Assembly (NCBI RefSeq): GCF_020860705.1
Contig: NZ_JAJBTT010000036.1
Location: forward strand, 62,001-126,000
Length of the DNA stretch: 64,000 bases
From: Akkermansia sp.
Lineage (GTDB): Bacteria > Verrucomicrobiota > Verrucomicrobiia > Verrucomicrobiales > Akkermansiaceae
Direction: 5' to 3'
The translations under genes and the position numbers were made by a program. Under the pieces are notes generated by a model. It was not told the DNA's origin. It worked only from the letters and a program-made list of their open reading frames with translations, and made no database searches. Below are positions 1 to 64,000 of the stretch, in pieces; the first letter of the stretch is position 1; the number at the start of each line of letters is the position of its first letter.

Positions 1-106
1 GGCCGTGCTGGTGCTGGCCGTGTGCTACATCGTCATGCTGCGGCTGACGGACCGTAAAAAACCGGAGGATGCCGCCACGGACGCCGCCGCTGAAAAAGAG
101 CAGTAA
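1..106 (+). CDS. C-terminal end of a membrane protein (partial)
   Basis: An open frame from base 2 runs to a TAA at 104-106 and gives the last 34 residues of a protein that starts outside the window. The visible part begins with a hydrophobic stretch rich in Val, Leu and Ala that looks like the end of a transmembrane helix. It is followed by a short charged tail with Lys, Asp and Glu. This suggests an inner-membrane protein with a cytoplasmic C-terminus. The family cannot be told from so short a piece. Confidence 0.6.
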   Translation, partial: AVLVLAVCYIVMLRLTDRKKPEDAATDAAAEKEQ

Positions 107-119
107 ACATTTCCTTCCC

Positions 120-596
120 ATGAACGCTTTCAAGGACGCCCGGGAAACCCGGGCCCTGGATTATTTCCACCAGGGATACAATTGCTCCCAGTCCGTCTTT
201 GCGGCTTTTGCGGACGTTTGCGGCCTGACGGAAGAAGCGGCCCTGAAACTTTCCTCTCCCTTGGGAGCGGGCATCGGACGCATGCGGGAGGTATGCGGCG
301 CTTTTTGCGGACTGAGCATGCTGGCGGGGAGCCTGTACGGGAACAGCTCTCCGGAAACCGGAGAGAAAGAAAAAATCTTTTCCCTGGTCCAATCCCTGGC
401 CGCCGCCTTCAAACAGGAATTCGGCACGCTTTACTGCCGGGAACTGCTGGGGCTTTCCCCGGAACGCCTGGCTGTGGAAACGGCGCGCCCCGGAGAAAGA
501 ACCGCCGCCTATTACGCCTCCCGCCCCTGCGAACGCTGCATTGCCTTCTGCGCCCGCCAGGCGGCCGAGCTGGAGGCAAAAGCCCGGTCCCATTAA
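120..596 (+). CDS. C_GCAxxG_C_C family (putative redox) protein
   Basis: The 158-residue product matches the Cys-rich C_GCAxxG_C_C family. It has an N-terminal YNCSQSV motif (Cys22), Cys34, a glycine-rich segment (about 48-53), the EVCGAFCG motif (Cys59 and Cys63), a YC motif near 105 and a C-terminal PCERC pair. Family members are small soluble proteins, often near redox or molybdenum/selenium metabolism genes, and their reaction is not known. The ATG at 120 is chosen over an upstream in-frame ATG at 69 because the latter overlaps the preceding gene and adds a low-complexity leader. The start is 14 bases after the upstream stop, so the two genes are probably co-transcribed. Confidence 0.8.
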   Translation: MNAFKDARETRALDYFHQGYNCSQSVFAAFADVCGLTEEAALKLSSPLGAGIGRMREVCGAFCGLSMLAGSLYGNSSPETGEKEKIFSLVQSLAAAFKQEFGTLYCRELLGLSPERLAVETARPGERTAAYYASRPCERCIAFCARQAAELEAKARSH

Positions 597-599
597 AAA

Positions 600-628
600 A
601 CCCGGTTTCCTTAGAAGGAAAACCGGGC
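600..628 (+). terminator. Rho-independent terminator, probably bidirectional
   Basis: A near-perfect hairpin has a 12-base left arm starting cccggttt and a right arm ending aaaccggg with one bulged base. It follows the stop codon of the upstream gene by a few bases. An A-run precedes it, which becomes a U-run for transcripts arriving from the minus-strand gene on the right. It therefore fits termination of both convergent genes. Confidence 0.75.
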
Positions 629-653
629 ATGTAAAATCAAACGGAAGGTTCCA

Positions 654-1016
654 TTAATGAGCGTCTTTGGAACAACCGCATGATCCGTCCTTGCAGGACG
701 CCTTCAATTTTTCAATTTTTTCATTGGTTTCACCAATGCCTTCATCGTAAAAGCCCTGTTCATCCGGGGCAAGAACCTGAAGAAGGCGGTAAAATTCGCC
801 AGCGTGTTCCTTTTCTTCATTGGAAATATCCAGAAGAACCTCCTGGGCCAATTTGTTATCAATGGATTCGGCAAGCTGGGTATAAAGCTGGATGGCTTCA
901 TACTCCGCAGCAATCATGAACCGGATGGCCCTCACCAATTCGTCATGGGTAAGCAGCCGGTCTTCCTTTAATACGCTAAATGCATTTGTAAATTCGGGCA
1001 TGCAGGTATGACTCAA
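654..1016 (-). CDS. Ferritin-like protein of the encapsulated-ferritin type
   Basis: The 120-residue product resembles ferritin-like proteins of the encapsulin-cargo class, short two-helix proteins that dimerise to build a diiron ferroxidase site. Candidate ligands are Glu38 and Glu40 in AAEYEAIQLY, and Glu68 and His71 in EEKEHAGEF. The segment THDELVRAIRFMIAAEYEA is typical of archaeal and Thermotoga homologues. The C-terminus has a Cys-rich tail (SCKDGSCGCSK) that could bind metal or act as a targeting tail. No encapsulin shell gene is present in the window, so encapsulation is only inferred. A start at the internal Met6 is possible. A decayed second copy lies directly upstream. Confidence 0.75.
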   Translation of the reverse strand: MSHTCMPEFTNAFSVLKEDRLLTHDELVRAIRFMIAAEYEAIQLYTQLAESIDNKLAQEVLLDISNEEKEHAGEFYRLLQVLAPDEQGFYDEGIGETNEKIEKLKASCKDGSCGCSKDAH

Positions 1017-1309
1017 GTCATCGCTTATGTATTCAAACTGTTTTTGTCATACATTTTCCGTGACATTCCTTGAACTTTTCCACTTGAAAACGGTCTAAGG
1101 GAAATCATTCCGTGGTCCGTTTTTTCAAACCCAAAAAACAGCTGTTTTCCCCTTCTGCCGAAGCATCTGTGCGAAAAAGTCATCACTAGCTACGCAGAGG
1201 ATCAGCTGATCCCGGACGGGATCTCCGGTACATGAAAACTCCCGGTTGCTTTTGGAAAAACCGGACATTTTAACCAGCAGCAATAAAAAATCCGTCACCG
1301 GAAGGCACG
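1017..1309. other. Intergenic stretch upstream of the ferritin-like gene
   Basis: No recognisable gene is seen here. It should hold the promoter of the minus-strand ferritin-like gene. A 64-residue minus-strand frame inside it has no family resemblance and was not called. Confidence 0.4.
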
Positions 1310-1632
1310 ATTGCTCCACTTGCCTTCCGGGACAGGATGGCCTCCAAGCTATCCATCTCTCCGTGATTTACCCATCCATTGCCATAGAAACCTTGTTCAT
1401 CAGAGACAGAAACCTGAAAGAGACTGGAAAATCCTCCCAGTTTTCTTTCTTTTCATTGGTTCTCTCCGGAAAAATTTTCCGCCCCATCCGTTACCAGCAA
1501 ATACGCCAAGATGGGAATATAGCAGAACTATTCATCTTCCGCAGCAATCATGAACCGGACACCCCTGCTAAAACCTCATGAATAAGCAGCCTATTCCGCT
1601 CTAGTCCTCCAAATACATTTGTCCATTCAGGC
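1310..1632 (-). pseudogene. Degenerate tandem copy of the encapsulated-ferritin-like gene
   Basis: The stretch aligns by eye with the intact ferritin-like gene at 654-1016 in the same orientation. Matching blocks include the regions around ttgttcatc...aacctgaa (1395-1420 against 757-780), ccgcagcaatcatgaaccgga (1540-1559 against 905-924), aagcagcc (1585-1592 against 952-959), and aaatacatttgt...ttc.ggca near 1611-1632. Deletions and substitutions break the reading frame and no long product remains. It is therefore a remnant of a local duplication. The boundaries are approximate. Confidence 0.7.
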
Positions 1633-1760
1633 AATCCATGTGGGGTATCCGCAAATCCTCCATTCTATCACCCTCAGCCACCATGTGAACACGGCTTCCC
1701 CTGGACTTTCCTTATGAAAAGCAGGCTGGCAAAATCGCACCCTCTCTTCCCGGACACGGA

Positions 1761-1789
1761 AGGAGCGACGGTTTGCCGCCGTCGCTCCT
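1761..1789 (-). terminator. Hairpin downstream of the thioredoxin-like gene
   Basis: Arms ggagcgacgg and ccgtcgctcc form a perfect 10-bp stem about 30 bases beyond the stop of the minus-strand thioredoxin-like gene. The U-run is weak, so termination strength is uncertain. Confidence 0.45.
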
Positions 1790-1820
1790 GTTGAAGATGT
1801 TCTGTTCCGGAACAAACGCC

Positions 1821-2324
1821 TTACTTGCCCTCAGCAGTCTTGGGCATGTACTTTTTGAAAAAATCAACGTACTGGACAGGAGTCTGGCCGGGAATATAAC
1901 CCGTGCGTCCCAGTTCCTTGCCTTCCGCATCCACCACGACCATGGCCGGAACGCCTGTGACTTTATATGTCTTGGCCTCCTTGGATTTGCTGAAATCGGC
2001 ACTGCCAAACTCAAACTTGACGCCTATGGCCACGCCGTCCATGCCCTGCTTGAATTCTTTCTTGGAAAGGACTTCCTTCTCCAGCTTGATGCAGTAACCG
2101 CACCAGGACGATCCCGTGAAAAGAAGGACAATGGGAAGGCCGGTTTCCTCCGCCTGCTTCTGGGCGGCTTTCAGGCTCTTGCCCCAGCGGAATTTCACCT
2201 TCGCCGCCTTGGCTGCCTTGGCGGCGGCTTCCTTGTCCGCAGGAGTGCTTTGAGCCAGGGAAATTCCGGACACGCTGAATCCCAATACGGCGCACAATGC
2301 AAAAATAAAATGTCTGTTCATCAC
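1821..2324 (-). CDS. Secreted thioredoxin-fold protein with WCGYC motif
   Basis: The 167-residue product begins with a Sec signal peptide (positively charged start, hydrophobic core, cleavage likely near residue 24 after SLA). An Ala/Lys-rich linker follows, then a thioredoxin fold with the redox motif WCGYC (Cys75 and Cys78) and the cis-Pro segment GVPAMVVVD. This fits a periplasmic thiol-disulfide reductant of the DUF255/thioredoxin-like group rather than cytoplasmic thioredoxin. It is transcribed alone. The partner is unknown. Confidence 0.85.
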   Translation of the reverse strand: MMNRHFIFALCAVLGFSVSGISLAQSTPADKEAAAKAAKAAKVKFRWGKSLKAAQKQAEETGLPIVLLFTGSSWCGYCIKLEKEVLSKKEFKQGMDGVAIGVKFEFGSADFSKSKEAKTYKVTGVPAMVVVDAEGKELGRTGYIPGQTPVQYVDFFKKYMPKTAEGK

Positions 2325-2496
2325 AACTTAGGAAAGGTTCTTTTTAAACTAACAAAAATATACTGCATAGGAAGACAAATTGACGTCTTTCTCCGGAGCG
2401 GGAACGCTGCCTTCTCTTTTGCAAAATGGACTGCTTTCAAAAAAAGTATTGCTCTTTCCGCCTTAATCGGGTAATAATCCGCCCGCACTTCCAAAC

Positions 2497-2571
2497 GCGC
2501 GGTTAGCTCAGTGGTAGAGCAACACCTTGACATGGTGGAGGTCGTAGGTTCAAATCCTATACCGCGTACCA
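2497..2571 (+). tRNA. tRNA-Val (GAC)
   Basis: The sequence folds as a standard cloverleaf. The acceptor stem is GCGCGGT with ACCGCGT (the first pair is G-U), the D arm is GCTC/GAGC, and the anticodon loop TTGACAT has anticodon GAC. The T arm is GTAGG TTCAAAT CCTAT, and the 3' end ACCA is encoded. The GAC anticodon reads Val GUC/GUU codons. It lies beside a phage remnant, and tRNA genes are common integration sites. Confidence 0.93.
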
Positions 2572-2580
2572 CCTTCAACA

Positions 2581-2613
2581 AAAAGACTGCCTCCAAAGAG
2601 GCAGTCTTTTTTT
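2581..2613 (+). terminator. Rho-independent terminator of tRNA-Val
   Basis: Arms aaagactgcctc and gaggcagtcttt enclose a CAAA loop and are followed by a run of T. It begins 10 bases after the tRNA CCA end. Confidence 0.92.
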
Positions 2614-3132
2614 ATTCTATTTATTGAATATCAAACAAATTACAGCATTTTTACCTATCTACAAATTTCATTCATTTACTACGGGAACAATAAAATCCAT
2701 TGACGTTTTGTGTAAAAAATTATGTAGAATTAATCTATTTATTATAAAAATAATAGCGATTCTATCGCATACCATTTTCTGAAAATCCCGTCCTTCCCTG
2801 GACGGGATTTGTTTATGGCAGCTCCTGAACAGGCACACTTGCACAAGGTCCCAGCCATGTCGTCTGCTGGAAAAATGCCGGAATATGCTGACGTGCCGTG
2901 CCACCATGGACAAAACATGCCCGAATGAAAAACAGCGCAGGGGGATACTTATCCCATATCCCCCTCCAAATAAATACCCAAGAGCTATTTTATTCACTTC
3001 GTTCCCATCAGGAGGAAAATGTTTTTCCAACTTTTTTTGAACAGAAGCCCCTTCCCGGGACGTTAATGGTATGAAGGCAGACGAAGGCCCCAGCCCTTGA
3101 CCCTCCTTCCCTGATGAAATAATGACCATTAA
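2614..3132. other. Non-coding or decayed stretch between tRNA-Val and the phage module
   Basis: About 500 bases contain no convincing gene. A 153-residue minus-strand frame (2668-3129) crosses two strong hairpins and has no family resemblance. The hairpins are at 2783-2810 (11-bp stem from aaatcccgtcc) and 2939-2965 (9-bp stem from agggggata). Both look like terminators or operator-like stems of genes that have decayed. The position between a tRNA and a truncated phage module suggests a degraded prophage end, but no repeat of the tRNA 3' end was seen elsewhere in the window. Confidence 0.4.
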
Positions 3133-3163
3133 AAGCCCGGCGGAAGCATTCTTCCGCCGGGCT
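3133..3163 (-). terminator. Terminator of the minus-strand phage gene cluster
   Basis: Arms agcccggcggaag and cttccgccgggct form a 13-bp stem with a short loop, followed on the minus strand by TTTTAATGG. It lies 39 bases past the stop of the scaffold-like gene. Confidence 0.85.
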
Positions 3164-3201
3164 TGCTTTTAACACATTCCGTTCGTGAATGTCCGGGAAA
3201 A

Positions 3202-4083
3202 TTACCGGGAAATCAGACGGTCATACAACTCATTGGCGTACTTATGATTGGGATGGTTTACATTCATGTACGCCTCATAAAGCGGATGGGAAGGATCCGA
3301 TTCCATGCGTATGGCTTCCCCCTCCGGCGAAGGCTCCGCGGCACCCGAATGATGAAGAGGGGCTTCATCAAGCAGGCGCGAGGCCTGGTACAGCAGGCGG
3401 ATAACGTCCGGATTGGACCCCAGCCCCGGATTGTCAAGCAGGGCATCCGCATCCACCCCCGTCTCTGACGCAAGACGCTGGAGGGCAGCAGTGGCCCGGC
3501 CCATGTTGCGCTCATAATTGGCGCCCCATTCATGCTGCAGGGATTGTTCCGCCTGTGTTTCCATCTCCATCCGGGAATCCATCATCTGCTCCCGGGCCTC
3601 CTCATACGCCTGGGACATGGTTTCCTGAAGGGCATTCATGGCTTCCGGAGGCACGCCGTAACGGTAGGCCGTACGGGCCATGCGTTCCGCCAGTCCGGCA
3701 TTCCATTCGCTCTCCGGCATGGATTCCGGTCGCTCCAGGCGGTACTCCTCTTCCGACTCCGGAAGGCCGGCCATGCGGCGGAAGCGCGCCATCTGTTCTT
3801 CATTCTCCACGCCGGGATAATGCCGCAGGCGTTCCAGCTCCGCATAGCTCTTCGCCAGGGCCTCCGGCGTTTTAAACTTGGAAAGGGATTTCTCCATCCC
3901 CTTCAACTCATCAAACCGGGCATACCAATCCGGAACAAACCCTCCGTCCTCTCCCAGAAGGGCGGGAGGAGGCTCGGGCTTCATGGAGGCTTCGGATAAA
4001 ACTTCCCCCTCCGGGGAAACTGCTCCGGAAAAATCCGCATCCACGGAGGGCGCGGCTGTACTGTTATCAATGGAATCAATCAT
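3202..4083 (-). CDS. Podovirus scaffold/capsid-assembly-like protein
   Basis: The 293-residue product is acidic and rich in Glu, Met and Arg with long predicted helices. The N-terminal 90 residues are disordered and proline-rich, and a segment at about 70-100 (KFKTPEALAKSYAELERL) is typical of phage scaffold proteins. Its place after the portal and Bbp19-like genes matches podovirus order, where the scaffold precedes the major capsid gene. No capsid gene follows here; the next element is a terminator. It overlaps the upstream gene by 8 bases, so translation is probably coupled. The call rests mainly on composition and context. Confidence 0.6.
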   Translation of the reverse strand: MIDSIDNSTAAPSVDADFSGAVSPEGEVLSEASMKPEPPPALLGEDGGFVPDWYARFDELKGMEKSLSKFKTPEALAKSYAELERLRHYPGVENEEQMARFRRMAGLPESEEEYRLERPESMPESEWNAGLAERMARTAYRYGVPPEAMNALQETMSQAYEEAREQMMDSRMEMETQAEQSLQHEWGANYERNMGRATAALQRLASETGVDADALLDNPGLGSNPDVIRLLYQASRLLDEAPLHHSGAAEPSPEGEAIRMESDPSHPLYEAYMNVNHPNHKYANELYDRLISR

Positions 4084-4357
4084 TCTTGTCTTCTGCTGTG
4101 GATTCTTTAATGGCTAGTTGAAGCTGGCGGCGGATATACAGGAAAACCTCCCTGTAAGCATCGCGCCTCATGGCGTCCAGAGGGTCATAACTCCCCGGAC
4201 TGCCTTGAAAAACGGGCAAATCAGTCTGGAAGCGGGCTTCCAGAAAGGTCAGCGCCTCTTGGCCGTCCGGCGTGTCAAACACCCGGAGAAGCTGGCGCCT
4301 TTTAAGTCGGGCCTCCCTGATGGAAGCCTCCTGCTGCAATGTCGTATCCCGGTTCAT
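4076..4357 (-). CDS. Bbp19-like phage protein
   Basis: The 93-residue product resembles the small Bbp19-like proteins found between portal and scaffold genes of podoviruses. It has an N-terminal charged helix, a VFDTPDGQEALTFLEARF segment, a GSYDPLDAMRRDAYREVFLYI core and a short acidic end. The molecular role is unknown. The start codon overlaps the portal stop by 4 bases and its own end overlaps the scaffold-like start, which shows tight operon packing. Confidence 0.65.
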   Translation of the reverse strand: MNRDTTLQQEASIREARLKRRQLLRVFDTPDGQEALTFLEARFQTDLPVFQGSPGSYDPLDAMRRDAYREVFLYIRRQLQLAIKESTAEDKND

Positions 4358-5994
4358 TCCTGGATCGTGGTTAACTGGTTAAGCAGGGGATTAAGGGAAG
4401 CGTACGGATCATCCTCCACAGGAGCCAGAGGAGTCTCCTGCTGGCGGTCCGCACGTTCCTTCCGCATGGCCTGGACATCCGCCCACGGCCTGAGCATGCT
4501 CTCCGGAGCGCCGTCCACACGGGTGGACAGGCGGAAGCAATGATCCCAGTCCACATGATCCGCCAAATCCGGAGCGGCCTGCATCATCATGTTCAGCCGC
4601 TGAAGGCTGCGGTCCATCCCTTCGCTCTGCAAACGCCGGAGCACCAGGGCAATCTTTGACTGGTACACCACCCTGGGTTCCCCCACGGTAACGGAGCCGT
4701 CCCTCCCTTCCCGCATTACGGCACGGGGTGGCCTGGGGAACTTGCCCATGCGGAACAGCAGGGAAAAAATGCGAGTCATGGTGGAATACAGGTCGCTCAC
4801 AAACAGAGTGAAGGACGGGGAAAACATCAGCACACGTTCATTCTCCCGGGCCATCACCTCCGTAGCGGTCATGCTCCCGTGGTGGCCGCTCCAGAGCTCC
4901 AGCATGGGGAGGTAATAGGCACGGCGGATGGCGTCCTGCTTCTGGGCCAGACGGTCCATGCCGACATCGTACCTGCCCTGGGTGGCCCATTCCCGGGGGA
5001 GATGCAGGGAAGCGGCCTCCGGGGTGATGACGGTTCTGCCGCCAGCCCGCAGGTCCACCTCCCCGATCTGGTTGGCGAGCTCCAGAATGCGTGGAAAGGC
5101 GGCCACTTCCCCCAGGGTGTCCAGAATGCGGTTCAGGAACTGCACCTGCTGGATGGCGGGGAATACCAGTCTGCCGGGAGCAAGGCCATACGGCCCGTTG
5201 CCCCATTTCAAAAAACGGGTCACCAGGTAGGGGAACTCCATGTACCCCCCTTCCTCCACAATCACCTGGTCATCCAGGGACAGGTACACGCTTTCAAACG
5301 GCATGTGGGCGGCCTGTTCCCTGCGGCGGCTGCGCCGGGTGCGCGGACGCACCACATGCAGAAACCTCAGGGACGTGGCGTACGGGTTGCCCCCGCGTCC
5401 CAGCACCTCCCGTGCTCTGGGCCCCAGGGCCTTTACTCCGAACATGGAACGCGCCTGGTGGGCAGTATAGGTAAACTCCCGCACATAGGTATCTACACGG
5501 CCTTCCGCATTCTCCGCACAGGCGAACTGCCCGCAGGGAATATTGGTGAACAGCAGCCTGCCATCTGAGGAAGACCCCGTAAACAAGCTGCCTGTACCCA
5601 AGGCCACACGATCCAGAAAACACTCATGAATCTCCGTATAAAAATTGGAAACGGACAACTCCCTCAGCGCTATCTCCGAACACTGGTTGTACCAGGCCTC
5701 CGCCTCATCCCCGCCGTGGTCGTCCGGAGCCGACCACTTGAACCACACGTCATGGCTGGGCGTGATATACGACATATGGCCGCTGGCGAGCTTCTGGCAC
5801 GCCTCCACGGCGGTGGTATCCGTCATGCGGTCCATGGCGTCCCTGTTGGGCAGGGAAACATCCCCTTCCCGGTTCAGGCGGCGGGGCAGCACGTAATCCC
5901 TCAGGCGATCCCACCAGGTCTCCCAGGGTGCACGCTGGGCGGCCAGGGACTTGTACACGGAGTTCAACTCCGCAACTCTCTCTTCCATGGCCAT
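4354..5994 (-). CDS. Phage portal (head-to-tail connector) protein, podovirus type
   Basis: The 546-residue product matches the T7-like head-tail connector family. It starts with a helix containing WETWWDRLRDYVLPR, followed by a TDTTAVEACQKLASGHMSYITPS segment and a SLDDQVIVEEGG region. A C-terminal helical crown and barb region contains RRAYYLPMLELWSGHHGSMTATEV. The portal forms the dodecameric ring at the capsid vertex through which DNA is packaged. The frame is intact and of full family length, although neighbouring essential genes (terminase large subunit, major capsid) are absent. It is the second gene of a four-gene minus-strand operon. Confidence 0.85.
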   Translation of the reverse strand: MAMEERVAELNSVYKSLAAQRAPWETWWDRLRDYVLPRRLNREGDVSLPNRDAMDRMTDTTAVEACQKLASGHMSYITPSHDVWFKWSAPDDHGGDEAEAWYNQCSEIALRELSVSNFYTEIHECFLDRVALGTGSLFTGSSSDGRLLFTNIPCGQFACAENAEGRVDTYVREFTYTAHQARSMFGVKALGPRAREVLGRGGNPYATSLRFLHVVRPRTRRSRRREQAAHMPFESVYLSLDDQVIVEEGGYMEFPYLVTRFLKWGNGPYGLAPGRLVFPAIQQVQFLNRILDTLGEVAAFPRILELANQIGEVDLRAGGRTVITPEAASLHLPREWATQGRYDVGMDRLAQKQDAIRRAYYLPMLELWSGHHGSMTATEVMARENERVLMFSPSFTLFVSDLYSTMTRIFSLLFRMGKFPRPPRAVMREGRDGSVTVGEPRVVYQSKIALVLRRLQSEGMDRSLQRLNMMMQAAPDLADHVDWDHCFRLSTRVDGAPESMLRPWADVQAMRKERADRQQETPLAPVEDDPYASLNPLLNQLTTIQE

Positions 5995-5996
5995 GC

Positions 5997-6212
5997 CTAT
6001 CCCAGGGTTTTCCTAAGCAGGGTCCGGGGATTGACGTCCCCTTCCCCGGCGGAAGAGCTGCGGCGCGCCAGAATCGTGGAAATCATTCCCTGCCTCTGCC
6101 GTTCCCGGAGCTGATAATCTTCTCCCACTTCTTCTCCCACGCTCTCCGCCTTGACCGGAATGGTCTGCTCCGGAGCAGGACTGGAAGGAGTGGACGGTTT
6201 CATGAATCCCAT
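5997..6212 (-). CDS. Small phage structural-module protein
   Basis: The 71-residue product has a proline-rich N-terminus and a C-terminal signature (GMISTILARR... NPRTLLRKTLG) like that of small conserved proteins encoded just before podovirus portals. Function is unknown. It ends 2 bases before the portal start codon and is probably the first gene of the minus-strand structural operon. Confidence 0.55.
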   Translation of the reverse strand: MGFMKPSTPSSPAPEQTIPVKAESVGEEVGEDYQLRERQRQGMISTILARRSSSAGEGDVNPRTLLRKTLG

Positions 6213-6527
6213 AATCTCTTTTACTTTCTATGCATGGTTTTATTGATGGCCCGTTCCGTTTGCCGGAATGACCGGCTCCCCGGAATTATGGCGTCCTGCC
6301 GCACGGACAATCCATGCAACGGAAGCGCCTTCTTCCCGTGGACGGAAAGGGCGGCCTCTTCACCTGCCCGGAATCTTCCGGACCGGTGCATGCCCCTATC
6401 AAATAGCGCAATTGACGGAAAATGCATCTGGGGAAAAACCGGGAGCATATGTGCCACCGGTGGCATAAAAGAAGGCATCCCCAAACATGATGCATGCTGC
6501 CTTTATTTCCGGCAAACATATGGCGCT
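6213..6527. promoter_or_regulatory. Divergent intergenic region with a 14-bp palindrome
   Basis: The 315 bases separate the leftward portal operon from the rightward tail-tube gene. No gene is supported. A perfect palindrome TGCCACCGGTGGCA lies at 6452-6465 about 60 bases before the tail gene start. It is a candidate operator for a phage or host regulator. Confidence 0.45.
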
Positions 6528-7148
6528 ATGACCAAAGAATCCTTACTTCAGCCGGACACTCCCTCCGCGCTGGACATTTGCAACGCGGCGCTCTCCAAAA
6601 TCGGGGAAGCTCCGCTGGACGCGCTGATTGCCAATGAATCCACGGCATCCCGTCTCTGTGTTCTTCACTACCACCCGGCCCGCCGGGAAACCCTCTGCAT
6701 GGCGCGCTGGACCTTCGCCACCACGCAAACCACGCTGGACTCCGTTTCCGCCCAGGCCCCCAACTCCCTGACTCCCTACCAATTCACGCTGCCTGCGGAC
6801 TGCCTGCGCGTGCTGGATGTGAAATGTACGGAATGGAAAATGCAGGGACGCCGAATCCATGCCTCACGCGCACCGCTGCCGATGAGCTACATTTCCGACA
6901 TTGAAGATGCGGAGCAGTTCGATCCCCTCTTCATGGATGCCCTGGCTACCCGTCTGGCAGAAAAACTGGCGATGCCCATGACGGGAAACCAGAGCCTGCG
7001 CCAGAACCTTCACCAGGAATTCCATAAAATCATCCTTCCGCAGGCGGCCACCGTCAATGCCGTGCAATGCTTCTCCAATGACTCCCATCCCCTGCTGGAC
7101 CTGCTGAGGAAAATCAAGTCGCCGACCTGCCCGGAAGAATGTGAATAA
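6528..7148 (+). CDS. Phage tail tubular protein A-like (head-tail adaptor)
   Basis: The 206-residue product opens with SALDICNAALSKIGEAPLDAL, the typical start of podovirus tail tubular protein A and similar adaptor proteins. A conserved R-x-x-L-C-M-A-R-W-T-F-A segment follows at about 45-55, as in YxxxRxxxLRxxPWxFA of relatives. Such proteins form the ring below the portal. The ATG at 6528 is chosen because homologues begin a few residues before this motif; the open frame extends further upstream without family resemblance. It runs opposite to the portal operon, which is unusual for one structural module. Confidence 0.7.
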   Translation: MTKESLLQPDTPSALDICNAALSKIGEAPLDALIANESTASRLCVLHYHPARRETLCMARWTFATTQTTLDSVSAQAPNSLTPYQFTLPADCLRVLDVKCTEWKMQGRRIHASRAPLPMSYISDIEDAEQFDPLFMDALATRLAEKLAMPMTGNQSLRQNLHQEFHKIILPQAATVNAVQCFSNDSHPLLDLLRKIKSPTCPEECE

Positions 7149-7209
7149 CATGGAAATAACAGGAAAATAATAAGGGAACAACCTAGCAATAACCTGTGAA
7201 TATAAGCTC

Positions 7210-7503
7210 ATGAAAGCTCTGGACTTCATACAGATATTCGCCTCCAACGTCCGCAGGATGGATTTCCGCCTCAGCAGCGCCCAGGTCATTCTGGCCGTCA
7301 TTGCCGGATACAGACGCCACAGCACCATTACGGAGGCCACCCGCCTGCATCCCAATACCGTCACTAACATCCTTCAGGACCTCATCTCTCAGGGATACAT
7401 CAACCGCTTCGGGGACTCCCGTCCTTACGTGTACCGCCCCACCACGGAAGGAGAGCAACTGGCCGGAAACCTGCTGGACAAAAACACGCTCCCCAGTCCA
7501 TGA
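7210..7503 (+). CDS. Winged helix-turn-helix protein of the phage module
   Basis: The 97-residue product has a MarR-like winged helix: helices with LSSAQVILAVIAGYRRHSTITEATRLHPNTVTNILQDLISQGYI and a wing with YVYRPTTEGEQLA. It could be a small regulator or a DNA-binding packaging protein. It overlaps the next gene by 4 bases (ATGA), so the two are translationally coupled. Confidence 0.6.
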   Translation: MKALDFIQIFASNVRRMDFRLSSAQVILAVIAGYRRHSTITEATRLHPNTVTNILQDLISQGYINRFGDSRPYVYRPTTEGEQLAGNLLDKNTLPSP

Positions 7504-7757
7504 AAGAACCTCTGCTCAGTACGGAAGAAAAGCGCCGCTGGCTCGCACGCGTCTTCCGGGATACGGATGGTGAATACTCCCAGGCGGACAAATTCAAGGC
7601 TCTGGTGGAAGACACCAAACTGGCCGCCCTCCAGCAGGAAGAAGAGGAATTCAAACGCCAGAGGGAAACGGACTCCACGCCGCAGGACCCCATTCTGGCC
7701 CTGCTCCAGTCCCTCCCTCCGGCAGAACTTAATCTGAATAATCAGCCCCCTTCCTGA
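7500..7757 (+). CDS. Small hypothetical phage-module protein
   Basis: The 85-residue product is highly charged with a central helix (KALVEDTKLAALQQEEEEFKRQ) and a proline-rich end. No family is recognised. Its position directly after the winged-helix gene and before a terminator suggests it is the last gene of the rightward phage transcript. A role with terminase-type small subunits is possible but not supported by a motif. Confidence 0.5.
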   Translation: MKEPLLSTEEKRRWLARVFRDTDGEYSQADKFKALVEDTKLAALQQEEEEFKRQRETDSTPQDPILALLQSLPPAELNLNNQPPS

Positions 7758-7781
7758 CAACCTGACAGGATGATGCAACAA

Positions 7782-7818
7782 AAAAGCTCTCCAGACCAAA
7801 CAAGCCTGGAGAGCTTTT
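7782..7818 (+). terminator. Rho-independent terminator after the phage module
   Basis: Arms aaaagctctccag and ctggagagctttt are separated by an 11-base loop and followed by T-rich sequence. An A-run on the other side makes it usable for leftward transcripts, including pre-crRNA from array 1. Confidence 0.9.
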
Positions 7819-7825
7819 TATCCTT

Positions 7826-8061
7826 AGGCAAAGTTGCGCACTCCTTGCGGAGTACGACTCCGGCAAGCTTCTGAGCTTCATCATAGCCAAAGGTTTCAAT
7901 CCACGCACTCCTTGCGGAGTGCGACCATGGAGCAGGGGGCGCAGGGTGGGGCGCGGGTTGTTTCAATCCACGCACTCCTTGCGGAGTGCGACACGAAAGC
8001 CATGCTTGAACTCAAGGCAGCCATGCGGGTTTCAATCCACGCACTCCTTGCGGAGTGCGAC
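7826..8061 (-). CRISPR. CRISPR array 1, type I-C, 3 full repeats plus degenerate end repeat
   Basis: Full 33-base repeats lie at 7893-7925, 7960-7992 and 8029-8061. On the plus strand they begin GTTTCAATCC, hold a CACTCC...GGAGTG hairpin and end GCGAC. A repeat with a degenerate 5' half lies at 7826-7858. Spacers are 34, 34 and 36 bases. In the type I-C convention the crRNA strand ends ...GGATTGAAAC, so transcription is leftward, the leader is on the right and the degenerate repeat is the old, leader-distal end. The array follows cas2 in the same direction. Confidence 0.95.
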
Positions 8062-8261
8062 AGCACCCGACCTTATATATTGCTACTCAACAGAGCAAAT
8101 CATACTTTGCGCCAACCTCCCTAAAAAGACCGTCATTGCACGGTTTATCCTCGGGGTATTTATCTGTCAATATTCTATTCTCAATGCATTACACCAATCG
8201 CCGATCTGCCGGGGAATTCGTGTGAGCTTGAGGTTGGCGCACAGGCCATGTTCAACAGCCT
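8062..8261 (-). promoter_or_regulatory. Leader of CRISPR array 1 with inverted repeat and TTGACA box
   Basis: The region between cas2 and the first repeat is homologous to the leader of array 2. A TGCGCCAACCTC arm (8108-8119) lies 46 bases from the repeat and its inverse GAGGTTGGCGCA at 8230-8241. A TTGACA box on the minus strand (8165-8170) is followed after 17 bases by TAAACC (8142-8147), a plausible leftward pre-crRNA promoter. The block from 8165 to 8241 is strongly conserved with array 2. Confidence 0.75.
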
Positions 8262-8552
8262 TTAAATAATCAAGGGTCCGGAGATGTCATAGCTTTTCTC
8301 CTTGCCCAATTGTTCTATTTTGTGATGCCAATTGGACCCCATATGATAAATTCTGAGGCTGTCACTCTCGTTATCAATAATCTTAAGCAACTTGTTCCTG
8401 ATGTCAACCAATTGGGCAGGAGCCAATTCACATTCAAACACGGAATTCTGTACTCTCTGGCCCACATTTTCACAGGCTCGGGCAACTTGCCGCAACCGCC
8501 GCTGTCCGGCCTTGTCATCCGTAGCTACATCATAAGTAATGAGAATATACAT
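8262..8552 (-). CDS. cas2: CRISPR-associated endoribonuclease Cas2
   Basis: The 96-residue product is a typical Cas2: YILITYDVATDDKAGQRRLRQVARACENVG with the conserved Asp at the end of strand 1, then VQNSVFECEL and a C-terminal dimer strand. Cas2 dimers hold two Cas1 dimers in the spacer integrase. It is the last gene of cas4-cas1-cas2, 14 bases after cas1, and its stop is followed directly by the array 1 leader. Confidence 0.96.
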   Translation of the reverse strand: MYILITYDVATDDKAGQRRLRQVARACENVGQRVQNSVFECELAPAQLVDIRNKLLKIIDNESDSLRIYHMGSNWHHKIEQLGKEKSYDISGPLII

Positions 8553-8566
8553 GACAACAGCTCGTT

Positions 8567-9586
8567 TTACTTGCCGATGAACGGAGGGTAGCAGTCCAGA
8601 TCCCCACGCAAATGGCGTGCCAGCAAAAGGGCCTGGATGTGAATCAGCAATCCCAGGGTGGTTTTTTCCTGAAGAAAAGGATGCACCAGCACGGTCTTTT
8701 TCCGCTCCTGCCAGGCATTCAATACTTTTTTACGGGAATCTTCCTTCAAAAAAACGGCTCCCGACTCTTCCTTGTCAAAATCATCTGAGGATATCTGCTT
8801 GCGGTTAATCAGGGTAAGGGCCAGGCGATCGGCGAGAGGAGCCCGGAATTCCTCCATCAAGTCCAAAGCCATTCCGGGACGCCCCGGGCGGTCACGGTGC
8901 AGAAAGCCTGCGGCGGCATCAATGCCGGAGCTTTCAAGGGCAGACCTGGCGTCATGGCACAACAAACTGTATAGAAAAGATAAAAGAGCGTTAAAACAAT
9001 CTTTGGGAGGCCGTCTGTTGCGGCCTTCAAACACCAGCTCCGGATCTTCCGTCCTCTGGCAATGAGACAAGCAGGAAAAATAGGTTTCCGCTGCGGAACC
9101 TTCAATGCCCCGTAACATGTCTCCGGAATTGCATCCGCGGGCCATACGGCAAAAAGCCGCCAGACGATCGACCGCCTCCGACAAATCTTTCCCGTACGTT
9201 CTCTGCGCCCTTAAAAGCAGACTGCGGCAATTCGCAATTTTGGCTCCTATCATTTCCCGGGCAACGCCAACCCATCTTGCCTCATCATCAGCCCAGCGGT
9301 ATTGCTCCCGACGCAACAGGATATTTCCCTTCATGAATCCCTGTACGCCAGCCAGGAATTTACCGTAAGGATTGCAGAAGGAAAGCGTGATGCCGCGTTC
9401 CGCACAGGCCCCCATCAAATAAGGGGAAACTCCTATGTCCCATCCCAGCGTCACAATACCCTCCAAATTATGGAGGGGAACCCGCAGCAGACACGTTCCT
9501 TCCGAATTGACTTTTACGGTATCGCCATCCTTGGACAGCCAGCATCCTTCCAGCGTCACAAACAATGTATTTAAATGCTTCTTCAT
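8567..9586 (-). CDS. cas1: CRISPR-associated endonuclease/integrase Cas1 (I-C type)
   Basis: The 339-residue product is Cas1. It has an N-terminal beta domain (LNTLFVTLEGCWLSKDGDTV) and an alpha domain with metal ligands Glu in GIEGSAAETYF, His in GFLHRDRPGRPG and Glu in DLMEEFRA. Cas1 integrates new spacers at the leader end of the array. The start codon overlaps cas4 by 4 bases. Length and motifs match type I-C Cas1. Confidence 0.96.
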   Translation of the reverse strand: MKKHLNTLFVTLEGCWLSKDGDTVKVNSEGTCLLRVPLHNLEGIVTLGWDIGVSPYLMGACAERGITLSFCNPYGKFLAGVQGFMKGNILLRREQYRWADDEARWVGVAREMIGAKIANCRSLLLRAQRTYGKDLSEAVDRLAAFCRMARGCNSGDMLRGIEGSAAETYFSCLSHCQRTEDPELVFEGRNRRPPKDCFNALLSFLYSLLCHDARSALESSGIDAAAGFLHRDRPGRPGMALDLMEEFRAPLADRLALTLINRKQISSDDFDKEESGAVFLKEDSRKKVLNAWQERKKTVLVHPFLQEKTTLGLLIHIQALLLARHLRGDLDCYPPFIGK

Positions 9587-10251
9587 AAATCATCAGCTTC
9601 ATTTGTTTCCAGGCTGTCTTCAAACACACTATCCACCCGGGCTTTCATGGTCTGCCTGTGCTCCCGGCAAACGTCAGGAAGACAGTCATTGACCAGGGAA
9701 CAGGATTTGCAGGCTTTGGAATACATGGGCAGCGGCGTCACTCCCCCGGTTAAAACCTCCCTGGCATTCCTGATAACCCCGGCTGTCAGAGTACGCAGCT
9801 CTTCATCAAATACCACCTCCATCCTTTTCTGGGTCTTTCCATAAAACAGAAAACCGGAGGGAATCTCCAACCCAAACATTTCTTCCAGGCATAAGGCCTG
9901 GGCGCACACCTGCACTTCATCTGCACGGTGCGGCTTGGGCTTGCCCACCTTGTACTCCACGGGAGTCATGGATACGGGAATGCCGCCTTTCTCAGCATAA
10001 ACAGCCTCCACGACATCCGCAATGCCGTGAATTCCCCATTGGAGGGAGGAAATATGAAGAGAACGCAGAATCCTCTTTCGCCCGCGGTTTTCCGTCATGC
10101 CGGAATCCGCCCGTTCATGAAATACATTCCCCTCCGCCGTAAATTGGTTCTCTTCCCATATACACTCCAAATGAATCAGCGCACACTGCCTGGGACAATA
10201 CAGGTAATGCTGTAATGCCGCCAAGGGTACGGAAAAGAGAGTAGGTAGCAT
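9583..10251 (-). CDS. cas4: CRISPR-associated exonuclease Cas4
   Basis: The 222-residue product has the Cas4 layout: an N-terminal YCPRQC pair (Cys19 and Cys23), a RecB-type nuclease core with GIADVVE and VEYKVGKPKPH, and a C-terminal cluster CKSC...DC for the iron-sulfur centre. Cas4 trims prespacers and helps choose the PAM-proximal end in type I-C. It is the first gene of the leftward adaptation operon and is divergent from cas3. Confidence 0.95.
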   Translation of the reverse strand: MLPTLFSVPLAALQHYLYCPRQCALIHLECIWEENQFTAEGNVFHERADSGMTENRGRKRILRSLHISSLQWGIHGIADVVEAVYAEKGGIPVSMTPVEYKVGKPKPHRADEVQVCAQALCLEEMFGLEIPSGFLFYGKTQKRMEVVFDEELRTLTAGVIRNAREVLTGGVTPLPMYSKACKSCSLVNDCLPDVCREHRQTMKARVDSVFEDSLETNEADDL

Positions 10252-10375
10252 CCGGTAAATTTGTTTGAAAGTGCTACTATTGCATAAAATAATAAAAAAT
10301 CAATTCATACCTTGAAAATCCCATGGAAAAGACTATTCTGATTTTCCGTCCCCAACTGGAAAGGATACATGGAAC
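10252..10375. promoter_or_regulatory. Divergent promoter region between cas4 and cas3
   Basis: The 124 AT-rich bases separate the adaptation and effector operons. Promoters for both directions must lie here unless each has read-through. TTGAAA at 10265 with an AT-rich stretch 14 to 17 bases downstream is a weak candidate for the rightward promoter. Confidence 0.4.
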
Positions 10376-12838
10376 ATGCTAGCACGACCCGGACAGACAA
10401 TAGAACAACATACACATGAGTGTACTGTAGGAGCTTCGCTCAACGCCTCAAAAATAGGTTTGGCAAGGACGGCTGCTCTTATTGGAGCGTTCCATGATTT
10501 TGGAAAATGGAGTGATGCCTTTTATGACTATATGGAAGCTATTGCCTCGGGGAAAAATCGTACTCGGAAGGGCTCCGTCGATCATTCTACGGCAGGGGCA
10601 CAACATTTATGGCGTTATTTCACAGATGGACGGCAAGCAATAGAGCCCTTTGAAAGATATTGGGTTCAAATAATAGCCCTCTGCTGTCTTTCCCATCATG
10701 AAGGGTGCCTGATTGATAATTTAAAAACAGACGGGACAAATCATTTCAAGGCACGCATAACCAAAGACGTCCGGCAATCCTATTATGAAGAAGCCTGGAA
10801 AAATATACCGGCAGAAGAAAAGGCCCGGATGCAGGAATTGCTTTCAGACCCGGCATTAAAAGAAGAATGGCGTTCGTTTGACGCCCTACTCCGGAAGGGT
10901 GAAAAAAAACTTTCCTCCAAGGAAATAAAATACCGATATGGCCTTTTATCTCGCTTTTTACTGAGTTGTCTTGTAGATGCCGATCATTCCAGTGCGGGGG
11001 GCGAACCGATTGAAGCCGTACCTATACCTCCATGGGATAAAATTTTGGCAAATCTGGACAGATATCTGGCGCGCCTTGCCTCACGAGGAATGATTGATGA
11101 TTTGCGGGCAGAAATTTCCCAACGCAGTTTCACCACCGCTGACTGTCCTCAAGGCAAGTTTTTGATGACACTCCCCACAGGAGCCGGAAAAACTTTGGCA
11201 AGCCTGAGATTTGCATTGGCTCATGCCCTGAAGCACCAGCTGGACCGGCTAATTTATGTCATTCCCTACACTTCTATTATTGATCAGAATGCAGCCACTA
11301 TCCGCGAGGCATTGGGAAATGAGTTCGCCGACCTTATCCTGGTTCATCATGCCAATGTGCTGGTGGATCCAAAAAACGACCTATCTGAAGAAGAATTCTA
11401 CCAGGAGGAAAAACGCCGTTATAAAGCAGAATGTACGTGGAAACCTCCCGTCATCCTGACAACGGCAGTACAGTTTCTACAGACTCTGTTTTCCAAGGGT
11501 AGCAGCTACGTGTGTCGTATGAACAGTTTGGCCAGTTCCGTGATCATTTTTGATGAAGTACAAGCGCTTCCCTTAAAATCGACCTACCTGTTGACGTCTG
11601 CATTAAATTTCATGGAAGAAGCCATGGGATGCAGTCTTGTTTTATGCACGGCCACGCAACCTATATGGAGCCAATTGGAAGACGAAAACTGGCACTTAAG
11701 GCTGAATCCGGATCCTCATATCATTCCCGACTATCAGCGGTACTTTGAATTGTTTTATTCCAACCGCCGGATCGCTGTGAATATGATTGAAGAATCTGAA
11801 AAATGGAAGCTGCAGCAATTTGCCGATTTTGCTCTAAAACAAGCTCAAAGCGGACGAAATACCTTAATGGTTGTTAATACCAAAACATTTGCCCGCAATT
11901 TATATGAGGCGTGTGGAGACGTACCTGACGTGCAAATCTACCATTTGAGCACAAACATGATTCCACAGGATCGCTCAAATATCATCACCAATAGAATAGA
12001 CAAGCAATCTCTTAAAACGGCTAAAAAGATAAAAAAGCCCGTTTTGTGCTTCAGTACGCAATTGATTGAAGCGGGCGTGGATGTAGACTTTGATGTGGTT
12101 ATTCGCAGTGCAGCCGGGTTGGATTCTCTTGTCCAAGCCGGAGGCCGCTGCAACAGAGATGCGCAACTGAATAAAGGAGAAATTTTTGTCGTTTTTCCAT
12201 CGGAAAAATTGGAAAATACAAATAAACTGGAAGAAATCAACATAGGCAAGTCTCTTTTAAAAAGAATTCTCACCGATGTACAAGGCACAGCCGATTTACT
12301 AATGAAAGAAGACGCCTTGAACTCTTTTTATCAATATTATTATTCCGAAAACAAGAGTAAGCTGTATTATCCGTTAAAAACCAACAGTTACACTATGATG
12401 GACCTTCTTTCGACGAACAATACCATCAAAATGGAGGCTCAACGGATCCAGGCCGATTACTCCTTTATGTTTCTGCACCAGTCCTTCCAGGAGGCAGCAA
12501 AAAATTATCAAGTCCTGGAAGGTTTATCAACTCCCGTCATTGTGGGTAAAGAAAAAGGTGCAGAAATCATTGAGCATCTGCGGGCCTTGGCACATCCCCA
12601 CTCCAAAGAAGAATGGGAAGCAGTCCGGAAGTTGCTCAAGGAAGCCATGGAATATACTCTCTCCTTAAACTATACAGAGAAGGATATCAATGCCATGCTT
12701 GCAAGCGGCATCATTGCCTTATTGCCCACGGATTATCCTGTCTATATACTTTCAAAACATCATTATGATGAAAAAACTGGTTTTTCATGGTCAAAGTCGG
12801 AACCATATGCTAAAAATCCGAACGGTCTTACCGTTTAA
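10376..12838 (+). CDS. cas3: CRISPR-associated nuclease/helicase Cas3 (I-C)
   Basis: The 820-residue product carries an N-terminal HD nuclease (His12/His14, GAFHDFGKW with His40-Asp41, and VDHSTAGA with His70) followed by a superfamily 2 helicase. Walker A LPTGAGKT is near residue 266, the DEVQ box near 393 and the motif VI-like GGRCNRD near 588. Cas3 is recruited by Cascade to nick, unwind and degrade target DNA. The ATG at 10376 is the only good in-frame start, with an AAAGGA purine stretch about 10 bases before it. Base composition is more AT-rich than in the housekeeping genes around it, which suggests transfer. Confidence 0.95.
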   Translation: MLARPGQTIEQHTHECTVGASLNASKIGLARTAALIGAFHDFGKWSDAFYDYMEAIASGKNRTRKGSVDHSTAGAQHLWRYFTDGRQAIEPFERYWVQIIALCCLSHHEGCLIDNLKTDGTNHFKARITKDVRQSYYEEAWKNIPAEEKARMQELLSDPALKEEWRSFDALLRKGEKKLSSKEIKYRYGLLSRFLLSCLVDADHSSAGGEPIEAVPIPPWDKILANLDRYLARLASRGMIDDLRAEISQRSFTTADCPQGKFLMTLPTGAGKTLASLRFALAHALKHQLDRLIYVIPYTSIIDQNAATIREALGNEFADLILVHHANVLVDPKNDLSEEEFYQEEKRRYKAECTWKPPVILTTAVQFLQTLFSKGSSYVCRMNSLASSVIIFDEVQALPLKSTYLLTSALNFMEEAMGCSLVLCTATQPIWSQLEDENWHLRLNPDPHIIPDYQRYFELFYSNRRIAVNMIEESEKWKLQQFADFALKQAQSGRNTLMVVNTKTFARNLYEACGDVPDVQIYHLSTNMIPQDRSNIITNRIDKQSLKTAKKIKKPVLCFSTQLIEAGVDVDFDVVIRSAAGLDSLVQAGGRCNRDAQLNKGEIFVVFPSEKLENTNKLEEINIGKSLLKRILTDVQGTADLLMKEDALNSFYQYYYSENKSKLYYPLKTNSYTMMDLLSTNNTIKMEAQRIQADYSFMFLHQSFQEAAKNYQVLEGLSTPVIVGKEKGAEIIEHLRALAHPHSKEEWEAVRKLLKEAMEYTLSLNYTEKDINAMLASGIIALLPTDYPVYILSKHHYDEKTGFSWSKSEPYAKNPNGLTV

Positions 12839-12849
12839 CCTATCTTATC

Positions 12850-13545
12850 ATGGGAAATAACATAGAATATCTGGTATCAGGGAAATTAGCCTTATTCACT
12901 GATCCCCTTACCCGCATGGGCGGTGAAAAATGCTCTTACCATATCCCCACCTATGAAGCATTAAAAGGGGTGACCAAATCCGTCTATTGGAAACCCACCA
13001 TTAATTGGGTCATTGATGAAGTACGCATCATGAATCCTGTCCGTACTTTCGCAAAAAACATGAAACTGATCAAGTATCATGAAAGCGGCGCCGAATTATC
13101 CGTATATACCTATTTAACAGACGTTTCCTATCAGGTACGGGCTCATTACGAGTGGAATTTGCTTCGCGATGATATGAAGGCGGACCGAATTGAAGGCAAG
13201 CATTCCGCCATTATCCAGCGCACGCTGGAAAAGGGCGGAAGACGCGATATCTGCCTGGGTGCGCGCGAATGCCAGGCTTATGTGGAACCGTGCCGGTTTG
13301 GAGAAGGCCCGGGAGCGTATGATGATATTCCGGAATTAGCCTTTGGCGTTATGTTCCATGGATTTGATTATCCGGATGAAACAGGAAGAGAAGAATTGGG
13401 AGTACGGTTCTGGAAACCTGTCATGAAGAATGGGATTGTTAAATTCATTCGTCCCGAAGAGTGCAAAATAACCAGAGTTGTCCGCAAGATGAAGGCTAAC
13501 CCTCCACAATCATGTGGCGTAAACGATTTATCTTTAGAAGAATAG
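12850..13545 (+). CDS. cas5c: Cas5c (Cas5d) pre-crRNA processing endoribonuclease
   Basis: The 231-residue product is a type I-C Cas5. It keeps the RAMP opening (KLALFTDPLTRMGGEK), Tyr46 in SVYWKPT and Lys117-His118 in EGKHSAIIQR. These correspond to the Tyr-Lys-His catalytic residues known from Bacillus halodurans Cas5d. In type I-C this protein replaces Cas6, cuts the repeat and stays bound to the 5' handle in Cascade. It follows cas3 by 11 bases and precedes cas8c. Confidence 0.95.
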   Translation: MGNNIEYLVSGKLALFTDPLTRMGGEKCSYHIPTYEALKGVTKSVYWKPTINWVIDEVRIMNPVRTFAKNMKLIKYHESGAELSVYTYLTDVSYQVRAHYEWNLLRDDMKADRIEGKHSAIIQRTLEKGGRRDICLGARECQAYVEPCRFGEGPGAYDDIPELAFGVMFHGFDYPDETGREELGVRFWKPVMKNGIVKFIRPEECKITRVVRKMKANPPQSCGVNDLSLEE

Positions 13546-13560
13546 GAAGTGAGATAAACA

Positions 13561-15486
13561 ATGAACTGGATGGAAGCTTTATATAAGACATATGAAGATA
13601 ATGCCCAACGGACAGGCTTGAATTCTTCGGAAGAGAAAAATTCAAAAAACCGAACAATCACCCCGTTATTTCCGCTTTATCATGGCAGCCAAAATGCCCA
13701 GGTAACAGTTGTACTGGACAGTTCCGGTGCATTCAGACGAGCGGAGGTAGTCCCTGCCGGGAACCAGCAGACAATCATTCCCGTTACTGAAAAGTCGGGA
13801 GGCAGAACCAGCGGATTGTATCCTCACCCCCTTTGCGACAAACTGCAATATGTGGCGGGAGATTTCACCAAATGGACAGGTAATACAAAAACCGGGTACA
13901 AAGAATATCTAAACCAACTGGAGCGTTGGAAAGATTTTGATCTTTCCAATACAACGCTTTCTTCCATCTTTTTGTATGTATCCAAAGGCTGTCTCTTGGA
14001 AGACCTCGTCAAATCAGGGGTTCTTCCCGTGAATGAAGCTTCCGGAACCTTGATGAAAAAATGGATGGGAGAAAAAAATGACGCACCGGAGATTTATGCG
14101 GCTCTTGGCGTCGTTGCCATGGATGCCATCCTGATCAGATGGCGTGTGGAAATTCCCGGAAACCTTATCCCGGATGTATGGAAAAACAAGGAAATGTGGG
14201 ATTCCTGGATCAGATTTCAAGAGTCACAGGAACAAAATGCAGGCCTTTGCTATGTAACAGGTGAAATAACCAATTTGGCAATACAACATCCAGCCCGGAT
14301 CAGAAACGCTGGAGACGGAGCCAAGATCATCTCTTCCAATGATTCTTCCGGGTTTACGTTCAGAGGCAAATTTGATGATTCAACCGAGGTTTGCGGAGTT
14401 GGAAGAAAAGTTTCCCATAAAGCTCACAGTGCGTTGAGATGGCTTATTTCCAACCAAGGATGGAGGGATGATTCCCAGGCGATTGTAGCTTGGTCATCCA
14501 ACAGTTTTTTGATACCGAATCCGTTAACCGACACTGAAGAGCTGCTGGATTTGGACCCGGATGAAGAACATCAAACTGTCCCGTATACGGCTGAAGAAAC
14601 GGGACGGAAAATTAGAGAAAAAATCTCCGGTTACAAAGCGGAAGTGGCCAATACCAGCCACATTTTTATCATGGGCCTGGATTCAGCCACACCAGGGCGG
14701 CTCTCCATAACCTTCTTCAATGAGATGGATTCTGTGGAATACTGGAACAACATTGAACACTGGCATACCGAATGTGTGTGGTGGCAATGGAATAACAAAA
14801 ACAAATTGTGGTACGTTGGAGCACCCTCTCCCCGAACTATTGCGGAAGTGGCTTATGGAAAATCTTCAGATGAAAAATTGCGCAGGCAAACAGTAGCACG
14901 CTTACTTCCCTGTATTATTGAAAAACGCCCCGTACCCTCTGATCTTGTGGAAGCTTGCATGCATCGGGCGTGTAACAGAAACGGCCTGGAATCTTGGGAA
15001 TGGAATGTTGCCGTCAATACAGCGTGCGCTCTATTTCGATACCGATTTAACTCAACTAAAAAACAATACCATTATACCATGAGTCTGGATAAAACCATTA
15101 CAGAACGGGGATATTTATACGGAAGGCTGCTCGCCGTAGCGGAATTGCTGGAAAAAACCGCCCAGAAAACTTCCTCCGACACGGAACGTCCCACGAATGC
15201 GGAAAAACTGATGCAGCGCTTCAGCATTCACCCGCATTCAACGTGGGAAATATTGCGCAAAGCATTGGACCCCTATCTTCAGATTCTGACCAAAAATGAA
15301 CCTGGGTTGAAATTCTACTATGATAGGGAATTAGCAAGTATCCATGCCCTTTTCGATCGAAACGACTTCATCGACGACAGCAAGGTGTCAGGAGAATTTC
15401 TTCTTGGATACTACTGTCAAAAATCAGAAATGTTCCCTAAAAAATCTTCTGAAAAAGAAAAGGAAAATTCCCAACCTAAAGAATAA
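13561..15486 (+). CDS. cas8c: Cas8c (Csd1) large Cascade subunit
   Basis: The 641-residue product matches Csd1/Cas8c in length and motifs (ITPLFPLYHGSQNAQVTVVLD, CYVTGE, GLDSATPGRLSITFF, RRQTVARLLPCIIEKRPVP). In type I-C the protein recognises the PAM and positions target DNA, and an internal start usually makes the small subunit Cas11c from its 3' end. A comparable internal start may exist here but cannot be picked with confidence by eye. It lies 15 bases after cas5c and 5 bases before cas7. Confidence 0.95.
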   Translation: MNWMEALYKTYEDNAQRTGLNSSEEKNSKNRTITPLFPLYHGSQNAQVTVVLDSSGAFRRAEVVPAGNQQTIIPVTEKSGGRTSGLYPHPLCDKLQYVAGDFTKWTGNTKTGYKEYLNQLERWKDFDLSNTTLSSIFLYVSKGCLLEDLVKSGVLPVNEASGTLMKKWMGEKNDAPEIYAALGVVAMDAILIRWRVEIPGNLIPDVWKNKEMWDSWIRFQESQEQNAGLCYVTGEITNLAIQHPARIRNAGDGAKIISSNDSSGFTFRGKFDDSTEVCGVGRKVSHKAHSALRWLISNQGWRDDSQAIVAWSSNSFLIPNPLTDTEELLDLDPDEEHQTVPYTAEETGRKIREKISGYKAEVANTSHIFIMGLDSATPGRLSITFFNEMDSVEYWNNIEHWHTECVWWQWNNKNKLWYVGAPSPRTIAEVAYGKSSDEKLRRQTVARLLPCIIEKRPVPSDLVEACMHRACNRNGLESWEWNVAVNTACALFRYRFNSTKKQYHYTMSLDKTITERGYLYGRLLAVAELLEKTAQKTSSDTERPTNAEKLMQRFSIHPHSTWEILRKALDPYLQILTKNEPGLKFYYDRELASIHALFDRNDFIDDSKVSGEFLLGYYCQKSEMFPKKSSEKEKENSQPKE

Positions 15487-15491
15487 ACATT

Positions 15492-16313
15492 ATGTCACTA
15501 CAACATAAGATAGACTTTGCGGTGATTTTCACCGTAAAAAATGCAAACCCCAACGGAGATCCGTTAAATGGCAACCGTCCGCGCACCACGCTTGACGGAA
15601 ATGGAGAACTTTCCGATGTCTGCTTGAAACGTAAAATCCGCAACAGGCTTCTTGATTCGGGAGTGCCTATATTTGTTCAATCAGACGATCACAAGGTGGA
15701 TGAATGCAAAACATTAAAAGACAGGGCCTCCATCCTTCTGGAAGGAAAGAAAACCAAGGAGGAACAAACCAAACTAGCCTGCCAGACCTGGTTTGACGTA
15801 CGTGCTTTCGGCCAACTGTTTGCTTACAAAGGTACCGGGGAAAAAAAGAACGACGGCGTTTCTCTCGGTATTCGCGGCCCCGTCACTGTTCAGGCAGCTT
15901 TCAGCGTGGAACCTGTGGAAATCACCAGCACCCAAATCACGAAAAGTGTCAGTGGGGAGGGAGATGGAAGCAAAAAAGCATCCGATACCATGGGGATGAA
16001 ACATCGTGTAGATCAAGGAGTTTATGTATTCTACGGGGCCATTTCCCCACAGCTTGCCTCCCTGACAGGTTTTAGTGATGAAGATGCAGAATTATTAAAA
16101 AATGCTCTTCCTTTTATGTTTGAAGGGGATGCCTCTTCCTCCCGGCCTGAAGGAAGCATGGAAGTGAAGAAAGTGATCTGGTGGAAACATTCCAGCCCTG
16201 CAGGTCAATATTCTTCTGGAAAAGTCCATAGAAGCCTCATTGTCAATAATGATGGCACCTATGAATTGAAAGAACTTCAAGGATTGACCCCAGAAGAAAT
16301 TGACGGATTTTAA
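15492..16313 (+). CDS. cas7c: Cas7c (Csd2) Cascade backbone subunit
   Basis: The 273-residue product is Csd2/Cas7: FAVIFTVKNANPNGDPLNGN at the start, then RTTLDGNGELSDVCLKRKIR, a QAAFSVEPVEITSTQITKSVS thumb region and a C-terminal VIWWKHSSPAGQYSSGKVHRSL segment. Cas7 multimers line the crRNA spacer. It is the last gene of the rightward effector operon. Confidence 0.96.
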   Translation: MSLQHKIDFAVIFTVKNANPNGDPLNGNRPRTTLDGNGELSDVCLKRKIRNRLLDSGVPIFVQSDDHKVDECKTLKDRASILLEGKKTKEEQTKLACQTWFDVRAFGQLFAYKGTGEKKNDGVSLGIRGPVTVQAAFSVEPVEITSTQITKSVSGEGDGSKKASDTMGMKHRVDQGVYVFYGAISPQLASLTGFSDEDAELLKNALPFMFEGDASSSRPEGSMEVKKVIWWKHSSPAGQYSSGKVHRSLIVNNDGTYELKELQGLTPEEIDGF

Positions 16314-16323
16314 TCTCTCCCAT

Positions 16324-16352
16324 CCGGCCTATTTTCAATGAAAATAGGCCGG
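16324..16352 (+). terminator. Hairpin terminator after cas7
   Basis: Arms ccggcctatttt and aaaataggccgg form a perfect 12-bp stem just after the cas7 stop. The U-run is poor. Confidence 0.6.
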
Positions 16353-16571
16353 GCTTTGAATTCACTTATAATTTGGACTTTACCTTTCCCTTGTAAATTG
16401 ACCCTCTAAATAAAATTGGGGTACTATTTATTTCTTCATACTATGATATGGTAAATGAGTCACCCACTCTTTCCAGAACAATTCAATACTTTTTACTAAA
16501 TACCTCCGTTTTTAGAAAATTCTATTGAAGGGACTCATTGTTTTAATAGCATTTCAGATTCTTTCTGTCTT
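16353..16571. other. AT-rich spacer between cas7 and array 2
   Basis: No gene or clear motif is seen in these roughly 220 bases. They lie at the leader-distal end of array 2 and may include worn-out repeat and spacer remnants that are no longer recognisable. Confidence 0.35.
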
Positions 16572-17321
16572 GTTATATAAATACATCTCGTGAGGATGCG
16601 ACTGTCCAGCTTTTTGATCCTGGAAGCCTCTTTTGAGTTTCAATCCACGCACCCGTGAGGGTGCGACGGACGGCGGAGGCCCCCGTTCTTTTTCCTCCGT
16701 GGTTTCCAATCCACGCACCCGTGAGGGTGCGACGCGGCGTTGATGATGTCACTGCGCACGTTATAGTGTTTCAATCCACGCACCCGTGAGGGTGCGACGA
16801 CGTGGCTGCTTGGCGAGGTGCTGGACTACCCGGTTTCAATCCACGCACCCGTGAGGGTGCGACCAGGCAATGCGTGACGAAGTTGGTTACATTGGAGGTT
16901 TCAATCCACGCACCCGTGAGGGTGCGACGGAAAATATTTGCAATAATGAGCATTTTATGCTTGTTTCAATCCACGCACCCGTGAGGGTGCGACTAACAGA
17001 CATGAGAAAAATAAATATTGACAAACGGGTTTCAATCCACGCACCCGTGAGGGTGCGACGCTTGCGACGAGTTTCGCCTATCATTTCCAGTTCGTTTCAA
17101 TCCACGCACCCGTGAGGGTGCGACTCGCCGTTGCGGTGCAGATGCCACCAGTCCGCCAGTGTTTCAATCCACGCACCCGTGAGGGTGCGACGGTTTTCTC
17201 CGTTGTCAGAGAAATCATGGACATGGTTTCAATCCACGCACCCGTGAGGGTGCGACGATCAATGCCACCACTTCCGCCGCTACGCCGGAGGTTTCAATCC
17301 ACGCACCCGTGAGGGTGCGAC
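16572..17321 (-). CRISPR. CRISPR array 2, type I-C, 11 repeats plus degenerate end repeat
   Basis: Eleven 31-base repeats lie at 16637, 16702 (variant with an extra C), 16768, 16833, 16898, 16963, 17029, 17094, 17161, 17226 and 17291 (starts). They begin GTTTCAATCC on the plus strand, with a CACCC GTGA GGGTG hairpin and a GCGAC end. A degenerate terminal repeat is at 16572-16602. Spacers are mostly 34 bases (range 34-36). The arm sequence and length differ from array 1, but the flanks GTTTCAATCCACG and GCGAC are the same. Transcription is leftward from a leader on the right, so it runs towards cas7. Confidence 0.97.
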
Positions 17322-17502
17322 GGCGGAAGGGAATATGCGTTGAAAGTTAATGGTGCAAACAGCTTTTTGCGCCAACCTCCTTCCAAATGGATATCCCCTC
17401 ACGCCTTAAAGTTTATTACAGGAAATGTCAATCTACTGATTTCAATGACTTACAGCAATCGCCGATCTCCCGGGAAATTTCTGTGAGCTTGGGGTTGGCG
17501 CA
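17322..17502 (-). promoter_or_regulatory. Leader of CRISPR array 2 with inverted repeat and TTGACA box
   Basis: The leader shares a conserved block with array 1 (17426-17502 against 8165-8241). The arm TGCGCCAACCTCC (17368-17380) starts 47 bases from the last repeat base, exactly as in array 1, and the opposite arm GGGGTTGGCGCA is at 17491-17502. A minus-strand TTGACA (17426-17431) points at the array, with TAAGGC 17 bases downstream. Confidence 0.75.
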
Positions 17503-17633
17503 AACAGATTACCGGCTCTGCCCTCCATCCAGGAGTTACTGATTCCTACCTGTTTCATCAACCTGTTTTTATGCTAGACGGTCTGCCGTTCTCCGTCCAG
17601 CAACTTTTTCCTTCACAGTCCTTCCAAAAATAA

Positions 17634-17663
17634 AAGGCCGCTCCGTGTCCAACGGAGCGGCCT
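17634..17663 (-). terminator. Rho-independent terminator of the glycyl-tRNA synthetase gene
   Basis: Arms aaggccgctccgt and acggagcggcctt form a 13-bp stem. On the minus strand it is followed by TTATTTTTGG. It lies 40 bases past the gene stop. Confidence 0.9.
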
Positions 17664-17703
17664 TGAAGTGTTCTCCAGTATCAAAATACCACTAAAAAAA
17701 CCA

Positions 17704-19281
17704 TTAACGCACGCGGGCAATGAGCCAGTGCAGCAGGTCCTTGATTGCAACGCGTTCCTGTTCCATGGAGTCGCGGTGACGGATGGTCACCGTGTCCTTA
17801 AGGGAGGAATCGTTTTCTCCAAGGGTTTCAAAGTCCACCGTGATGCAGAAGGGCGTGCCGACTTCATCCTGGCGGCGGTAGCGGCGGCCGACAGCTCCCG
17901 TTTCATCATAGAAGACGGGCATCCACGGTTGAAGCGTTTTTTCAATTTCTCGGGCGATGCGCACCTGTTCCTCGTTTTTCTTGAGCAGAGGGAAGATGGC
18001 GGCCTTGATCGGGGCCATGCGGGGCACAAAACGGAGCACTGTGCGGACGTCCTTTTTGCCTTTGTCATCCACCAGCTCTTCTTCATCGTAAGCTTCGCAG
18101 ATGATGGCCAGAATGGTGCGGTCGCAACCGGCAGACGGTTCCACCACATGGGGGATGAATTTTTCCCGAGTTTCTTCGTCAAAGTACTCCAGCGGGCGCC
18201 CGGAACCTTTCTGGTGGCAGCTCAGATCATAGTCCGTGCGGTAGGCAATCCCTTCCAGTTCCTGAATGCCAAACGGGAATTCGTATTCCAGGTCGTAGGT
18301 TTTCTTGGAGTAGAAGGCCCGTTCGCCGTCCGGCACGTCCAGAATATGGATGTGTTCGCGCGGCACGCCCACTTCGTCATAGAAGCAGAGGCGGTGTTCC
18401 AGCCATTCGTCCACCAGGCGCAGTCCGTCTTCCGGACGGCAGAAGTATTCGATTTCCATTTGTTCGAATTCGCGGGAACGGAAGGTGAAGTTGCGCGGGT
18501 TGATTTCATTGCGGAAGGATTTGCCGATCTGGGCAATCCCAAAGGGAAGCTTCACGCGGGAGCTGTCCAGAATGTTCTTGTACTGGCAGAAGATGGACTG
18601 GGCCGTTTCCGGACGCAGCCACCCCGTGGCGTTGGGATCGTTTTCATCGGAGGTGGCCCCGATGGTCGTCTTGAACATGAGGTTGAATTCGCGGGCTTCC
18701 GTCAGCAGGGAGCCGTTGACGGGGTTGTACATGGTGGAGTCCGTCACGGCTTCCATGCGTTCGCCTTTCAGTTCCATGTCCTTGTGGGAGACATCCCTGC
18801 CGGCCAGCTGGGCATAGTACTGGGCCGCGGTCTTGCGGGCCTTGTCCGCCTGTTTTTCAGATTCCACCAGCACGGAGTATTCCTTTTCAATACTCCAGGA
18901 GCCGTCTTTTCTGGCGGCTCCAGCATAGAAAAACCCCATGCCGCTCTGGGCCGGAACCTGGTCGGCGCGCAAGCGCTCCTTGGTCAGCAGGCAGTCGCAC
19001 ATCGGGTCGGAAAATCCGCCCACGTGGCCGGAAGCCACCAGCACGGAGTTGTGCGTCAGGATGGAGCCGTCCATGCCGACCACGTCATCACGTTCCTGCA
19101 CGTTCTTGCGCCACCAGTATTCCTTGAGGTTGCGCTTAAGTTCCACCCCCATGGGACCGTAGTCCCAGCAACCATTCAGACCGCCATAGATTTCAGCTGC
19201 CTGGAAGATGAAACCCCGCCTTTTGCAGAGGCTCACGATTTTCTCCATTCGGGCGGGATCTGTATTGGTTCTGTCTGCCAT
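17704..19281 (-). CDS. glyQS: Glycyl-tRNA synthetase, single-chain (alpha2) type
   Basis: The 525-residue product is the class II, homodimeric glycyl-tRNA synthetase. It has KIVSLCKRRGFIFQAAEIYGG at the N-terminus, motif 2 SFRNEINPRNFTFRSREFEQME, and a C-terminal anticodon-binding domain starting near MAPIKAAIFPL. It charges tRNA-Gly in the cytoplasm. The start MADRTN at 19281 is chosen because homologues begin there; the open frame extends 29 residues upstream without resemblance. It is transcribed alone. Confidence 0.95.
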   Translation of the reverse strand: MADRTNTDPARMEKIVSLCKRRGFIFQAAEIYGGLNGCWDYGPMGVELKRNLKEYWWRKNVQERDDVVGMDGSILTHNSVLVASGHVGGFSDPMCDCLLTKERLRADQVPAQSGMGFFYAGAARKDGSWSIEKEYSVLVESEKQADKARKTAAQYYAQLAGRDVSHKDMELKGERMEAVTDSTMYNPVNGSLLTEAREFNLMFKTTIGATSDENDPNATGWLRPETAQSIFCQYKNILDSSRVKLPFGIAQIGKSFRNEINPRNFTFRSREFEQMEIEYFCRPEDGLRLVDEWLEHRLCFYDEVGVPREHIHILDVPDGERAFYSKKTYDLEYEFPFGIQELEGIAYRTDYDLSCHQKGSGRPLEYFDEETREKFIPHVVEPSAGCDRTILAIICEAYDEEELVDDKGKKDVRTVLRFVPRMAPIKAAIFPLLKKNEEQVRIAREIEKTLQPWMPVFYDETGAVGRRYRRQDEVGTPFCITVDFETLGENDSSLKDTVTIRHRDSMEQERVAIKDLLHWLIARVR

Positions 19282-19364
19282 GATAATATCTATAATTGGG
19301 TTGGCTATGCGGGTTGTATTGATGACCGCAAATAGCGGCCAGTGAAAGCAAAAAGCGTGTCTTC

Positions 19365-20027
19365 TCAAGAATTCCAGGGGAGGGGCACGCCCTTGAGCAG
19401 CTGGGAGTCATATCCAGCTTCCACCAGCGTGCGGAAGGCTCCCATAGCTTCCGGAGTCACAGGCTGTTCCGTGGAAAATCCCTGCCGGGGATATTCCAGG
19501 ATCCTCTGGAAGTCCCCTACCATGGCGGAGACCACCAGATCATGCGGCAACGCTTCCGTCAGGTATTCCCGGAAATTCCCTGCGGGAGAACCGACCGTTA
19601 CCCTGGCTTCCGGCCACTGGGCTTGAAGCGTGGCCAGCGTGCGACGCTCCATGTAAGGCTTTTGCAGGGCGATCAGACTGACAGGTTCCGGGATGCCGGC
19701 CTGTTTCAGGATTTCCCGGGAAAAGCGCACGTTTTCCCCGGTGTTGGTAGATTTGTTTTCAATGAGGATGCTGTTTCCCGGCACTCCGGCTTTCATGGCC
19801 GCCTCCGCAAAGAGTTCCGCCTCCGCCATGGTCCATTCCCCCGTAAAACGCCCCATCCCGCCGGAAAATAGCAGCAGGGGCGCCAGCTTCCGCGCATAGA
19901 GTTCTGCCGCATATTCCGCCACCCGCACGTCATTGCTGCCAAGGATGAAGATGAGATCCGCCGGGCGGAGTTCCTGCTTCACATGATGGTAGTCCCACAA
20001 AATTTCAATTGCTTCCTCCGGAGTCAT
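19365..20027 (-). CDS. YdcF/SanA-like DUF218 family protein
   Basis: The 220-residue product matches DUF218 (YdcF, SanA, ElyC): ADLIFILGSNDVRVAEYAAELY, LLLFSGGMGR, ILIENKSTNTGENVRFSREIL and LIALQKPYMERR. Family members bind nucleotide-like ligands or act in envelope polymer metabolism; the exact reaction is unknown. The ATG at 20027 is chosen since the upstream extension overlaps the CAAX-like gene. It is the last gene of a four-gene leftward operon. Confidence 0.8.
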   Translation of the reverse strand: MTPEEAIEILWDYHHVKQELRPADLIFILGSNDVRVAEYAAELYARKLAPLLLFSGGMGRFTGEWTMAEAELFAEAAMKAGVPGNSILIENKSTNTGENVRFSREILKQAGIPEPVSLIALQKPYMERRTLATLQAQWPEARVTVGSPAGNFREYLTEALPHDLVVSAMVGDFQRILEYPRQGFSTEQPVTPEAMGAFRTLVEAGYDSQLLKGVPLPWNS

Positions 20028-20070
20028 CGGTCCTATGTACCCAAGAAGCCCTTTCCTGTAAACGCCGGAT

Positions 20071-20850
20071 TCACCACAGTCCGTATTTGCCCCATTCCAG
20101 AGCGGCCCATCCCAGCAGTGCATTCGCCACCGCGTGCATGATGATGACGGCGCACAGGTTTTTCTGCCAGACGGCAAGCAGGTACGCCAGGGAACCGTAA
20201 ATGAAAGCGCCGCAGTAGTCCACAGGCTGGTGCACGGCCATGAAGCAGAGCGTGGTCACCCAGTACGCTTTCCAGGCGTGCGTGCCGAAGGGGACTTTCC
20301 ACGGATGGTCCAGATTCACCATCAGCCGCATCAGGTAACCGCGCCAGAAGAGTTCCTCCACCAGCGCCACCACCACCACGGCGCGGAAGAAGCGCAAGGC
20401 CAGCGCCGCCAGCCAGCTCCAGGAATCCGGAACAAAAACGATGCCGGGGTCAAAGCCTTCCGGACGTGCATCAATCCCCAGCAGGTACCGGTACCAGGGC
20501 CAGGAAGGATGCCCAAACCAGGCGTCCGCCCCTCCCGGCAGACGGTCCGCAATCATGGTAGGGGCCAGCCAGCACAGGATGCCCAGCACGCCGAAGAGGA
20601 TTCCCCATACGGCGGGTTTCCATTTCCAGTCCCAGTCAATGGCTTTTCTCCACCACAGGACCAGAACAAAACAGACTACGGCCTGCACGGGGTATAGCCA
20701 TTGCTCCGGAGCCCTTCTCCACCAGGCGGCGGCAGGATGGTCCCATTCCAGGAACGGCCCTCCCAACTGCCACAGGAGGATAAAGCCCATGAACACCGCA
20801 AACGGCGCCACATACGCCTTTGTTTTCAGGGCCTCCGGGACGGAGTTCAT
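20071..20850 (-). CDS. CAAX-protease-related membrane protein (CPBP, exosortase-associated type)
   Basis: The 259-residue product has about eight hydrophobic segments and the CPBP motifs EELFWRGYLMR (Glu-Glu-x3-Arg), the His in FMAVHQPVDY and HAVANALLG. It resembles the CAAX prenyl protease-related group often found in bacteria with PEP-CTERM/exosortase sorting. It is probably an intramembrane peptidase of the inner membrane with unknown substrate. It follows the aminotransferase by 13 bases. No exosortase gene is in the window. Confidence 0.8.
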   Translation of the reverse strand: MNSVPEALKTKAYVAPFAVFMGFILLWQLGGPFLEWDHPAAAWWRRAPEQWLYPVQAVVCFVLVLWWRKAIDWDWKWKPAVWGILFGVLGILCWLAPTMIADRLPGGADAWFGHPSWPWYRYLLGIDARPEGFDPGIVFVPDSWSWLAALALRFFRAVVVVALVEELFWRGYLMRLMVNLDHPWKVPFGTHAWKAYWVTTLCFMAVHQPVDYCGAFIYGSLAYLLAVWQKNLCAVIIMHAVANALLGWAALEWGKYGLW

Positions 20851-20863
20851 GGACGAGGCAGGG

Positions 20864-22033
20864 TCAGGAAAGAGTTTTCACAAAACGCTCCATGCGGTTG
20901 CAGGCCTCCTTGATCTGGTCAAAGGCGGTGGCATAGCAACAGCGCAGGAAGCCTTCCCCGCTTGCACCGAAGGCGGTCCCCGGCACGGCGGCCACCTGCT
21001 CTTCCATCAGCAGGCGGGTGGCAAATTCCTTGCTGGTGAGGCCGAATTTGGAGACGTCCGGGAAGACGTAGAAGGCGCCGCCGGGCAAATGGCAGTCCAT
21101 GCCGATTTCATTGAGGCGCTTCACCAGAAAATCACGCCGCTGGCGGTAGCTTTCCCTCATTTTCAGCATGGCGGAAGTTCCGTTTTCCAGCGCTTCTATG
21201 GCTGCTTCCTGGGAAGTGATGGGAGCGCAGAGCATGGAGTACTGGTGGATTTTCATCATGGCGGAGATGAGCGGCTCCGGCCCGCAGGCGTAACCCAGGC
21301 GGAATCCCGTCATGGCAAACGCCTTGGAAAAGCCGTGCAGCAGCAGGGTGCGTTCCTTCATCCCCGGCAGGGAGGCTATGGAAACGTGCGGTTTGCCGTC
21401 GTAGCGCAGCTCGCTGTAGATTTCATCCGTCAGCACAATGAGATCGTGCCTGATGCAGATGCGGGCAATTTCCTGAAGGGTTTCCACTGGAGCCACGGCT
21501 CCGGTCGGATTGGTGGGGAAGTTCAGCATCAGCACCTTGGTCCGCGGCGTAATGGCGGCTTCCAGCACCGCCGGATTAAGGGCGAAGAGATCCTGCTTGC
21601 TCGTAGGAACGGCGGTAGCCGTGCCATAGGCCATTTTCACGCTGGGAGCGTAGGAGACATAACAGGGTTCATGGTAAAGAACCTCGTCCCCCGGATTCAG
21701 GACGGCACGCAGCGCCAGGTCAATGGCTTCGCTAACGCCCACCGTCACCAGCACTTCATGCAGGGGATCATAGTTCACATGGAAGAAACCGTCCACGTAT
21801 TTGACGATGGAACGGCGCAGGGATTCCAGCCCGTAGTTGGATGTGTAGGAGGTGTGCCCCTTTTCCAGGGAGTAAATGGCCGCTTCACGGATGTTCCACG
21901 GCGTGACGAAGTCCGGCTCCCCTACGCCCAGGGAGATGATGTCCGTCCGGCCTGTAACCAGGTCGAAAAATTCCCGGATGCCGGAACGGGGAATGGAGTC
22001 TACCTGCTCCGCTATTTTGTTCTGCCAATTCAT
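20864..22033 (-). CDS. Class I PLP-dependent aminotransferase
   Basis: The 389-residue product is an aspartate-aminotransferase-fold enzyme. It has the GVGEPDFVTPWNIREAA opening, LNFPTNPTGAV, TDEIYSELRYDG, the PLP lysine in HGFSKAFAMTGFRLGYA (near residue 237) and a C-terminal arginine region (GEGFLRCCYA). The amino donor is probably glutamate or aspartate; the exact substrate cannot be assigned. The start at 22033 follows family length. The Lrp/AsnC gene lies 28 bases upstream in the same direction, which suggests amino-acid-responsive control. Confidence 0.88.
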   Translation of the reverse strand: MNWQNKIAEQVDSIPRSGIREFFDLVTGRTDIISLGVGEPDFVTPWNIREAAIYSLEKGHTSYTSNYGLESLRRSIVKYVDGFFHVNYDPLHEVLVTVGVSEAIDLALRAVLNPGDEVLYHEPCYVSYAPSVKMAYGTATAVPTSKQDLFALNPAVLEAAITPRTKVLMLNFPTNPTGAVAPVETLQEIARICIRHDLIVLTDEIYSELRYDGKPHVSIASLPGMKERTLLLHGFSKAFAMTGFRLGYACGPEPLISAMMKIHQYSMLCAPITSQEAAIEALENGTSAMLKMRESYRQRRDFLVKRLNEIGMDCHLPGGAFYVFPDVSKFGLTSKEFATRLLMEEQVAAVPGTAFGASGEGFLRCCYATAFDQIKEACNRMERFVKTLS

Positions 22034-22061
22034 GATTGATTCCTTTCGTGGCGGCAGGGGC

Positions 22062-22547
22062 TTACGGAGCGACAACCAGGCGTTCGGACTGCACGGGAGC
22101 CTCGAACACACAGCCGTTCTTCTTGTAGGTTTTCAGATGGAAGTGCGTGGAAGTGGACAGCACCCCTTCCAGCGTAGACAGCTTTTCCGCTACAAACCGG
22201 GCGATGTCCCGCATGCTTTTCCCTTCCACCAGCACCAGCAGGTCAAATCCGCCGCTCGCCAGATAGCAGGAGGAAACTTCGTCAAAACGGGAGATGCGCA
22301 TCGCCAGGCGGTCAAAACCGCCGTCGCGTTCGGGCGTCATCTTCACTTCAATGAAAGCAGCCACCCTGCTGTCATGCTCGTATTCTTCATTCACCACGGC
22401 CTGGTAGCCCAGGATCACGCCTTCCTTTTCCCACTGCTCCCGCTGGGCCCGCACGGCTTCTTCAGTCATATCGAGACGTTCGGCCAATTCGCCATCGCTC
22501 AAGCGGGCTTGAGTCGCCAGTAACTGTAGAAGTGATGCAGAGGACAT
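22062..22547 (-). CDS. Lrp/AsnC family transcriptional regulator
   Basis: The 161-residue product has an N-terminal winged helix (ARLSDGELAERLDMTEEAVRAQREQWEKEGVILGYQAVV) and a C-terminal RAM/AsnC ligand domain (VSSCYLASGGFDLLVLVEGKSMRDIARFVAEKLSTLEGV). It is probably an octameric amino-acid sensor. It is first in the operon with the aminotransferase, so it may control that gene and itself. Confidence 0.88.
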   Translation of the reverse strand: MSSASLLQLLATQARLSDGELAERLDMTEEAVRAQREQWEKEGVILGYQAVVNEEYEHDSRVAAFIEVKMTPERDGGFDRLAMRISRFDEVSSCYLASGGFDLLVLVEGKSMRDIARFVAEKLSTLEGVLSTSTHFHLKTYKKNGCVFEAPVQSERLVVAP

Positions 22548-22851
22548 AAAATTTCAGGCATAAAAGACCCTTTTACAGAGGGCGTGTCAAGAACACATGT
22601 TACGCAAGGCTGACATCCGTTCTTTCCATGATGATAAAATGCATCCTTTTTGTAAGAAAAACGGCTATTCCTGATGAAAACATAACATTATTGTCTTCAA
22701 TAATATAAATATTATTTAAAACATTCGTTGGAATTATTTTCAGAGAATAGTTGCTCTAATCCGCCTTTTGTGCCATAGTAAAGTGCATAGACCTGTAGCG
22801 TCCTTATCTAAGGAACGCTTGTTTCCAATTTTTATATGACAGTCTGATATT
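22548..22851. promoter_or_regulatory. Divergent AT-rich promoter region
   Basis: The 304 bases separate the leftward Lrp operon and the rightward SNF2 gene. They are clearly more AT-rich than the flanks, with runs such as ataatataaatattatttaa around 22698. No RNA gene or short gene is evident. Promoters in both directions are expected. Confidence 0.4.
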
Positions 22852-25800
22852 ATGAGCATGGCACTTAACCCGGATAGGGCTACACTGAACTTTCTCAATG
22901 CCTTTCCGGAAGAAATCCGGCTGCGCGGCGAGAAGCTCCAAAAAGACGGGGCAGTTACACAAATCTTCGGCAATCACTTGTACATTCAGGGCCGCGTGGA
23001 GGATGCGCACGGCGTGCACCGCGTGAACCTCCGCCTCCAGGGCAACAGATGGTTCGGCGCCTGCTCCACGGAAGACGAGGATCTGGCCGGAGCGGCCATG
23101 TACGCCGCCATGCTGGAACGCATGTACCGCGGCCAGGATCTTCCGGAATCCCCCAATGAATTGAACGACGTTCCCCTGCTGGACATTCTGGAAGAGAAGC
23201 TGGGCCGCGAACTGGATGACAAGGAAGCGGATTACGTCAGCAAACTGGAGAAGCGCTACCGCCGCTTCGCCATTGAGCAGGAGATTCATGACCATGACAT
23301 GGTGCGCCTGAATCCCCGCTGGGAAATCGTCAGCTATGACCCGCTGGAACTGTGGCCCGTGCCTCCCACGAACATTCTCGAATTCTGGAACTACATCGCC
23401 TATGCCTTCAACAAAAGGCGCCTGCCCTACCCGGAATTCATGGAATCCATCACGGATCTGGAAAAAGTTCAGCGCAAGATTCACGAATGGGAGCGCTCCC
23501 GCGAAGTAGGCACCTGGTATGACCGCATCCAGTCCGTGAATGAACGCCCCCCGCAGCCGCCGCGCGGAGAGCTGTTCATGAGGCTTGTTTCCACCATTAA
23601 CGAGGGCCACTTTGAATATCGCCATTCCTTGAAGCAGGATTGGATTCCCGTCCGTGAAAAACAGGACCTGGAACATCTGGAAAACCTGCATGAACGCGCT
23701 GCCGTGCGCATGGACGCCCAGACGGAAATCCTCCTCGTGGCCCTGTCCAATTACGCCCGTACGGAAGACGCCCTGACGCTGGACCTGGACCAGGAAGCCG
23801 CGTGCGCCCTGATGAACAAGCTTTTCCACCAGCCCGCCCTGAAAGGCTACCTGGTGAACCTGGATGAAAATTACTTCAAGGTGGTGGATGAACCCCTCCA
23901 GTGGATTTGCCAGGACGATCCCATTGAGCCGGACTGCTACGCCCTCCAGCTCGCCACGTCCACCGGCATCAACGTTTCCCACTCCGTCCGCCAGCTCCCC
24001 GGGCAGCAGGAACTGTACCAGTCTGACGAAACCGTTTTTCCGGGCCCCCCCCGCTGGCTGGAAAGCACGGAAGTAGAGCCCCGCTATTCCATTCCCAAGC
24101 AGGTGATCGACAGTCTTGAAGGGGTGGAATTCCTGCGCAAGATCGGCGCATCCCTTCCTTCCAGCATGGAGGACCGCGTGGTGGATATCGACCTGCGCGG
24201 CACCTTTGACATGAAAATCGTCCGCGGCCTCACCTCCGCGGAAACGGAACACGTTCTCTGTGAAGTAAGCGCTAAAGACGCTTCCGGCTACCGCACGGAA
24301 AAACTCGGCAAGGACGGCTGGGACGTAGCTCACCAGGAACCCATGAAGAACAAGGCCCTGCTGCGCTTCATCCGGGAACACCTTTATCCCATTCCCGGCC
24401 TTCTGGAAGAAATGGGCTTCTCCTATGATCCCCAGGTGGGCGCTTTCAAGGCCCGCGTCACCCGGCAATTCCCTGAAAAATTTGCGGAATGGGCCAAGCA
24501 GCTTCCCGAGGAGCTGACCGTCAACATGGACGACAAGCTCAAGACTCTGCTTGCGGACCCGGTGGCCGCCGCCGTGCGGTTTGAAGTGGTCAACCAGGAA
24601 ATTGACTGGTTTGACCTCCGCATCGTCATTGACGTGGAAGGCGTCCAGCTTTCCAAGGAACAAATCCGCGCCCTGGTGGCCGCCAGAGGCGGCTACGTCC
24701 GCATGGACGACGGCGGCTGGATGCGCCTGGAAATCAAGCTGGACAATGACCAGCGCGACGCCGTCACCCGCCTGGGTCTGGACCCCTTCGACCTCTCCGG
24801 AGAAACCCACCGCATGCACGCCATGCAGCTGGCGGATCCGAAGGCCGCGGAAGTGTTCGACCCGAAGGCCTGGAAACGCATCAAGGACCGCACCGCGGAA
24901 ATCCAGATCGACGTCAAGCCGGACGTCCCCTCCCAGCTGCAGGCCACCCTGCGCCCGTACCAGGTGGACGGCTTCCATTTCCTCGCCTACTTGGCCACGA
25001 ACGGCTTCGGCGGCATTCTGGCGGACGACATGGGCCTGGGCAAAACCATCCAGTCCATCACCTACGTGCTCTGGCTGCGTGAGGAATTCGCGCGCAAAAA
25101 CAAATCCAAAAAGAAGGTCGTCGTGCCTCCGGTGCTCATCGTCTGCCCCAAATCCGTGCTGGACGTATGGGCCGGGGAAACGGAAAAATTCGCCCCCGGC
25201 GTGCGTGTCCTTGTCATCCGCAGCAAGGACCAAGCCAATCTGGACGACATCAGGAAGAACTACGACATGGTCGTGGTCAACTACGCCCAGCTTCGCGTCT
25301 GCGGAGAAACCCTGAACCAGATCAAGTGGCTCACGGTCATTCTGGACGAAGGCCAGCAGATCAAGAACCCGGATTCCAAGGCGGCCAAGGCGGCACGGGA
25401 AATCGTCTCCTACAACCGCCTCGTCCTCTCCGGCACGCCCATTGAAAACCGCCTGCTGGACATGTGGTCCCTCATGGCCTTCTCCATGCCCGGCGTCCTC
25501 GGTTCCCGCTCCTACTTCAAGAAGCGCTTTGACAAGCGCAAGGATCCACAGAGCCAGAACCGCCTGGCCGCGCGCCTGAAACCCTTCCTGCTGCGCCGAA
25601 CCAAATCCCAGGTGGCGAAGGACCTGCCCCCCAGAACGGAAGAAGAAGTGTACGCCAAGATGGAAGGCATCCAGAGCCAGCTGTACAAGGCGGAACTCCG
25701 CCGCATCCAGCAGGCCCTCCTTGGCCTGGACTCGGACGAATCCGTCAAGAAGAACAGCTTCGCCATTCTCCAGGGCCTCATGCGCCTGCGCCAGATCTGC

Positions 25801-26367
25801 TGCCACCCCGGCCTGGTGGATCCCAAATACGCCAAGGAAGACAGCGCCAAGATGACCGCCCTGTTCTACCTGCTGGACCAGCTCCGGGAAGAAGGGCACA
25901 AGGTGCTCGTCTTCTCCCAGTTCGTCTCCATGCTGGAAATCATCAAGAACCGGCTGGAAGCGGAAAACAGGCCGCTTAACTACCTGACCGGTCAGACCAA
26001 GGACCGCCGCGGGGAAATTGAGAAATTCCAGACGACCAAGGATCCCTCCGTCTTCCTGCTCTCCCTGAAAGCGGGGGGCGCCGGCCTCAACCTTACCTCC
26101 GCCTCCTACGTCGTCCTGTATGACCCCTGGTGGAACCCGGCTGTGGAAAGCCAGGCCATCGACCGTACGCACCGCATCGGCCAGAAAAACAAGGTCATCG
26201 CCTACCGTCTGCTGACGAAGGACTCCGTGGAAGAAAAAATCCGCATCCTCCAGCACCAGAAAAACCAGCTCGTCGCCAACGTGCTGGGCGACGAAGGCTT
26301 CACCTCCAGCCTGGGCATTGACGACCTCAACTTCATCCTCAACCACGGGGATGACGAGGAAGGCTAA
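22852..26367 (+). CDS. SNF2-family helicase (large, with unassigned N-terminal half)
   Basis: The 1171-residue product ends in a complete Snf2 ATPase. It has LRPYQVDGFHFLAYL, Walker A DDMGLGKT near 725, DEGQ near 832, SGTPIENRLLDMWSLM, and a helicase C domain ending DRTHRIGQKNKVIAYRL. The first 690 residues have no motif I recognise beyond charged helices and small beta segments. Such bacterial SNF2 proteins act on DNA- or RNA-polymerase-bound complexes; the exact role is unknown. ATG codons at 22852 and 22858 are both usable. It is transcribed alone. Confidence 0.9.
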   Translation: MSMALNPDRATLNFLNAFPEEIRLRGEKLQKDGAVTQIFGNHLYIQGRVEDAHGVHRVNLRLQGNRWFGACSTEDEDLAGAAMYAAMLERMYRGQDLPESPNELNDVPLLDILEEKLGRELDDKEADYVSKLEKRYRRFAIEQEIHDHDMVRLNPRWEIVSYDPLELWPVPPTNILEFWNYIAYAFNKRRLPYPEFMESITDLEKVQRKIHEWERSREVGTWYDRIQSVNERPPQPPRGELFMRLVSTINEGHFEYRHSLKQDWIPVREKQDLEHLENLHERAAVRMDAQTEILLVALSNYARTEDALTLDLDQEAACALMNKLFHQPALKGYLVNLDENYFKVVDEPLQWICQDDPIEPDCYALQLATSTGINVSHSVRQLPGQQELYQSDETVFPGPPRWLESTEVEPRYSIPKQVIDSLEGVEFLRKIGASLPSSMEDRVVDIDLRGTFDMKIVRGLTSAETEHVLCEVSAKDASGYRTEKLGKDGWDVAHQEPMKNKALLRFIREHLYPIPGLLEEMGFSYDPQVGAFKARVTRQFPEKFAEWAKQLPEELTVNMDDKLKTLLADPVAAAVRFEVVNQEIDWFDLRIVIDVEGVQLSKEQIRALVAARGGYVRMDDGGWMRLEIKLDNDQRDAVTRLGLDPFDLSGETHRMHAMQLADPKAAEVFDPKAWKRIKDRTAEIQIDVKPDVPSQLQATLRPYQVDGFHFLAYLATNGFGGILADDMGLGKTIQSITYVLWLREEFARKNKSKKKVVVPPVLIVCPKSVLDVWAGETEKFAPGVRVLVIRSKDQANLDDIRKNYDMVVVNYAQLRVCGETLNQIKWLTVILDEGQQIKNPDSKAAKAAREIVSYNRLVLSGTPIENRLLDMWSLMAFSMPGVLGSRSYFKKRFDKRKDPQSQNRLAARLKPFLLRRTKSQVAKDLPPRTEEEVYAKMEGIQSQLYKAELRRIQQALLGLDSDESVKKNSFAILQGLMRLRQICCHPGLVDPKYAKEDSAKMTALFYLLDQLREEGHKVLVFSQFVSMLEIIKNRLEAENRPLNYLTGQTKDRRGEIEKFQTTKDPSVFLLSLKAGGAGLNLTSASYVVLYDPWWNPAVESQAIDRTHRIGQKNKVIAYRLLTKDSVEEKIRILQHQKNQLVANVLGDEGFTSSLGIDDLNFILNHGDDEEG

Positions 26368-26484
26368 AGCCATCCGGAAAACCGGATGGCAGTGACTAGA
26401 GAATAATTATTAATGATCAAATATCAGACCGTTCACGGTCTGCCAACGTTCTATCCATTCTCTTATCTTTAATCCTTAATCACT

Positions 26485-26520
26485 ATAAAAAAGCCCTGCA
26501 ATTTCATGCAGGGCTTTTTT
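26485..26520. terminator. Bidirectional Rho-independent terminator
   Basis: Arms aagccctgca and tgcagggctt with A-run and T-run on the two sides separate the SNF2 gene from the convergent ApaG-like gene. A second hairpin without a U-run (gccatccgg/ccggatggc) lies at 26369-26390. Confidence 0.92.
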
Positions 26521-26523
26521 ATT

Positions 26524-26901
26524 TCACCATTTAAGGCTGACCGGGTCCGTATGGTAAAGAATTCCGGCCTCATCCCGGACCAGCAGGGTCAGCTGGATAC
26601 GCGCCGGCAGGCGCAGCATTTGAAGGCCGTTGAACGCAAAAATCTGCCCCTGGCACAGCAGCGGGCGGGAACCGAACAGCTCATCCCCTTCAATCACCTG
26701 CGTGCCGTCTTCATGGGAACGGACGGTCCACTTTTTGCCGATGATGCGCACCGCACCGTCCCCCGTATTCAGGATGCTTACATTGTAGGGTACGGGAATG
26801 CGCCCGTCCTCCTGGACCATCCGCTCCAGACGTTCATCCCGGGAATACAGGCTGCGCGGCGTCAGGCGCACGTCCAGGCTGGTCAAGAGGGGAAGAACCA
26901 T
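26524..26901 (-). CDS. ApaG/DUF525-like domain protein
   Basis: The 125-residue product looks like an ApaG beta-sandwich: VPYNVSILNTGDGAVRIIGKKWTV, IEGDELFGSRPLLCQGQIFAF and a final strand-rich part. ApaG domains occur alone or in F-box proteins and may bind nucleotides or diphosphates. The characteristic glycine-rich GxGVVGxQP is only partly kept (GDELFGSRP). It is 19 bases downstream of the secreted-protein gene in the same direction. Confidence 0.65.
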   Translation of the reverse strand: MVLPLLTSLDVRLTPRSLYSRDERLERMVQEDGRIPVPYNVSILNTGDGAVRIIGKKWTVRSHEDGTQVIEGDELFGSRPLLCQGQIFAFNGLQMLRLPARIQLTLLVRDEAGILYHTDPVSLKW

Positions 26902-26920
26902 ACGGAAACCACGGAAGGAA

Positions 26921-27811
26921 TTATGATTCCACGGGAGCCAGGGCCGCCTTCATCAGCTCCAGCGTCGTCTTGCGGATGGCTTCCACGCCGGCCTTCGCAG
27001 GCTTGGCGTCCGGAGCCAGCGTCATCTGCTCCTGCAACGTCGTGAGGAGGCTCATGATCTTTGCAATGTCCCGGCGTTCCTTCATTTCCGGTTCCACTCC
27101 GTCCAGAATGTAATGGAAATACTCCGGCACGTCCGGCTGGAAAATGACCTTCGCCTTGTCCTCCGCAAACTTGTTGTCCAAGGCGGCCGTGGCGGCGTCC
27201 AGAGCGCGTATCCACCCTCCCAGACCAATCAGGTTGGCCATGTCGGAATCCCGCAGGGAGGCAAGCTCCTGTTCCACGTCGGACTGGATCAGGGCCAGGT
27301 TATTCTTGAAACTGCTCAAATCCCCGTCCTCCGCATTTTTCAGCAGGCTGGCGGCGTGGCGGTTCACCCGTTCCCCGGCCCCGATGGCCTTCGCATAGTT
27401 GGACAGGTCCAGCGCAATGGGCTTCACCTCATTCATCTTGCCGCACTGCACAATCACAAACCCGTCCGCCATCATGCCGCCCAGCTGGAGAGCCAGGGAA
27501 CAGCGGTCCATGGGGGGACGTTCCGGGCGGGCGCGCAGCGCAGCACTTTCCGGAATCTCCGGCAGGCCTTCCAGGTCTTCAAAAATCTTGCGGATGGAGG
27601 GCGCGGTAAATTCGTTGATGCCCAGCTCCTCGTTCATGTGGGAATCATCCAGCAGGCGTTCCGGGATGGACGGCTGGGCCTGCCTGTCGGACGGAGGCGT
27701 CTGCACGTCCAGCACGGCGTTCTCCTTTTCCAGGGCTTCCTCCCCTGGAGCGGCAAACGCCATTCCTCCCGTGACGGATACGGCCGCGGCCAGCAGATAC
27801 AATCTCTTCAT
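26921..27811 (-). CDS. Secreted protein of unknown function
   Basis: The 296-residue product starts with a Sec signal peptide (MKRLYLLAAAVSVTGGMAFA, cleavage after AFA). The mature part is mostly helical and charged, with no recognised domain. It has two cysteines, near DRCSLAL and VQCGKMN, that could pair in the periplasm. The ATG at 27811 gives the cleaner signal peptide; an upstream in-frame ATG at 27823 adds four residues. It is divergent from the glycosyltransferase gene. Confidence 0.7.
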   Translation of the reverse strand: MKRLYLLAAAVSVTGGMAFAAPGEEALEKENAVLDVQTPPSDRQAQPSIPERLLDDSHMNEELGINEFTAPSIRKIFEDLEGLPEIPESAALRARPERPPMDRCSLALQLGGMMADGFVIVQCGKMNEVKPIALDLSNYAKAIGAGERVNRHAASLLKNAEDGDLSSFKNNLALIQSDVEQELASLRDSDMANLIGLGGWIRALDAATAALDNKFAEDKAKVIFQPDVPEYFHYILDGVEPEMKERRDIAKIMSLLTTLQEQMTLAPDAKPAKAGVEAIRKTTLELMKAALAPVES

Positions 27812-27849
27812 AACAAAACTCAAAAAGGTTAAGCAAAACGGAATATGTC

Positions 27850-27878
27850 TTGACTCTCGCCCTATGGTGTCTTATACG
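27850..27878 (+). promoter_or_regulatory. Candidate sigma-70 promoter for the glycosyltransferase gene
   Basis: TTGACT at 27850-27855 and TATACG at 27873-27878 are separated by 17 bases. They lie about 70 bases before the start codon at 27946. Confidence 0.5.
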
Positions 27879-27945
27879 GGCCTCACGTCAAGGAAATCCC
27901 CAACCCCTGACGCAAAAAGATACCAAACACCCTTGCAAGTCCAGT

Positions 27946-29463
27946 ATGTCTTTAAACTACAATTTTATCTGGCTCCTGTGCTATCTTCTAGTTCTCGTCG
28001 GTCTGGCCGGATATGGCTTCCATCGCCTGAGCATTGTTTACCTGTACTGGAAGAACCGCAACAACAAGCCCCAGCCCAAGTCCCATTTCCAGGAACTGCC
28101 CGTCGTTACGGTCCAGCTCCCCATGTTCAATGAAAAGTTCGTCGTAGATCGCCTTCTGGAATCCGTGGCCGCGCTGGACTATCCCCAGGACAGGCTGGAA
28201 ATCCAGATTCTGGACGATTCCACGGACGACACCACGGAACAGTGCTACCGCAAGGTGGAGGAATTGAAGGCCCGCGGCTTTGACGCCGTCTGCATCCACC
28301 GCACGGACCGCACGGGCTTCAAGGCCGGCGCCCTGGAAGCGGCCACCAAGGTGGCAAAAGGCGAATTCCTGCTGATTCTGGACGCCGATTTCGTTCCTGA
28401 ACCGGACCTCCTTCAAAAAACCATCCACTTCTTCACGGACGAAGGCGTGGGCCTCGTCCAGACCCGCTGGGGCCACATCAACCGGGAATACAATTTGCTG
28501 ACCCGCGTCCAGGGCATGTACCTGGACGGCCACTTCGCCATGGAACAAACGGCGCGCAACCGCTCCGGCCGCTTCTTTACCTTTAACGGCACCGCCGGCA
28601 TATGGCGCAAATGCGTGATCGGGGATGCCGGCGGCTGGTCCCATGATACCCTGACGGAAGACATGGACCTTTCCTACCGCGTCCAGCTCAAGGGGTGGCG
28701 TTTCATTTACCTGAACGACGTCGTCACCCCCGCGGAACTTCCCGTGGACATGGATGGCTTCAAGTCCCAGCAGCACCGCTGGACCAAGGGTTCCATCCAG
28801 GTCTGCCAGAAAATCCTGCTGGACATCTGGCGTTCCAAGGCCCCCCTCAAAGCCAAGGTGGAAGCCACCACGCACCTCACCTGCAACTACTCCTACCTTC
28901 TGCTGGCCCTGCTCTGCTTCCTCGTGTACCCCATCTGCACACAGCGCATCCCGGAAAATGAAACGGTATTCATGTGGTTTGTCAACGTGGCCCTGTTCTT
29001 CCTGACCAGCGTGGCCGTCTGCATCTTCTACATGAGCGCCCAGATCGTGGTGCGCCCCAAATCCTGGTGGAAGGAACTGCCCTACCTGCCGCTTCTCCTT
29101 ACGCTGAGCGTAGGCATGGCCGTCAACAACGCCAAGGCCGTTCTGGAAGCCATCTTCGGCCATCAGTCCGCGTTTGTACGCACGCCCAAATACGGCGTGG
29201 ACCAGAAGGAAGACAGGCAGCACGTCTCCCAGCTCAAGCGCAACGGCTACAAGGCCATCAAATCCGTCGTCATTCCCATCCTGGAAATCGCCTGCGGCAC
29301 CTTCTTCCTGAACCTGATCATCATCATGATCCGCCAGGGCCATTACCTTTCCCCCATCCTGATGATTCCCTTCCTGGGATTCTATTACACGGGCTTCTGT
29401 TCCCTGGGCCGCATGATCTCCAACCTGCTTCCCGCCAGACAAACTGCCAAAGCCAAAAACTGA
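27946..29463 (+). CDS. Membrane glycosyltransferase, GT2 family (processive type)
   Basis: The 505-residue product has an N-terminal membrane helix (about 5-25), a GT2 catalytic domain and several C-terminal helices. Catalytic motifs are DDSTDDT near 90, LDADF near 145 and QQHRWTKG near 275, the Q/RxxRW signature of cellulose- and glucomannan-synthase-like enzymes. It probably makes or lengthens a glycan at the inner membrane. The ATG at 27946 removes an upstream extension without resemblance. It is followed 10 bases later by an L,D-transpeptidase-like gene. Confidence 0.88.
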   Translation: MSLNYNFIWLLCYLLVLVGLAGYGFHRLSIVYLYWKNRNNKPQPKSHFQELPVVTVQLPMFNEKFVVDRLLESVAALDYPQDRLEIQILDDSTDDTTEQCYRKVEELKARGFDAVCIHRTDRTGFKAGALEAATKVAKGEFLLILDADFVPEPDLLQKTIHFFTDEGVGLVQTRWGHINREYNLLTRVQGMYLDGHFAMEQTARNRSGRFFTFNGTAGIWRKCVIGDAGGWSHDTLTEDMDLSYRVQLKGWRFIYLNDVVTPAELPVDMDGFKSQQHRWTKGSIQVCQKILLDIWRSKAPLKAKVEATTHLTCNYSYLLLALLCFLVYPICTQRIPENETVFMWFVNVALFFLTSVAVCIFYMSAQIVVRPKSWWKELPYLPLLLTLSVGMAVNNAKAVLEAIFGHQSAFVRTPKYGVDQKEDRQHVSQLKRNGYKAIKSVVIPILEIACGTFFLNLIIIMIRQGHYLSPILMIPFLGFYYTGFCSLGRMISNLLPARQTAKAKN

Positions 29464-29473
29464 CTTCTTTCCC

Positions 29474-30334
29474 ATGCCTGCGCCTCTCTCGCAAGCAGCA
29501 CGCCTGATTCAAGTCGCCGGCGCCGCCTTCGCGGTGCTCGGCGTTTTGGTATCCTGCTCCGGGCCGGACTACCAGCCCACCGCCATCGTCAAGGATGGCG
29601 CCGTCGTTAGCGTCCGGGACCAGAAAATGGCCGTCCTGCGCAACGGCCAGGTAGTAAAAACCTATCCCATCAGCACTTCCAAATTCGGACTGGGCGACAA
29701 GAAGGGGAGTTGCCGGACGCCCCTGGGCGCCCACCGCATCGCCTCCAAGATCGGCACCGGACAACCCAAGGGCATGGTGTTCAAGAGCCGCAAGCCCACC
29801 GGGGAATGCGTAGCGCCGGATTCCCCGGGACGCGATCCCATCGTCACCCGCATCATGTGGCTGGAAGGATTGGAATCCCGGAACCGGAACGCCCACTCCC
29901 GCCTGATTTACATCCACGGAACAGCGGAGGAACGCACCATCGGGACGCCCGCTTCCTACGGCTGCGTGCGGATGAAAAGCAATGACGTGTATGAAGCGTT
30001 CAACCTGCTTCAGACCGGGGACCCCGTAGTGATCGAACGCTGTTCCATCAATGCCTCCCTGAAAGCGCTGGCCCAGGCGGAAAAAACGCATGATCCCTCC
30101 CTGCTGGTCATGGCTTCCGCACCGCCCTCCATGGATGAAATCAACAGGGCATCCATCATTTCCCATCGCCGCCGGGCCTCCCGCCCCCCGGCCGTAGCCC
30201 TTGCCCGCAAGCAAACGGCATCCGTCAAGAAGAAGGCCGCTCCGTCCAAAACTAAGGCGGCCTCCCGCAAAACCGTCCGGAGCGCCAAGGTTTCCGGCCG
30301 TTCTTCCAAGGGAACCCGTTACAGCCTTCGCTGA
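29474..30334 (+). CDS. L,D-transpeptidase (YkuD) lipoprotein
   Basis: The 286-residue product carries a lipobox-like VLVSC (Cys28) after a hydrophobic segment. A YkuD domain follows with IHGT and the catalytic SYGCVRM (Cys near 164). The last 80 residues are rich in Lys, Arg, Ser and Ala and could bind acidic polymer or peptidoglycan. Such enzymes make 3-3 crosslinks or attach proteins to the wall. It is co-directional and close to the GT2 gene. Confidence 0.88.
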   Translation: MPAPLSQAARLIQVAGAAFAVLGVLVSCSGPDYQPTAIVKDGAVVSVRDQKMAVLRNGQVVKTYPISTSKFGLGDKKGSCRTPLGAHRIASKIGTGQPKGMVFKSRKPTGECVAPDSPGRDPIVTRIMWLEGLESRNRNAHSRLIYIHGTAEERTIGTPASYGCVRMKSNDVYEAFNLLQTGDPVVIERCSINASLKALAQAEKTHDPSLLVMASAPPSMDEINRASIISHRRRASRPPAVALARKQTASVKKKAAPSKTKAASRKTVRSAKVSGRSSKGTRYSLR

Positions 30335-30442
30335 ACATCCTCTTCCCTGCCGCCCTCTGCCAGCATCCCTGTGTTCCCGCCCCTGACATGGCTGTTTGAA
30401 CGCATGGTTGCCTGCATCCGTCACATTTGTTAACGTAGGCTT

Positions 30443-31006
30443 ATGGCGATGATGGAACATGAAGATATCAGCAATGAAAACCTGGCGGGCCATCTCCTGG
30501 TCTCCGCCCCCTACCTGGACGGCGGCGGCTTCTACCATTCCGTGATTTTCCTGGGCCGTGTGGAGGAGGAATTCGTCATCGGCCACATCCTGAACCATCC
30601 GGCCGGCATGAACGTGGGAGAAGTGGCGCGCCATACGGACATTCCGGAATCCCTTTACGCCGTCCCCATCTTCAAGGGAGGCCCCGTGGAACGCAATCAG
30701 CTCATTTTCGCCGCCTTTGTCCGTACGGAGGATAAACTGCGCATCCAGTTCCATCTGCAGGAGGAACAGGCCCTCGAATACGTCGACGACCCGCGCGTGA
30801 CCCTTCGCGCCTACGTGGGCCACAGCGGGTGGACGCCTTCCCAGCTGCGGCGGGAGCTGAATGACCGCGCCTGGTACGTCTCCCCCATGGTGCCGGACAT
30901 CTGCCTGGAGCCTGACTCCTCCAAGGTCTGGGCCATGGCCATGCGGAGCCTCTCCCCCCTGCACCACATCATGAGCCATGCTCCCGCACAGCCTTCCCTG
31001 AATTGA
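30443..31006 (+). CDS. YqgE/AlgH family protein
   Basis: The 187-residue product matches YqgE/AlgH: LAGHLLVSAPYLDGGGFYHSVIFL, ILNHPAGM, PIFKGGPVERNQLIF, AYVGHSGWTPSQLRREL and ARSWYV-like NDRAWYVSP. The biochemical role of the family is not established. Three Met codons near the start make the exact N-terminus uncertain. It ends 8 bases before the PLPBP start. Confidence 0.9.
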   Translation: MAMMEHEDISNENLAGHLLVSAPYLDGGGFYHSVIFLGRVEEEFVIGHILNHPAGMNVGEVARHTDIPESLYAVPIFKGGPVERNQLIFAAFVRTEDKLRIQFHLQEEQALEYVDDPRVTLRAYVGHSGWTPSQLRRELNDRAWYVSPMVPDICLEPDSSKVWAMAMRSLSPLHHIMSHAPAQPSLN

Positions 31007-31014
31007 AATCCATC

Positions 31015-31710
31015 ATGAGCATCCAACAGAATCTGGAACATATTCTCTCCCGCATCCGCGCAGCGGAACTCCGGGCGGGCCGCCCGTCAGGGTCCGTCCG
31101 CCTGGTCGCCGTCAGCAAAACTTTTCCCGCAGAGGACGTCAGGGCGTGCCACGATGCAGGCCAGCGCGTTTTTGGAGAAAACAAGGTTCAGGAAGCCCTG
31201 GGAAAAATCCCCGCCCTTCCCCCGGACACGGAATGGCACCTCATCGGCCCGTTGCAGCGCAACAAGGTGCGCAAGGCCATAGAACATTTCACGCTGATCC
31301 ACGCCGTGGATTCCCTGCGGCTGGCGCAGTTCATGGACACCGTGGCTCAGGAGACGGGCAAGCGCCCCCGCATCCTGCTGGAAGTGAACGTAGGGGATGA
31401 AGACAGCAAATTCGGTTTTTCCCCGGAGGCCCTGGAACGGGAATGGCCGGAGCTGACCGCCCTGCGCCACCTTGAAATCGACGGCCTCATGTGCATTCCT
31501 CCCGCCGTGGAAAATCCGGAAGAGGCCCGCCCCTATTTCCGCCGCCTCCGGGAGCTGAAGGAAACCCTGGCCGCCAGGGGGGGGACTCCGCTGACGGAGC
31601 TTTCCATGGGCATGAGCCATGATTTCGAAACGGCTGTGGAGGAAGGAGCCACCCTCGTCCGCGTAGGAACCGCCATTTTCGGCGGACGGTCCTATGCTCC
31701 GGCACCGTGA
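31015..31710 (+). CDS. PLP homeostasis protein (YggS/PLPBP family)
   Basis: The 231-residue product is a single-domain alanine-racemase-like barrel. The PLP lysine is in VAVSKTFP (Lys35), with FGENKVQEA, WHLIGPLQRNK and the phosphate-binding LSMGMSHDF...VRVGTAIFG. Family members bind PLP without known catalysis and affect amino- and keto-acid balance. The ATG at 31015 is preferred over an upstream TTG that overlaps the yqgE stop. Confidence 0.93.
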   Translation: MSIQQNLEHILSRIRAAELRAGRPSGSVRLVAVSKTFPAEDVRACHDAGQRVFGENKVQEALGKIPALPPDTEWHLIGPLQRNKVRKAIEHFTLIHAVDSLRLAQFMDTVAQETGKRPRILLEVNVGDEDSKFGFSPEALEREWPELTALRHLEIDGLMCIPPAVENPEEARPYFRRLRELKETLAARGGTPLTELSMGMSHDFETAVEEGATLVRVGTAIFGGRSYAPAP

Positions 31711-31798
31711 TTTTGATTGGACAGAAAGAACAGCGGCGTGTAGGTTTGTTCCGGAAGAAAACGGGATGGCCCGGACGGATTCTTGACCTCATTACCCC

Positions 31799-33466
31799 AT
31801 GCTGACAGGAGGAAAAAACGTGATTCCGCATGCGGTGCGGGACGTAGCGGATGCCGCCGCGGCATTTTCCGCCCGCATTGGCCCGGACCGCCGTTTCAAT
31901 TCCCAGCAAGACGTGGAGGAAGCCCTGGCGGAATGCTGCTCTCCGCAAAACGTCACTGTCATCGGGCTGACGGGTTCCGGCAAATCCTCCACACTGGACG
32001 CCCTGGCCGGGGAATGTTTCTGTTCCCGCGTTACCAGTGAAGCCACGCTGGTCCGCTGGCAGTACAGGCCCCATCCCGCGCCGCACACCCATGAGTGGGT
32101 GCTGGACCTTTTTTACCCGTCGGACGCCCTGCTGAACCTTGAGTTCTGGGACACCCTCGGCCTGGAACAGGAGGACGCCCCCCGGAAACTGAAGCACATC
32201 GTCCCCAAATCAGACGCCATCCTCGTAGTTACCTCCGCCACAGCCGGGAACCAGCCCGTCCTCTGGGACTACCTCCAAACGCTGGAAGAACGCCTCCATA
32301 CCCGCATGGTGCTCGTCATCACCCACGCGGAACTGCTCTCCTTTGACCGGCTCCAATCCCTGAAAGAGGAACTGCGCGCCACCTCTCGGGAACGCCTGGG
32401 CGCGCAGCTTCCCCTGTACCCCGTCACGACCGCCGGGGAACAGGCGGGGGAAGGCGTGGAAGCGCTGAGAACCTGCGTGCAGGAGGTCCTGAAACGCAGC
32501 CCGCTGACGGATAAGCGGGTGGAACGCCTGCTGCGGGCTACGGACCAGCTTCTGGAAGAACAGGGAAAGGTGCTCAATGAACTGCACCGCCTTTCCAAGA
32601 TGGATTCCGGCTTCCTGACTTCCATTGACCGGGAGATTGACCGCATCCAGCTCCAGATGGAGGATGAAATGCCCGCCAGACTCAAGGCGTATGCCCAGTA
32701 CGTGCAGGACTGCGTGCCGCGTCTGGGGAAAAAATCGGCCCGCCAGATGGGCCGCTTCCTTTCCATCCGGCGCGCGATGATCCTGCACAAGCTCCCGCCT
32801 GTCATTGACGAGTGGTTTTATGAACTGGCCAAATCCGGCATTGAGGAACGTCACGCGTATTACAACAAGGAATTTCTCAACATCTGCCAGACGCACTGGA
32901 ACCATGTGCGCCCGCGGGTAAAGGAGCAGTGGGACTGCGATATAGGCGACTTCCCGGCTACGAAGCTCCAGACGGACCTGGAAGTGTACAAGGAGCGCCT
33001 GGGCCGTTCCATTTACATGCCTCTGAAGGATTTCGGCATCAAGCCATGCCTCAGCAAGCTGTTCCTGGACCAGGAAGACGTGATGAGAACGGAAATCAAG
33101 CTGATGCTCATCATGGTGATTCTGGGGGCGCTGCTGGGCTGCTTCGGAGAGCATGCGGCGGGATTTGCCTGCGTGGCTGCAGCCCTGGCCGTCTGGGTGG
33201 GGAGCAACGTGGGGCTGGCCTGGATGCAGTTCCGGCTGTCCCGCCAGATTGTGGCCGCGGCGGCGGAAATGCACGTTGCCGTGGAATGCGGACTGCGCAC
33301 GCCCCTGTATGAAGCCATGATCAGCGGCCTTTCCGACTACCGCAAACTGTATGCGGACATCCGCGGCCAGGTGGCCGGCGGCGTGGAACATCTCCAGCCC
33401 CTGCTTAACGCCCGCTATGACCTGTTCTATAAACTGACCGTGCAAAAACACCGGTTCCGTCTCTAA
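31799..33466 (+). CDS. Dynamin-like membrane GTPase
   Basis: The 555-residue product has a GTPase domain with P-loop GLTGSGKSS (56-64), a switch II-like FWDTLG and VLVITHAE where the NKxD motif should be. A long helical region follows, then a hydrophobic hairpin (about 440-475) and a C-terminal helix bundle. This layout fits bacterial dynamin-like or Era-like membrane-remodelling GTPases. The G4 motif is divergent, so nucleotide specificity is uncertain. It appears to be transcribed on its own or after the PLPBP gene. Confidence 0.7.
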   Translation: MLTGGKNVIPHAVRDVADAAAAFSARIGPDRRFNSQQDVEEALAECCSPQNVTVIGLTGSGKSSTLDALAGECFCSRVTSEATLVRWQYRPHPAPHTHEWVLDLFYPSDALLNLEFWDTLGLEQEDAPRKLKHIVPKSDAILVVTSATAGNQPVLWDYLQTLEERLHTRMVLVITHAELLSFDRLQSLKEELRATSRERLGAQLPLYPVTTAGEQAGEGVEALRTCVQEVLKRSPLTDKRVERLLRATDQLLEEQGKVLNELHRLSKMDSGFLTSIDREIDRIQLQMEDEMPARLKAYAQYVQDCVPRLGKKSARQMGRFLSIRRAMILHKLPPVIDEWFYELAKSGIEERHAYYNKEFLNICQTHWNHVRPRVKEQWDCDIGDFPATKLQTDLEVYKERLGRSIYMPLKDFGIKPCLSKLFLDQEDVMRTEIKLMLIMVILGALLGCFGEHAAGFACVAAALAVWVGSNVGLAWMQFRLSRQIVAAAAEMHVAVECGLRTPLYEAMISGLSDYRKLYADIRGQVAGGVEHLQPLLNARYDLFYKLTVQKHRFRL

Positions 33467-33532
33467 TATCTTCCCTCTCTCTTTCCGGGCTCCCGGCCCC
33501 CGCTGCAGAAACGGCCCCCCTTCCAGGAACCG

Positions 33533-34123
33533 TCATTCCACGTCCGGCGTAATCACCATATCCACCAGCCTGTCATGGGCCTCCATGGGAAGGTCATCCA
33601 GAAGCTGGCAGGGAAAGCAGACTCCCGCCAGCGGCACTCCCGCAGCCGGACCGGCCAGCAGGGTGTCATAAAATCCGCCGCCATACCCCAGACGCTTGCC
33701 GTCCCGCGTAAAAGCGGCTCCCGGCAGGACAATCAAATCCATTTCACCAGCATGCAGCTCCGGGCATCCGGGGCCGGGTTCGCGAATGTCCCAGCAGCCT
33801 GTGACAAACTCCCCGTGATGGCGCACGCGGTGGAAGCTCAGCGTCCTTTCCTCATGCACCAGAGGGAAATACCATTCCCGGTCCGGCAGCATGTCCAGCA
33901 GGGGCAGCAAATCCACCTCCCCCGGCCTGGCGGCAAATACAGCTATGCGCCGGAAATTCTTCTCCTGCGCCAGAGCCGCCACACGGCGGCAGATGGAACA
34001 AGACATGGCCTCCCGGGAGGCGGCGTCCAACCCGCCTATCCTTTCACGTATCATACGGCGCACTTCCCGCTTGGAAGCCGCCGGACCTCCTACGGTTCCG
34101 GGTTGGGGTGTTTTTCCTTCCAT
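33533..34123 (-). CDS. 5-formyltetrahydrofolate cyclo-ligase
   Basis: The 196-residue product has the cyclo-ligase motifs SKREVRRMIRERI, EVDLLPLLD, DLIVLPGAAFTRDGKRLGYGGGFYD and LAGVCFPCQL. It converts 5-formyl-THF with ATP to 5,10-methenyl-THF. The ATG at 34123 overlaps the ABC ATPase gene by 34 bases, which points to coupled translation. An upstream in-frame start exists but lies deeper in that gene. Confidence 0.92.
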   Translation of the reverse strand: MEGKTPQPGTVGGPAASKREVRRMIRERIGGLDAASREAMSCSICRRVAALAQEKNFRRIAVFAARPGEVDLLPLLDMLPDREWYFPLVHEERTLSFHRVRHHGEFVTGCWDIREPGPGCPELHAGEMDLIVLPGAAFTRDGKRLGYGGGFYDTLLAGPAAGVPLAGVCFPCQLLDDLPMEAHDRLVDMVITPDVE

Positions 34124-34968
34124 TCCAGCAGGCTCTTTAAAAATACGCTTTCCAGGGAATTGCGCGGGTGGCCGGCCTCCAGCCATGCGGCCCGGCCGTC
34201 TTCCTGCACGATCTCCTTCAGCCGTTCCAGCAGTTCCGGGGAGGCATGTTCCAGCAGAATTTCCTGCTTGTCGGAATCCCGCGTCAGCTCGTTCACGGAA
34301 CCCTCCGCAATGAGCAGCCCTTTAAAAATAACGCCCACCCGGTCGCATACCTCCTGAACCTGTTCCAGCAGGTGGGAACACAGGAAAACGGTCATTCCGC
34401 GGCCTTTCAGGTTCTCAATAATATTCCGGATGTCCCGTGAACCCAAAGGATCCACGCCGGCGGTCGGTTCATCCAGCACCAGCAGGCGGGGAGACTGCAC
34501 CAGGGCCTGCGCCATGCCGATGCGCTGGAGCATCCCCTTGGAATAACCGCCCAGCCGCCTGTCCGCCGCGTCAGCCAGCCCCACCAGGTCCAGCAAATCC
34601 CGTACTTTTTCTTTCAGGGATTTTCCGCTCAGGCCACACAGCTTTCCGTAAAAGGAAACGGTTTCCGCCCCCGTCAGGAATTTGTAGAAGTAGGGATTTT
34701 CCGGAAGGAAGCCAACTTCCTCCTTGCTGTCCGGGGACAGGCTGGACTTGCCGAAGATGGTGCAGGCCCCCTGCGTGGGCCTCACCAGCCCAAGCAGGGC
34801 TTTCATCAGGGTGGACTTGCCGGAGCCGTTCGGCCCGATCAATCCATACACCTCGCCCTGCCGGATGCTCATGTCTATCCCCCGCACGGCATGCACCACG
34901 GGCTTGCCAAGGCCCGTCTTGAAGGTCTTGTGCAGGTTGACGATTTCAGCGGCGGCAGGCTGGTCCAT
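34090..34968 (-). CDS. ABC transporter ATP-binding protein
   Basis: The 292-residue product is an ABC ATPase: Walker A GPNGSGKS, Q-loop FLPENPYF, signature LGGYSKGMLQR, Walker B LLVLDEPTAGVDP and H-loop CSHLLEQVQ. The C-terminal 70 residues resemble exporters of the CcmA/NatA group. No permease gene is next to it here. It lies 10 bases after the M20 gene. Confidence 0.9.
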   Translation of the reverse strand: MDQPAAAEIVNLHKTFKTGLGKPVVHAVRGIDMSIRQGEVYGLIGPNGSGKSTLMKALLGLVRPTQGACTIFGKSSLSPDSKEEVGFLPENPYFYKFLTGAETVSFYGKLCGLSGKSLKEKVRDLLDLVGLADAADRRLGGYSKGMLQRIGMAQALVQSPRLLVLDEPTAGVDPLGSRDIRNIIENLKGRGMTVFLCSHLLEQVQEVCDRVGVIFKGLLIAEGSVNELTRDSDKQEILLEHASPELLERLKEIVQEDGRAAWLEAGHPRNSLESVFLKSLLEWKEKHPNPEP

Positions 34969-34978
34969 AAAAATGCGG

Positions 34979-36349
34979 TCAATGCTTGATCTGCCCCAGA
35001 CGGCGCAGAAGAATCTGGCTCATGTCGATGCCCTTGGAAAACAGGTCCACCGGGAAATTCTCATTGGGAGAATGGATGCGCGCGTCCGGCAGGCACATGC
35101 CCAGCATCAGGGCGTCCGCCCCCAGCACACGCTTCATTTCCTCAATAATCGGAATGCTGCCGCCTTCCCTCACCAGCACGGGCTTGCGGCCAAAGGCCTC
35201 TTCCAAAGCCTGCTGGGCGGCCTGCCCGAACTCGGAATTGGGATCGCACACGTACGCGTTGCCGCCGTGGCCCCGCTTGAATTCCACCGTGACGCCCCTG
35301 GGAGTATGGCTCTTCACATGTTCTTCCAGCAGGTCTTCAATCTTCTCGGGATGCTGGCCCGGAACCAGGCGGCAGGAAATCTTGGCAAAGGCATGGCTGG
35401 GAATAATCGTCTTGCTCCCCTCCCCCTGGTATCCGCCGCCGATGCCGTTGAGTTCCAGCGTAGGACGGGCGAAAATGCATTCCGCTCCGGTAAATCCGGA
35501 TTCCGTCACCACGGTTTCCACACCCGTCAGCTCCGCCAGTTCCCCATTGCTCATGCCAGGCACAGTGGCCCACATGCTGCGCTCCCAGGTGGCGATGGGT
35601 TCCACTCCGTCGTAAAACCCTCTCACGGCCACGCGGCCGTCCTCGTCATGGAAGGAGGTGATGATTTCCGCAAGGGCCGTAATGGGATTGGCCACCGCAC
35701 CGCCGAACACGCCGGAATGAAGGTCCGCGGAAGGCCCCCTTACAATAATCTCCGCCCCGGCCAGGCCGCGCAGGCCATAGGAAAACGTGGGGGTGTCCGG
35801 AGCAGCCATGCCGGTATCGGAAACGACAATGACGTCGCAGGCCAGCTCCTCCCTGTGGTCCTTGATAAATTGGGAAAGGCTGCCGCTGCCTACTTCCTCC
35901 TCCCCTTCCAGCAGAAAAATCACGTTCACGGGAAGGTGGCCGCCGTTCTGGCGGAGCAATTCCTCCACCCCCAGAATATGGGCGAACAGCTGGCCCTTGT
36001 TGTCCGTGGCGCCGCGGGCGTAAATCTTCCCGTCCCGCACCTCCGGTTCAAACGGGTCTGAGTCCCACAGCTCAATCGGGTCCACGGGCTGCACGTCGTA
36101 ATGGCCGTAAATCAGCACGGTAGGCTTGCCTTCTTCCCGGGGGCTGCGCGCCATCACAATGGGATGCAGGTGCGTCTTGTGCGCCACGGCTTCCAGCCCC
36201 ATGCCGGACAGCTTGTCCACCAGCCAGTCCGCGCAATCGCTTACGTCCTGGGCGTGTTCCTTCTGGGCGGAAATGCTGGGGAATCTTAACAATGTAGCCA
36301 ACTGATCCAGTCTGTTCATGACATCATGAGACCATGCCTGAGCCATCAA
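34979..36349 (-). CDS. M20 family dipeptidase
   Basis: The 456-residue product is an M20 metallopeptidase with a dimerisation insert. HYDVQPVD gives the first metal ligand (His83), ARGATDNKGQ the bridging Asp, EGEEEVGS the catalytic and metal Glu pair, and VSDTGM a further ligand. Substrates are probably dipeptides. The start could be 36349 or Met11 at 36319, where homology begins. It heads a leftward group with the ABC ATPase and cyclo-ligase. Confidence 0.92.
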   Translation of the reverse strand: MMAQAWSHDVMNRLDQLATLLRFPSISAQKEHAQDVSDCADWLVDKLSGMGLEAVAHKTHLHPIVMARSPREEGKPTVLIYGHYDVQPVDPIELWDSDPFEPEVRDGKIYARGATDNKGQLFAHILGVEELLRQNGGHLPVNVIFLLEGEEEVGSGSLSQFIKDHREELACDVIVVSDTGMAAPDTPTFSYGLRGLAGAEIIVRGPSADLHSGVFGGAVANPITALAEIITSFHDEDGRVAVRGFYDGVEPIATWERSMWATVPGMSNGELAELTGVETVVTESGFTGAECIFARPTLELNGIGGGYQGEGSKTIIPSHAFAKISCRLVPGQHPEKIEDLLEEHVKSHTPRGVTVEFKRGHGGNAYVCDPNSEFGQAAQQALEEAFGRKPVLVREGGSIPIIEEMKRVLGADALMLGMCLPDARIHSPNENFPVDLFSKGIDMSQILLRRLGQIKH

Positions 36350-36474
36350 ATCAATCGGTAAAGTGTGGCATTCCGCGCCGGAACGGGCCTTTTTTCAAAA
36401 AAATGGAGCTCCGGCGCGAATTCAGCAACATATTTGATTGCCCTCGCGCGACATTTGTTCCTTTATATAGGATC

Positions 36475-37443
36475 ATGTTCAGCAAATCCAAAGTGAAGAA
36501 AGTGGATTTCGTCACCCTGTCCAAATTTTACGGCAAATACAAGGAAGCCCTCCAACTGGAGCTCATCAACAGCCCGGCCGGCCTCAGCCGCCACATTTGC
36601 GAACCCGCCCTGAACCGCCCCGGACTGGCGATCGCCGGCTTTTACTCCTACTTTGCCAACAAGCGCATCCAGGTCTTCGGCTCCGCGGAACTGGCCTATC
36701 TTCAAAAACTGCCGGAGGGCATGCGCAAATCACGCATTCAGCGCATGTTCCGGTGCGAGGTGCCGGGCATCGTCTTCTCCCGTGACCAGGATCCGCCCCG
36801 GGAAATCGTGGAACTGGCGGACGAGGCCGGCGTCTGCGTCTTCCGCACCAGTCTGGTCACCATGAAATTCGTCAACTCCGCCACCATCATTCTGGAAAAC
36901 GAATTCGCGGAAAGCCTCACCCTGCACGGCTGCATGGTGGACGTGCGCGGCGTGGGCGTCCTCATCCGCGGCAAAAGCGGCGTGGGTAAAAGTGAAACCG
37001 CCCTGGGCCTGATTGAACGCGGCGCGGCCCTGGTGGCGGACGACATGGTGTACGTGCGCAACGTGGGCGGCGAACTGGTGGCCAGCGCGCCGGAGATGAG
37101 CCGCGGCTTCATGGAGGTGCGCGGCCTGGGCATCGTCAACATCACCACCCTCTTCGGTCTCAAATCCATCCGCCACAACAAGCGGCTGGACCTCATCGTC
37201 ACGCTCATTCCCGCCAAGGACCAGGAAGCACTGGACAGGCTGGGGCTGGAACGGGAAGGCCTGGACGTTCTTGGCGAAAAAGTGCTCCACGTGCAGCTCT
37301 CCGTAGCCCCCGGCAGGGACATTGCCCGCCTGGTGGAAGTGGCCGCCATGGACTACCATCTCAAGGACATGGGCATTGACATGGCCGGGGAGTTCAACCG
37401 CCGCCTCATGTCAAACTTCCAGACCTCCGAAAACCAGGACTGA
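36475..37443 (+). CDS. hprK: HPr kinase/phosphorylase
   Basis: The 322-residue product is HprK. It has an N-terminal receiver-like domain, then the LHG...DVRGVGVLI segment with His151, P-loop GKSGVGKS (166-173), VADD, and the C-terminal signature EVRGLGIVNI. It phosphorylates and dephosphorylates HPr at Ser46 in response to metabolic state. The ATG at 36475 follows a near-consensus TATATAGGA stretch, and the upstream extension has no resemblance. The gene for HPr follows 78 bases later. Confidence 0.95.
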   Translation: MFSKSKVKKVDFVTLSKFYGKYKEALQLELINSPAGLSRHICEPALNRPGLAIAGFYSYFANKRIQVFGSAELAYLQKLPEGMRKSRIQRMFRCEVPGIVFSRDQDPPREIVELADEAGVCVFRTSLVTMKFVNSATIILENEFAESLTLHGCMVDVRGVGVLIRGKSGVGKSETALGLIERGAALVADDMVYVRNVGGELVASAPEMSRGFMEVRGLGIVNITTLFGLKSIRHNKRLDLIVTLIPAKDQEALDRLGLEREGLDVLGEKVLHVQLSVAPGRDIARLVEVAAMDYHLKDMGIDMAGEFNRRLMSNFQTSENQD

Positions 37444-37521
37444 CAAAAAACTCTTGGAAAAAAACTTCAATTAGTGTACTTACCGTTCTAGCAACCGTTA
37501 TCACCCCTTACTTCAAATTCC

Positions 37522-37788
37522 ATGGTCACCAAGGAACTCACCATCATTAACAAACTCGGCATTCACGCGCGTCCGGCTGCTCAATTCGTCAAACTGGCCA
37601 GTAAATTTGATGCAGACATTGTCGTGGAGAAGGATGGCGAAGAAGTTGATGGAAAGAGTATTCTGGGCCTGATGATGCTGGCGGTAGGCCACGGCTCCAA
37701 AATTACCGTCACGGCGGAAGGGAAAGATGAACAGGAAGCGTTGAACGCGCTGGAAGACCTGATTTCCCGCAAGTTTGAAGAAGATTGA
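37522..37788 (+). CDS. ptsH: Phosphocarrier protein HPr
   Basis: The 88-residue product is HPr, with His15 in KLGIHARPAA for phosphorylation by enzyme I and Ser46 in VDGKSILGL for HprK. Both regulated residues are intact. It lies between hprK and the enzyme I gene. Confidence 0.96.
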   Translation: MVTKELTIINKLGIHARPAAQFVKLASKFDADIVVEKDGEEVDGKSILGLMMLAVGHGSKITVTAEGKDEQEALNALEDLISRKFEED

Positions 37789-37834
37789 ACACTCCGGCTC
37801 ACGGCCATATGAGACCGGGCCATCAAGCCCGCAG

Positions 37835-39613
37835 ATGATTCAGGACCCTATTTCCACGGAAGAAACCTGGCTTCAGGGCATTCCCGTTTCCCCCGGCATT
37901 GCCCTGGGCAAGATCAAAATTCAGATCAGCGGTTCCAAGGAGCCCGTGGCGTACGAAATTTCCCCGGAGGAGATAGACGCCGAGCTTGTGCGCTTCCACC
38001 AGGCGCTGCAAACCACCGCAGACCAGATCAGGGCCTTGCGGGAGCGCATGATCCAGATATCCGGGGAAAAGGACGCCTCCATCTTTGACGCCCACATCCT
38101 TCTCCTTCAGGACAAGGTCGTCCTCCAACAGGTTCAGAAGGAACTGACCAAGCGCCTCCAGAACGTGGAGCACATCTTTTATGTAGTCATGCAGAACTAC
38201 ATGGAAGTCCTGCGCCGTGTGGATGATGCCTACCTGCGGGCCAAAACCGCGGACATGGAGGACGTCATGCAGCGCGTCATCAACAACCTCCGCAGCACGG
38301 AACCCCTGGAAGAAGAGGAAGACGCGGAAGAAGCCCAGGTGCTGGTGGCCTACGACCTGACCCCTTCCGATACGGCGGCGATGGATGCTAACCTGATTCA
38401 TGGGTTTGCCACGGAAATAGGCTCCTCCGTCTCCCATACCGCCATTCTTGCGCGCTCCATGGGCATTCCCGCCGTCGTGGGGCTGGACCAGGCCCTCCTG
38501 AAGGTGGAAAGCCATGCCCCCGCCATCCTGGACGGCTACAAGGGCGTGCTCATCCTGAAGCCCACGCAGGAGACGATAGAATACTACAACCGCCTCCAGG
38601 TGGAAAAGGCAAAGACCTACAAGGCGCTGGAAGCCCTGCGGGACCTCCCCACCATCACCAGGGACGGCCGTAAAATCCGACTTTCCGTCAACGTGGAATT
38701 CCCCCATGAATACTCCGGCATCAAGGAGGTGGGAGCGGAAGGCGTGGGGCTGTTCCGAACGGAGTTCTTCCTGCTGGGAAACCCCGCCGGCATGCCGGAC
38801 GAGGAGGAACAGACGCGCTACTACAAAAAACTGGCGCAAGGCTGCGCGCCCCATGGCGTCATCTTCCGCACGCTGGACTCCGGAGGGGACAAACTGCCGT
38901 GCGAACGGCTCTGCACGCCGGAACCGAATCCTTTCCTGGGCTGGCGCGGCATCCGCGTCTCTCTCAGCCGTCCGGAACTCTTCAAGCAGCAGCTCCGCGC
39001 CATCCTCCGCGCCTGTGCGGACACGCCCGGCTGCGGCATCATGTTCCCGATGATTTCCGGCTATACGGAAGTAATCACGGCCAAGCACATCCTTCAGGAA
39101 TGCCGGGAAGAACTGGAAAAGAAAAATATTCCGTACGCGCGGGACCTGAAAGTGGGCATCATGATTGAAGTGCCCAGCGCCGCCATCATGACGGACGTGC
39201 TTGCCAGGGAAGTGGATTTCTTCTCCATAGGCACGAATGACCTCACGCAGTACACGATTGCCGTGGACAGGATCAATAACCGCGTGGCCAACATGTTCCG
39301 CCCCACGCATCCCGCCGTGGTGCGCATCATCGGCATGACGATCACCGCTGGTGAGCGGGAAGGCGTTCCTACGGCCATCTGCGGAGAAATGGCGGGAGAC
39401 ATCACCCTGCTTCCCCTGCTGGTAGGGCTGGGAGCCACTTCCCTGTCCGTAGGCGTCCACCTGGTCCCCATCATCCGTTATGCCATCCGCAACCTGGATT
39501 ACGGGAAATGCCGGGACATGGCGCAACAGGCGCTTCGCGCGCCCAACAGCAGGACCATCGTTGACCAGAGCATGGCCCTGGCCAGGGAATCCTACCCAGC
39601 CCTGTTTGAATAA
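37835..39613 (+). CDS. ptsI: Phosphoenolpyruvate-protein phosphotransferase (enzyme I)
   Basis: The 592-residue product is enzyme I. The N-terminal HPr-binding and phospho-His domain has IGSSVSHTAILARS (His201), and the PEP-binding barrel contains GVGLFRTEF, TLDSGGDKL, IGTNDLTQYT and GEMAGD. It passes phosphate from PEP to HPr. The ATG at 37835 is used; a TTG at 37775 overlapping ptsH would add 20 residues. No EIIA, EIIB or EIIC gene is nearby. Confidence 0.94.
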   Translation: MIQDPISTEETWLQGIPVSPGIALGKIKIQISGSKEPVAYEISPEEIDAELVRFHQALQTTADQIRALRERMIQISGEKDASIFDAHILLLQDKVVLQQVQKELTKRLQNVEHIFYVVMQNYMEVLRRVDDAYLRAKTADMEDVMQRVINNLRSTEPLEEEEDAEEAQVLVAYDLTPSDTAAMDANLIHGFATEIGSSVSHTAILARSMGIPAVVGLDQALLKVESHAPAILDGYKGVLILKPTQETIEYYNRLQVEKAKTYKALEALRDLPTITRDGRKIRLSVNVEFPHEYSGIKEVGAEGVGLFRTEFFLLGNPAGMPDEEEQTRYYKKLAQGCAPHGVIFRTLDSGGDKLPCERLCTPEPNPFLGWRGIRVSLSRPELFKQQLRAILRACADTPGCGIMFPMISGYTEVITAKHILQECREELEKKNIPYARDLKVGIMIEVPSAAIMTDVLAREVDFFSIGTNDLTQYTIAVDRINNRVANMFRPTHPAVVRIIGMTITAGEREGVPTAICGEMAGDITLLPLLVGLGATSLSVGVHLVPIIRYAIRNLDYGKCRDMAQQALRAPNSRTIVDQSMALARESYPALFE

Positions 39614-39737
39614 GGCTTTCCTTCCGGCGAACTCTGGAACACCGGAGAAAGGCCATTCCACAAAAAATGCCGCGGGAACACGAATCCTTGACAGGATTCC
39701 ATCTTTAGTGCGTTATACTAACGTTGACTTTTCCGTT

Positions 39738-41426
39738 ATGAAGACTCCCTGCATAGCTTTTTCTCTCGCCCTGTTTCTCTCGGGAAGCGCCTTGTTCTCT
39801 TCCGCAGCCCCTGCAAACACGCCTCACACGGCGGTTCAGAAGCGTCCCAACATCATCCTCTTCCTGGTGGACGACATGGGATGGCAGGATACCTCCCTGC
39901 CGTTCTGGAGGGAAGCGGACGGCACCCCCAAGCCCACCTTCCTTAACAAGCGCTACCGCACGCCCAACATGGAAGCCCTGGGCAAGCAGGGAATGGTGTT
40001 CACGAACGCCTATGCACAGCCCATCTGCTCCCCCACGCGGTGCAGCCTTATCTCCGGCATGAACTCGGCGCGTCACCGCGTCACCAACTGGACGCTCCTT
40101 CGGGACCAATCCACGGACGCCGCCCACAAGGCCATCAAGGCCCCGGCGGACTGGAGCATCAACGGCGTGCAGCCGGCGGGCACCAAGGCGTCCGGCACCA
40201 CCCGGCTTCCCCTGACGGAAGAGAAAATCCAGTACAAGATGGAGAAACCCTTCACCCCGGTTCTGGGACTGCCCGCCCTGCTCAAAAAACAGGGCTATAC
40301 CACCATCCACTGCGGAAAGGCCCACTTCGGCACCAAAAACACTCCGGGAGCCAACCCCAGACTCTTCGGCTTTGACTACAACATTGCCGGTACGGAAATC
40401 GGCGGCCCGGCGGACTACCGGGGCTCCCAGAAATACGGCACGGGGAATTTCCATGTCCGCGGGCTGGACGAAAACAATTACTATGAAAACGACGTGTTCC
40501 TGACGGAGGCTCTGACGCAGGAAGCACTGAAACGCCTGGACGCCATCCGGAAAGACCCCAAGGAGGCGGACAAGCCCTTCTACCTGTACATGGCCCACTA
40601 CGCCATTCATGCCCCCTTTGACATGCGCGGCTATGACAAGCGCTTTGCGGAAGACTACTCCAACCCCAACGACGGCCACAAATGGTCTGATAACGAAAAA
40701 AGGTACTCCGCCCTGATCCAGGGGATGGACAAGAGTCTGGGCGACATCCGGGAATACCTGAAAAAGAACAACCTGGACAAAAACACTATCATCATCTTCA
40801 TGGCGGACAACGGCGGCCTGGCTATCAGCGGACGCATGGGCAACAAGGAATCCAACTACCCGCTTGGCTTCGGCAAGGGCTCCAACCGGGAAGGAGGCAT
40901 CCGGGAGCCGATGATCGTTTACTGGCCCGGAGTCACCAAGCCGGAAACCGTCTGCACGACCCCCGTCATTATTGAAGACTTTTTCCCGACCATCCTGGAA
41001 ATAGCGGGCGCAAAAAAAATCCAGGCTCCCCAGGTCATTGACGGAAAAAGCTTCGTTACCCTGCTGAAGGGCGGCAAAATGAACCCCAACCGCCCCCTGC
41101 TCTTCCATACGCCCAACATCTGGGGGGAAGGAAGCGGCAATAGTCCCTGCTACGCCCCCAGCACGGCCATGCGCCAGGGGGACTGGAAGCTTATCTACTG
41201 GCATGCCGACCAGAAATTCGAGCTCTTCAACCTCAAGGAAGACATCAGTGAAGAGCACAACCTGGCGGGACAGCACCCGGAACGCGTGAAAGCCATGGCA
41301 AAAACCATGACCGCCCTGCTCAAGGACCGCAAGGCCCAGATGCCCACGTACAAGAAAGACAACCCTGCCGGAGCCCGGGAAGGCTCCCCCGTGCCGTGGC
41401 CGGACCAGGCGGCGGCCAGGCTGTAA
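39738..41426 (+). CDS. Secreted type I sulfatase
   Basis: The 562-residue product has a signal peptide (cleavage near residue 24), the metal site LVDDMGWQD (Asp45-Asp46) and the CSPTR motif with Cys97, which an anaerobic sulfatase-maturating enzyme would turn into formylglycine. Further active-site parts are YTTIHCGKAHFG and FMADNGG. It likely removes sulfate esters from host glycans such as mucin, in the periplasm or outside. It is monocistronic, with TTGACA at 39688 as an imperfect promoter candidate (the downstream TATACT is 20 bases away). Confidence 0.93.
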   Translation: MKTPCIAFSLALFLSGSALFSSAAPANTPHTAVQKRPNIILFLVDDMGWQDTSLPFWREADGTPKPTFLNKRYRTPNMEALGKQGMVFTNAYAQPICSPTRCSLISGMNSARHRVTNWTLLRDQSTDAAHKAIKAPADWSINGVQPAGTKASGTTRLPLTEEKIQYKMEKPFTPVLGLPALLKKQGYTTIHCGKAHFGTKNTPGANPRLFGFDYNIAGTEIGGPADYRGSQKYGTGNFHVRGLDENNYYENDVFLTEALTQEALKRLDAIRKDPKEADKPFYLYMAHYAIHAPFDMRGYDKRFAEDYSNPNDGHKWSDNEKRYSALIQGMDKSLGDIREYLKKNNLDKNTIIIFMADNGGLAISGRMGNKESNYPLGFGKGSNREGGIREPMIVYWPGVTKPETVCTTPVIIEDFFPTILEIAGAKKIQAPQVIDGKSFVTLLKGGKMNPNRPLLFHTPNIWGEGSGNSPCYAPSTAMRQGDWKLIYWHADQKFELFNLKEDISEEHNLAGQHPERVKAMAKTMTALLKDRKAQMPTYKKDNPAGAREGSPVPWPDQAAARL

Positions 41427-41446
41427 AGGCACCTCCATCCCTCCGG

Positions 41447-41511
41447 GGAAAGCCGCATTATTCCCTTTTCTTTTAAGAAAACCGGGAGTATGGTGCGGCT
41501 TTCCTGTTTTT
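41447..41511 (+). terminator. Nested hairpin terminator between sulfatase and argF
   Basis: An 11-bp outer stem (ggaaagccgca at 41447-41457 with tgcggctttcc at 41494-41504) encloses a second hairpin (ttttctt/aagaaaa). The sequence continues with TGTTTTTATT. It ends 18 bases before the argF start, so argF may have its promoter inside or may be governed by attenuation. Confidence 0.65.
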
Positions 41512-41528
41512 ATTCCCTTTCCAACACA

Positions 41529-42446
41529 ATGAAAAACCTTCTTTCCATAGAACAGCTTACCGGAGACGAAATCAGGGACTTGCTCGCCCTGGGCCACAAG
41601 CTCAAGGCGGAACGCGGCCACCATGAACACCTTCCCCTGAAAGGCCAGACCTGGGCGCTCATCTTCTCCAAATCCTCCACCCGCACCCGCGTTTCCTTTG
41701 AAGTGGGCATCAGCGAACTGGGAGGCCGCCCCATGTTCCTTTCCGTCCATGACATCCAGCTGGGACGCGGAGAACCCATCAAGGATACGGCCCGCGTGCT
41801 GGGACGCATGATCCACGGCGCCGCCATCCGGACGTACGGCCAGCAGGAAGTGGAGGAATTCGCCAGCTTTTCCGGCATTCCCACCATCAACGCCCTGACG
41901 GATGAGGAGCACCCCTGCCAGATTCTGGCGGATCTGCTCACCATTGAGGAAATCTACGGCCCCGGCTCCTGGAAGGATATGAAGATAGCCTTCGTGGGGG
42001 ACGGGGACAACAACATGTCCCGCTCCTGGATGTGGGCGGCCAAGAGGCTGGGCTTCACGCTCGCCATCGGCGCACCGACCAACTACCTGCCGCTGGAAGA
42101 CTTCCGCAGGCACCTGGACTGCGACAACGTCATCTTTACCACGGACCCCGTAGAAGCCGTCAGGGGAGCCTCCGTCATCAACACGGACGTGTGGCTCTCC
42201 ATGGGCCAGGAAGCGGAAGGCCAGTCCAAGGAAAAACACTTCTATCCCTACCAGGTGAACAGGGAACTTCTGGAACATGCCGCGCCCAACCACTCCGTCT
42301 TCCACTGCCTGCCGGCCTACCGTGGCAAGGAAATCACGGAAGACGTGCTGGAACACTTCGCTCCCGTCATCTTCCGCGAGGCGGAAAACAGAGTGCACGC
42401 CCAGAAAGCCGTTCTGGCTACGCTGGCGGCCGGCCACCAGGCATAA
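41529..42446 (+). CDS. argF: Ornithine carbamoyltransferase
   Basis: The 305-residue product has the carbamoyl-phosphate motif SKSSTRTR (47-54), DEEHPCQILADLLTI, and HCLPAYRGKEI for ornithine binding. It makes citrulline from ornithine and carbamoyl phosphate in arginine synthesis. The ATG at 41529 matches family length; the longer frame adds 13 unrelated residues. sufE follows 21 bases later. Confidence 0.95.
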   Translation: MKNLLSIEQLTGDEIRDLLALGHKLKAERGHHEHLPLKGQTWALIFSKSSTRTRVSFEVGISELGGRPMFLSVHDIQLGRGEPIKDTARVLGRMIHGAAIRTYGQQEVEEFASFSGIPTINALTDEEHPCQILADLLTIEEIYGPGSWKDMKIAFVGDGDNNMSRSWMWAAKRLGFTLAIGAPTNYLPLEDFRRHLDCDNVIFTTDPVEAVRGASVINTDVWLSMGQEAEGQSKEKHFYPYQVNRELLEHAAPNHSVFHCLPAYRGKEITEDVLEHFAPVIFREAENRVHAQKAVLATLAAGHQA

Positions 42447-42467
42447 CTCCTCCCTCTCCTCCTCGCC

Positions 42468-42887
42468 ATGAACTACGAAGAACGCCTGCAAGACCTGCTG
42501 GATGAACTTGATCTGTTCCAGGACTGGACGGAACGTTACGAATACATCATCAGCCTGGGCAAGAAGCTCCCCAAACTGGACGATTCCCGGAAGACGGACG
42601 ATTCCCTCATCAAAGGCTGCCAGTCACGCGTGTGGCTGCACACGGAACCGGACAAAGGGGTGCTGAAGCTCTCCGCCGACAGTGACTCCCTCATCACCAA
42701 GGGCCTCATCGCCGTATTCATCCGGCTGCTCTCCGGCCTGCCGCCGGAGGAAATCCTGAAAGCGGACATGTCCAAGCTGGACAAGACAGGCCTGAAGGAT
42801 CATCTGGCCCCCACGAGGGCGAATGCCCTTAATTCCATGGCCTCCCAGATCAAGCAAGCCGCTATGAACATGGTGGAAAATCACTGA
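42468..42887 (+). CDS. sufE: SufE family sulfur acceptor
   Basis: The 139-residue product has the SufE layout with the acceptor cysteine in IKGCQSRVWL (Cys51) and GLIAVFIRLLSGLPPEEIL. It takes persulfide from a cysteine desulfurase and activates Fe-S assembly. Here it sits with argF and not with a suf operon. Confidence 0.93.
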   Translation: MNYEERLQDLLDELDLFQDWTERYEYIISLGKKLPKLDDSRKTDDSLIKGCQSRVWLHTEPDKGVLKLSADSDSLITKGLIAVFIRLLSGLPPEEILKADMSKLDKTGLKDHLAPTRANALNSMASQIKQAAMNMVENH

Positions 42888-42899
42888 TTCCCTCGCACA

Positions 42900-43280
42900 A
42901 TGACCCACGGCCTTTTCCAAAACCTCTTCCTCCTGTCCACGGCCTGCTGCGCATGCATTTCATGCAGCAGCTCTTCCAGGGACATGACCATCCGCAGCAT
43001 CCCTTCCGGAGCCAGCCTGCGCGTCAATGGGGATTACGTGGGGCAGGCTCCCGTTTCCGTCTCCGTCAACAGGCACAAGCCCGTGCATGTGGCGGCGGAC
43101 AAACCCGGCTACTTTTCCGCGGAAAAAACGTTCTATCCGGAAATGACTACGGAAGGGGCCATCCTGTGGGGGCTCAACAACGAGAAGTCAAAAAACTTCA
43201 AGACGGACACGCTGACCATCCGCCTGAAAAAAGCGGGCTCCGGAGCTCCGCCCCTGCCGAAACTGCCCGCACAGTGGTAA
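42900..43280 (+). CDS. Small PEGA-domain lipoprotein
   Basis: The 126-residue product has a hydrophobic N-terminus with several Cys and a lipobox-like CISCSS. A PEGA-type module follows (IRSIPSGASLRVNGDYVGQAPVSVSVNRHKPVHVAADKPGY). PEGA domains are surface beta modules, probably binding envelope structures. It follows sufE by 12 bases. Confidence 0.8.
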   Translation: MTHGLFQNLFLLSTACCACISCSSSSRDMTIRSIPSGASLRVNGDYVGQAPVSVSVNRHKPVHVAADKPGYFSAEKTFYPEMTTEGAILWGLNNEKSKNFKTDTLTIRLKKAGSGAPPLPKLPAQW

Positions 43281-43330
43281 CTCCGGGATCAGAGCTTCGC
43301 GCAAAACGCGGTTCCGCACCCTCCCCTGAT

Positions 43331-43353
43331 GCATCCGGACCTGCGCCGGATGC
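43331..43353. terminator. Hairpin between convergent genes
   Basis: Arms gcatccgg and ccggatgc with a 7-base loop lie between the PEGA gene and the converging glgB gene. No strong U-run is seen. Confidence 0.4.
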
Positions 43354-43403
43354 CTTTCCCAGAGTCCGGCCGCTTTAGGATCAGGCTTGACGCAGAATTT
43401 TTG

Positions 43404-45443
43404 CTACCCCTCATCCTGCCCCGGCGGCCGGGACATGACGGCAGAACCCACTCTTTTCAGGACAAGGGCTGTCCGCGGCAGCAGGTACAGGGAAAGAGCC
43501 CCGGCTTCATCCGTGAAATGCGGAATGGAACCGTCCTGCCTTCCGAAACCGCCGAAGCGGGCGCTGTCCGTATCCAGCACCACCCGCCATTCCCCCTTCT
43601 GCGGAGCGGGCAGCACGTAATCCATCATCGCCCTGTCCCCGGACCAGTTGAACACAAACAACAAGCCGCCGCGGTGGAACGCCATGACCTGGTTGCCCTC
43701 GTCAATATTCAGCGGGAACGGCGGCGGATTATTCAGCAGCCGGGCATCCAGCGCCATTCGGACCATGGCCTGGTCAAAGGCATTCAGGAATTTAAACCTC
43801 AGGGCCGGATTGTCCACCAGGGACCATTGGCGGCGGCAGTGCTCATAAGACCAGCCGTTACCCTCCCGTGGAAAATCAATCCATTCCGGATGCCCGAACT
43901 CATTGCCCATGAAATTCAGCCAGCCTTCCCCGCCCGTAGCCAGAGTCACCAGACGAATCATTTTGTGCAGGGCCATGCCGCGGTCAACAACGAGACTCTG
44001 CTGGTCCAGGCCCATCTTCCAGTACATCTCCGCATCCATCAGGCGGAACGCCAGGGTCTTGTCCCCCACCAGGGCCTGGTCATGGCTCTCGCAGTAAGCC
44101 ACGTGCGGCTCACCGTAACGCCTGTTGGTCAGCGTATACCACATATCACCCATGCTCCATTCCTCATCCTTTTTCTCCTTGAGCAGCTTGATCCAGTAAT
44201 CGGGAATGCCCATAGCCAGCCTGTGGGAAAAACCCAGCCCCCCTTCGTCCACCGGGCGGCATAGCCCCGGCATGCCGGACATATCCTCCGCAATCGCCAT
44301 GGCGCCTGGCCTTACCTGCTGGATCAGCGTGGAAGCCAGCTGCAAATAGGCCACGGCGTCCAGGTCCACGGACGGACTAAAATACGCGCCCAAATCCCCG
44401 AACGGTTCATGCCCCCGGTGGAAATACAACATGGACGTCACGCCGTCAAAGCGGAAGCCGTCAAAGCGGAATTCCTCCAGCCACCACCGGACGTTGGACA
44501 GCAGGAACTCAATCACCTCGTCCCGGCCATAATCAAAACAGCAGGAATCCCAGTCCGGATGATGCCCCCGTTCCCCGGGCAGGAAATACATGCCGCCGGA
44601 ACCGTCAAAATTGTTCAGGCCCTCCGCCTCGTTCTTCACGGCATGGGAATGCACCACGTCCAGAAGCACGGCGATATTCAAGCCGTGCGCTTGGTCGATC
44701 AGGTACTTCAGGTCGTCAGGCGTGCCGAACCGGGAGGAAGGAGCAAAAAAGGAGGAAACGTGATAACCGAAGGAACCGTAATAGGGATGCTCCTGCACGG
44801 CCATCAGCTGCACGGCATTGTAACCCTGCTTCGCTATACGGGGAAGAACCTGGTCCGCAAACTCCCGGTACGTATGCACGCGCTCCTCTTCCCCACTCAT
44901 GCCCACATGCGCCTCATAAATGAACGGAACATCTACCCGGGAAGGGTCAAAACCCGCATTCCTCCACTCATAAGGATGTTCCGGCATCCATATTTCCCCG
45001 GAAAAATCATAGGTGGAGGGATCCTGCACGGCCCTGGTGATCCAGGCCGGAATCCGGTCCTTCCCCTTCCCGTCCGCACCGATCACATGCACCTTCACCC
45101 TCTGCCCGTGAGCCAGAGAATCAGCCGGAAGCGTTATCTCCCAAACGCCGCGCTCATTCCGCACCAGCGGATGGCTCTCCCGGTTCCATCCGTTGAAATC
45201 CCCGATCAAAAACAACCCACGGGCGGCTGGCGCCCATTCGCGGTACGTCCACGCGCCCGTCTCCGGATCACGGTTGAACCCGTAATAGCGGTATCCCTGC
45301 GCATACCCCTCCAGGGAACCGGAACGCTGGATGATCCTTTTCACTTTCAGATCAAACAAACGCTGGCGGTCGCGTATCTGGCGGGAATACGGCTGCAGCC
45401 ATCCGTCCTCCATTACCAAACCAGGAATCGGGGGTCTTCTCAT
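43404..45443 (-). CDS. glgB: 1,4-alpha-glucan branching enzyme (GH13, eukaryote-like subfamily)
   Basis: The 679-residue product has an N-terminal CBM48 (YREWAPAARGLFLIGDFNGW) and a GH13 barrel with DVVHSHA, FRFDGVTSML (nucleophile Asp), AIAEDMSGMPG (acid Glu) and CESHDQAL. A C-terminal beta domain follows. The motif wording resembles plant and animal branching enzymes more than typical bacterial GlgB. It adds alpha-1,6 branches to glycogen. The start at 45443 fits the family; an upstream Met at 45500 is less likely. No other glycogen gene is adjacent. Confidence 0.92.
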   Translation of the reverse strand: MRRPPIPGLVMEDGWLQPYSRQIRDRQRLFDLKVKRIIQRSGSLEGYAQGYRYYGFNRDPETGAWTYREWAPAARGLFLIGDFNGWNRESHPLVRNERGVWEITLPADSLAHGQRVKVHVIGADGKGKDRIPAWITRAVQDPSTYDFSGEIWMPEHPYEWRNAGFDPSRVDVPFIYEAHVGMSGEEERVHTYREFADQVLPRIAKQGYNAVQLMAVQEHPYYGSFGYHVSSFFAPSSRFGTPDDLKYLIDQAHGLNIAVLLDVVHSHAVKNEAEGLNNFDGSGGMYFLPGERGHHPDWDSCCFDYGRDEVIEFLLSNVRWWLEEFRFDGFRFDGVTSMLYFHRGHEPFGDLGAYFSPSVDLDAVAYLQLASTLIQQVRPGAMAIAEDMSGMPGLCRPVDEGGLGFSHRLAMGIPDYWIKLLKEKKDEEWSMGDMWYTLTNRRYGEPHVAYCESHDQALVGDKTLAFRLMDAEMYWKMGLDQQSLVVDRGMALHKMIRLVTLATGGEGWLNFMGNEFGHPEWIDFPREGNGWSYEHCRRQWSLVDNPALRFKFLNAFDQAMVRMALDARLLNNPPPFPLNIDEGNQVMAFHRGGLLFVFNWSGDRAMMDYVLPAPQKGEWRVVLDTDSARFGGFGRQDGSIPHFTDEAGALSLYLLPRTALVLKRVGSAVMSRPPGQDEG

Positions 45444-45740
45444 TGTCCGATGATACTCCGGCGCAATCAGCAGGGTCAAGGAGAAAGACAATTCCCGCAC
45501 CCCCGCGTCATGAACCGTCCCCGCAGCGGAAGGAGAGTCTCAAGCCCTTGCGGCAACTGAATTCCATGAAGCGTGCCGGCACAAATATAAAAAGAAACGA
45601 GTACCCTCGGGACGCATTCCCATCCAGGCTTCTCCGTGGGGAGGCACTTCACGAAAACCTTTCTTCCGGAGCACTTGCCCGGAAAACACGGAGGGGTAAA
45701 ATACCCGGGACAAGCTCCTCATCCCCTCCCCTGGGCCTCC

Positions 45741-46757
45741 TTAACCGCATTCCGGCAGTTTGCCCGTATCCCGCATGTACAACATTCTCCGAAGAACTTC
45801 CTTGGAAATCCGGTTCAAGTCAAAATGAACAGGAGGGGCATCCGGGAGAACGCCCCAGTCTCCATATTGTCCGTATAAAACCATTTCAGGCATCTTTGGT
45901 CCCGGAAAAGTCATTCCCTCAAACAGGACGTGGGACAGAGGGAACATCCATTCATGACGGAAAGAATGGCGGCAGGGACCGGCAAAAGGGATTTCAAAAC
46001 CAAGAAAGACGTTTCCCCCTTCAACAGGATCCCTTCCCTCCATCAGAAGCTCGTCCCGGATTTTCATCTTATCCTCATAAGAACACCGCGCCTGATAACG
46101 CTGAAATGAATCAGCCTTATAATCAATAAGTTCAGATGCCTTATAACCACGCTGCAGCCAATCCCGTTCCTCAGGATCATCCGGAGACCAGGAACCGGGT
46201 GCGACATCGTACGGGAAAATATCCACATTGCACAAGGTTCCGGGCAGTCCAATCTGAATAAACGGCTCCAGGTTGACGGAAAAGCCGCGGGAAACAAACA
46301 AATCGGCGGCATTCGCCCTCAGACGCTCATAGTCGCTCCGCAGCATGGAAATATCCAGATCATCATCCCACGGAATAAATCCCTTATGCCTGACCGCCCC
46401 CAGCAGAGTACCGAAATCCAGCCAGTACCGGTAGCCGTTTTCTTCAAGGAGATGGCCCACTTCCTTCAAAAATAACGCCATGGCTTGCTGTACAATCCTC
46501 AGCACGCCGGATGCCACCGGAAGATCCTCCGCACGAACGGTGGATTTTACCAGTTTTCTCAGCTGTGCATATTCATTTTCCTTCCCTACTTTGAACCGTC
46601 CACAGGGAATACCGAAAAACCGGATGGTGCGCTTTTTCCTGTCCGTGAATGAAGAGAGCACCTTCAGACCGCAACAACGTACTTCCGTCACCCACAAATG
46701 CTTATTTCCCTCTAACTTTCCGGTTCTTCTGGCAGTAACGAACGAAGGCAATTTCAT
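45741..46757 (-). CDS. LicD family phosphotransferase (copy 1)
   Basis: The 338-residue product has the LicD core LDFGTLLGAVRHKGFIPWDD with the acidic cluster Asp131-133 and Asp135. A further metal/nucleotide site in NVDIFPYDV follows. The first 85 residues are a divergent N-terminal part. LicD enzymes transfer phosphocholine or related phospho-alcohols from a CDP donor to sugars. The C-terminal half differs from copy 2, so the acceptor may differ. It is transcribed away from the fusion-enzyme gene. Confidence 0.88.
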   Translation of the reverse strand: MKLPSFVTARRTGKLEGNKHLWVTEVRCCGLKVLSSFTDRKKRTIRFFGIPCGRFKVGKENEYAQLRKLVKSTVRAEDLPVASGVLRIVQQAMALFLKEVGHLLEENGYRYWLDFGTLLGAVRHKGFIPWDDDLDISMLRSDYERLRANAADLFVSRGFSVNLEPFIQIGLPGTLCNVDIFPYDVAPGSWSPDDPEERDWLQRGYKASELIDYKADSFQRYQARCSYEDKMKIRDELLMEGRDPVEGGNVFLGFEIPFAGPCRHSFRHEWMFPLSHVLFEGMTFPGPKMPEMVLYGQYGDWGVLPDAPPVHFDLNRISKEVLRRMLYMRDTGKLPECG

Positions 46758-47188
46758 AGCAAGAAAATCTGGTCAGAGATACTCGGAACCCGCCAGCCTT
46801 TGTTAAGCAAGCATATCCCGCTGGGGCAACAGCGTATCCTTCAAGCATCACAAGTCAACGAAAAACAACCCTTTCATTTTTGAGGAAACCTGCGGTTTCC
46901 TAATATTAAAACCATTTTTCACAGGATGAAAGGACGGGAAAAATTCCCCACTTGTTTTTCTCAACTTTTCATAACATGCGGATTGATCATTCGCAAGAGG
47001 AGCTCTATATCTCACCGCAGCTCAATCAATGGAAAATGAAGGAAAATATATTAAGGACTTTTCCTTTTTAACCAGGGTGTTTCCGGCTAACATGTTTTTA
47101 CAGAAATTTTTACTTTGACGGCGGATGATCAATTCGTTAAACATGGTTTCCAGTTCTTTTTGAGTTCTTAAGACAGATTAAAGTATTT
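46758..47188. promoter_or_regulatory. AT-rich divergent region of the LicD cluster
   Basis: The 431 bases contain no gene. A small hairpin (aggaaacc/ggtttcct) is at 46883-46901. TTGACG at 47115-47120 with TAAACA 17 bases later (47138-47143) is a candidate promoter for the fusion gene at 47189. The stretch is visibly more AT-rich than most of the window. Confidence 0.4.
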
Positions 47189-49057
47189 ATGCAGGCGATC
47201 ATTTTAGCGGCCGGAATGGGGAAAAGACTGGGTGCCCTCACGCGGAACAATACCAAATGCATGATTCAGATCAACGGTGTTACACTGATTGAGCGCATGC
47301 TGAAACAACTGGAAAATCTTTCCCCATCCCTGGAAAAAATCATCGTCGTTACGGGTTATGAAGGAGAAAAGCTCAAATCCTTCATTTCCCTGCTGGATAT
47401 TTCCACCCCTGTGGAATACGTGGATAATCCCCTTTACGCCACCACTAACAATATTTACTCCCTTTACCTGGCGAAGGAACACCTGTTGCAGGATGATACG
47501 CTGCTTTTTGAATCCGACCTGATTTTTGAAGATTCCGTCATTGACGTCCTGCTGCACCATCCCTACCCCAATCTGGCTCTCGTCGCCAAATTTGAAAGTT
47601 GGATGGACGGCACCGTCGTTACACTGGATGAAGACGACAACATCAAGCAGTTCATTCCCGGCAGCAAATTCTCCTACAAGAAGAAGACAGAATATTTTAA
47701 GACCGTCAACATTTACAAATTCAGCAGGGGCTTCTCCCATAGCCACTATGTCCCTTTCCTCTCCGCCTACAGCAAAGCTCTGGGCAACAATGAATATTAC
47801 GAGCAGGTGCTGCGGGTCATCGCCCTGCTGGACAAGCCGGAAATCAAAGCCCTGCGCCTTGGCAACGAGGCATGGTATGAAATAGACGATATCCAGGACC
47901 TGGACATAGCCGCATCCATGTTTACTCTGGACCAGGAGGAACATCTACGCTTGATGGAATCCCGGTATGGCGGCTACTGGCGCTACCCCCGCATTAAGGA
48001 TTTCTGTTACCTGGTCAACCCGTATTTTCCCAACAAACGCCTCATGTCCGAGCTCAAGGCGAACTTCGGGCACCTGGTCAGGGAATACCCGTCCGGCATG
48101 AGGGTGAACAGCCTGCTGGCCGCAAAATACTTCGGCATCGACCTGGAATATGTCTGCGTCGGGAACGGCGCTGCAGAACTGATCAAGGCGCTCATGTCCC
48201 GGCTGGAAGGAAAAATGGGGGTCATTTACCCCACCTTTGAAGAATACCCAAACAGGATGGCCCCGGACATGGTGGAACCCTTCCACACGGTGTCCAGGGA
48301 TTTCAGCTACACGGCGGACGACCTGATACAGTTTTTCTCCGGAAAAGACATTCAAACCCTGCTTCTGGTCAACCCGGGCAATCCTTCCGGCTTTTTCCTC
48401 CCTAAAGATGACGTCCTGCGCCTCTGCCTGTGGACGAAGGCCCACGGCATCCGCCTGATCGCGGATGAATCCTTTGTGGATTTCTCCCGCGGCATGCCGG
48501 ACAATACGCTGCTGCGAGATGACATCCTTGAGGAGCATCCACATCTGGCAGTGGTCAAAAGCATTTCAAAATCCTATGGCGTCCCGGGCCTCCGACTGGG
48601 CATACTGGCTTCAGCAGACCGGGAATTGATTGCATGGATGAAAAAGGATGTCTCCATCTGGAACATCAATTCCATTGCCGAATTCTACATGCAAATCTTC
48701 GGTAAATATGAACAATCCTACGTACGCGCATGCCACCGGTTCATGGAAGAACGGGACCGCTTCATGCAGGAACTCTCCCATATCCCCTTCCTGAACGTGT
48801 TCCCCTCCCAGGCAAACTACTTCATGTGCGAGGTAAAACCGCCTATGAAAGCACGTTCTCTGACCAGCCTTCTCTTGAAAAACTATTCCATCCTGATCAA
48901 GGATTGCAGCCGGAAAAAGGGCTTTGAAGGCCGGGAATTCATACGCATCGCCGTCAGGGATACTGCTGACAATGACACCCTGATCCGCGCCATGCGGGAG
49001 ACGGCCGCGCAAAACACCTCCCCCGACATCAGTCCCTTACCCACACATCATTCCTAA
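47189..49057 (+). CDS. LicC-like nucleotidyltransferase fused to a PLP aminotransferase-fold domain
   Basis: Residues 1 to about 240 form a sugar/alcohol-phosphate nucleotidyltransferase: LAAGMGKRLG at 7-16, a Lys in NTKCMIQING, and ESDLIFE for the metal. Residues from about 260 form a class I PLP fold like HisC, CobD or Cj1437: LVNPGNPSGFF near 395, ADESFVDF, and SISKSYGVPGLRLG with PLP Lys near 460. The C-terminal Arg lies in FIRIAVR. Such fusions (known from PntC-AEPT) make a phosphorylated amino-alcohol and activate it as a CDP derivative. Likely products are CDP-ethanolamine, CDP-serinol or CDP-aminoethylphosphonate; the sequence does not decide between them. Confidence 0.85.
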   Translation: MQAIILAAGMGKRLGALTRNNTKCMIQINGVTLIERMLKQLENLSPSLEKIIVVTGYEGEKLKSFISLLDISTPVEYVDNPLYATTNNIYSLYLAKEHLLQDDTLLFESDLIFEDSVIDVLLHHPYPNLALVAKFESWMDGTVVTLDEDDNIKQFIPGSKFSYKKKTEYFKTVNIYKFSRGFSHSHYVPFLSAYSKALGNNEYYEQVLRVIALLDKPEIKALRLGNEAWYEIDDIQDLDIAASMFTLDQEEHLRLMESRYGGYWRYPRIKDFCYLVNPYFPNKRLMSELKANFGHLVREYPSGMRVNSLLAAKYFGIDLEYVCVGNGAAELIKALMSRLEGKMGVIYPTFEEYPNRMAPDMVEPFHTVSRDFSYTADDLIQFFSGKDIQTLLLVNPGNPSGFFLPKDDVLRLCLWTKAHGIRLIADESFVDFSRGMPDNTLLRDDILEEHPHLAVVKSISKSYGVPGLRLGILASADRELIAWMKKDVSIWNINSIAEFYMQIFGKYEQSYVRACHRFMEERDRFMQELSHIPFLNVFPSQANYFMCEVKPPMKARSLTSLLLKNYSILIKDCSRKKGFEGREFIRIAVRDTADNDTLIRAMRETAAQNTSPDISPLPTHHS

Positions 49058-49073
49058 CACCCCGCGTACCCGC

Positions 49074-50027
49074 ATGCTGACCATCCCTCATGAAGTCATT
49101 TCATCCCTGGATATTTCCCCCCGTCAAGCTCTTCAATGGGTGAGGGAAAGCTTTTGCATTAAGGAACAAGGTCCGGTCTTCCTTCCGCATAAAACAAGCA
49201 TTGTATTTGAACAGGGCAAGTTCATGAACACGATGCCCTGCATCGCGCCCAGCTTAAACGCCATGGGGGTGAAAATCGTAACGCGTTATCCGGAACGGAC
49301 CAGAACTATTGATGGGGAAATTCTTCTTTACGATTATCGTACAGGAAGGCTGCTGGCACTTATGGACGCTTTCTGGGTCACAAACGCCCGCACGGGGGCT
49401 GTAGCCGCCCTGGCCCTTCAAACATTCATTAATCAAGATTTTCAGACTATTTCCCTCATGGGGCTGGGCAACACGGCCCGGGCCGCCATGGCATGCATTC
49501 TGTCACTGTATGCTGAGAAAAACTTCACGGTACGTCTTCTTACTTATAAAAACCAGGCTTCCCGATTCATCGAAGAATTTCAACACCATGCCAACGTCCG
49601 CTTTGAAGAAGAGGAGGATGTCAACAGATTGATTGACGGGGCTGATGCCGTCATTTCCTGCATTACAAATGCGGAAGGCATCCTTGCCGAAGACAGTTGT
49701 TTCAAACCGGGTGTTACTGTCATTCCCGTACATACCAAAGGTTTTCAAAACTGCGATCTGTTTTTCGACAAGGTATTTGCCGATGATCGTGATCATGTCA
49801 AGGGCTTCCGCTATTTTGAACAATTCCGTCAATTCGGGGAAATATCCTTGGTCCTGGCTGGAAAAACTGCCGGAAGAACTTCTGCGGAAGAACGCATCCT
49901 CAGCTACAATATCGGTCTGGGGCTTCATGACATCGTATTTGCCAGACACATTTATGATCTCCTGGTCAACGTAGAAGGACAGGAGGAAAACCCTTCTTTC
50001 TTTCATTTCCAGAGACCGATACGCTGA
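49074..50027 (+). CDS. Ornithine cyclodeaminase/mu-crystallin family protein
   Basis: The 317-residue product has the family features: MGVKIVTRYPE with the substrate lysine, TNARTGAVAALAL, a Rossmann motif SLMGLGNTARAAMA, ADAVISCITNAEG and the Asp pair in FADDRDHV. Members include ornithine cyclodeaminase, ketimine reductases, alanine dehydrogenase-like enzymes and SbnB. It starts 16 bases after the fusion gene, so it is probably co-transcribed and may supply or recycle an amino or imino intermediate. It ends 6 bases from the converging fusion gene. Confidence 0.85.
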   Translation: MLTIPHEVISSLDISPRQALQWVRESFCIKEQGPVFLPHKTSIVFEQGKFMNTMPCIAPSLNAMGVKIVTRYPERTRTIDGEILLYDYRTGRLLALMDAFWVTNARTGAVAALALQTFINQDFQTISLMGLGNTARAAMACILSLYAEKNFTVRLLTYKNQASRFIEEFQHHANVRFEEEEDVNRLIDGADAVISCITNAEGILAEDSCFKPGVTVIPVHTKGFQNCDLFFDKVFADDRDHVKGFRYFEQFRQFGEISLVLAGKTAGRTSAEERILSYNIGLGLHDIVFARHIYDLLVNVEGQEENPSFFHFQRPIR

Positions 50028-50033
50028 CCAGCG

Positions 50034-51389
50034 TCATCTAATCTCCTCAGCACTGTTGTCTTCCAGAAACTGTTGCGTGACGTCAGCCATGAACAGGGAA
50101 TCCTCCTTGGACATGAGACGCGCTTCATGGCAACAGCCGTGAATCAGGCGCAAAAAGGCGGCAAGTTCATAACGCAGGCCGTCGCCTTCAAATTTGATGA
50201 AATACTTCCTGTTGAGCCGGGTGTCCTCAAAGCGCACTTCAAACAAATCCGTCTTCCACCACGGAGCTGGCACATAAATGTAACCCTGCGTTCCCGTAAT
50301 GCACAAATCCCCCTCTCGCTTGGCCCCGATGGCGACCGTGGCGGAAGCGACCGCATGGGGATAAAGAAACTCGGCGCGCGTAAAAATATCCACGCCTGTC
50401 TGCGACTTTCTGCAGGTCACAAAGTGGATCCCGCGGGGTTCCGTGCCCAACAGTTTTCCAATGACAAAAACGGGATAGGCCCCCAGCTCCGTCCATGAAC
50501 CTCCGGCCTGCATGGGATCGTATTCCCTGGCGGAATCATCCTCAATCAACTTGGTGAACGTGGCGTCCACTGCTTTAATAGAGCCGATGACGCCGCTCTC
50601 CGCCACGCCTATCAACTGCTGGAATGCAGGGAAAAACGCCGTTTTCAGAGCTTCCAGTAAAATGCATCCCTTCTCGGCCGCAAGCTGGAACAATTCTTCC
50701 ACCGCCTTGCGGGAAAGGGCCAGAGGCTTTTCACACAGCACATGCTTCCCTTTCATAAGAGCCTTCCTGACCAGCTCTTCATGCAGATGATGCGGAACGG
50801 CGATGTACACGGAATCGACCTTATCCAGGAACCGTTCATACTCCGTATAATATTCCGGCAGCTCATAAGACTCCGCAAAACGGCGCACCTTTTCTTCATT
50901 CCGTCCGTAAACGGCTGTTATTTCAATTCCGCTGACATATCTGGACTCCTGTAAAAACCGGCCCGCTATCCTGCCACAACCGGCAATCCCCATATGGATA
51001 ATGAAATTCCGTGCGGACCGGAGATCTGTTGAAGAAACTCCCTTGGTACGTTCCAGATAAACTACCTCGCAATGCTCGCAGAGAAAATCAAACTTTCCCG
51101 TCCAGTCCGACCCGATCGCAAAAATATCCGCCCCATATTTCTGGATGTCGTGTAATTTCTGCCCTTCCAGCTCCTCCGTAATAATGAGGTCCGCCAAACC
51201 CGTCTTCCGAACGTTCTCCATGCGCTCCGCCAGGCTCTGCATCACATTCAGCTTGCCACGGCTCTGGTCATAACTATCCGTAGTTACGCCAACAATAAGA
51301 CGGTCTCCAAGTGCTTTAGCCCTTTTGAGCAGATTGAGATGGCCCGTATGAAGAAGGTCGAAGGTGCCATAGGTAATAACCGTTTTCAT
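50034..51389 (-). CDS. TagD-like cytidylyltransferase fused to a Gfo/Idh/MocA oxidoreductase
   Basis: Residues 1-130 are a glycerol-3-phosphate-cytidylyltransferase-like domain: TYGTFDLLHTGHLNLL with HTGH at 14-17, and RTKGVSSTDLR near 114-124. Residues from 132 are a Gfo/Idh/MocA dehydrogenase with GIAGCGRIAGRF, YIAVPHHLHEELV and the catalytic CEKPLALS. A reductase making a polyol phosphate plus its cytidylyltransferase in one chain would parallel bifunctional CDP-ribitol enzymes, built from different folds. Start overlaps the LicD copy 2 stop by 4 bases (ATGA). Confidence 0.87.
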   Translation of the reverse strand: MKTVITYGTFDLLHTGHLNLLKRAKALGDRLIVGVTTDSYDQSRGKLNVMQSLAERMENVRKTGLADLIITEELEGQKLHDIQKYGADIFAIGSDWTGKFDFLCEHCEVVYLERTKGVSSTDLRSARNFIIHMGIAGCGRIAGRFLQESRYVSGIEITAVYGRNEEKVRRFAESYELPEYYTEYERFLDKVDSVYIAVPHHLHEELVRKALMKGKHVLCEKPLALSRKAVEELFQLAAEKGCILLEALKTAFFPAFQQLIGVAESGVIGSIKAVDATFTKLIEDDSAREYDPMQAGGSWTELGAYPVFVIGKLLGTEPRGIHFVTCRKSQTGVDIFTRAEFLYPHAVASATVAIGAKREGDLCITGTQGYIYVPAPWWKTDLFEVRFEDTRLNRKYFIKFEGDGLRYELAAFLRLIHGCCHEARLMSKEDSLFMADVTQQFLEDNSAEEIR

Positions 51390-52345
51390 GAATGAGGTGT
51401 ATCAATCTGCTTGCCGTAAATGTCAATGAAACGGTTGACAGCCGTTTCAAAGGGAACATGCTCCACCATATATTTTACAGAAGGATGCTTAAACTGTATC
51501 CGCGGCGGATAGGACAGGTAGTCGCCATAAAAAAATTGCAGGTACTGGCGTGCATGGTTAGGCACGGAAAATTTCAATCCCTCAAAATCCATGGTCCCCA
51601 AGGGGAAAAACGTCTCATAGGGAAGATGAGTGTTTTTCGTAAAGGTAATGGCCGGAGAAAGGAAAATCCCGGGGAAGTCTTCCTCCGCAGCAGGCTTTTT
51701 CCCATCCAGAATCTCCCGGCGGATTTTCTGCTGAATCTGTTCGTCGCTTATATTCATCCGGTCCCCCATCAGCACGACATCCTTCTTGAACACAGTCAGC
51801 CGCCTGTCCAGCCTGCCGTGCTGTTCTGGAGAAATAAGGCTTTCTGAATAAAAATGATAGGGGTATACGTCAATGTTAAGGGGGGTGCCCTCATAACCTA
51901 TCTGCAAGAAGGCGTGCCGTTTCCAGGTAAACCCTTCCTCCTGGGGAAAAAGGGAGGGCAGCAGTTCCAGAAGGCGATCGTATTCCGGCCTCATCATGCT
52001 TGCATCCAAATCATCGTCCCAAGGAATAAATCCCCTGTGCCTCACCGCACCCAGCAGAGTTCCATAATCCAGCCAGTACCGCAGACCGTTCTCCCGGCAT
52101 TTCCGCGCAAAAAGAGCCAGTAAAACGGTATTACCATCCTGCAATAAGCGCAGTTTTCCCACCGCCCGCGGGACCTGGGAAACAGGATGGTTATAAATGA
52201 GAATATTGCGGATATCCTCCAGTTGCGCCGTTACGGACCGATCTTTCTTTCCTCTGTAAAAATGCGCAATGCGACGGATCATCCCCCGGAGATAACCGGG
52301 CAACGTGCATGCCACCATATATTTCACGCGAGAAAAGTTCATCAT
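51386..52345 (-). CDS. LicD family phosphotransferase (copy 2)
   Basis: The 319-residue product has the LicD core WLDYGTLLGAVRHRGFIPWD with Asp110-112 and Asp114, and NIDVYPYHF. It is shorter at the N-terminus than copy 1. It is co-translated with the TagD/Gfo fusion, which suggests it uses that enzyme's CDP product. Reaction partner and acceptor are unknown. Confidence 0.88.
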   Translation of the reverse strand: MMNFSRVKYMVACTLPGYLRGMIRRIAHFYRGKKDRSVTAQLEDIRNILIYNHPVSQVPRAVGKLRLLQDGNTVLLALFARKCRENGLRYWLDYGTLLGAVRHRGFIPWDDDLDASMMRPEYDRLLELLPSLFPQEEGFTWKRHAFLQIGYEGTPLNIDVYPYHFYSESLISPEQHGRLDRRLTVFKKDVVLMGDRMNISDEQIQQKIRREILDGKKPAAEEDFPGIFLSPAITFTKNTHLPYETFFPLGTMDFEGLKFSVPNHARQYLQFFYGDYLSYPPRIQFKHPSVKYMVEHVPFETAVNRFIDIYGKQIDTPHS

Positions 52346-52889
52346 ATACTATCCGGAAAAATTAAAACCATCTCCTATACTCGCTTTATTTTTTGGAAAA
52401 AGAAGAAAGTCAGTATAATGTAATTATAAGGCAATGCAACGTTTATTAGCCGGTACGGGCAGCAGCCTCCTGCCCTTTCAACGGCAGACAGAAAAGCCCG
52501 GCAATCCATCATCGGATACTTGTATTTCCCCATGTCTTCCTGGCAATACCTGGAAAACAGATCGGTATTCTCTTCCGGCTTAACGGGACATGTTTTCCAG
52601 GTATTGCCCTATGAAAATTTAATCCTTCATGGTTAATCAATGTTTCAAATCAGAAACCGTAAAACAAGCAATTACAGCAACGTGAAAGAAGCATGCTGAA
52701 AGAATGCCGTGAGAGAGCATTATTCCATCCTGTGATCAGACATTCTCCCTCATGAATCCATTCTTCAACTTCTTTCTGGCAGACCGTGGCCATTCTTTCT
52801 CCCGGCTTGACGCCTGATTACTATGCCGGCAATCCCTCTCCCTGACGAATGCTATGGAAAGTGGCAAAAGTCCCATAGGAATATTCCGG
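52346..52889. other. Gene-free region holding a perfect 18-bp inverted repeat
   Basis: About 540 bases hold no supported gene. A short minus-strand frame at 52736-52969 runs into the next gene and has no resemblance. The main structure is the inverted repeat described separately. The left part should include the promoter of the leftward LicD operon. Confidence 0.4.
52542..52608. repeat. Perfect 18-bp inverted repeat with 31-base spacer
   Basis: Arm GGCAATACCTGGAAAACA at 52542-52559 is followed by its exact reverse complement at 52591-52608. No mismatch is present and neither arm extends further. It may be a transcript hairpin, a small mobile-element remnant or a protein-binding pair. Confidence 0.8.
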
Positions 52890-53867
52890 CTACCTTTTCC
52901 TCGGAAGATAGGGAATTTCGAGAAATTGAGCACTTCTTGCTTTTTCCCGTGACAGAAGAATCCACGCAATAAAGAGCATCAGGACTACTGCTGGCAAAGA
53001 AATGACGGAAAATAAAAACACCAGTAGAGAAACATCATCTTCCTTCCCCAGATGAATGAGGCCACAGCCGATGTACAGAAAGGAGGCAACAGCGGTTCCT
53101 GCATAATACCCGACTTCCAACATCTTTCCCGTTTTTTGCGGAAATTTTCTTACACGGGCCAGCACGGGAAGCCATACCAGAAGACAGGGAACAAGAATAC
53201 CCAACGCAATAATTACCAGAGGGAAACGAAGAAAAAGGAACTTCAGAACATTCCTTTGCATGGTGGTCAGCCAACTTTCGCCCCCCGCGGCAATGTCCAG
53301 GGGAAGTACCGTTTCATTCCCCAGGAAAAATCCCCTCTTCAATTTCAGGATAGCTTTTTTCCGATCGGGGGAGAACAAGAGAGACACCCGGTAAGCAAAT
53401 TTTTCATTCTTGTATGAGGGACGTCTCCCATCCTGCCATAAAAAAGGGCCGCCCTCCATCTTCGTCCAGCATGAAACATCTGAATTTTCCCGCCATTTGG
53501 TGAAGGACCTGCTCTTCTGCAGAAAATCTTCACCATCCAGGGAATAAGTATTCCCAACAATCTTCAGGCTGAATCTGTTAATGCATCTTTGGAGCCAGTC
53601 CTCATCCACCCTACACAGGAACCAGGTTATCTCGGATCCCCCGTTATAATTCCCATAAAGGTCCACACGCTTTAGTTCCCCGGCAGGAACCTCCAACCCC
53701 ACCAGTTTTTTCCACTCTCCCCAACCTCCCCCAAAGGGAAAAAACGGATAAAAGACGCACCCCACCATGAACAGCGTCAATGCCAGGCTGCACCACCAGG
53801 TAATTTTTGCAAAACGTTTCACTGGCTTTAGCAGGTTCCTAAAGTTTATCCAGGGCGGAACGCCCAT
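52890..53867 (-). CDS. Membrane protein of unknown function
   Basis: The 325-residue product has one N-terminal membrane helix (about 25-45), an extracytoplasmic region of 160 residues rich in aromatic residues, and three C-terminal helices (about 212-235, 250-270, 280-305). No family is recognised. The start overlaps the end of the next gene upstream by 29 bases. Codon use is more AT-rich than in neighbours. Confidence 0.6.
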   Translation of the reverse strand: MGVPPWINFRNLLKPVKRFAKITWWCSLALTLFMVGCVFYPFFPFGGGWGEWKKLVGLEVPAGELKRVDLYGNYNGGSEITWFLCRVDEDWLQRCINRFSLKIVGNTYSLDGEDFLQKSRSFTKWRENSDVSCWTKMEGGPFLWQDGRRPSYKNEKFAYRVSLLFSPDRKKAILKLKRGFFLGNETVLPLDIAAGGESWLTTMQRNVLKFLFLRFPLVIIALGILVPCLLVWLPVLARVRKFPQKTGKMLEVGYYAGTAVASFLYIGCGLIHLGKEDDVSLLVFLFSVISLPAVVLMLFIAWILLSREKARSAQFLEIPYLPRKR

Positions 53868-54444
53868 AGGCGGTATTGGGATACCTGTCTGCTGCTTCTT
53901 CCCAGTATTGCCGGGCTTTGTCCGGATTGTTGAGCAGGGAATCGTAAATGGCCCCTATCTTGTATAAAAACAGCGCCCGGTCCTCCTTGCGCCATCTTCT
54001 GGATTTCAGCCCTTTCTGAAGGAGTTCAACGGAATCCGCATACCGACGCATATCGTTCAACAGGCCGGATTCCATGAGCCAGGAACACACCAGCCCCGGA
54101 TTTTCCTCCCGGTAGCGTTCCAGCAGTTCCAGAGCCCCCCGGGCATCTCCGGAATTCAGCATGCGCCGGGCGGCGTCCACCAGCACTTCTTCATCCGTGG
54201 TGATGCTGGAGGAATACAACGTCTTGGTTACCAGATCGCCCATGACGGGCAACAGGTATTTGACTACCAGCCATACTTCAAAGGCAATCACAGGGATCAG
54301 CACGATCAAGGACTGAAGCGGAGAAAGAGGAATGGCCTGCGCCAGAAAAGCAAAGAGCCCCAGGGGGAGCAGCACCAGCAGCAGCCGTATAAACATGCGC
54401 CGGGCCAGCAGCAGAATCATTTTCAACATGGCGGGATTGTTCAA
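53839..54444 (-). CDS. TPR-like membrane-anchored protein
   Basis: The 201-residue product has two hydrophobic segments in the first 70 residues (a likely hairpin), followed by TPR-like helices (LVDAARRMLNSGDARGALELLERY, YADSVELLQKGLKS, LFLYKIGAIYDSLLNNPDKARQYWEEA). It probably anchors a protein-binding domain at the inner membrane. The start could be 54444 or the next Met at 54426. Confidence 0.7.
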   Translation of the reverse strand: MNNPAMLKMILLLARRMFIRLLLVLLPLGLFAFLAQAIPLSPLQSLIVLIPVIAFEVWLVVKYLLPVMGDLVTKTLYSSSITTDEEVLVDAARRMLNSGDARGALELLERYREENPGLVCSWLMESGLLNDMRRYADSVELLQKGLKSRRWRKEDRALFLYKIGAIYDSLLNNPDKARQYWEEAADRYPNTAYGRSALDKL

Positions 54445-54527
54445 GGGAGTAGAGAGGGGGCCGGGAGCGCCGGAAAAAAAGAGCCTCCGCGCACCCTCCC
54501 GGAGAGAAGGGACGCGGAAGCTTCCGC

Positions 54528-55376
54528 TTAAAAGTGATAGACGGCTTCCACGCCCACGCGGATGCGGAAGTCCTCAATCGTGCTCATGCCGGTGTAACGG
54601 CGTATCTCGGAACGCGTGTTTCCGGCCCAGTCCAGCTGGATGAAGGGAATAATGCGGAACCCGCGGCTGGCATCCACACCGGTCACCCGCACGGGAGCCG
54701 CCAGCTTGATATTGACCTGGTCAAATCCGGCAACGCCGGCGCCCCAGTAGCTGGAAGAATAGCTGGTTCCAGCGCTCAATTCCAAATCCACTTTTTCATG
54801 AATCAAGCCGCTCCAGCGTTTACCCGCGTTCAGGTCAATGCGCCAGCCTATCATGCCGTAAAAACCGTACTGCACATCCAGGGAGCCAAAATAACCGTGT
54901 CCGGGATCGTCATACACCAGTCCGGCCGTCAGGGACTGAGCCACGGAATGGGGGGCCTTCCCCATGTATTTGCTCAAATAGCCCGGCAAGCCGCCGTAAT
55001 TAAATTCGTAGCCGCCCCGGAAAGACAGGTTAGGGAACAGTTCCTTGACGGCCTTCCAGTTGGCGTCAAAGGCATCCTTGTCGCTCAGCAGGCCATCGCA
55101 GAAGGCCATGTACTCCGCGCCGATTTCCTGCTTCCAGTCCTTGACCAGATTGAGATCCAGTTCACCGCCGATGTTGAATACGCCGCTGCGGTTCAGCAGA
55201 GAGGAAGCAACCAGATCCTTATAGGCATACCGGGAATCATAACCGATATGGGCCGCACCGCTGATCGTATCGTTGTAGGAACTTGCGGGACGGGGATCAT
55301 AACCGTATCCATCATAGGCGCCGGCGGAAACTGCGGCCAGGGCTGAGGCCGCCATGAACAGGGCTGCTGCTTTCAT
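54528..55376 (-). CDS. Outer-membrane beta-barrel-like protein
   Basis: The 282-residue product starts with a signal peptide (cleavage near AGA, residue 20). It then shows alternating beta strands rich in Tyr and Gly and ends in Phe (VYHF), the usual C-terminal signal for BAM insertion. The barrel family is not recognised; similar proteins are often called hypothetical outer-membrane proteins in Verrucomicrobiota. Confidence 0.7.
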   Translation of the reverse strand: MKAAALFMAASALAAVSAGAYDGYGYDPRPASSYNDTISGAAHIGYDSRYAYKDLVASSLLNRSGVFNIGGELDLNLVKDWKQEIGAEYMAFCDGLLSDKDAFDANWKAVKELFPNLSFRGGYEFNYGGLPGYLSKYMGKAPHSVAQSLTAGLVYDDPGHGYFGSLDVQYGFYGMIGWRIDLNAGKRWSGLIHEKVDLELSAGTSYSSSYWGAGVAGFDQVNIKLAAPVRVTGVDASRGFRIIPFIQLDWAGNTRSEIRRYTGMSTIEDFRIRVGVEAVYHF

Positions 55377-55532
55377 AGTAAATTTATCTTAATCATTTCA
55401 TCCCCGCCAACGCAAGAAGAATCCCGGAATAAAAAGGAGAAACGAACCGCCCCGGCAGCCATGGAGAATCGCCTCGAAAAAAGACAGAGTCTTTCTTGAG
55501 AAAAACCCCTTTTCCCCTATCATGGAGCAGTG

Positions 55533-56276
55533 ATGGACTGGAACGCAGACTTATACGAGAACAAGCATGATTTTGTCGCGGAATACGGCAGGGACCTGCT
55601 CTCCCATGTGCCGGAAAACCCCAGCCAGTCCATTCTGGACCTGGGCTGCGGAACCGGCATGCTGACGCATGCCCTGCTGGAAAAATCATCCTCCGTCGTC
55701 GGCTTGGATGCTTCCCCGGAAATGATCGGAAAGGCCCGGCAACTCTACCCCGGCATGGACTTCCGCGTGTTGGATGCCTGCCGCATGCCCTGGAACAACT
55801 GGTTTGACCTTGTGTTCTCCAATGCCGCCTTCCACTGGATACCGGACCAGAAAAAATTGCTGAAAGCCGTTTTCCGCATCCTGAAACCTCAGGGTAAATT
55901 GATCTGCGAATTCGGAGCCCATCACAACATCCTCCGCATCAGGGAGACGTTCCAGGCCAGCCTGGAGCGGATAGGCCTCACCCCCAACACCCGTTTTTAC
56001 TTCCCCACGGCGGAAGAATACCGCAGCCTGCTGGAGCAGACGGGACTGCATCCGGAACTGGTCCTGGACTTTGACCGCCCCACTCCCTTGAAAGACGGAC
56101 CGTACGGCCTGCGCAACTGGGTGCGCCAATTTTTCTGTGCCGACCTGAAAAACCTCACGGAAAAAAAGCGTATCCGGATTTTCAAGGAAATGGAAGAGGC
56201 CCTGCGGGACGATCTGTGGGACGGCTCCCAATGGGTGGCGGATTACCGCCGCATCCGGGTGATAGCCGTCAAATGA
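55533..56276 (+). CDS. Class I SAM-dependent methyltransferase
   Basis: The 247-residue product has LDLGCGTGMLTHALLE (motif I), VVGLDASPEMI, FDLVFSNAAFHWIPD and LKPQGKLICEF. It resembles trans-aconitate-methyltransferase-like and BioC-like enzymes. The substrate is unknown. The ATG at 55533 has GGAG 7 bases upstream; an overlapping GTG at 55530 is also possible. Confidence 0.88.
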   Translation: MDWNADLYENKHDFVAEYGRDLLSHVPENPSQSILDLGCGTGMLTHALLEKSSSVVGLDASPEMIGKARQLYPGMDFRVLDACRMPWNNWFDLVFSNAAFHWIPDQKKLLKAVFRILKPQGKLICEFGAHHNILRIRETFQASLERIGLTPNTRFYFPTAEEYRSLLEQTGLHPELVLDFDRPTPLKDGPYGLRNWVRQFFCADLKNLTEKKRIRIFKEMEEALRDDLWDGSQWVADYRRIRVIAVK

Positions 56277-56354
56277 GACACCCCGCTGCACGCTTATGCC
56301 GGATACGCTTATAATGCTTGAGCCTCCACCGGGCATTTTGTACAAAAGCCGGCC

Positions 56355-57740
56355 ATGAGTACGTTCACTCTTTTTGAAAAAAAGATGGAGTCGACCGGCA
56401 TTTCGGCTGCGGCCATCAAAGCTTTCTCCCGTTGTTACGAAGCTCTTGTCTCCAACCACTCCGGCATGATTCCGGAAACGGCTATCCTGCCCGCCGACGA
56501 GGTGGCTGACTGGCAGGATATCACGGCTTCCACCCCCGCGGCAGACAAGGACCTGATTTCCCAGTGCGTCTGCATCAAACTCAACGGCGGCCTGGGTACC
56601 AGCATGGGCCTTCAGAAGGCAAAAAGCCTACTGAAAGTTAAGGGAGAGGATACGTTCCTGGATTTGATCGTCAGACAGGTAAAGCATCTGCGCTCAATCT
56701 CCGGCACGCCCGTTCGCCTTCTGTTGATGAACTCCTTTTCCACCAGCACGGATACGCTGGCATACCTGGAAAAATACGCGGCGGACGGCTTTGCGGACCC
56801 CTCCCAGGTAGAACTGATGCAGAACCGCGTTCCCAAAATCCTGGCGGACGGACTGACACCGGCCAGCTGCCCGGAGCAGCCTGAACTGGAATGGTGCCCG
56901 CCCGGCCATGGAGACCTGTACCCGGCCCTCCTCGGTTCCGGCTGGCTGGACCGCCTGCTGGCGGACGGCGTCAAGTACGCCTTCGTCTCCAATTCCGATA
57001 ACCTGGGCGCACAGCTTGACATGAATTTCCTGCGCTGGTTTGCAGAAAGCGGCGCCCCGTTCGTCATGGAAGTCACCCGCCGTACGGAAGCGGACAAGAA
57101 AGGCGGCCACCTGGCCGTCAGGAAAGCGGACGGCCAGCTGATTCTGAGGGAAGTAGCCCAGTGCCCGGATGAAGACATTCCCGAATTCCAGAACATCTCC
57201 AAGCACCGCTATTTCAATACCAATACCCTTTGGATACGCCTGGACGCCCTTAAAGAAATCCTGGACGCCAACGGCGGAGTCCTTCCCCTGCCCATGATCC
57301 GGAACAGCAAGACGCTCAACCCGCGCGATCCGGAATCAGCCCTGGTGTACCAGCTGGAAACGGCCATGGGCGCCGGCATTGAATGCTTCCCGGGCGCCAG
57401 GGCCGTGAATGTGCCGCGTTCCCGCTTCTTCCCCGTCAAAACCACTTCCGACCTGCTTTTGCTCCGTTCGAACGCCATCGTGGCGGATGAAAACGGGAAA
57501 GTCGCCCTGGCGCCGGAACGGCAGGGAAACACCCCCGTCGTGGACCTGGATCCCAAGCTGTACAAACTGGTGGATTCCCTGGATACCCTTGGCCTGCCTT
57601 CCCTGATCGGCCTGGACAAGCTGACCCTGCGCGGCCGCTTCCACTTCCAGGACGGAGCCGTTCTCCAGGGTACGCTGCTGATGGAAAACGGAACAGAAGA
57701 AACTAGGGAAATCCTCCCGGGCATCTATGCCGGAGCCTGA
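56355..57740 (+). CDS. UTP-glucose-1-phosphate uridylyltransferase, eukaryote-like (UDPGP family)
   Basis: The 461-residue product has the UDPGP signature CIKLNGGLGTSMGLQKAK near 75-90, LNPRDPESALVYQLETAMGAGIECF and PRSRFFPVKTTSDLLLLRS. This family is distinct from the usual bacterial GalU. It makes UDP-glucose for glycan synthesis. The following gene overlaps its end by 14 bases. Confidence 0.93.
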   Translation: MSTFTLFEKKMESTGISAAAIKAFSRCYEALVSNHSGMIPETAILPADEVADWQDITASTPAADKDLISQCVCIKLNGGLGTSMGLQKAKSLLKVKGEDTFLDLIVRQVKHLRSISGTPVRLLLMNSFSTSTDTLAYLEKYAADGFADPSQVELMQNRVPKILADGLTPASCPEQPELEWCPPGHGDLYPALLGSGWLDRLLADGVKYAFVSNSDNLGAQLDMNFLRWFAESGAPFVMEVTRRTEADKKGGHLAVRKADGQLILREVAQCPDEDIPEFQNISKHRYFNTNTLWIRLDALKEILDANGGVLPLPMIRNSKTLNPRDPESALVYQLETAMGAGIECFPGARAVNVPRSRFFPVKTTSDLLLLRSNAIVADENGKVALAPERQGNTPVVDLDPKLYKLVDSLDTLGLPSLIGLDKLTLRGRFHFQDGAVLQGTLLMENGTEETREILPGIYAGA

Positions 57741-58281
57741 CCTCCATTCTCCCGCCGCCCCATCCACTCCGGTCCAGGCAGGGCTGGGCGTGGATGACAT
57801 ACGGCACATCCCCGTGCGGGAAAGGGAACTGCGTTTCACCCGCAACCGCTCGGGAGCCATCCTGATGGCGGCGGGATTCCTGCTGATCACCATTGCCCTC
57901 TTCCTTCAGATCACGGGTTACGATACAATCACTCCGTACCTGCCCACCCCTTTGTGGCTCATGGAGGCCACAGCCCTTGTTCCGGCCGTTATCTGCTTCT
58001 CCGCGGGAAGCCGCTGCCTGAAACACGCCGCCGTCATCGTGACCCCCCTGGGCGTGGAAACGCTGCCCTTCCTGCGGGCTCGCCGGAACATGCAATGGTA
58101 TCCCTGGCAGCAGATACGTTCTGCAGAGAGGAAAGACGGGCTCCTGAACCTTCATCTGACCGACAGCTCAACCGTCTCCATCAGCCTGCGCCCCATGACG
58201 GCCGCCAGCCGGGGCATGCTGGTTCATGCCGTCCAAAAACGAGTTAACGTCCTACAATGCTCCGGTTATGGTAAGGCCTGA
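57727..58281 (+). CDS. Small membrane protein with a PH-like C-terminal part
   Basis: The 184-residue product has two membrane helices (about 45-65 and 75-95) followed by a beta-rich segment (VIVTPLGVETLPF...WYPWQQIRSAERKDGLLNLHLTD) that looks like a bacterial PH domain. Function is unknown. It overlaps both the UDPGP gene and the release-factor-like gene by 14 bases each. Confidence 0.65.
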   Translation: MPEPDLHSPAAPSTPVQAGLGVDDIRHIPVRERELRFTRNRSGAILMAAGFLLITIALFLQITGYDTITPYLPTPLWLMEATALVPAVICFSAGSRCLKHAAVIVTPLGVETLPFLRARRNMQWYPWQQIRSAERKDGLLNLHLTDSSTVSISLRPMTAASRGMLVHAVQKRVNVLQCSGYGKA

Positions 58282-58624
58282 AAAACTGGCCGCTCTCAAG
58301 GAGCGGATGGAAGCCCTGGGCATTCGTGAACAGGATCTGGAGGAAAGCTTTGTCCGCGGCAGCGGGCACGGCGGCCAGAAGGTGAATAAAACCAACAACT
58401 GCGTTTACCTCAAACACCTCCCTACGGGAATCGCCGTCAAATGCCACGTGGACAGATCCCGTGAACTCAACCGTTTTCTGGCGCGGAGGGAACTGTGCGA
58501 CGCCGTGGAACAGGTGCAAACGGGGCAATGCGCCGCACGAGCCCGCGTCATCCAGCGCATGCGCAGGCAAAAGGACAGAAGAAGGCTCCGGCGGTCCAGC
58601 CCTCCCAACTCTTCTCCGGAATAA
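58268..58624 (+). CDS. Peptide-chain-release-factor-like protein (GGQ domain only)
   Basis: The 118-residue product carries the catalytic GGQ in RGSGHGGQKVNKTNN (Gly35-Gly36-Gln37) and the following TGIAVKCHVDRSRELNR region, but no codon-recognition domain. Its C-terminus is rich in Arg and Lys. This fits ArfB/C12orf65-like ribosome-rescue hydrolases. The ATG at 58268 overlaps the membrane-protein gene by 14 bases. Confidence 0.88.
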   Translation: MVRPEKLAALKERMEALGIREQDLEESFVRGSGHGGQKVNKTNNCVYLKHLPTGIAVKCHVDRSRELNRFLARRELCDAVEQVQTGQCAARARVIQRMRRQKDRRRLRRSSPPNSSPE

Positions 58625-58625
58625 A

Positions 58626-59030
58626 TGGAAAATCACCACTCCCGCCTACATCTCCGCAGAAGACGTACTGGCCAAACTCCAAAAAATCACCCTCAAGCAA
58701 GAAACCATGGAACTCGCCTGTAAGGACTCAGACGCGGGCAGCGTCGTCTGGGCCTGCCAGTCCACCCTTGCCAGACGTTATGACATGTCCAAGTCCAACA
58801 TGTGCCGCCTCCTGCTCGGCGGCGTCTCCAGTAAAAATCCTTACCTCTCTGGAAAAATCTAGTCTTTCGTCTTTAGTAACCGCTTAAAACCGCCCAAGTT
58901 GCCCACACCTCTATCAGACATTCGCAATCTGAAACTCGGCCTGATGTTTGATGAGGCGGCCACTATCGGGCACACCGTCGCTCCCCTCCCTGCGGTTAAA
59001 AAATATTTGTTCGACAACGTAAAAAACTGA
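58626..59030 (+). pseudogene. Broken gene with an in-frame TAG
   Basis: One frame reads through 58626-58859 (a helical, HTH-like part with STLARRYDMSKSNMCRLLLGG) to a TAG at 58860-58862. The same frame then continues without stop to 59028-59030 with LKLGLMFDEAATIGHTVAP and KKYLFDNVKN. The joint frame looks like one interrupted coding sequence. No family is recognised; the DNA-binding look suggests a phage or regulator origin. The start is uncertain (ATG at 58708 is the first clear one). Confidence 0.55.
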
Positions 59031-59141
59031 TGGAAGAACTGAAAAGGGAGGATAGTTACCCCCCCCGTCCCGCCACACGGTAGGAATAAACCCTCCGTCA
59101 TACAAAATATGACAATCCACTTGGGCTCCACTCAGAAGATA

Positions 59142-60269
59142 CTATTGATTCCCTTGCGGGTTGCCGCCTTGAGAAGCCCTCTCCTTGAGAGTTTGATCAT
59201 ATGTTTGCTGAATAGTGGTTTTCAAATCAAGGTACATGTCCAACTCGACAAATTCCCCGGACATGCTTGATTTCAGTTTGTCACTTCCGAAATACTGTGA
59301 CGCCTGGATGTGTTTCCCTTTTTCATTGAAGAATTGCGCACCCAGATTAAGAAAAGCTGGCCCCCATGTGCTTTGGACATAAACCGTATCTTCAGCCGAC
59401 AGATGGCTTCGATTAAGCATCTTGACCGTAAAACGAAGGGTATCGAAAAGGGCGGCAAGTTCGTCTTCATGGGCGCTTGCCGTCTGTGGGTCGATGATCC
59501 GGGAGGCCAGGATATTCATACGCTCAAGAGTACGCTGTACCTTGTCCATCAACTCGCGGGCCTTGGGTTGGTCGCAAAAGGCGGCCATCACGCGGGCCTC
59601 TTCATTCCCCAGTTCGGCCGATTTTTCGAACAGCTTCCGGGCTTCCTTTCTATCCCGGGCTTTGTGCAAGACAAAGAACCCTTGAAGCAAATAGGGATAG
59701 CTCTTGTCCTGAAAAGAGTCCACATACTCCTGTTTGAATACGTCATCGGGCTTAAATTTGAATACGTTGCCGCTATCATCTTTATAGGGGAAAAGAATAA
59801 TCATTTTTACTTTAACCGTATTGATAAAATCTTTGCTTAGAAATTGCTTCTCCCCCAGCTTATCCAAAACGTCGGAACAAGACTCAAGAGCCGAACTCAT
59901 TTTCATTCGCGCATTTTGGATGGCTTTTTGATTTTCTACCACAGTAGTGGCAAATCGCACATCTTCCTCCATCTGGGTAATGAATGCGCCGATATACTCC
60001 ACATTGCGCTCAAAGTATATGGAGATTTTTTCTTCCTCGTCCCTGTTTGTTACAGGAGCGGAGATGGAATTTAATATTCCTTTCAATTCGCTTAAATCTG
60101 AGCAGACCCATCTACAGTATAGATCTATGTATTGTAGATTGGGAACGGCTGTATCATTCCGTTGTTCGGAAGAGGCGCCCGCCTGGTCATGTTGTGTGGC
60201 TATAGAATTTTCGGCTCCATAAACTCCCAGGCAACACGCCGCCATGATGAATAGTTTTGATAAGATCAT
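59142..60269 (-). CDS. Secreted Sel1-like repeat protein (cassette copy A)
   Basis: The 375-residue product has a signal peptide (ILSKLFIMAACCLGVYGAEN) and is mostly helical. A Sel1-like unit ARKLFEKSAELGNEEARVMAA lies near 210-230. It is a close paralogue of the gene at 61469-62545; shared blocks include AEDTVYVQSTWGPAF and FQDKSYPYLLQGFF. It lies 3 bases after the RHS-like fragment in the same direction, so it may be a cognate accessory or protective protein, but this is inference. Confidence 0.7.
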   Translation of the reverse strand: MILSKLFIMAACCLGVYGAENSIATQHDQAGASSEQRNDTAVPNLQYIDLYCRWVCSDLSELKGILNSISAPVTNRDEEEKISIYFERNVEYIGAFITQMEEDVRFATTVVENQKAIQNARMKMSSALESCSDVLDKLGEKQFLSKDFINTVKVKMIILFPYKDDSGNVFKFKPDDVFKQEYVDSFQDKSYPYLLQGFFVLHKARDRKEARKLFEKSAELGNEEARVMAAFCDQPKARELMDKVQRTLERMNILASRIIDPQTASAHEDELAALFDTLRFTVKMLNRSHLSAEDTVYVQSTWGPAFLNLGAQFFNEKGKHIQASQYFGSDKLKSSMSGEFVELDMYLDLKTTIQQTYDQTLKERASQGGNPQGNQ

Positions 60270-60272
60270 GTA

Positions 60273-61010
60273 TTAAATCTCCCGTGTAATTCCTATTTTC
60301 GCCTCGATTTCGAATTTGATCTTTCTGAAATCTAAACCCGATATACCAGTTGATTCTTCACATGATATAGTGCCGACTCCTATTTTACAATCAATAAGTT
60401 TTGCATTAGCCTTAACTGAATAACCAAATTTATCAACAGCTCCAAATTTTGCTTTTAATTTATTCTGAGGCGTGAATAAGTTTTTTTGCACACCAACGCT
60501 CACAACATCGGAAACTGTTACTCCTATCTGTTTATTGGCGACCTCGCATAGAGGAATGTTGAGTGTCGTAGAAAGGGAAAACGATTTATTGGAGGAAATC
60601 TTCGCGCCATTGAGAATGTGCAGTAACATGGCGGATGGAGCGGAAACTTTGCCCTGCAACAAGTTCTCCGCCGGATCTTGTCTCTGCAATGACTGCATAG
60701 AGGGGCCATACTGAGTGACGGGAACATAATCGTACCAGGTCTGTATTCCGTCCACTTCCTGCGTCATGCGGACACGGCCACGGGCATGGGGATTTTCCGC
60801 ATCGGCCTGCCATGTCTCCGTGACTTCCAGTCTCGTCATGCCGTTGGCCGTACTGCGCTTCTCTACCCGTTTGACGTGGTTTTCCACATGGTAGGAGTAA
60901 ACTTCCTTGCAGTGCAGGTGCGAAATACCGACGGCATCCACCATATAAAAGGCTATCTGAGCAGGTTCGCCGCTCCAGGCGCTGCCGTCGTCAAGGTATG
61001 TTGTTTCCAC
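60273..61010 (-). pseudogene. 3' fragment of an RHS-like gene (cassette copy A)
   Basis: The 245-residue frame begins inside a coding region: in-frame sequence continues upstream to about 61045 without a proper start before it meets transposase sequence. Residues 55-105 (RLEVTETWQADAENPHARGR, VDGIQTWYDYV) look like RHS/YD-type beta repeats. The last 130 residues are a separate tip domain (about NKQIGVTVSDVVSVGVQKN...GAVDKFGYSVKAN). The tip recurs at 62550-62780. The gene appears truncated by an IS insertion or rearrangement. A short functional product from the GTG at 61010 cannot be excluded. Confidence 0.6.
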
Positions 61011-61044
61011 GAGCTGGGAGGTACCTCCCGCCCATGGCGTTGAT

Positions 61045-61257
61045 CACTCTTACCTCTTGGCGTTTGCGCCATTTTGCTACTGTTTTGGGGTTGATTCCAT
61101 AATGGGCTGCCAGTGTTCTTAAGCTCTCTTGACTATGTTGTATTGCTCGTCGGGTTGCCTCTATCATTCGGGCGCTTCCGTGTAGTATTTGTCCCATAGA
61201 TTCTATTGTTCCTGTTTGTCTGGTTTTGTGCCATTATATCATGGGACTATTCACCTA
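61045..61257 (-). mobile_element. Truncated IS481-family transposase end
   Basis: A minus-strand frame from 61197 reads MGQILHGSARMIEATRR...AIQHSQESLRTLAAHYGINPKTVAKWRKR, the typical N-terminal helix-turn-helix of IS481-family transposases. The similarity stops after KWRKR near 61070, where the RHS-like sequence takes over. The catalytic DDE part is absent. The end of the element is probably near 61257 with a TATAAT-like promoter between (minus strand of ccattatatc). It marks a rearrangement junction. Confidence 0.75.
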
Positions 61258-61468
61258 ACCTCTCCTTTCCTCCGTCCAAAAAGACCTTGTTCTCAACTAC
61301 ATTAAAAAGATACAAGAGGAACCGAAAAGGTAAGACGATTAACAATCGTTCTGGTGGGAAAATAACAGGGATTTCTCACATCACAAAAAAATCAGAGAGG
61401 TTTTCCCGCCCTCTGGTCTATTATTCATTTTGATTTCCGAGCTATAGATAATTTCCGTTTTTTGAGAA
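61258..61468. other. Gene-free AT-rich spacer between the two cassettes
   Basis: No gene or clear repeat is seen. The stretch includes the end of cassette B and possibly the outer end of the IS fragment. Confidence 0.3.
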
Positions 61469-62545
61469 TCACTTTTTCTGATTAAGAAATTGATTGTAAA
61501 TTCCCTGAATGATTGTTCCTATGTCAAAATACATGTCCAGTGCGACGGCTTTCCCGGTTGTATTTGATTTCAGTTCGTCGCTTCCGAAATACTGCGCTGC
61601 CCGAATGCGTTTCCATTCGTTGAAAAATTGTGCCATCAATTTGCTGTAGGCAGGAACCCATGTGCTTTGCGCATAAACCGTATCTTCAGGCGACAGATGG
61701 CTTCGATTAAGTTGCTTGACTGTGAAACAAAGGGAATCAAAAAGGGTAACAAATTCACGTTCATGAGCTATTGCTGTTTGTTGATCAATGATTTGAGGAA
61801 CAAGGATATTTATCCGATCAAGGGTATTCTGTACTTTGTCCAGCAGATCACGGACTTTGGGCTGGTCACAAAGAGCAGCCATCACACGAGCTTCTTCATT
61901 CCCAAGCTTACATGATTTTTCAAACAGCTCCCGGGCTTCCTTTCTATCCCGAGTTCTGTGCAAAGCAAAGAATCCTTGAAGCAAATAGGGATAGCTTTTG
62001 TCCTGAAAGGAGTCCACAAAATCTTGTTTGAATATGTCCTCGGGCTTTAATTTATCGTCAGCGTCACATACATATGGGGAAAGAGTAATCATTTTCATTT
62101 TGACTGCTTTGATAAAATCATTGCTTAGAAATTGCTTCTCTCTCAACTTCTCCAATACATTGGTACATGATTTTATCGCCGAACCCATTTCTATGTACGC
62201 ATTTTGAATGTCTGCCACATTAGCGGCAAACCGCACGTCTTCTTTCATCTGGGTAATAAATGCGTCGATGTTCTTCACATTACGCTCAAAGTATAGGGAG
62301 ATTTTTTCTTCTTCGTCCCTGTTCGTTACAGGAGCTAAAATGGAATTTAATACCCCCTCCAATTCATCCAAATCTTTGCAAATCAATCGACTATATATAT
62401 CTATATATTGAAGATTGGGAACGACTGACTCATTCCGTTGTTCAGAAGAGGTATTCGCCTGCTCATGCTGCTGGGCGGCGGAATTTTCGGTTCCGTAAAC
62501 ACACATACAGTATGCCGCCATGATGAATAATTTTGATAAGATCAT
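61469..62545 (-). CDS. Secreted Sel1-like repeat protein (cassette copy B)
   Basis: The 358-residue product is a paralogue of the gene at 59142-60269, with the same signal-peptide start ILSKLFIMAA and shared blocks VPNLQYIDIY, APVTNRDEEEKIS and ARELFEKSCKLGNEEARVMAA. Divergence is spread over the whole length, so the duplication is not recent. It follows an RHS-tip fragment in the same direction, as in copy A. Confidence 0.7.
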   Translation of the reverse strand: MILSKLFIMAAYCMCVYGTENSAAQQHEQANTSSEQRNESVVPNLQYIDIYSRLICKDLDELEGVLNSILAPVTNRDEEEKISLYFERNVKNIDAFITQMKEDVRFAANVADIQNAYIEMGSAIKSCTNVLEKLREKQFLSNDFIKAVKMKMITLSPYVCDADDKLKPEDIFKQDFVDSFQDKSYPYLLQGFFALHRTRDRKEARELFEKSCKLGNEEARVMAALCDQPKVRDLLDKVQNTLDRINILVPQIIDQQTAIAHEREFVTLFDSLCFTVKQLNRSHLSPEDTVYAQSTWVPAYSKLMAQFFNEWKRIRAAQYFGSDELKSNTTGKAVALDMYFDIGTIIQGIYNQFLNQKK

Positions 62546-62549
62546 ATAG

Positions 62550-62909
62550 TTAAAAATTGTATTTGAATTGAGCTCTTACTTCTCCTCCTACTTTTATATT
62601 CCTGAAATCGGAACCGGAAACTGTTGCCGATCCTTCGCACGATACAGTGACGTCTCCTACGTTAAAATCGATAAGCCTGACATTAGCCTTAACTAAATAA
62701 CCAAATTTATCAACAGCTCCAAATGTTGCATTCCAATTATTCTGAGGCATTAATGAGTTTTTTTGTGCACCGATGCTCATAACATCGGAAACTGTTACTC
62801 CTATCTGTTTATTGGCGACATTGGAACCGACTATGTCGACCTTGTTTCCGGCGCCTGTTTCCCCGAAATGGAAGCCAATGTTGTTTACCTGGATCGGGAT
62901 GAAAAAATC
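62550..62909 (-). pseudogene. RHS-like tip fragment (cassette copy B)
   Basis: The frame 62550-62780 repeats the end of the copy A tip (GAVDKFGYLVKANVRLID, SVGxQKN). It stays open upstream to a TGA at 62910-62912 with NVANKQIGVTVSDVMSIGAQKN. Further upstream a different frame reads WKFLYEGVRFFHPDP, which looks like RHS core sequence. Frames are thus broken and the gene is a remnant. Confidence 0.6.
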
Positions 62910-62967
62910 TCACTCCTTCGTAAAGGAACTTCCAGCCGGTTGCCTTGATGAAAGCATCCAGCCGGGA

Positions 62968-62988
62968 GCGAAGGCCTCAGGCCTTCGC
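62968..62988. repeat. 9-bp perfect hairpin
   Basis: GCGAAGGCC and GGCCTTCGC flank a 3-base loop. It lies between the cassette remnant and coaD and could be a terminator stem (no U-run) or a small interspersed palindrome. Confidence 0.5.
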
Positions 62989-63043
62989 AAATGAATTTCT
63001 TCCGAAGTGAAACGGAGGAATACTTTTTAAATCACAACCGTCC

Positions 63044-63553
63044 CTAGAAACGCGGGAAAATCTCCTTGTACTTCTCCTTCAGCATGGCGAACACATTGTG
63101 GGGGACATAGCGGCTCACCTGGCTTTCCCAGCCTTCCGGCCCAATCAGTCCCTTGATCATGCTGGAGGATAGCTCCGCCGTATCCCGCGGAGGCATCAGG
63201 AATACCGTGCAGACCTTGGGAGCCATGTCCGCATTAATGTGGCGCATCACGCGTTCATATTCATAGTCCTGGGTGGAGCGGATGCCGCGCAGCATGAAAG
63301 AAGCCTCATGTTCCTTGGCAAAATCCACCAGGAAACGGTTGTGGAACTCGGCGATGCGGACGTCCGGCATATCGGAAAGCGCCACCCGGAGCATGGTCAT
63401 GCGTTCCTCATGGGAGAACGTGTAGTGCTTGTCCGGATTGTCGCCTATGGCTACAATCAGCTCATCAAACATCCTCGCCCCCTGCCTGATCATCCATAAG
63501 TGACCATTGGTCAGAGGGTCAAAACTACCGGCATACACGGCGATGCGCTTCAT
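63044..63553 (-). CDS. coaD: Phosphopantetheine adenylyltransferase
   Basis: The 169-residue product has [13 protein letters not shown] (residues 8-20, with the catalytic T/NGH), [14 protein letters not shown] and [10 protein letters not shown]. It joins AMP to 4'-phosphopantetheine to form dephospho-CoA. The start at 63553 matches family length; a Met three residues upstream at 63562 is also possible. It is divergent from the last gene of the window. Confidence 0.95.
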
Positions 63554-63746
63554 TCGTGTCATGCTATACGCCCTCCTGCGGAAAATACAATCCTTTTCCA
63601 TGCGGCTCCTCCATCTTCACCGCCCATCCCACCCCTTTTCTCCGCATCCCCGCTTGACACTCCTGCGATAACCGCTAAATAGAAATGAACAGCGCCGCAC
63701 TTTTCCTGTAAGGCCAACTGTTCCGCAACTACTACATTCTTCTCCC

Positions 63747-64000
63747 ATGCCAGAACCTTCTTCTCCCTTTCCGGAACGCCCCTTCCTTCCGCCTTCATTC
63801 ATCAGCATTATCCGCAGTGATCCGCGTCCGGCTCTTCCTCCTTCCTGGTGGAGGCACGGGAACATTCCCCTGCTTGCCCTGATTGCCAGCGGCCTGGCTG
63901 CAGATTTCATCTTCGGTACGCTGGAGGGCCTTGGCATCGGAACCGCCCTGGGCATCCTGCTGTACACGGCGGCCTTTCTGGCCCTGAGAACGGACCTCAG
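63747..64000 (+). CDS. N-terminal part of a membrane protein (partial)
   Basis: An ATG at 63747 opens a frame that runs off the window. The first 40 residues are proline-rich and polar. Two hydrophobic helices follow (about 45-65 and 65-82: IPLLALIASGLAADFIF and GIGTALGILLYTAAFLAL). It is an inner-membrane protein; the family cannot be told from this part. Confidence 0.65.
   Translation, partial: MPEPSSPFPERPFLPPSFISIIRSDPRPALPPSWWRHGNIPLLALIASGLAADFIFGTLEGLGIGTALGILLYTAAFLALRTDL

Follow-up and report, generated by a model that had tools for sequence, protein, structure and literature searches.

INTRODUCTION

Judged by published description and not by sequence, the closest described single-chain design to the protein reported here is FrbH of the FR-900098 pathway, in which an N-terminal cytidylyltransferase is followed by a C-terminal decarboxylase that acts on 2-amino-4-phosphonobutyrate (PMC8976061, PMC6697681). 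PntC-AEPT of Treponema denticola (Tde1415; PDB 6pd1/6pd2) also carries a nucleotidyltransferase (NTase) and a PLP domain in one chain and in the same order as our protein, with a Glu facing the primary amine. Its PLP half, however, is a class V AEP transaminase that acts in concert with PEP mutase and phosphonopyruvate decarboxylase, whereas the PLP half of our protein is of the Aminotran_1_2 family and CobD/HisC-like. A third described system, the LicC/LicD phosphocholine pathway, resembles the locus in joining a LicC-type NTase to LicD-family transferases under the same activation logic.

In a 64,000-nucleotide window from Akkermansia sp. (the whole stretch of DNA analyzed), an open reading frame (ORF) at 47189-49057 (+) encodes a 622-amino-acid protein, here called the fusion, with an FrbH-type architecture: an NTase and, behind it in the same chain, a PLP decarboxylase domain of the CobD kind (PMC8976061 for FrbH). 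FrbH has a phosphonate substrate and belongs to an antibiotic pathway, while the fusion is found in a genome without PEP mutase and in a locus with LicD and OCD genes. By chemical reasoning, replacing the ester oxygen of O-phosphoserine with CH2 gives 2-amino-4-phosphonobutyrate; the two are isosteres, and chemistry like that of FrbH would turn phosphoserine into CDP-ethanolamine. We postulate, as a moderately probable reading, that the fusion is an FrbH-like bifunctional enzyme that makes CDP-ethanolamine, that a partner reductase N-carboxyalkylates the headgroup, and that LicD proteins transfer it. Domain content and family placement, the conservation of catalytic residues, the lack of PEP mutase, and a tight coupling to LicD and to either of two interchangeable types of reductase were computed directly; the substrates, step order, and acceptor are inferred.

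RESULTS

Architecture and distribution of the fusion

The initial annotation had read this ORF, with exactly the same ends, as a LicC-like cytidylyltransferase and a PLP enzyme in a single chain. Pfam, PDB relatives, and the structure prediction that it had called for all bear this out. Pfam places NTP_transf_3 at residues 3 to 133 and Aminotran_1_2 at residues 311 to 601 (1.7e-31), making the first half MobA/LicC-like and the second a fold-type-I PLP domain of the class I/II aminotransferase fold. In the PDB, the N-terminal half matches LicC 1jyk (4e-12, and 1e-12 in a second comparison) and PntC 6pd1 (1.4e-10), and the C-terminal half matches 6oux (8e-44), CobD 1lc5 (1.5e-34), and HisC. An AlphaFold2 model has two well-formed domains (mean pLDDT, 88; pTM, 0.84).

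Relatives of the fusion occur at 557 or more places in genome contigs, and a 36-member alignment from several phyla shows no variation at the active-site residues of the NTase and PLP domains, Lys461 among them, which excludes a chance ORF. No full-length relatives were found in the phage collection searched. Of 86 fusion ORFs, 82 have K at position 461; those of a single organism (L022/L031) have E, and in two the residue did not resolve. One copy (L024 7607-9160 and a 3' piece; G024) is broken into 517 and about 102 codons by a frameshift or a sequencing error.

TABLE 1 Features of the fusion locus, in positions of the window
Feature	Coordinates	Strand	Basis
LicD-family phosphotransferase, divergent from the fusion	45741..46757	-	PF04991 8e-29
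Cytidylyltransferase domain, LicC/PntC-like (residues 1-245)	47189..47923	+	NTP_transf_3, NTP_transferase; LicC 1jyk, PntC 6pd1
PLP domain, CobD/serine-phosphate-decarboxylase-like (residues 266-610)	47984..49018	+	Aminotran_1_2; 6oux match; tree; Foldseek
Lys461 codon, PLP Schiff-base lysine (motif SISKSYG)	48569..48571	+	Invariant in 36-member alignment
OCD/mu-crystallin-family reductase, 16 bases after the fusion	49074..50027	+	PF02423 4e-26, 92 bits vs gathering score 24
TagD-like (glycerol-3-phosphate cytidylyltransferase) domain fused to Gfo/Idh/MocA oxidoreductase	50034..51389	-	TIGR01518 1.3e-32, PF01408 9e-27
Second LicD-family phosphotransferase	51386..52345	-	PF04991 2e-32

The cytidylyltransferase half

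Seven residues of the NTase domain (G9, G11, R13, K23, D110, E231, and D233) are invariant across the 36 fusion relatives, supplying the GxGxR...K motif of LicC and the metal-binding acids. E108, equally invariant, aligns with E104 of PntC and differs from the choline-type Asp105 of LicC. PntC places Glu104 and Glu196 close to the AEP primary amine, and LicC carries Asp instead (PMC6697681). Because Glu108 takes the position of PntC Glu104, phosphoethanolamine is favored over choline; a preference of the fusion NTase for this small primary amine is suggestive only, as it concerns a single residue. No choline kinase-type gene was seen beside the fusion. The locus would also depart from the LicC/LicD pathway in Glu108 and in making the headgroup amine from an amino acid.

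LicD and other neighboring genes

LicD genes lie near the fusion in 53 of 86 cases. The TagD-Gfo/Idh/MocA gene of the window is convergent with the fusion-OCD pair, its start overlaps a LicD gene, and it is kept beside the fusion in five loci of the same genus and in L068 (Bacteroidales). It probably provides a second CDP-headgroup route, possibly for a modified headgroup, and its membership in the fusion pathway is uncertain. Among distant members, that of Gloeothece has a methyltransferase gene and LicD next in line, and those of Erwinia and Agrobacterium have a CDP-alcohol phosphotransferase gene there; these neighbors fit an ethanolamine-type product. An IspD-LicD fusion lies just upstream of the NTase-PLP fusion in two loci (L049 6286-7941 and L050 6412-7941). 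A DUF1015 protein is encoded immediately downstream of the fusion in three genomes, from Fusobacterium, Bacillus, and the Lachnospiraceae (L105 8820-9869, L057 9860-10957, and L060 7683-8939), and a link to phosphoserine supply is possible.

The reductase partner

The initial annotation missed both FrbH and the OCD-family neighbor. The nearest PDB entries to the latter are pyrroline-2-carboxylate reductase 6t3e and thiomorpholine-carboxylate dehydrogenase 4bv8, and its reaction is not fixed by its family because the family also has alanine dehydrogenases and cyclodeaminases. In other loci, the place of OCD next to the fusion is taken by an opine dehydrogenase of the Octopine_DH family (ODH; PF02317). 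Among 84 nonduplicate fusion loci, 57 have the fusion beside or fused to an ODH or OCD gene: the next same-strand gene is ODH in 33 and OCD in 16 (49 together), an ODH or OCD gene lies upstream on the same strand in 5, and ODH is fused in 3. The median gap to the 49 downstream partners is -1 base, and 46 of them lie within 30 bases. The type of partner changes at least 13 times on the fusion tree. In three Prevotellaceae/Muribaculaceae genomes (L094, L096, and L101), NTase, PLP, and ODH form a single chain of 943 to 946 aa, and ODH-LicD single chains occur in L085, L100, and L102. A survey of the genus found ODH or strong OCD (E below 1e-20) in 8 of 10 fusion-bearing genomes versus 1 of 49 others (Fisher p 2e-7, uncorrected for kinship of the genomes).

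The partner ODHs are nearest to octopine dehydrogenase 3c7a (1.6e-31); they have the Octopine_DH domain and show at least 90% conservation at the positions of His and Asp, catalytic in octopine dehydrogenase, and of the accompanying Arg. Both folds reduce C=N bonds adjoining a carboxylate, and N-carboxyalkylation of the headgroup amine is therefore the simplest role that the two kinds of partner could share. Although the partners belong to the octopine dehydrogenase and OCD ketimine reductase families, they are coupled here to a CDP-headgroup synthase and LicD rather than to amino acid or opine metabolism.

One alternative is that LicD receives unmodified CDP-ethanolamine from the fusion and that the OCD or ODH protein has another target, such as the glycan or a separate amino acid. 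All of the evidence for the decarboxylase and cytidylyltransferase halves would serve this reading, as would the latitude in the OCD reaction and the 25 of 84 loci that have no adjacent ODH or OCD gene (in part since contigs end there). We nevertheless consider it unlikely, given the presence of ODH in one chain with the fusion, the near-zero spacing, and the repeated exchange, in the same position, of two unrelated C=N/N-alkyl dehydrogenase folds.

A single organism (G134; L022/L031) carries a fusion (L022 7580-9421, -) in which the PLP lysine is replaced by Glu (SISEASG) and neighboring motifs are altered, while the cytidylyltransferase half looks intact. Its PLP half seems to be decaying with the NTase half kept. 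In this one case, no ODH or OCD gene was detected beside the fusion or anywhere in the genome at E <= 0.001.

Identity of the PLP half

By sequence, the nearest solved relative of the PLP domain, ahead of CobD, is 6oux (about 29% identity), whose PDB title is "a decarboxylase from Sulfurospirillum multivorans." We take this protein to be SMUL_1544, the L-serine-O-phosphate decarboxylase of norcobamide synthesis in S. multivorans; SMUL_1544 is reported to act on L-serine-O-phosphate (Keller et al. 2019). It is a single-domain cobamide enzyme, unlike the two-domain fusion.

A tree was built from fusions, distant plasmid homologues, 6oux, Salmonella enterica CobD, HisC of Escherichia coli and Medicago, and CobD domains of the same phylum. 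The fusions, the plasmid homologues, and 6oux grouped together (100/99), separate from the CobD and HisC sequences; the 6oux branch was long, and the tool warned of long-branch joining. The fusion and 6oux have in common the motifs CYLxNPY, YPS, GNGAxE, DESF, WNIN, and RxAxR, at the last three of which HisC differs, and the residues C273-Y274-L275, Ser302, S428-F429, W491-N492, and R590. In HisC, Tyr occupies aligned positions 429 and 491, and Gly occupies 590; the Tyr at 429, in the DEAY position, is the PLP-contacting Tyr of aminotransferases. Foldseek matches to the PLP domain of the AlphaFold2 model were led by 6oux (target-normalized TM, 0.79 to 0.85) and CobD 1lc7 (0.85), and decarboxylase structures stood above HisC structures among the PLP-only matches.

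With its PLP lysine, shared motifs, and grouping apart from CobD and HisC, the fusion appears SMUL_1544-like by sequence, subject to the long-branch warning. The initial annotation had described the PLP half as CobD/HisC-like and not class V, which agrees with the Aminotran_1_2 assignment and with the 6oux, CobD, and HisC matches, and it had proposed comparing the PLP-site residues with CobD and HisC. It had offered two products, CDP-ethanolamine by way of a phosphoserine decarboxylase and CDP-serinol by way of a transaminase on DHAP. The grouping and motifs shared with 6oux favor the first, and the second fared less well.

In the transaminase reading, the PLP domain would be Cj1437-like and its CDP-serinol possibly N-modified afterwards. 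Cj1437 is a characterized DHAP transaminase of HisC-type fold, and the fusion domain is in the same superfamily as HisC. Against this, the domain groups with the serine-phosphate decarboxylase in the tree with CobD and HisC, Phe429 stands in place of the aminotransferase Tyr, other HisC features are absent, and decarboxylases outrank HisC structurally, so that we regard a DHAP transaminase as improbable. The HisC profile TIGR01141 scored 125 bits against a cutoff of 276.55.

There is a slim chance that the domain is CobD-like in function, decarboxylating L-threonine-O-3-phosphate to yield CDP-1-aminopropan-2-ol. The CobD profile TIGR01140 is its best NCBIfam match, yet at 165 bits it falls below the cutoff of 290.55, and residues 273 to 275 are CYL, as in the serine-phosphate decarboxylase, rather than the S-A/V-N of most CobD sequences compared. 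We rejected the idea that the fusion serves as HisC or CobD in this genome because better candidates for both, a HisC-like gene (367 aa) and a CobD-like ORF (916 aa), are encoded elsewhere in the genome. The favored reading of the PLP half remains that of a putative phosphoserine decarboxylase leading to CDP-ethanolamine.

Phosphonate metabolism

The initial annotation had cautioned that the fusion may not be a phosphonate enzyme and proposed a search for PEP mutase. In the genome that carries the fusion, the sole Pfam match over the cutoff, at first a candidate, proved to be PanB and was rejected, and a second match was below the cutoff; we conclude that PEP mutase is absent, and the caution was well placed. 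Among 40 genomes of other carriers, a clear PEP mutase was found in 2 (sister genomes L040/L043), in a separate three-domain ORF that does not adjoin the fusion in the stretch read. A Bacillus carrier has a 64-bit PEP-mutase match in a 487-aa ORF; from length and score, this ORF is probably isocitrate-lyase-like, and the remaining weak matches, mostly of 260 to 310 aa, are probably of the PanB kind. Since the fusion's own genome lacks PEP mutase and only these 2 of 40 carriers have a clear one, a general phosphonate role is not supported.

The alignment with PntC-AEPT 6pd1 covers only residues 2 to 243 of the fusion. PntC-AEPT gave the best whole-chain Foldseek matches but with an rmsd of about 22 Å over the entire chain, so the domains of the two proteins are arranged differently. 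We rejected the fusion as a PntC-AEPT because its PLP half is not class V and its genome has no PEP mutase. In L099 (Clostridiales), the 3' end of a phosphonopyruvate decarboxylase gene (2-523, +) lies 37 bases upstream of the fusion, cut by the contig end; PEP mutase was not found in this genome, and phosphonate use in some members is possible on account of this neighbor.

That the fusion as such is a PntC-AEPT- or FrbH-like phosphonate enzyme acting on a C-P compound (CMP-AEP or similar) is the least probable of the readings, the whole-chain Foldseek matches, the L099 neighbor, the PEP mutase of two relatives, and a Glu108 like that of PntC being outweighed by a PLP half of another class, a different domain arrangement, and the rarity of PEP mutase among carriers.

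Two Ruminococcus/Oscillospiraceae genomes (L112 and L113) encode a single ORF with NTP_transf-like, cytidylyltransferase-like, and PEP mutase regions.

DISCUSSION

The most likely reaction of the fusion would convert O-phospho-L-serine and CTP to CDP-ethanolamine. The PLP domain would decarboxylate O-phospho-L-serine, either free or after CMP attachment, the latter order having been reported for FrbH, and the cytidylyltransferase domain would join the decarboxylated product to CTP, giving soluble CDP-ethanolamine. OCD (or ODH) would then use NAD(P)H to reduce the imine that an alpha-keto acid, for example pyruvate, forms with the nitrogen of ethanolamine, producing an N-(1-carboxyalkyl)ethanolamine headgroup. 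LicD-type transferases would move the phospho-headgroup onto a surface glycan. Octopine dehydrogenase itself uses pyruvate and gives an R (D) product.

A compound of this type is found in nature: N-[(R)-1-carboxyethyl]ethanolamine phosphate (R-Cet-EtnP) is listed as an O-polysaccharide component in a review of Proteus and Klebsiella (PMC9630907). In a limited full-text literature search, we found no genes assigned to N-(1-carboxyethyl)ethanolamine phosphate; nor did we find a link among Proteus O-antigen clusters, LicD, and octopine dehydrogenase, or, in a general search for an earlier account of the pathway, anything related. The genes described here would be candidates for this component.

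Taken together, the fusion and its swappable reductase suggest that many bacteria decorate their surfaces with an opine-like group by a pathway not described before. A fuller version of this idea, to which we give slightly less than an even chance, is that Bacteroidota, Bacillota, and Verrucomicrobiota have in common a widespread pathway that turns phosphoserine and a keto acid into CDP-activated headgroups of the opine type, N-(1-carboxyalkyl)ethanolamine phosphate, for transfer by LicD to surface glycans. The exchanges between ODH and OCD could then give opposite stereoisomers or other carboxyalkyl parts and so different surface antigens. If this is true, a zwitterionic or opine-like surface group is predicted in Akkermansia and many other gut bacteria. 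With the fusion, a single bacterial polypeptide would take phosphoserine to CDP-ethanolamine by a soluble route, and the current database name of the protein, "aminotransferase class I/II-fold PLP-dependent enzyme," would be corrected.

A more distant homologue (31% identity) is encoded on Priestia megaterium plasmid pBM700 (L109/L111). Its neighbors include FrbG/FrbF-like genes and comprise an N-oxygenase-like gene, an AAC(3)-family acyltransferase, two ATP-grasp genes, and a DXP reductoisomerase (DXR); the FrbG/FrbF-like genes and DXR likewise suit an ethanolamine-type product. N-oxygenase, acyltransferase, and DXP reductoisomerase genes are typical of FR-900098-type clusters. The 46 kb examined contain no annotated PEP mutase, and the pBM700 cluster may make a phosphate analogue of FR-900098/fosmidomycin.
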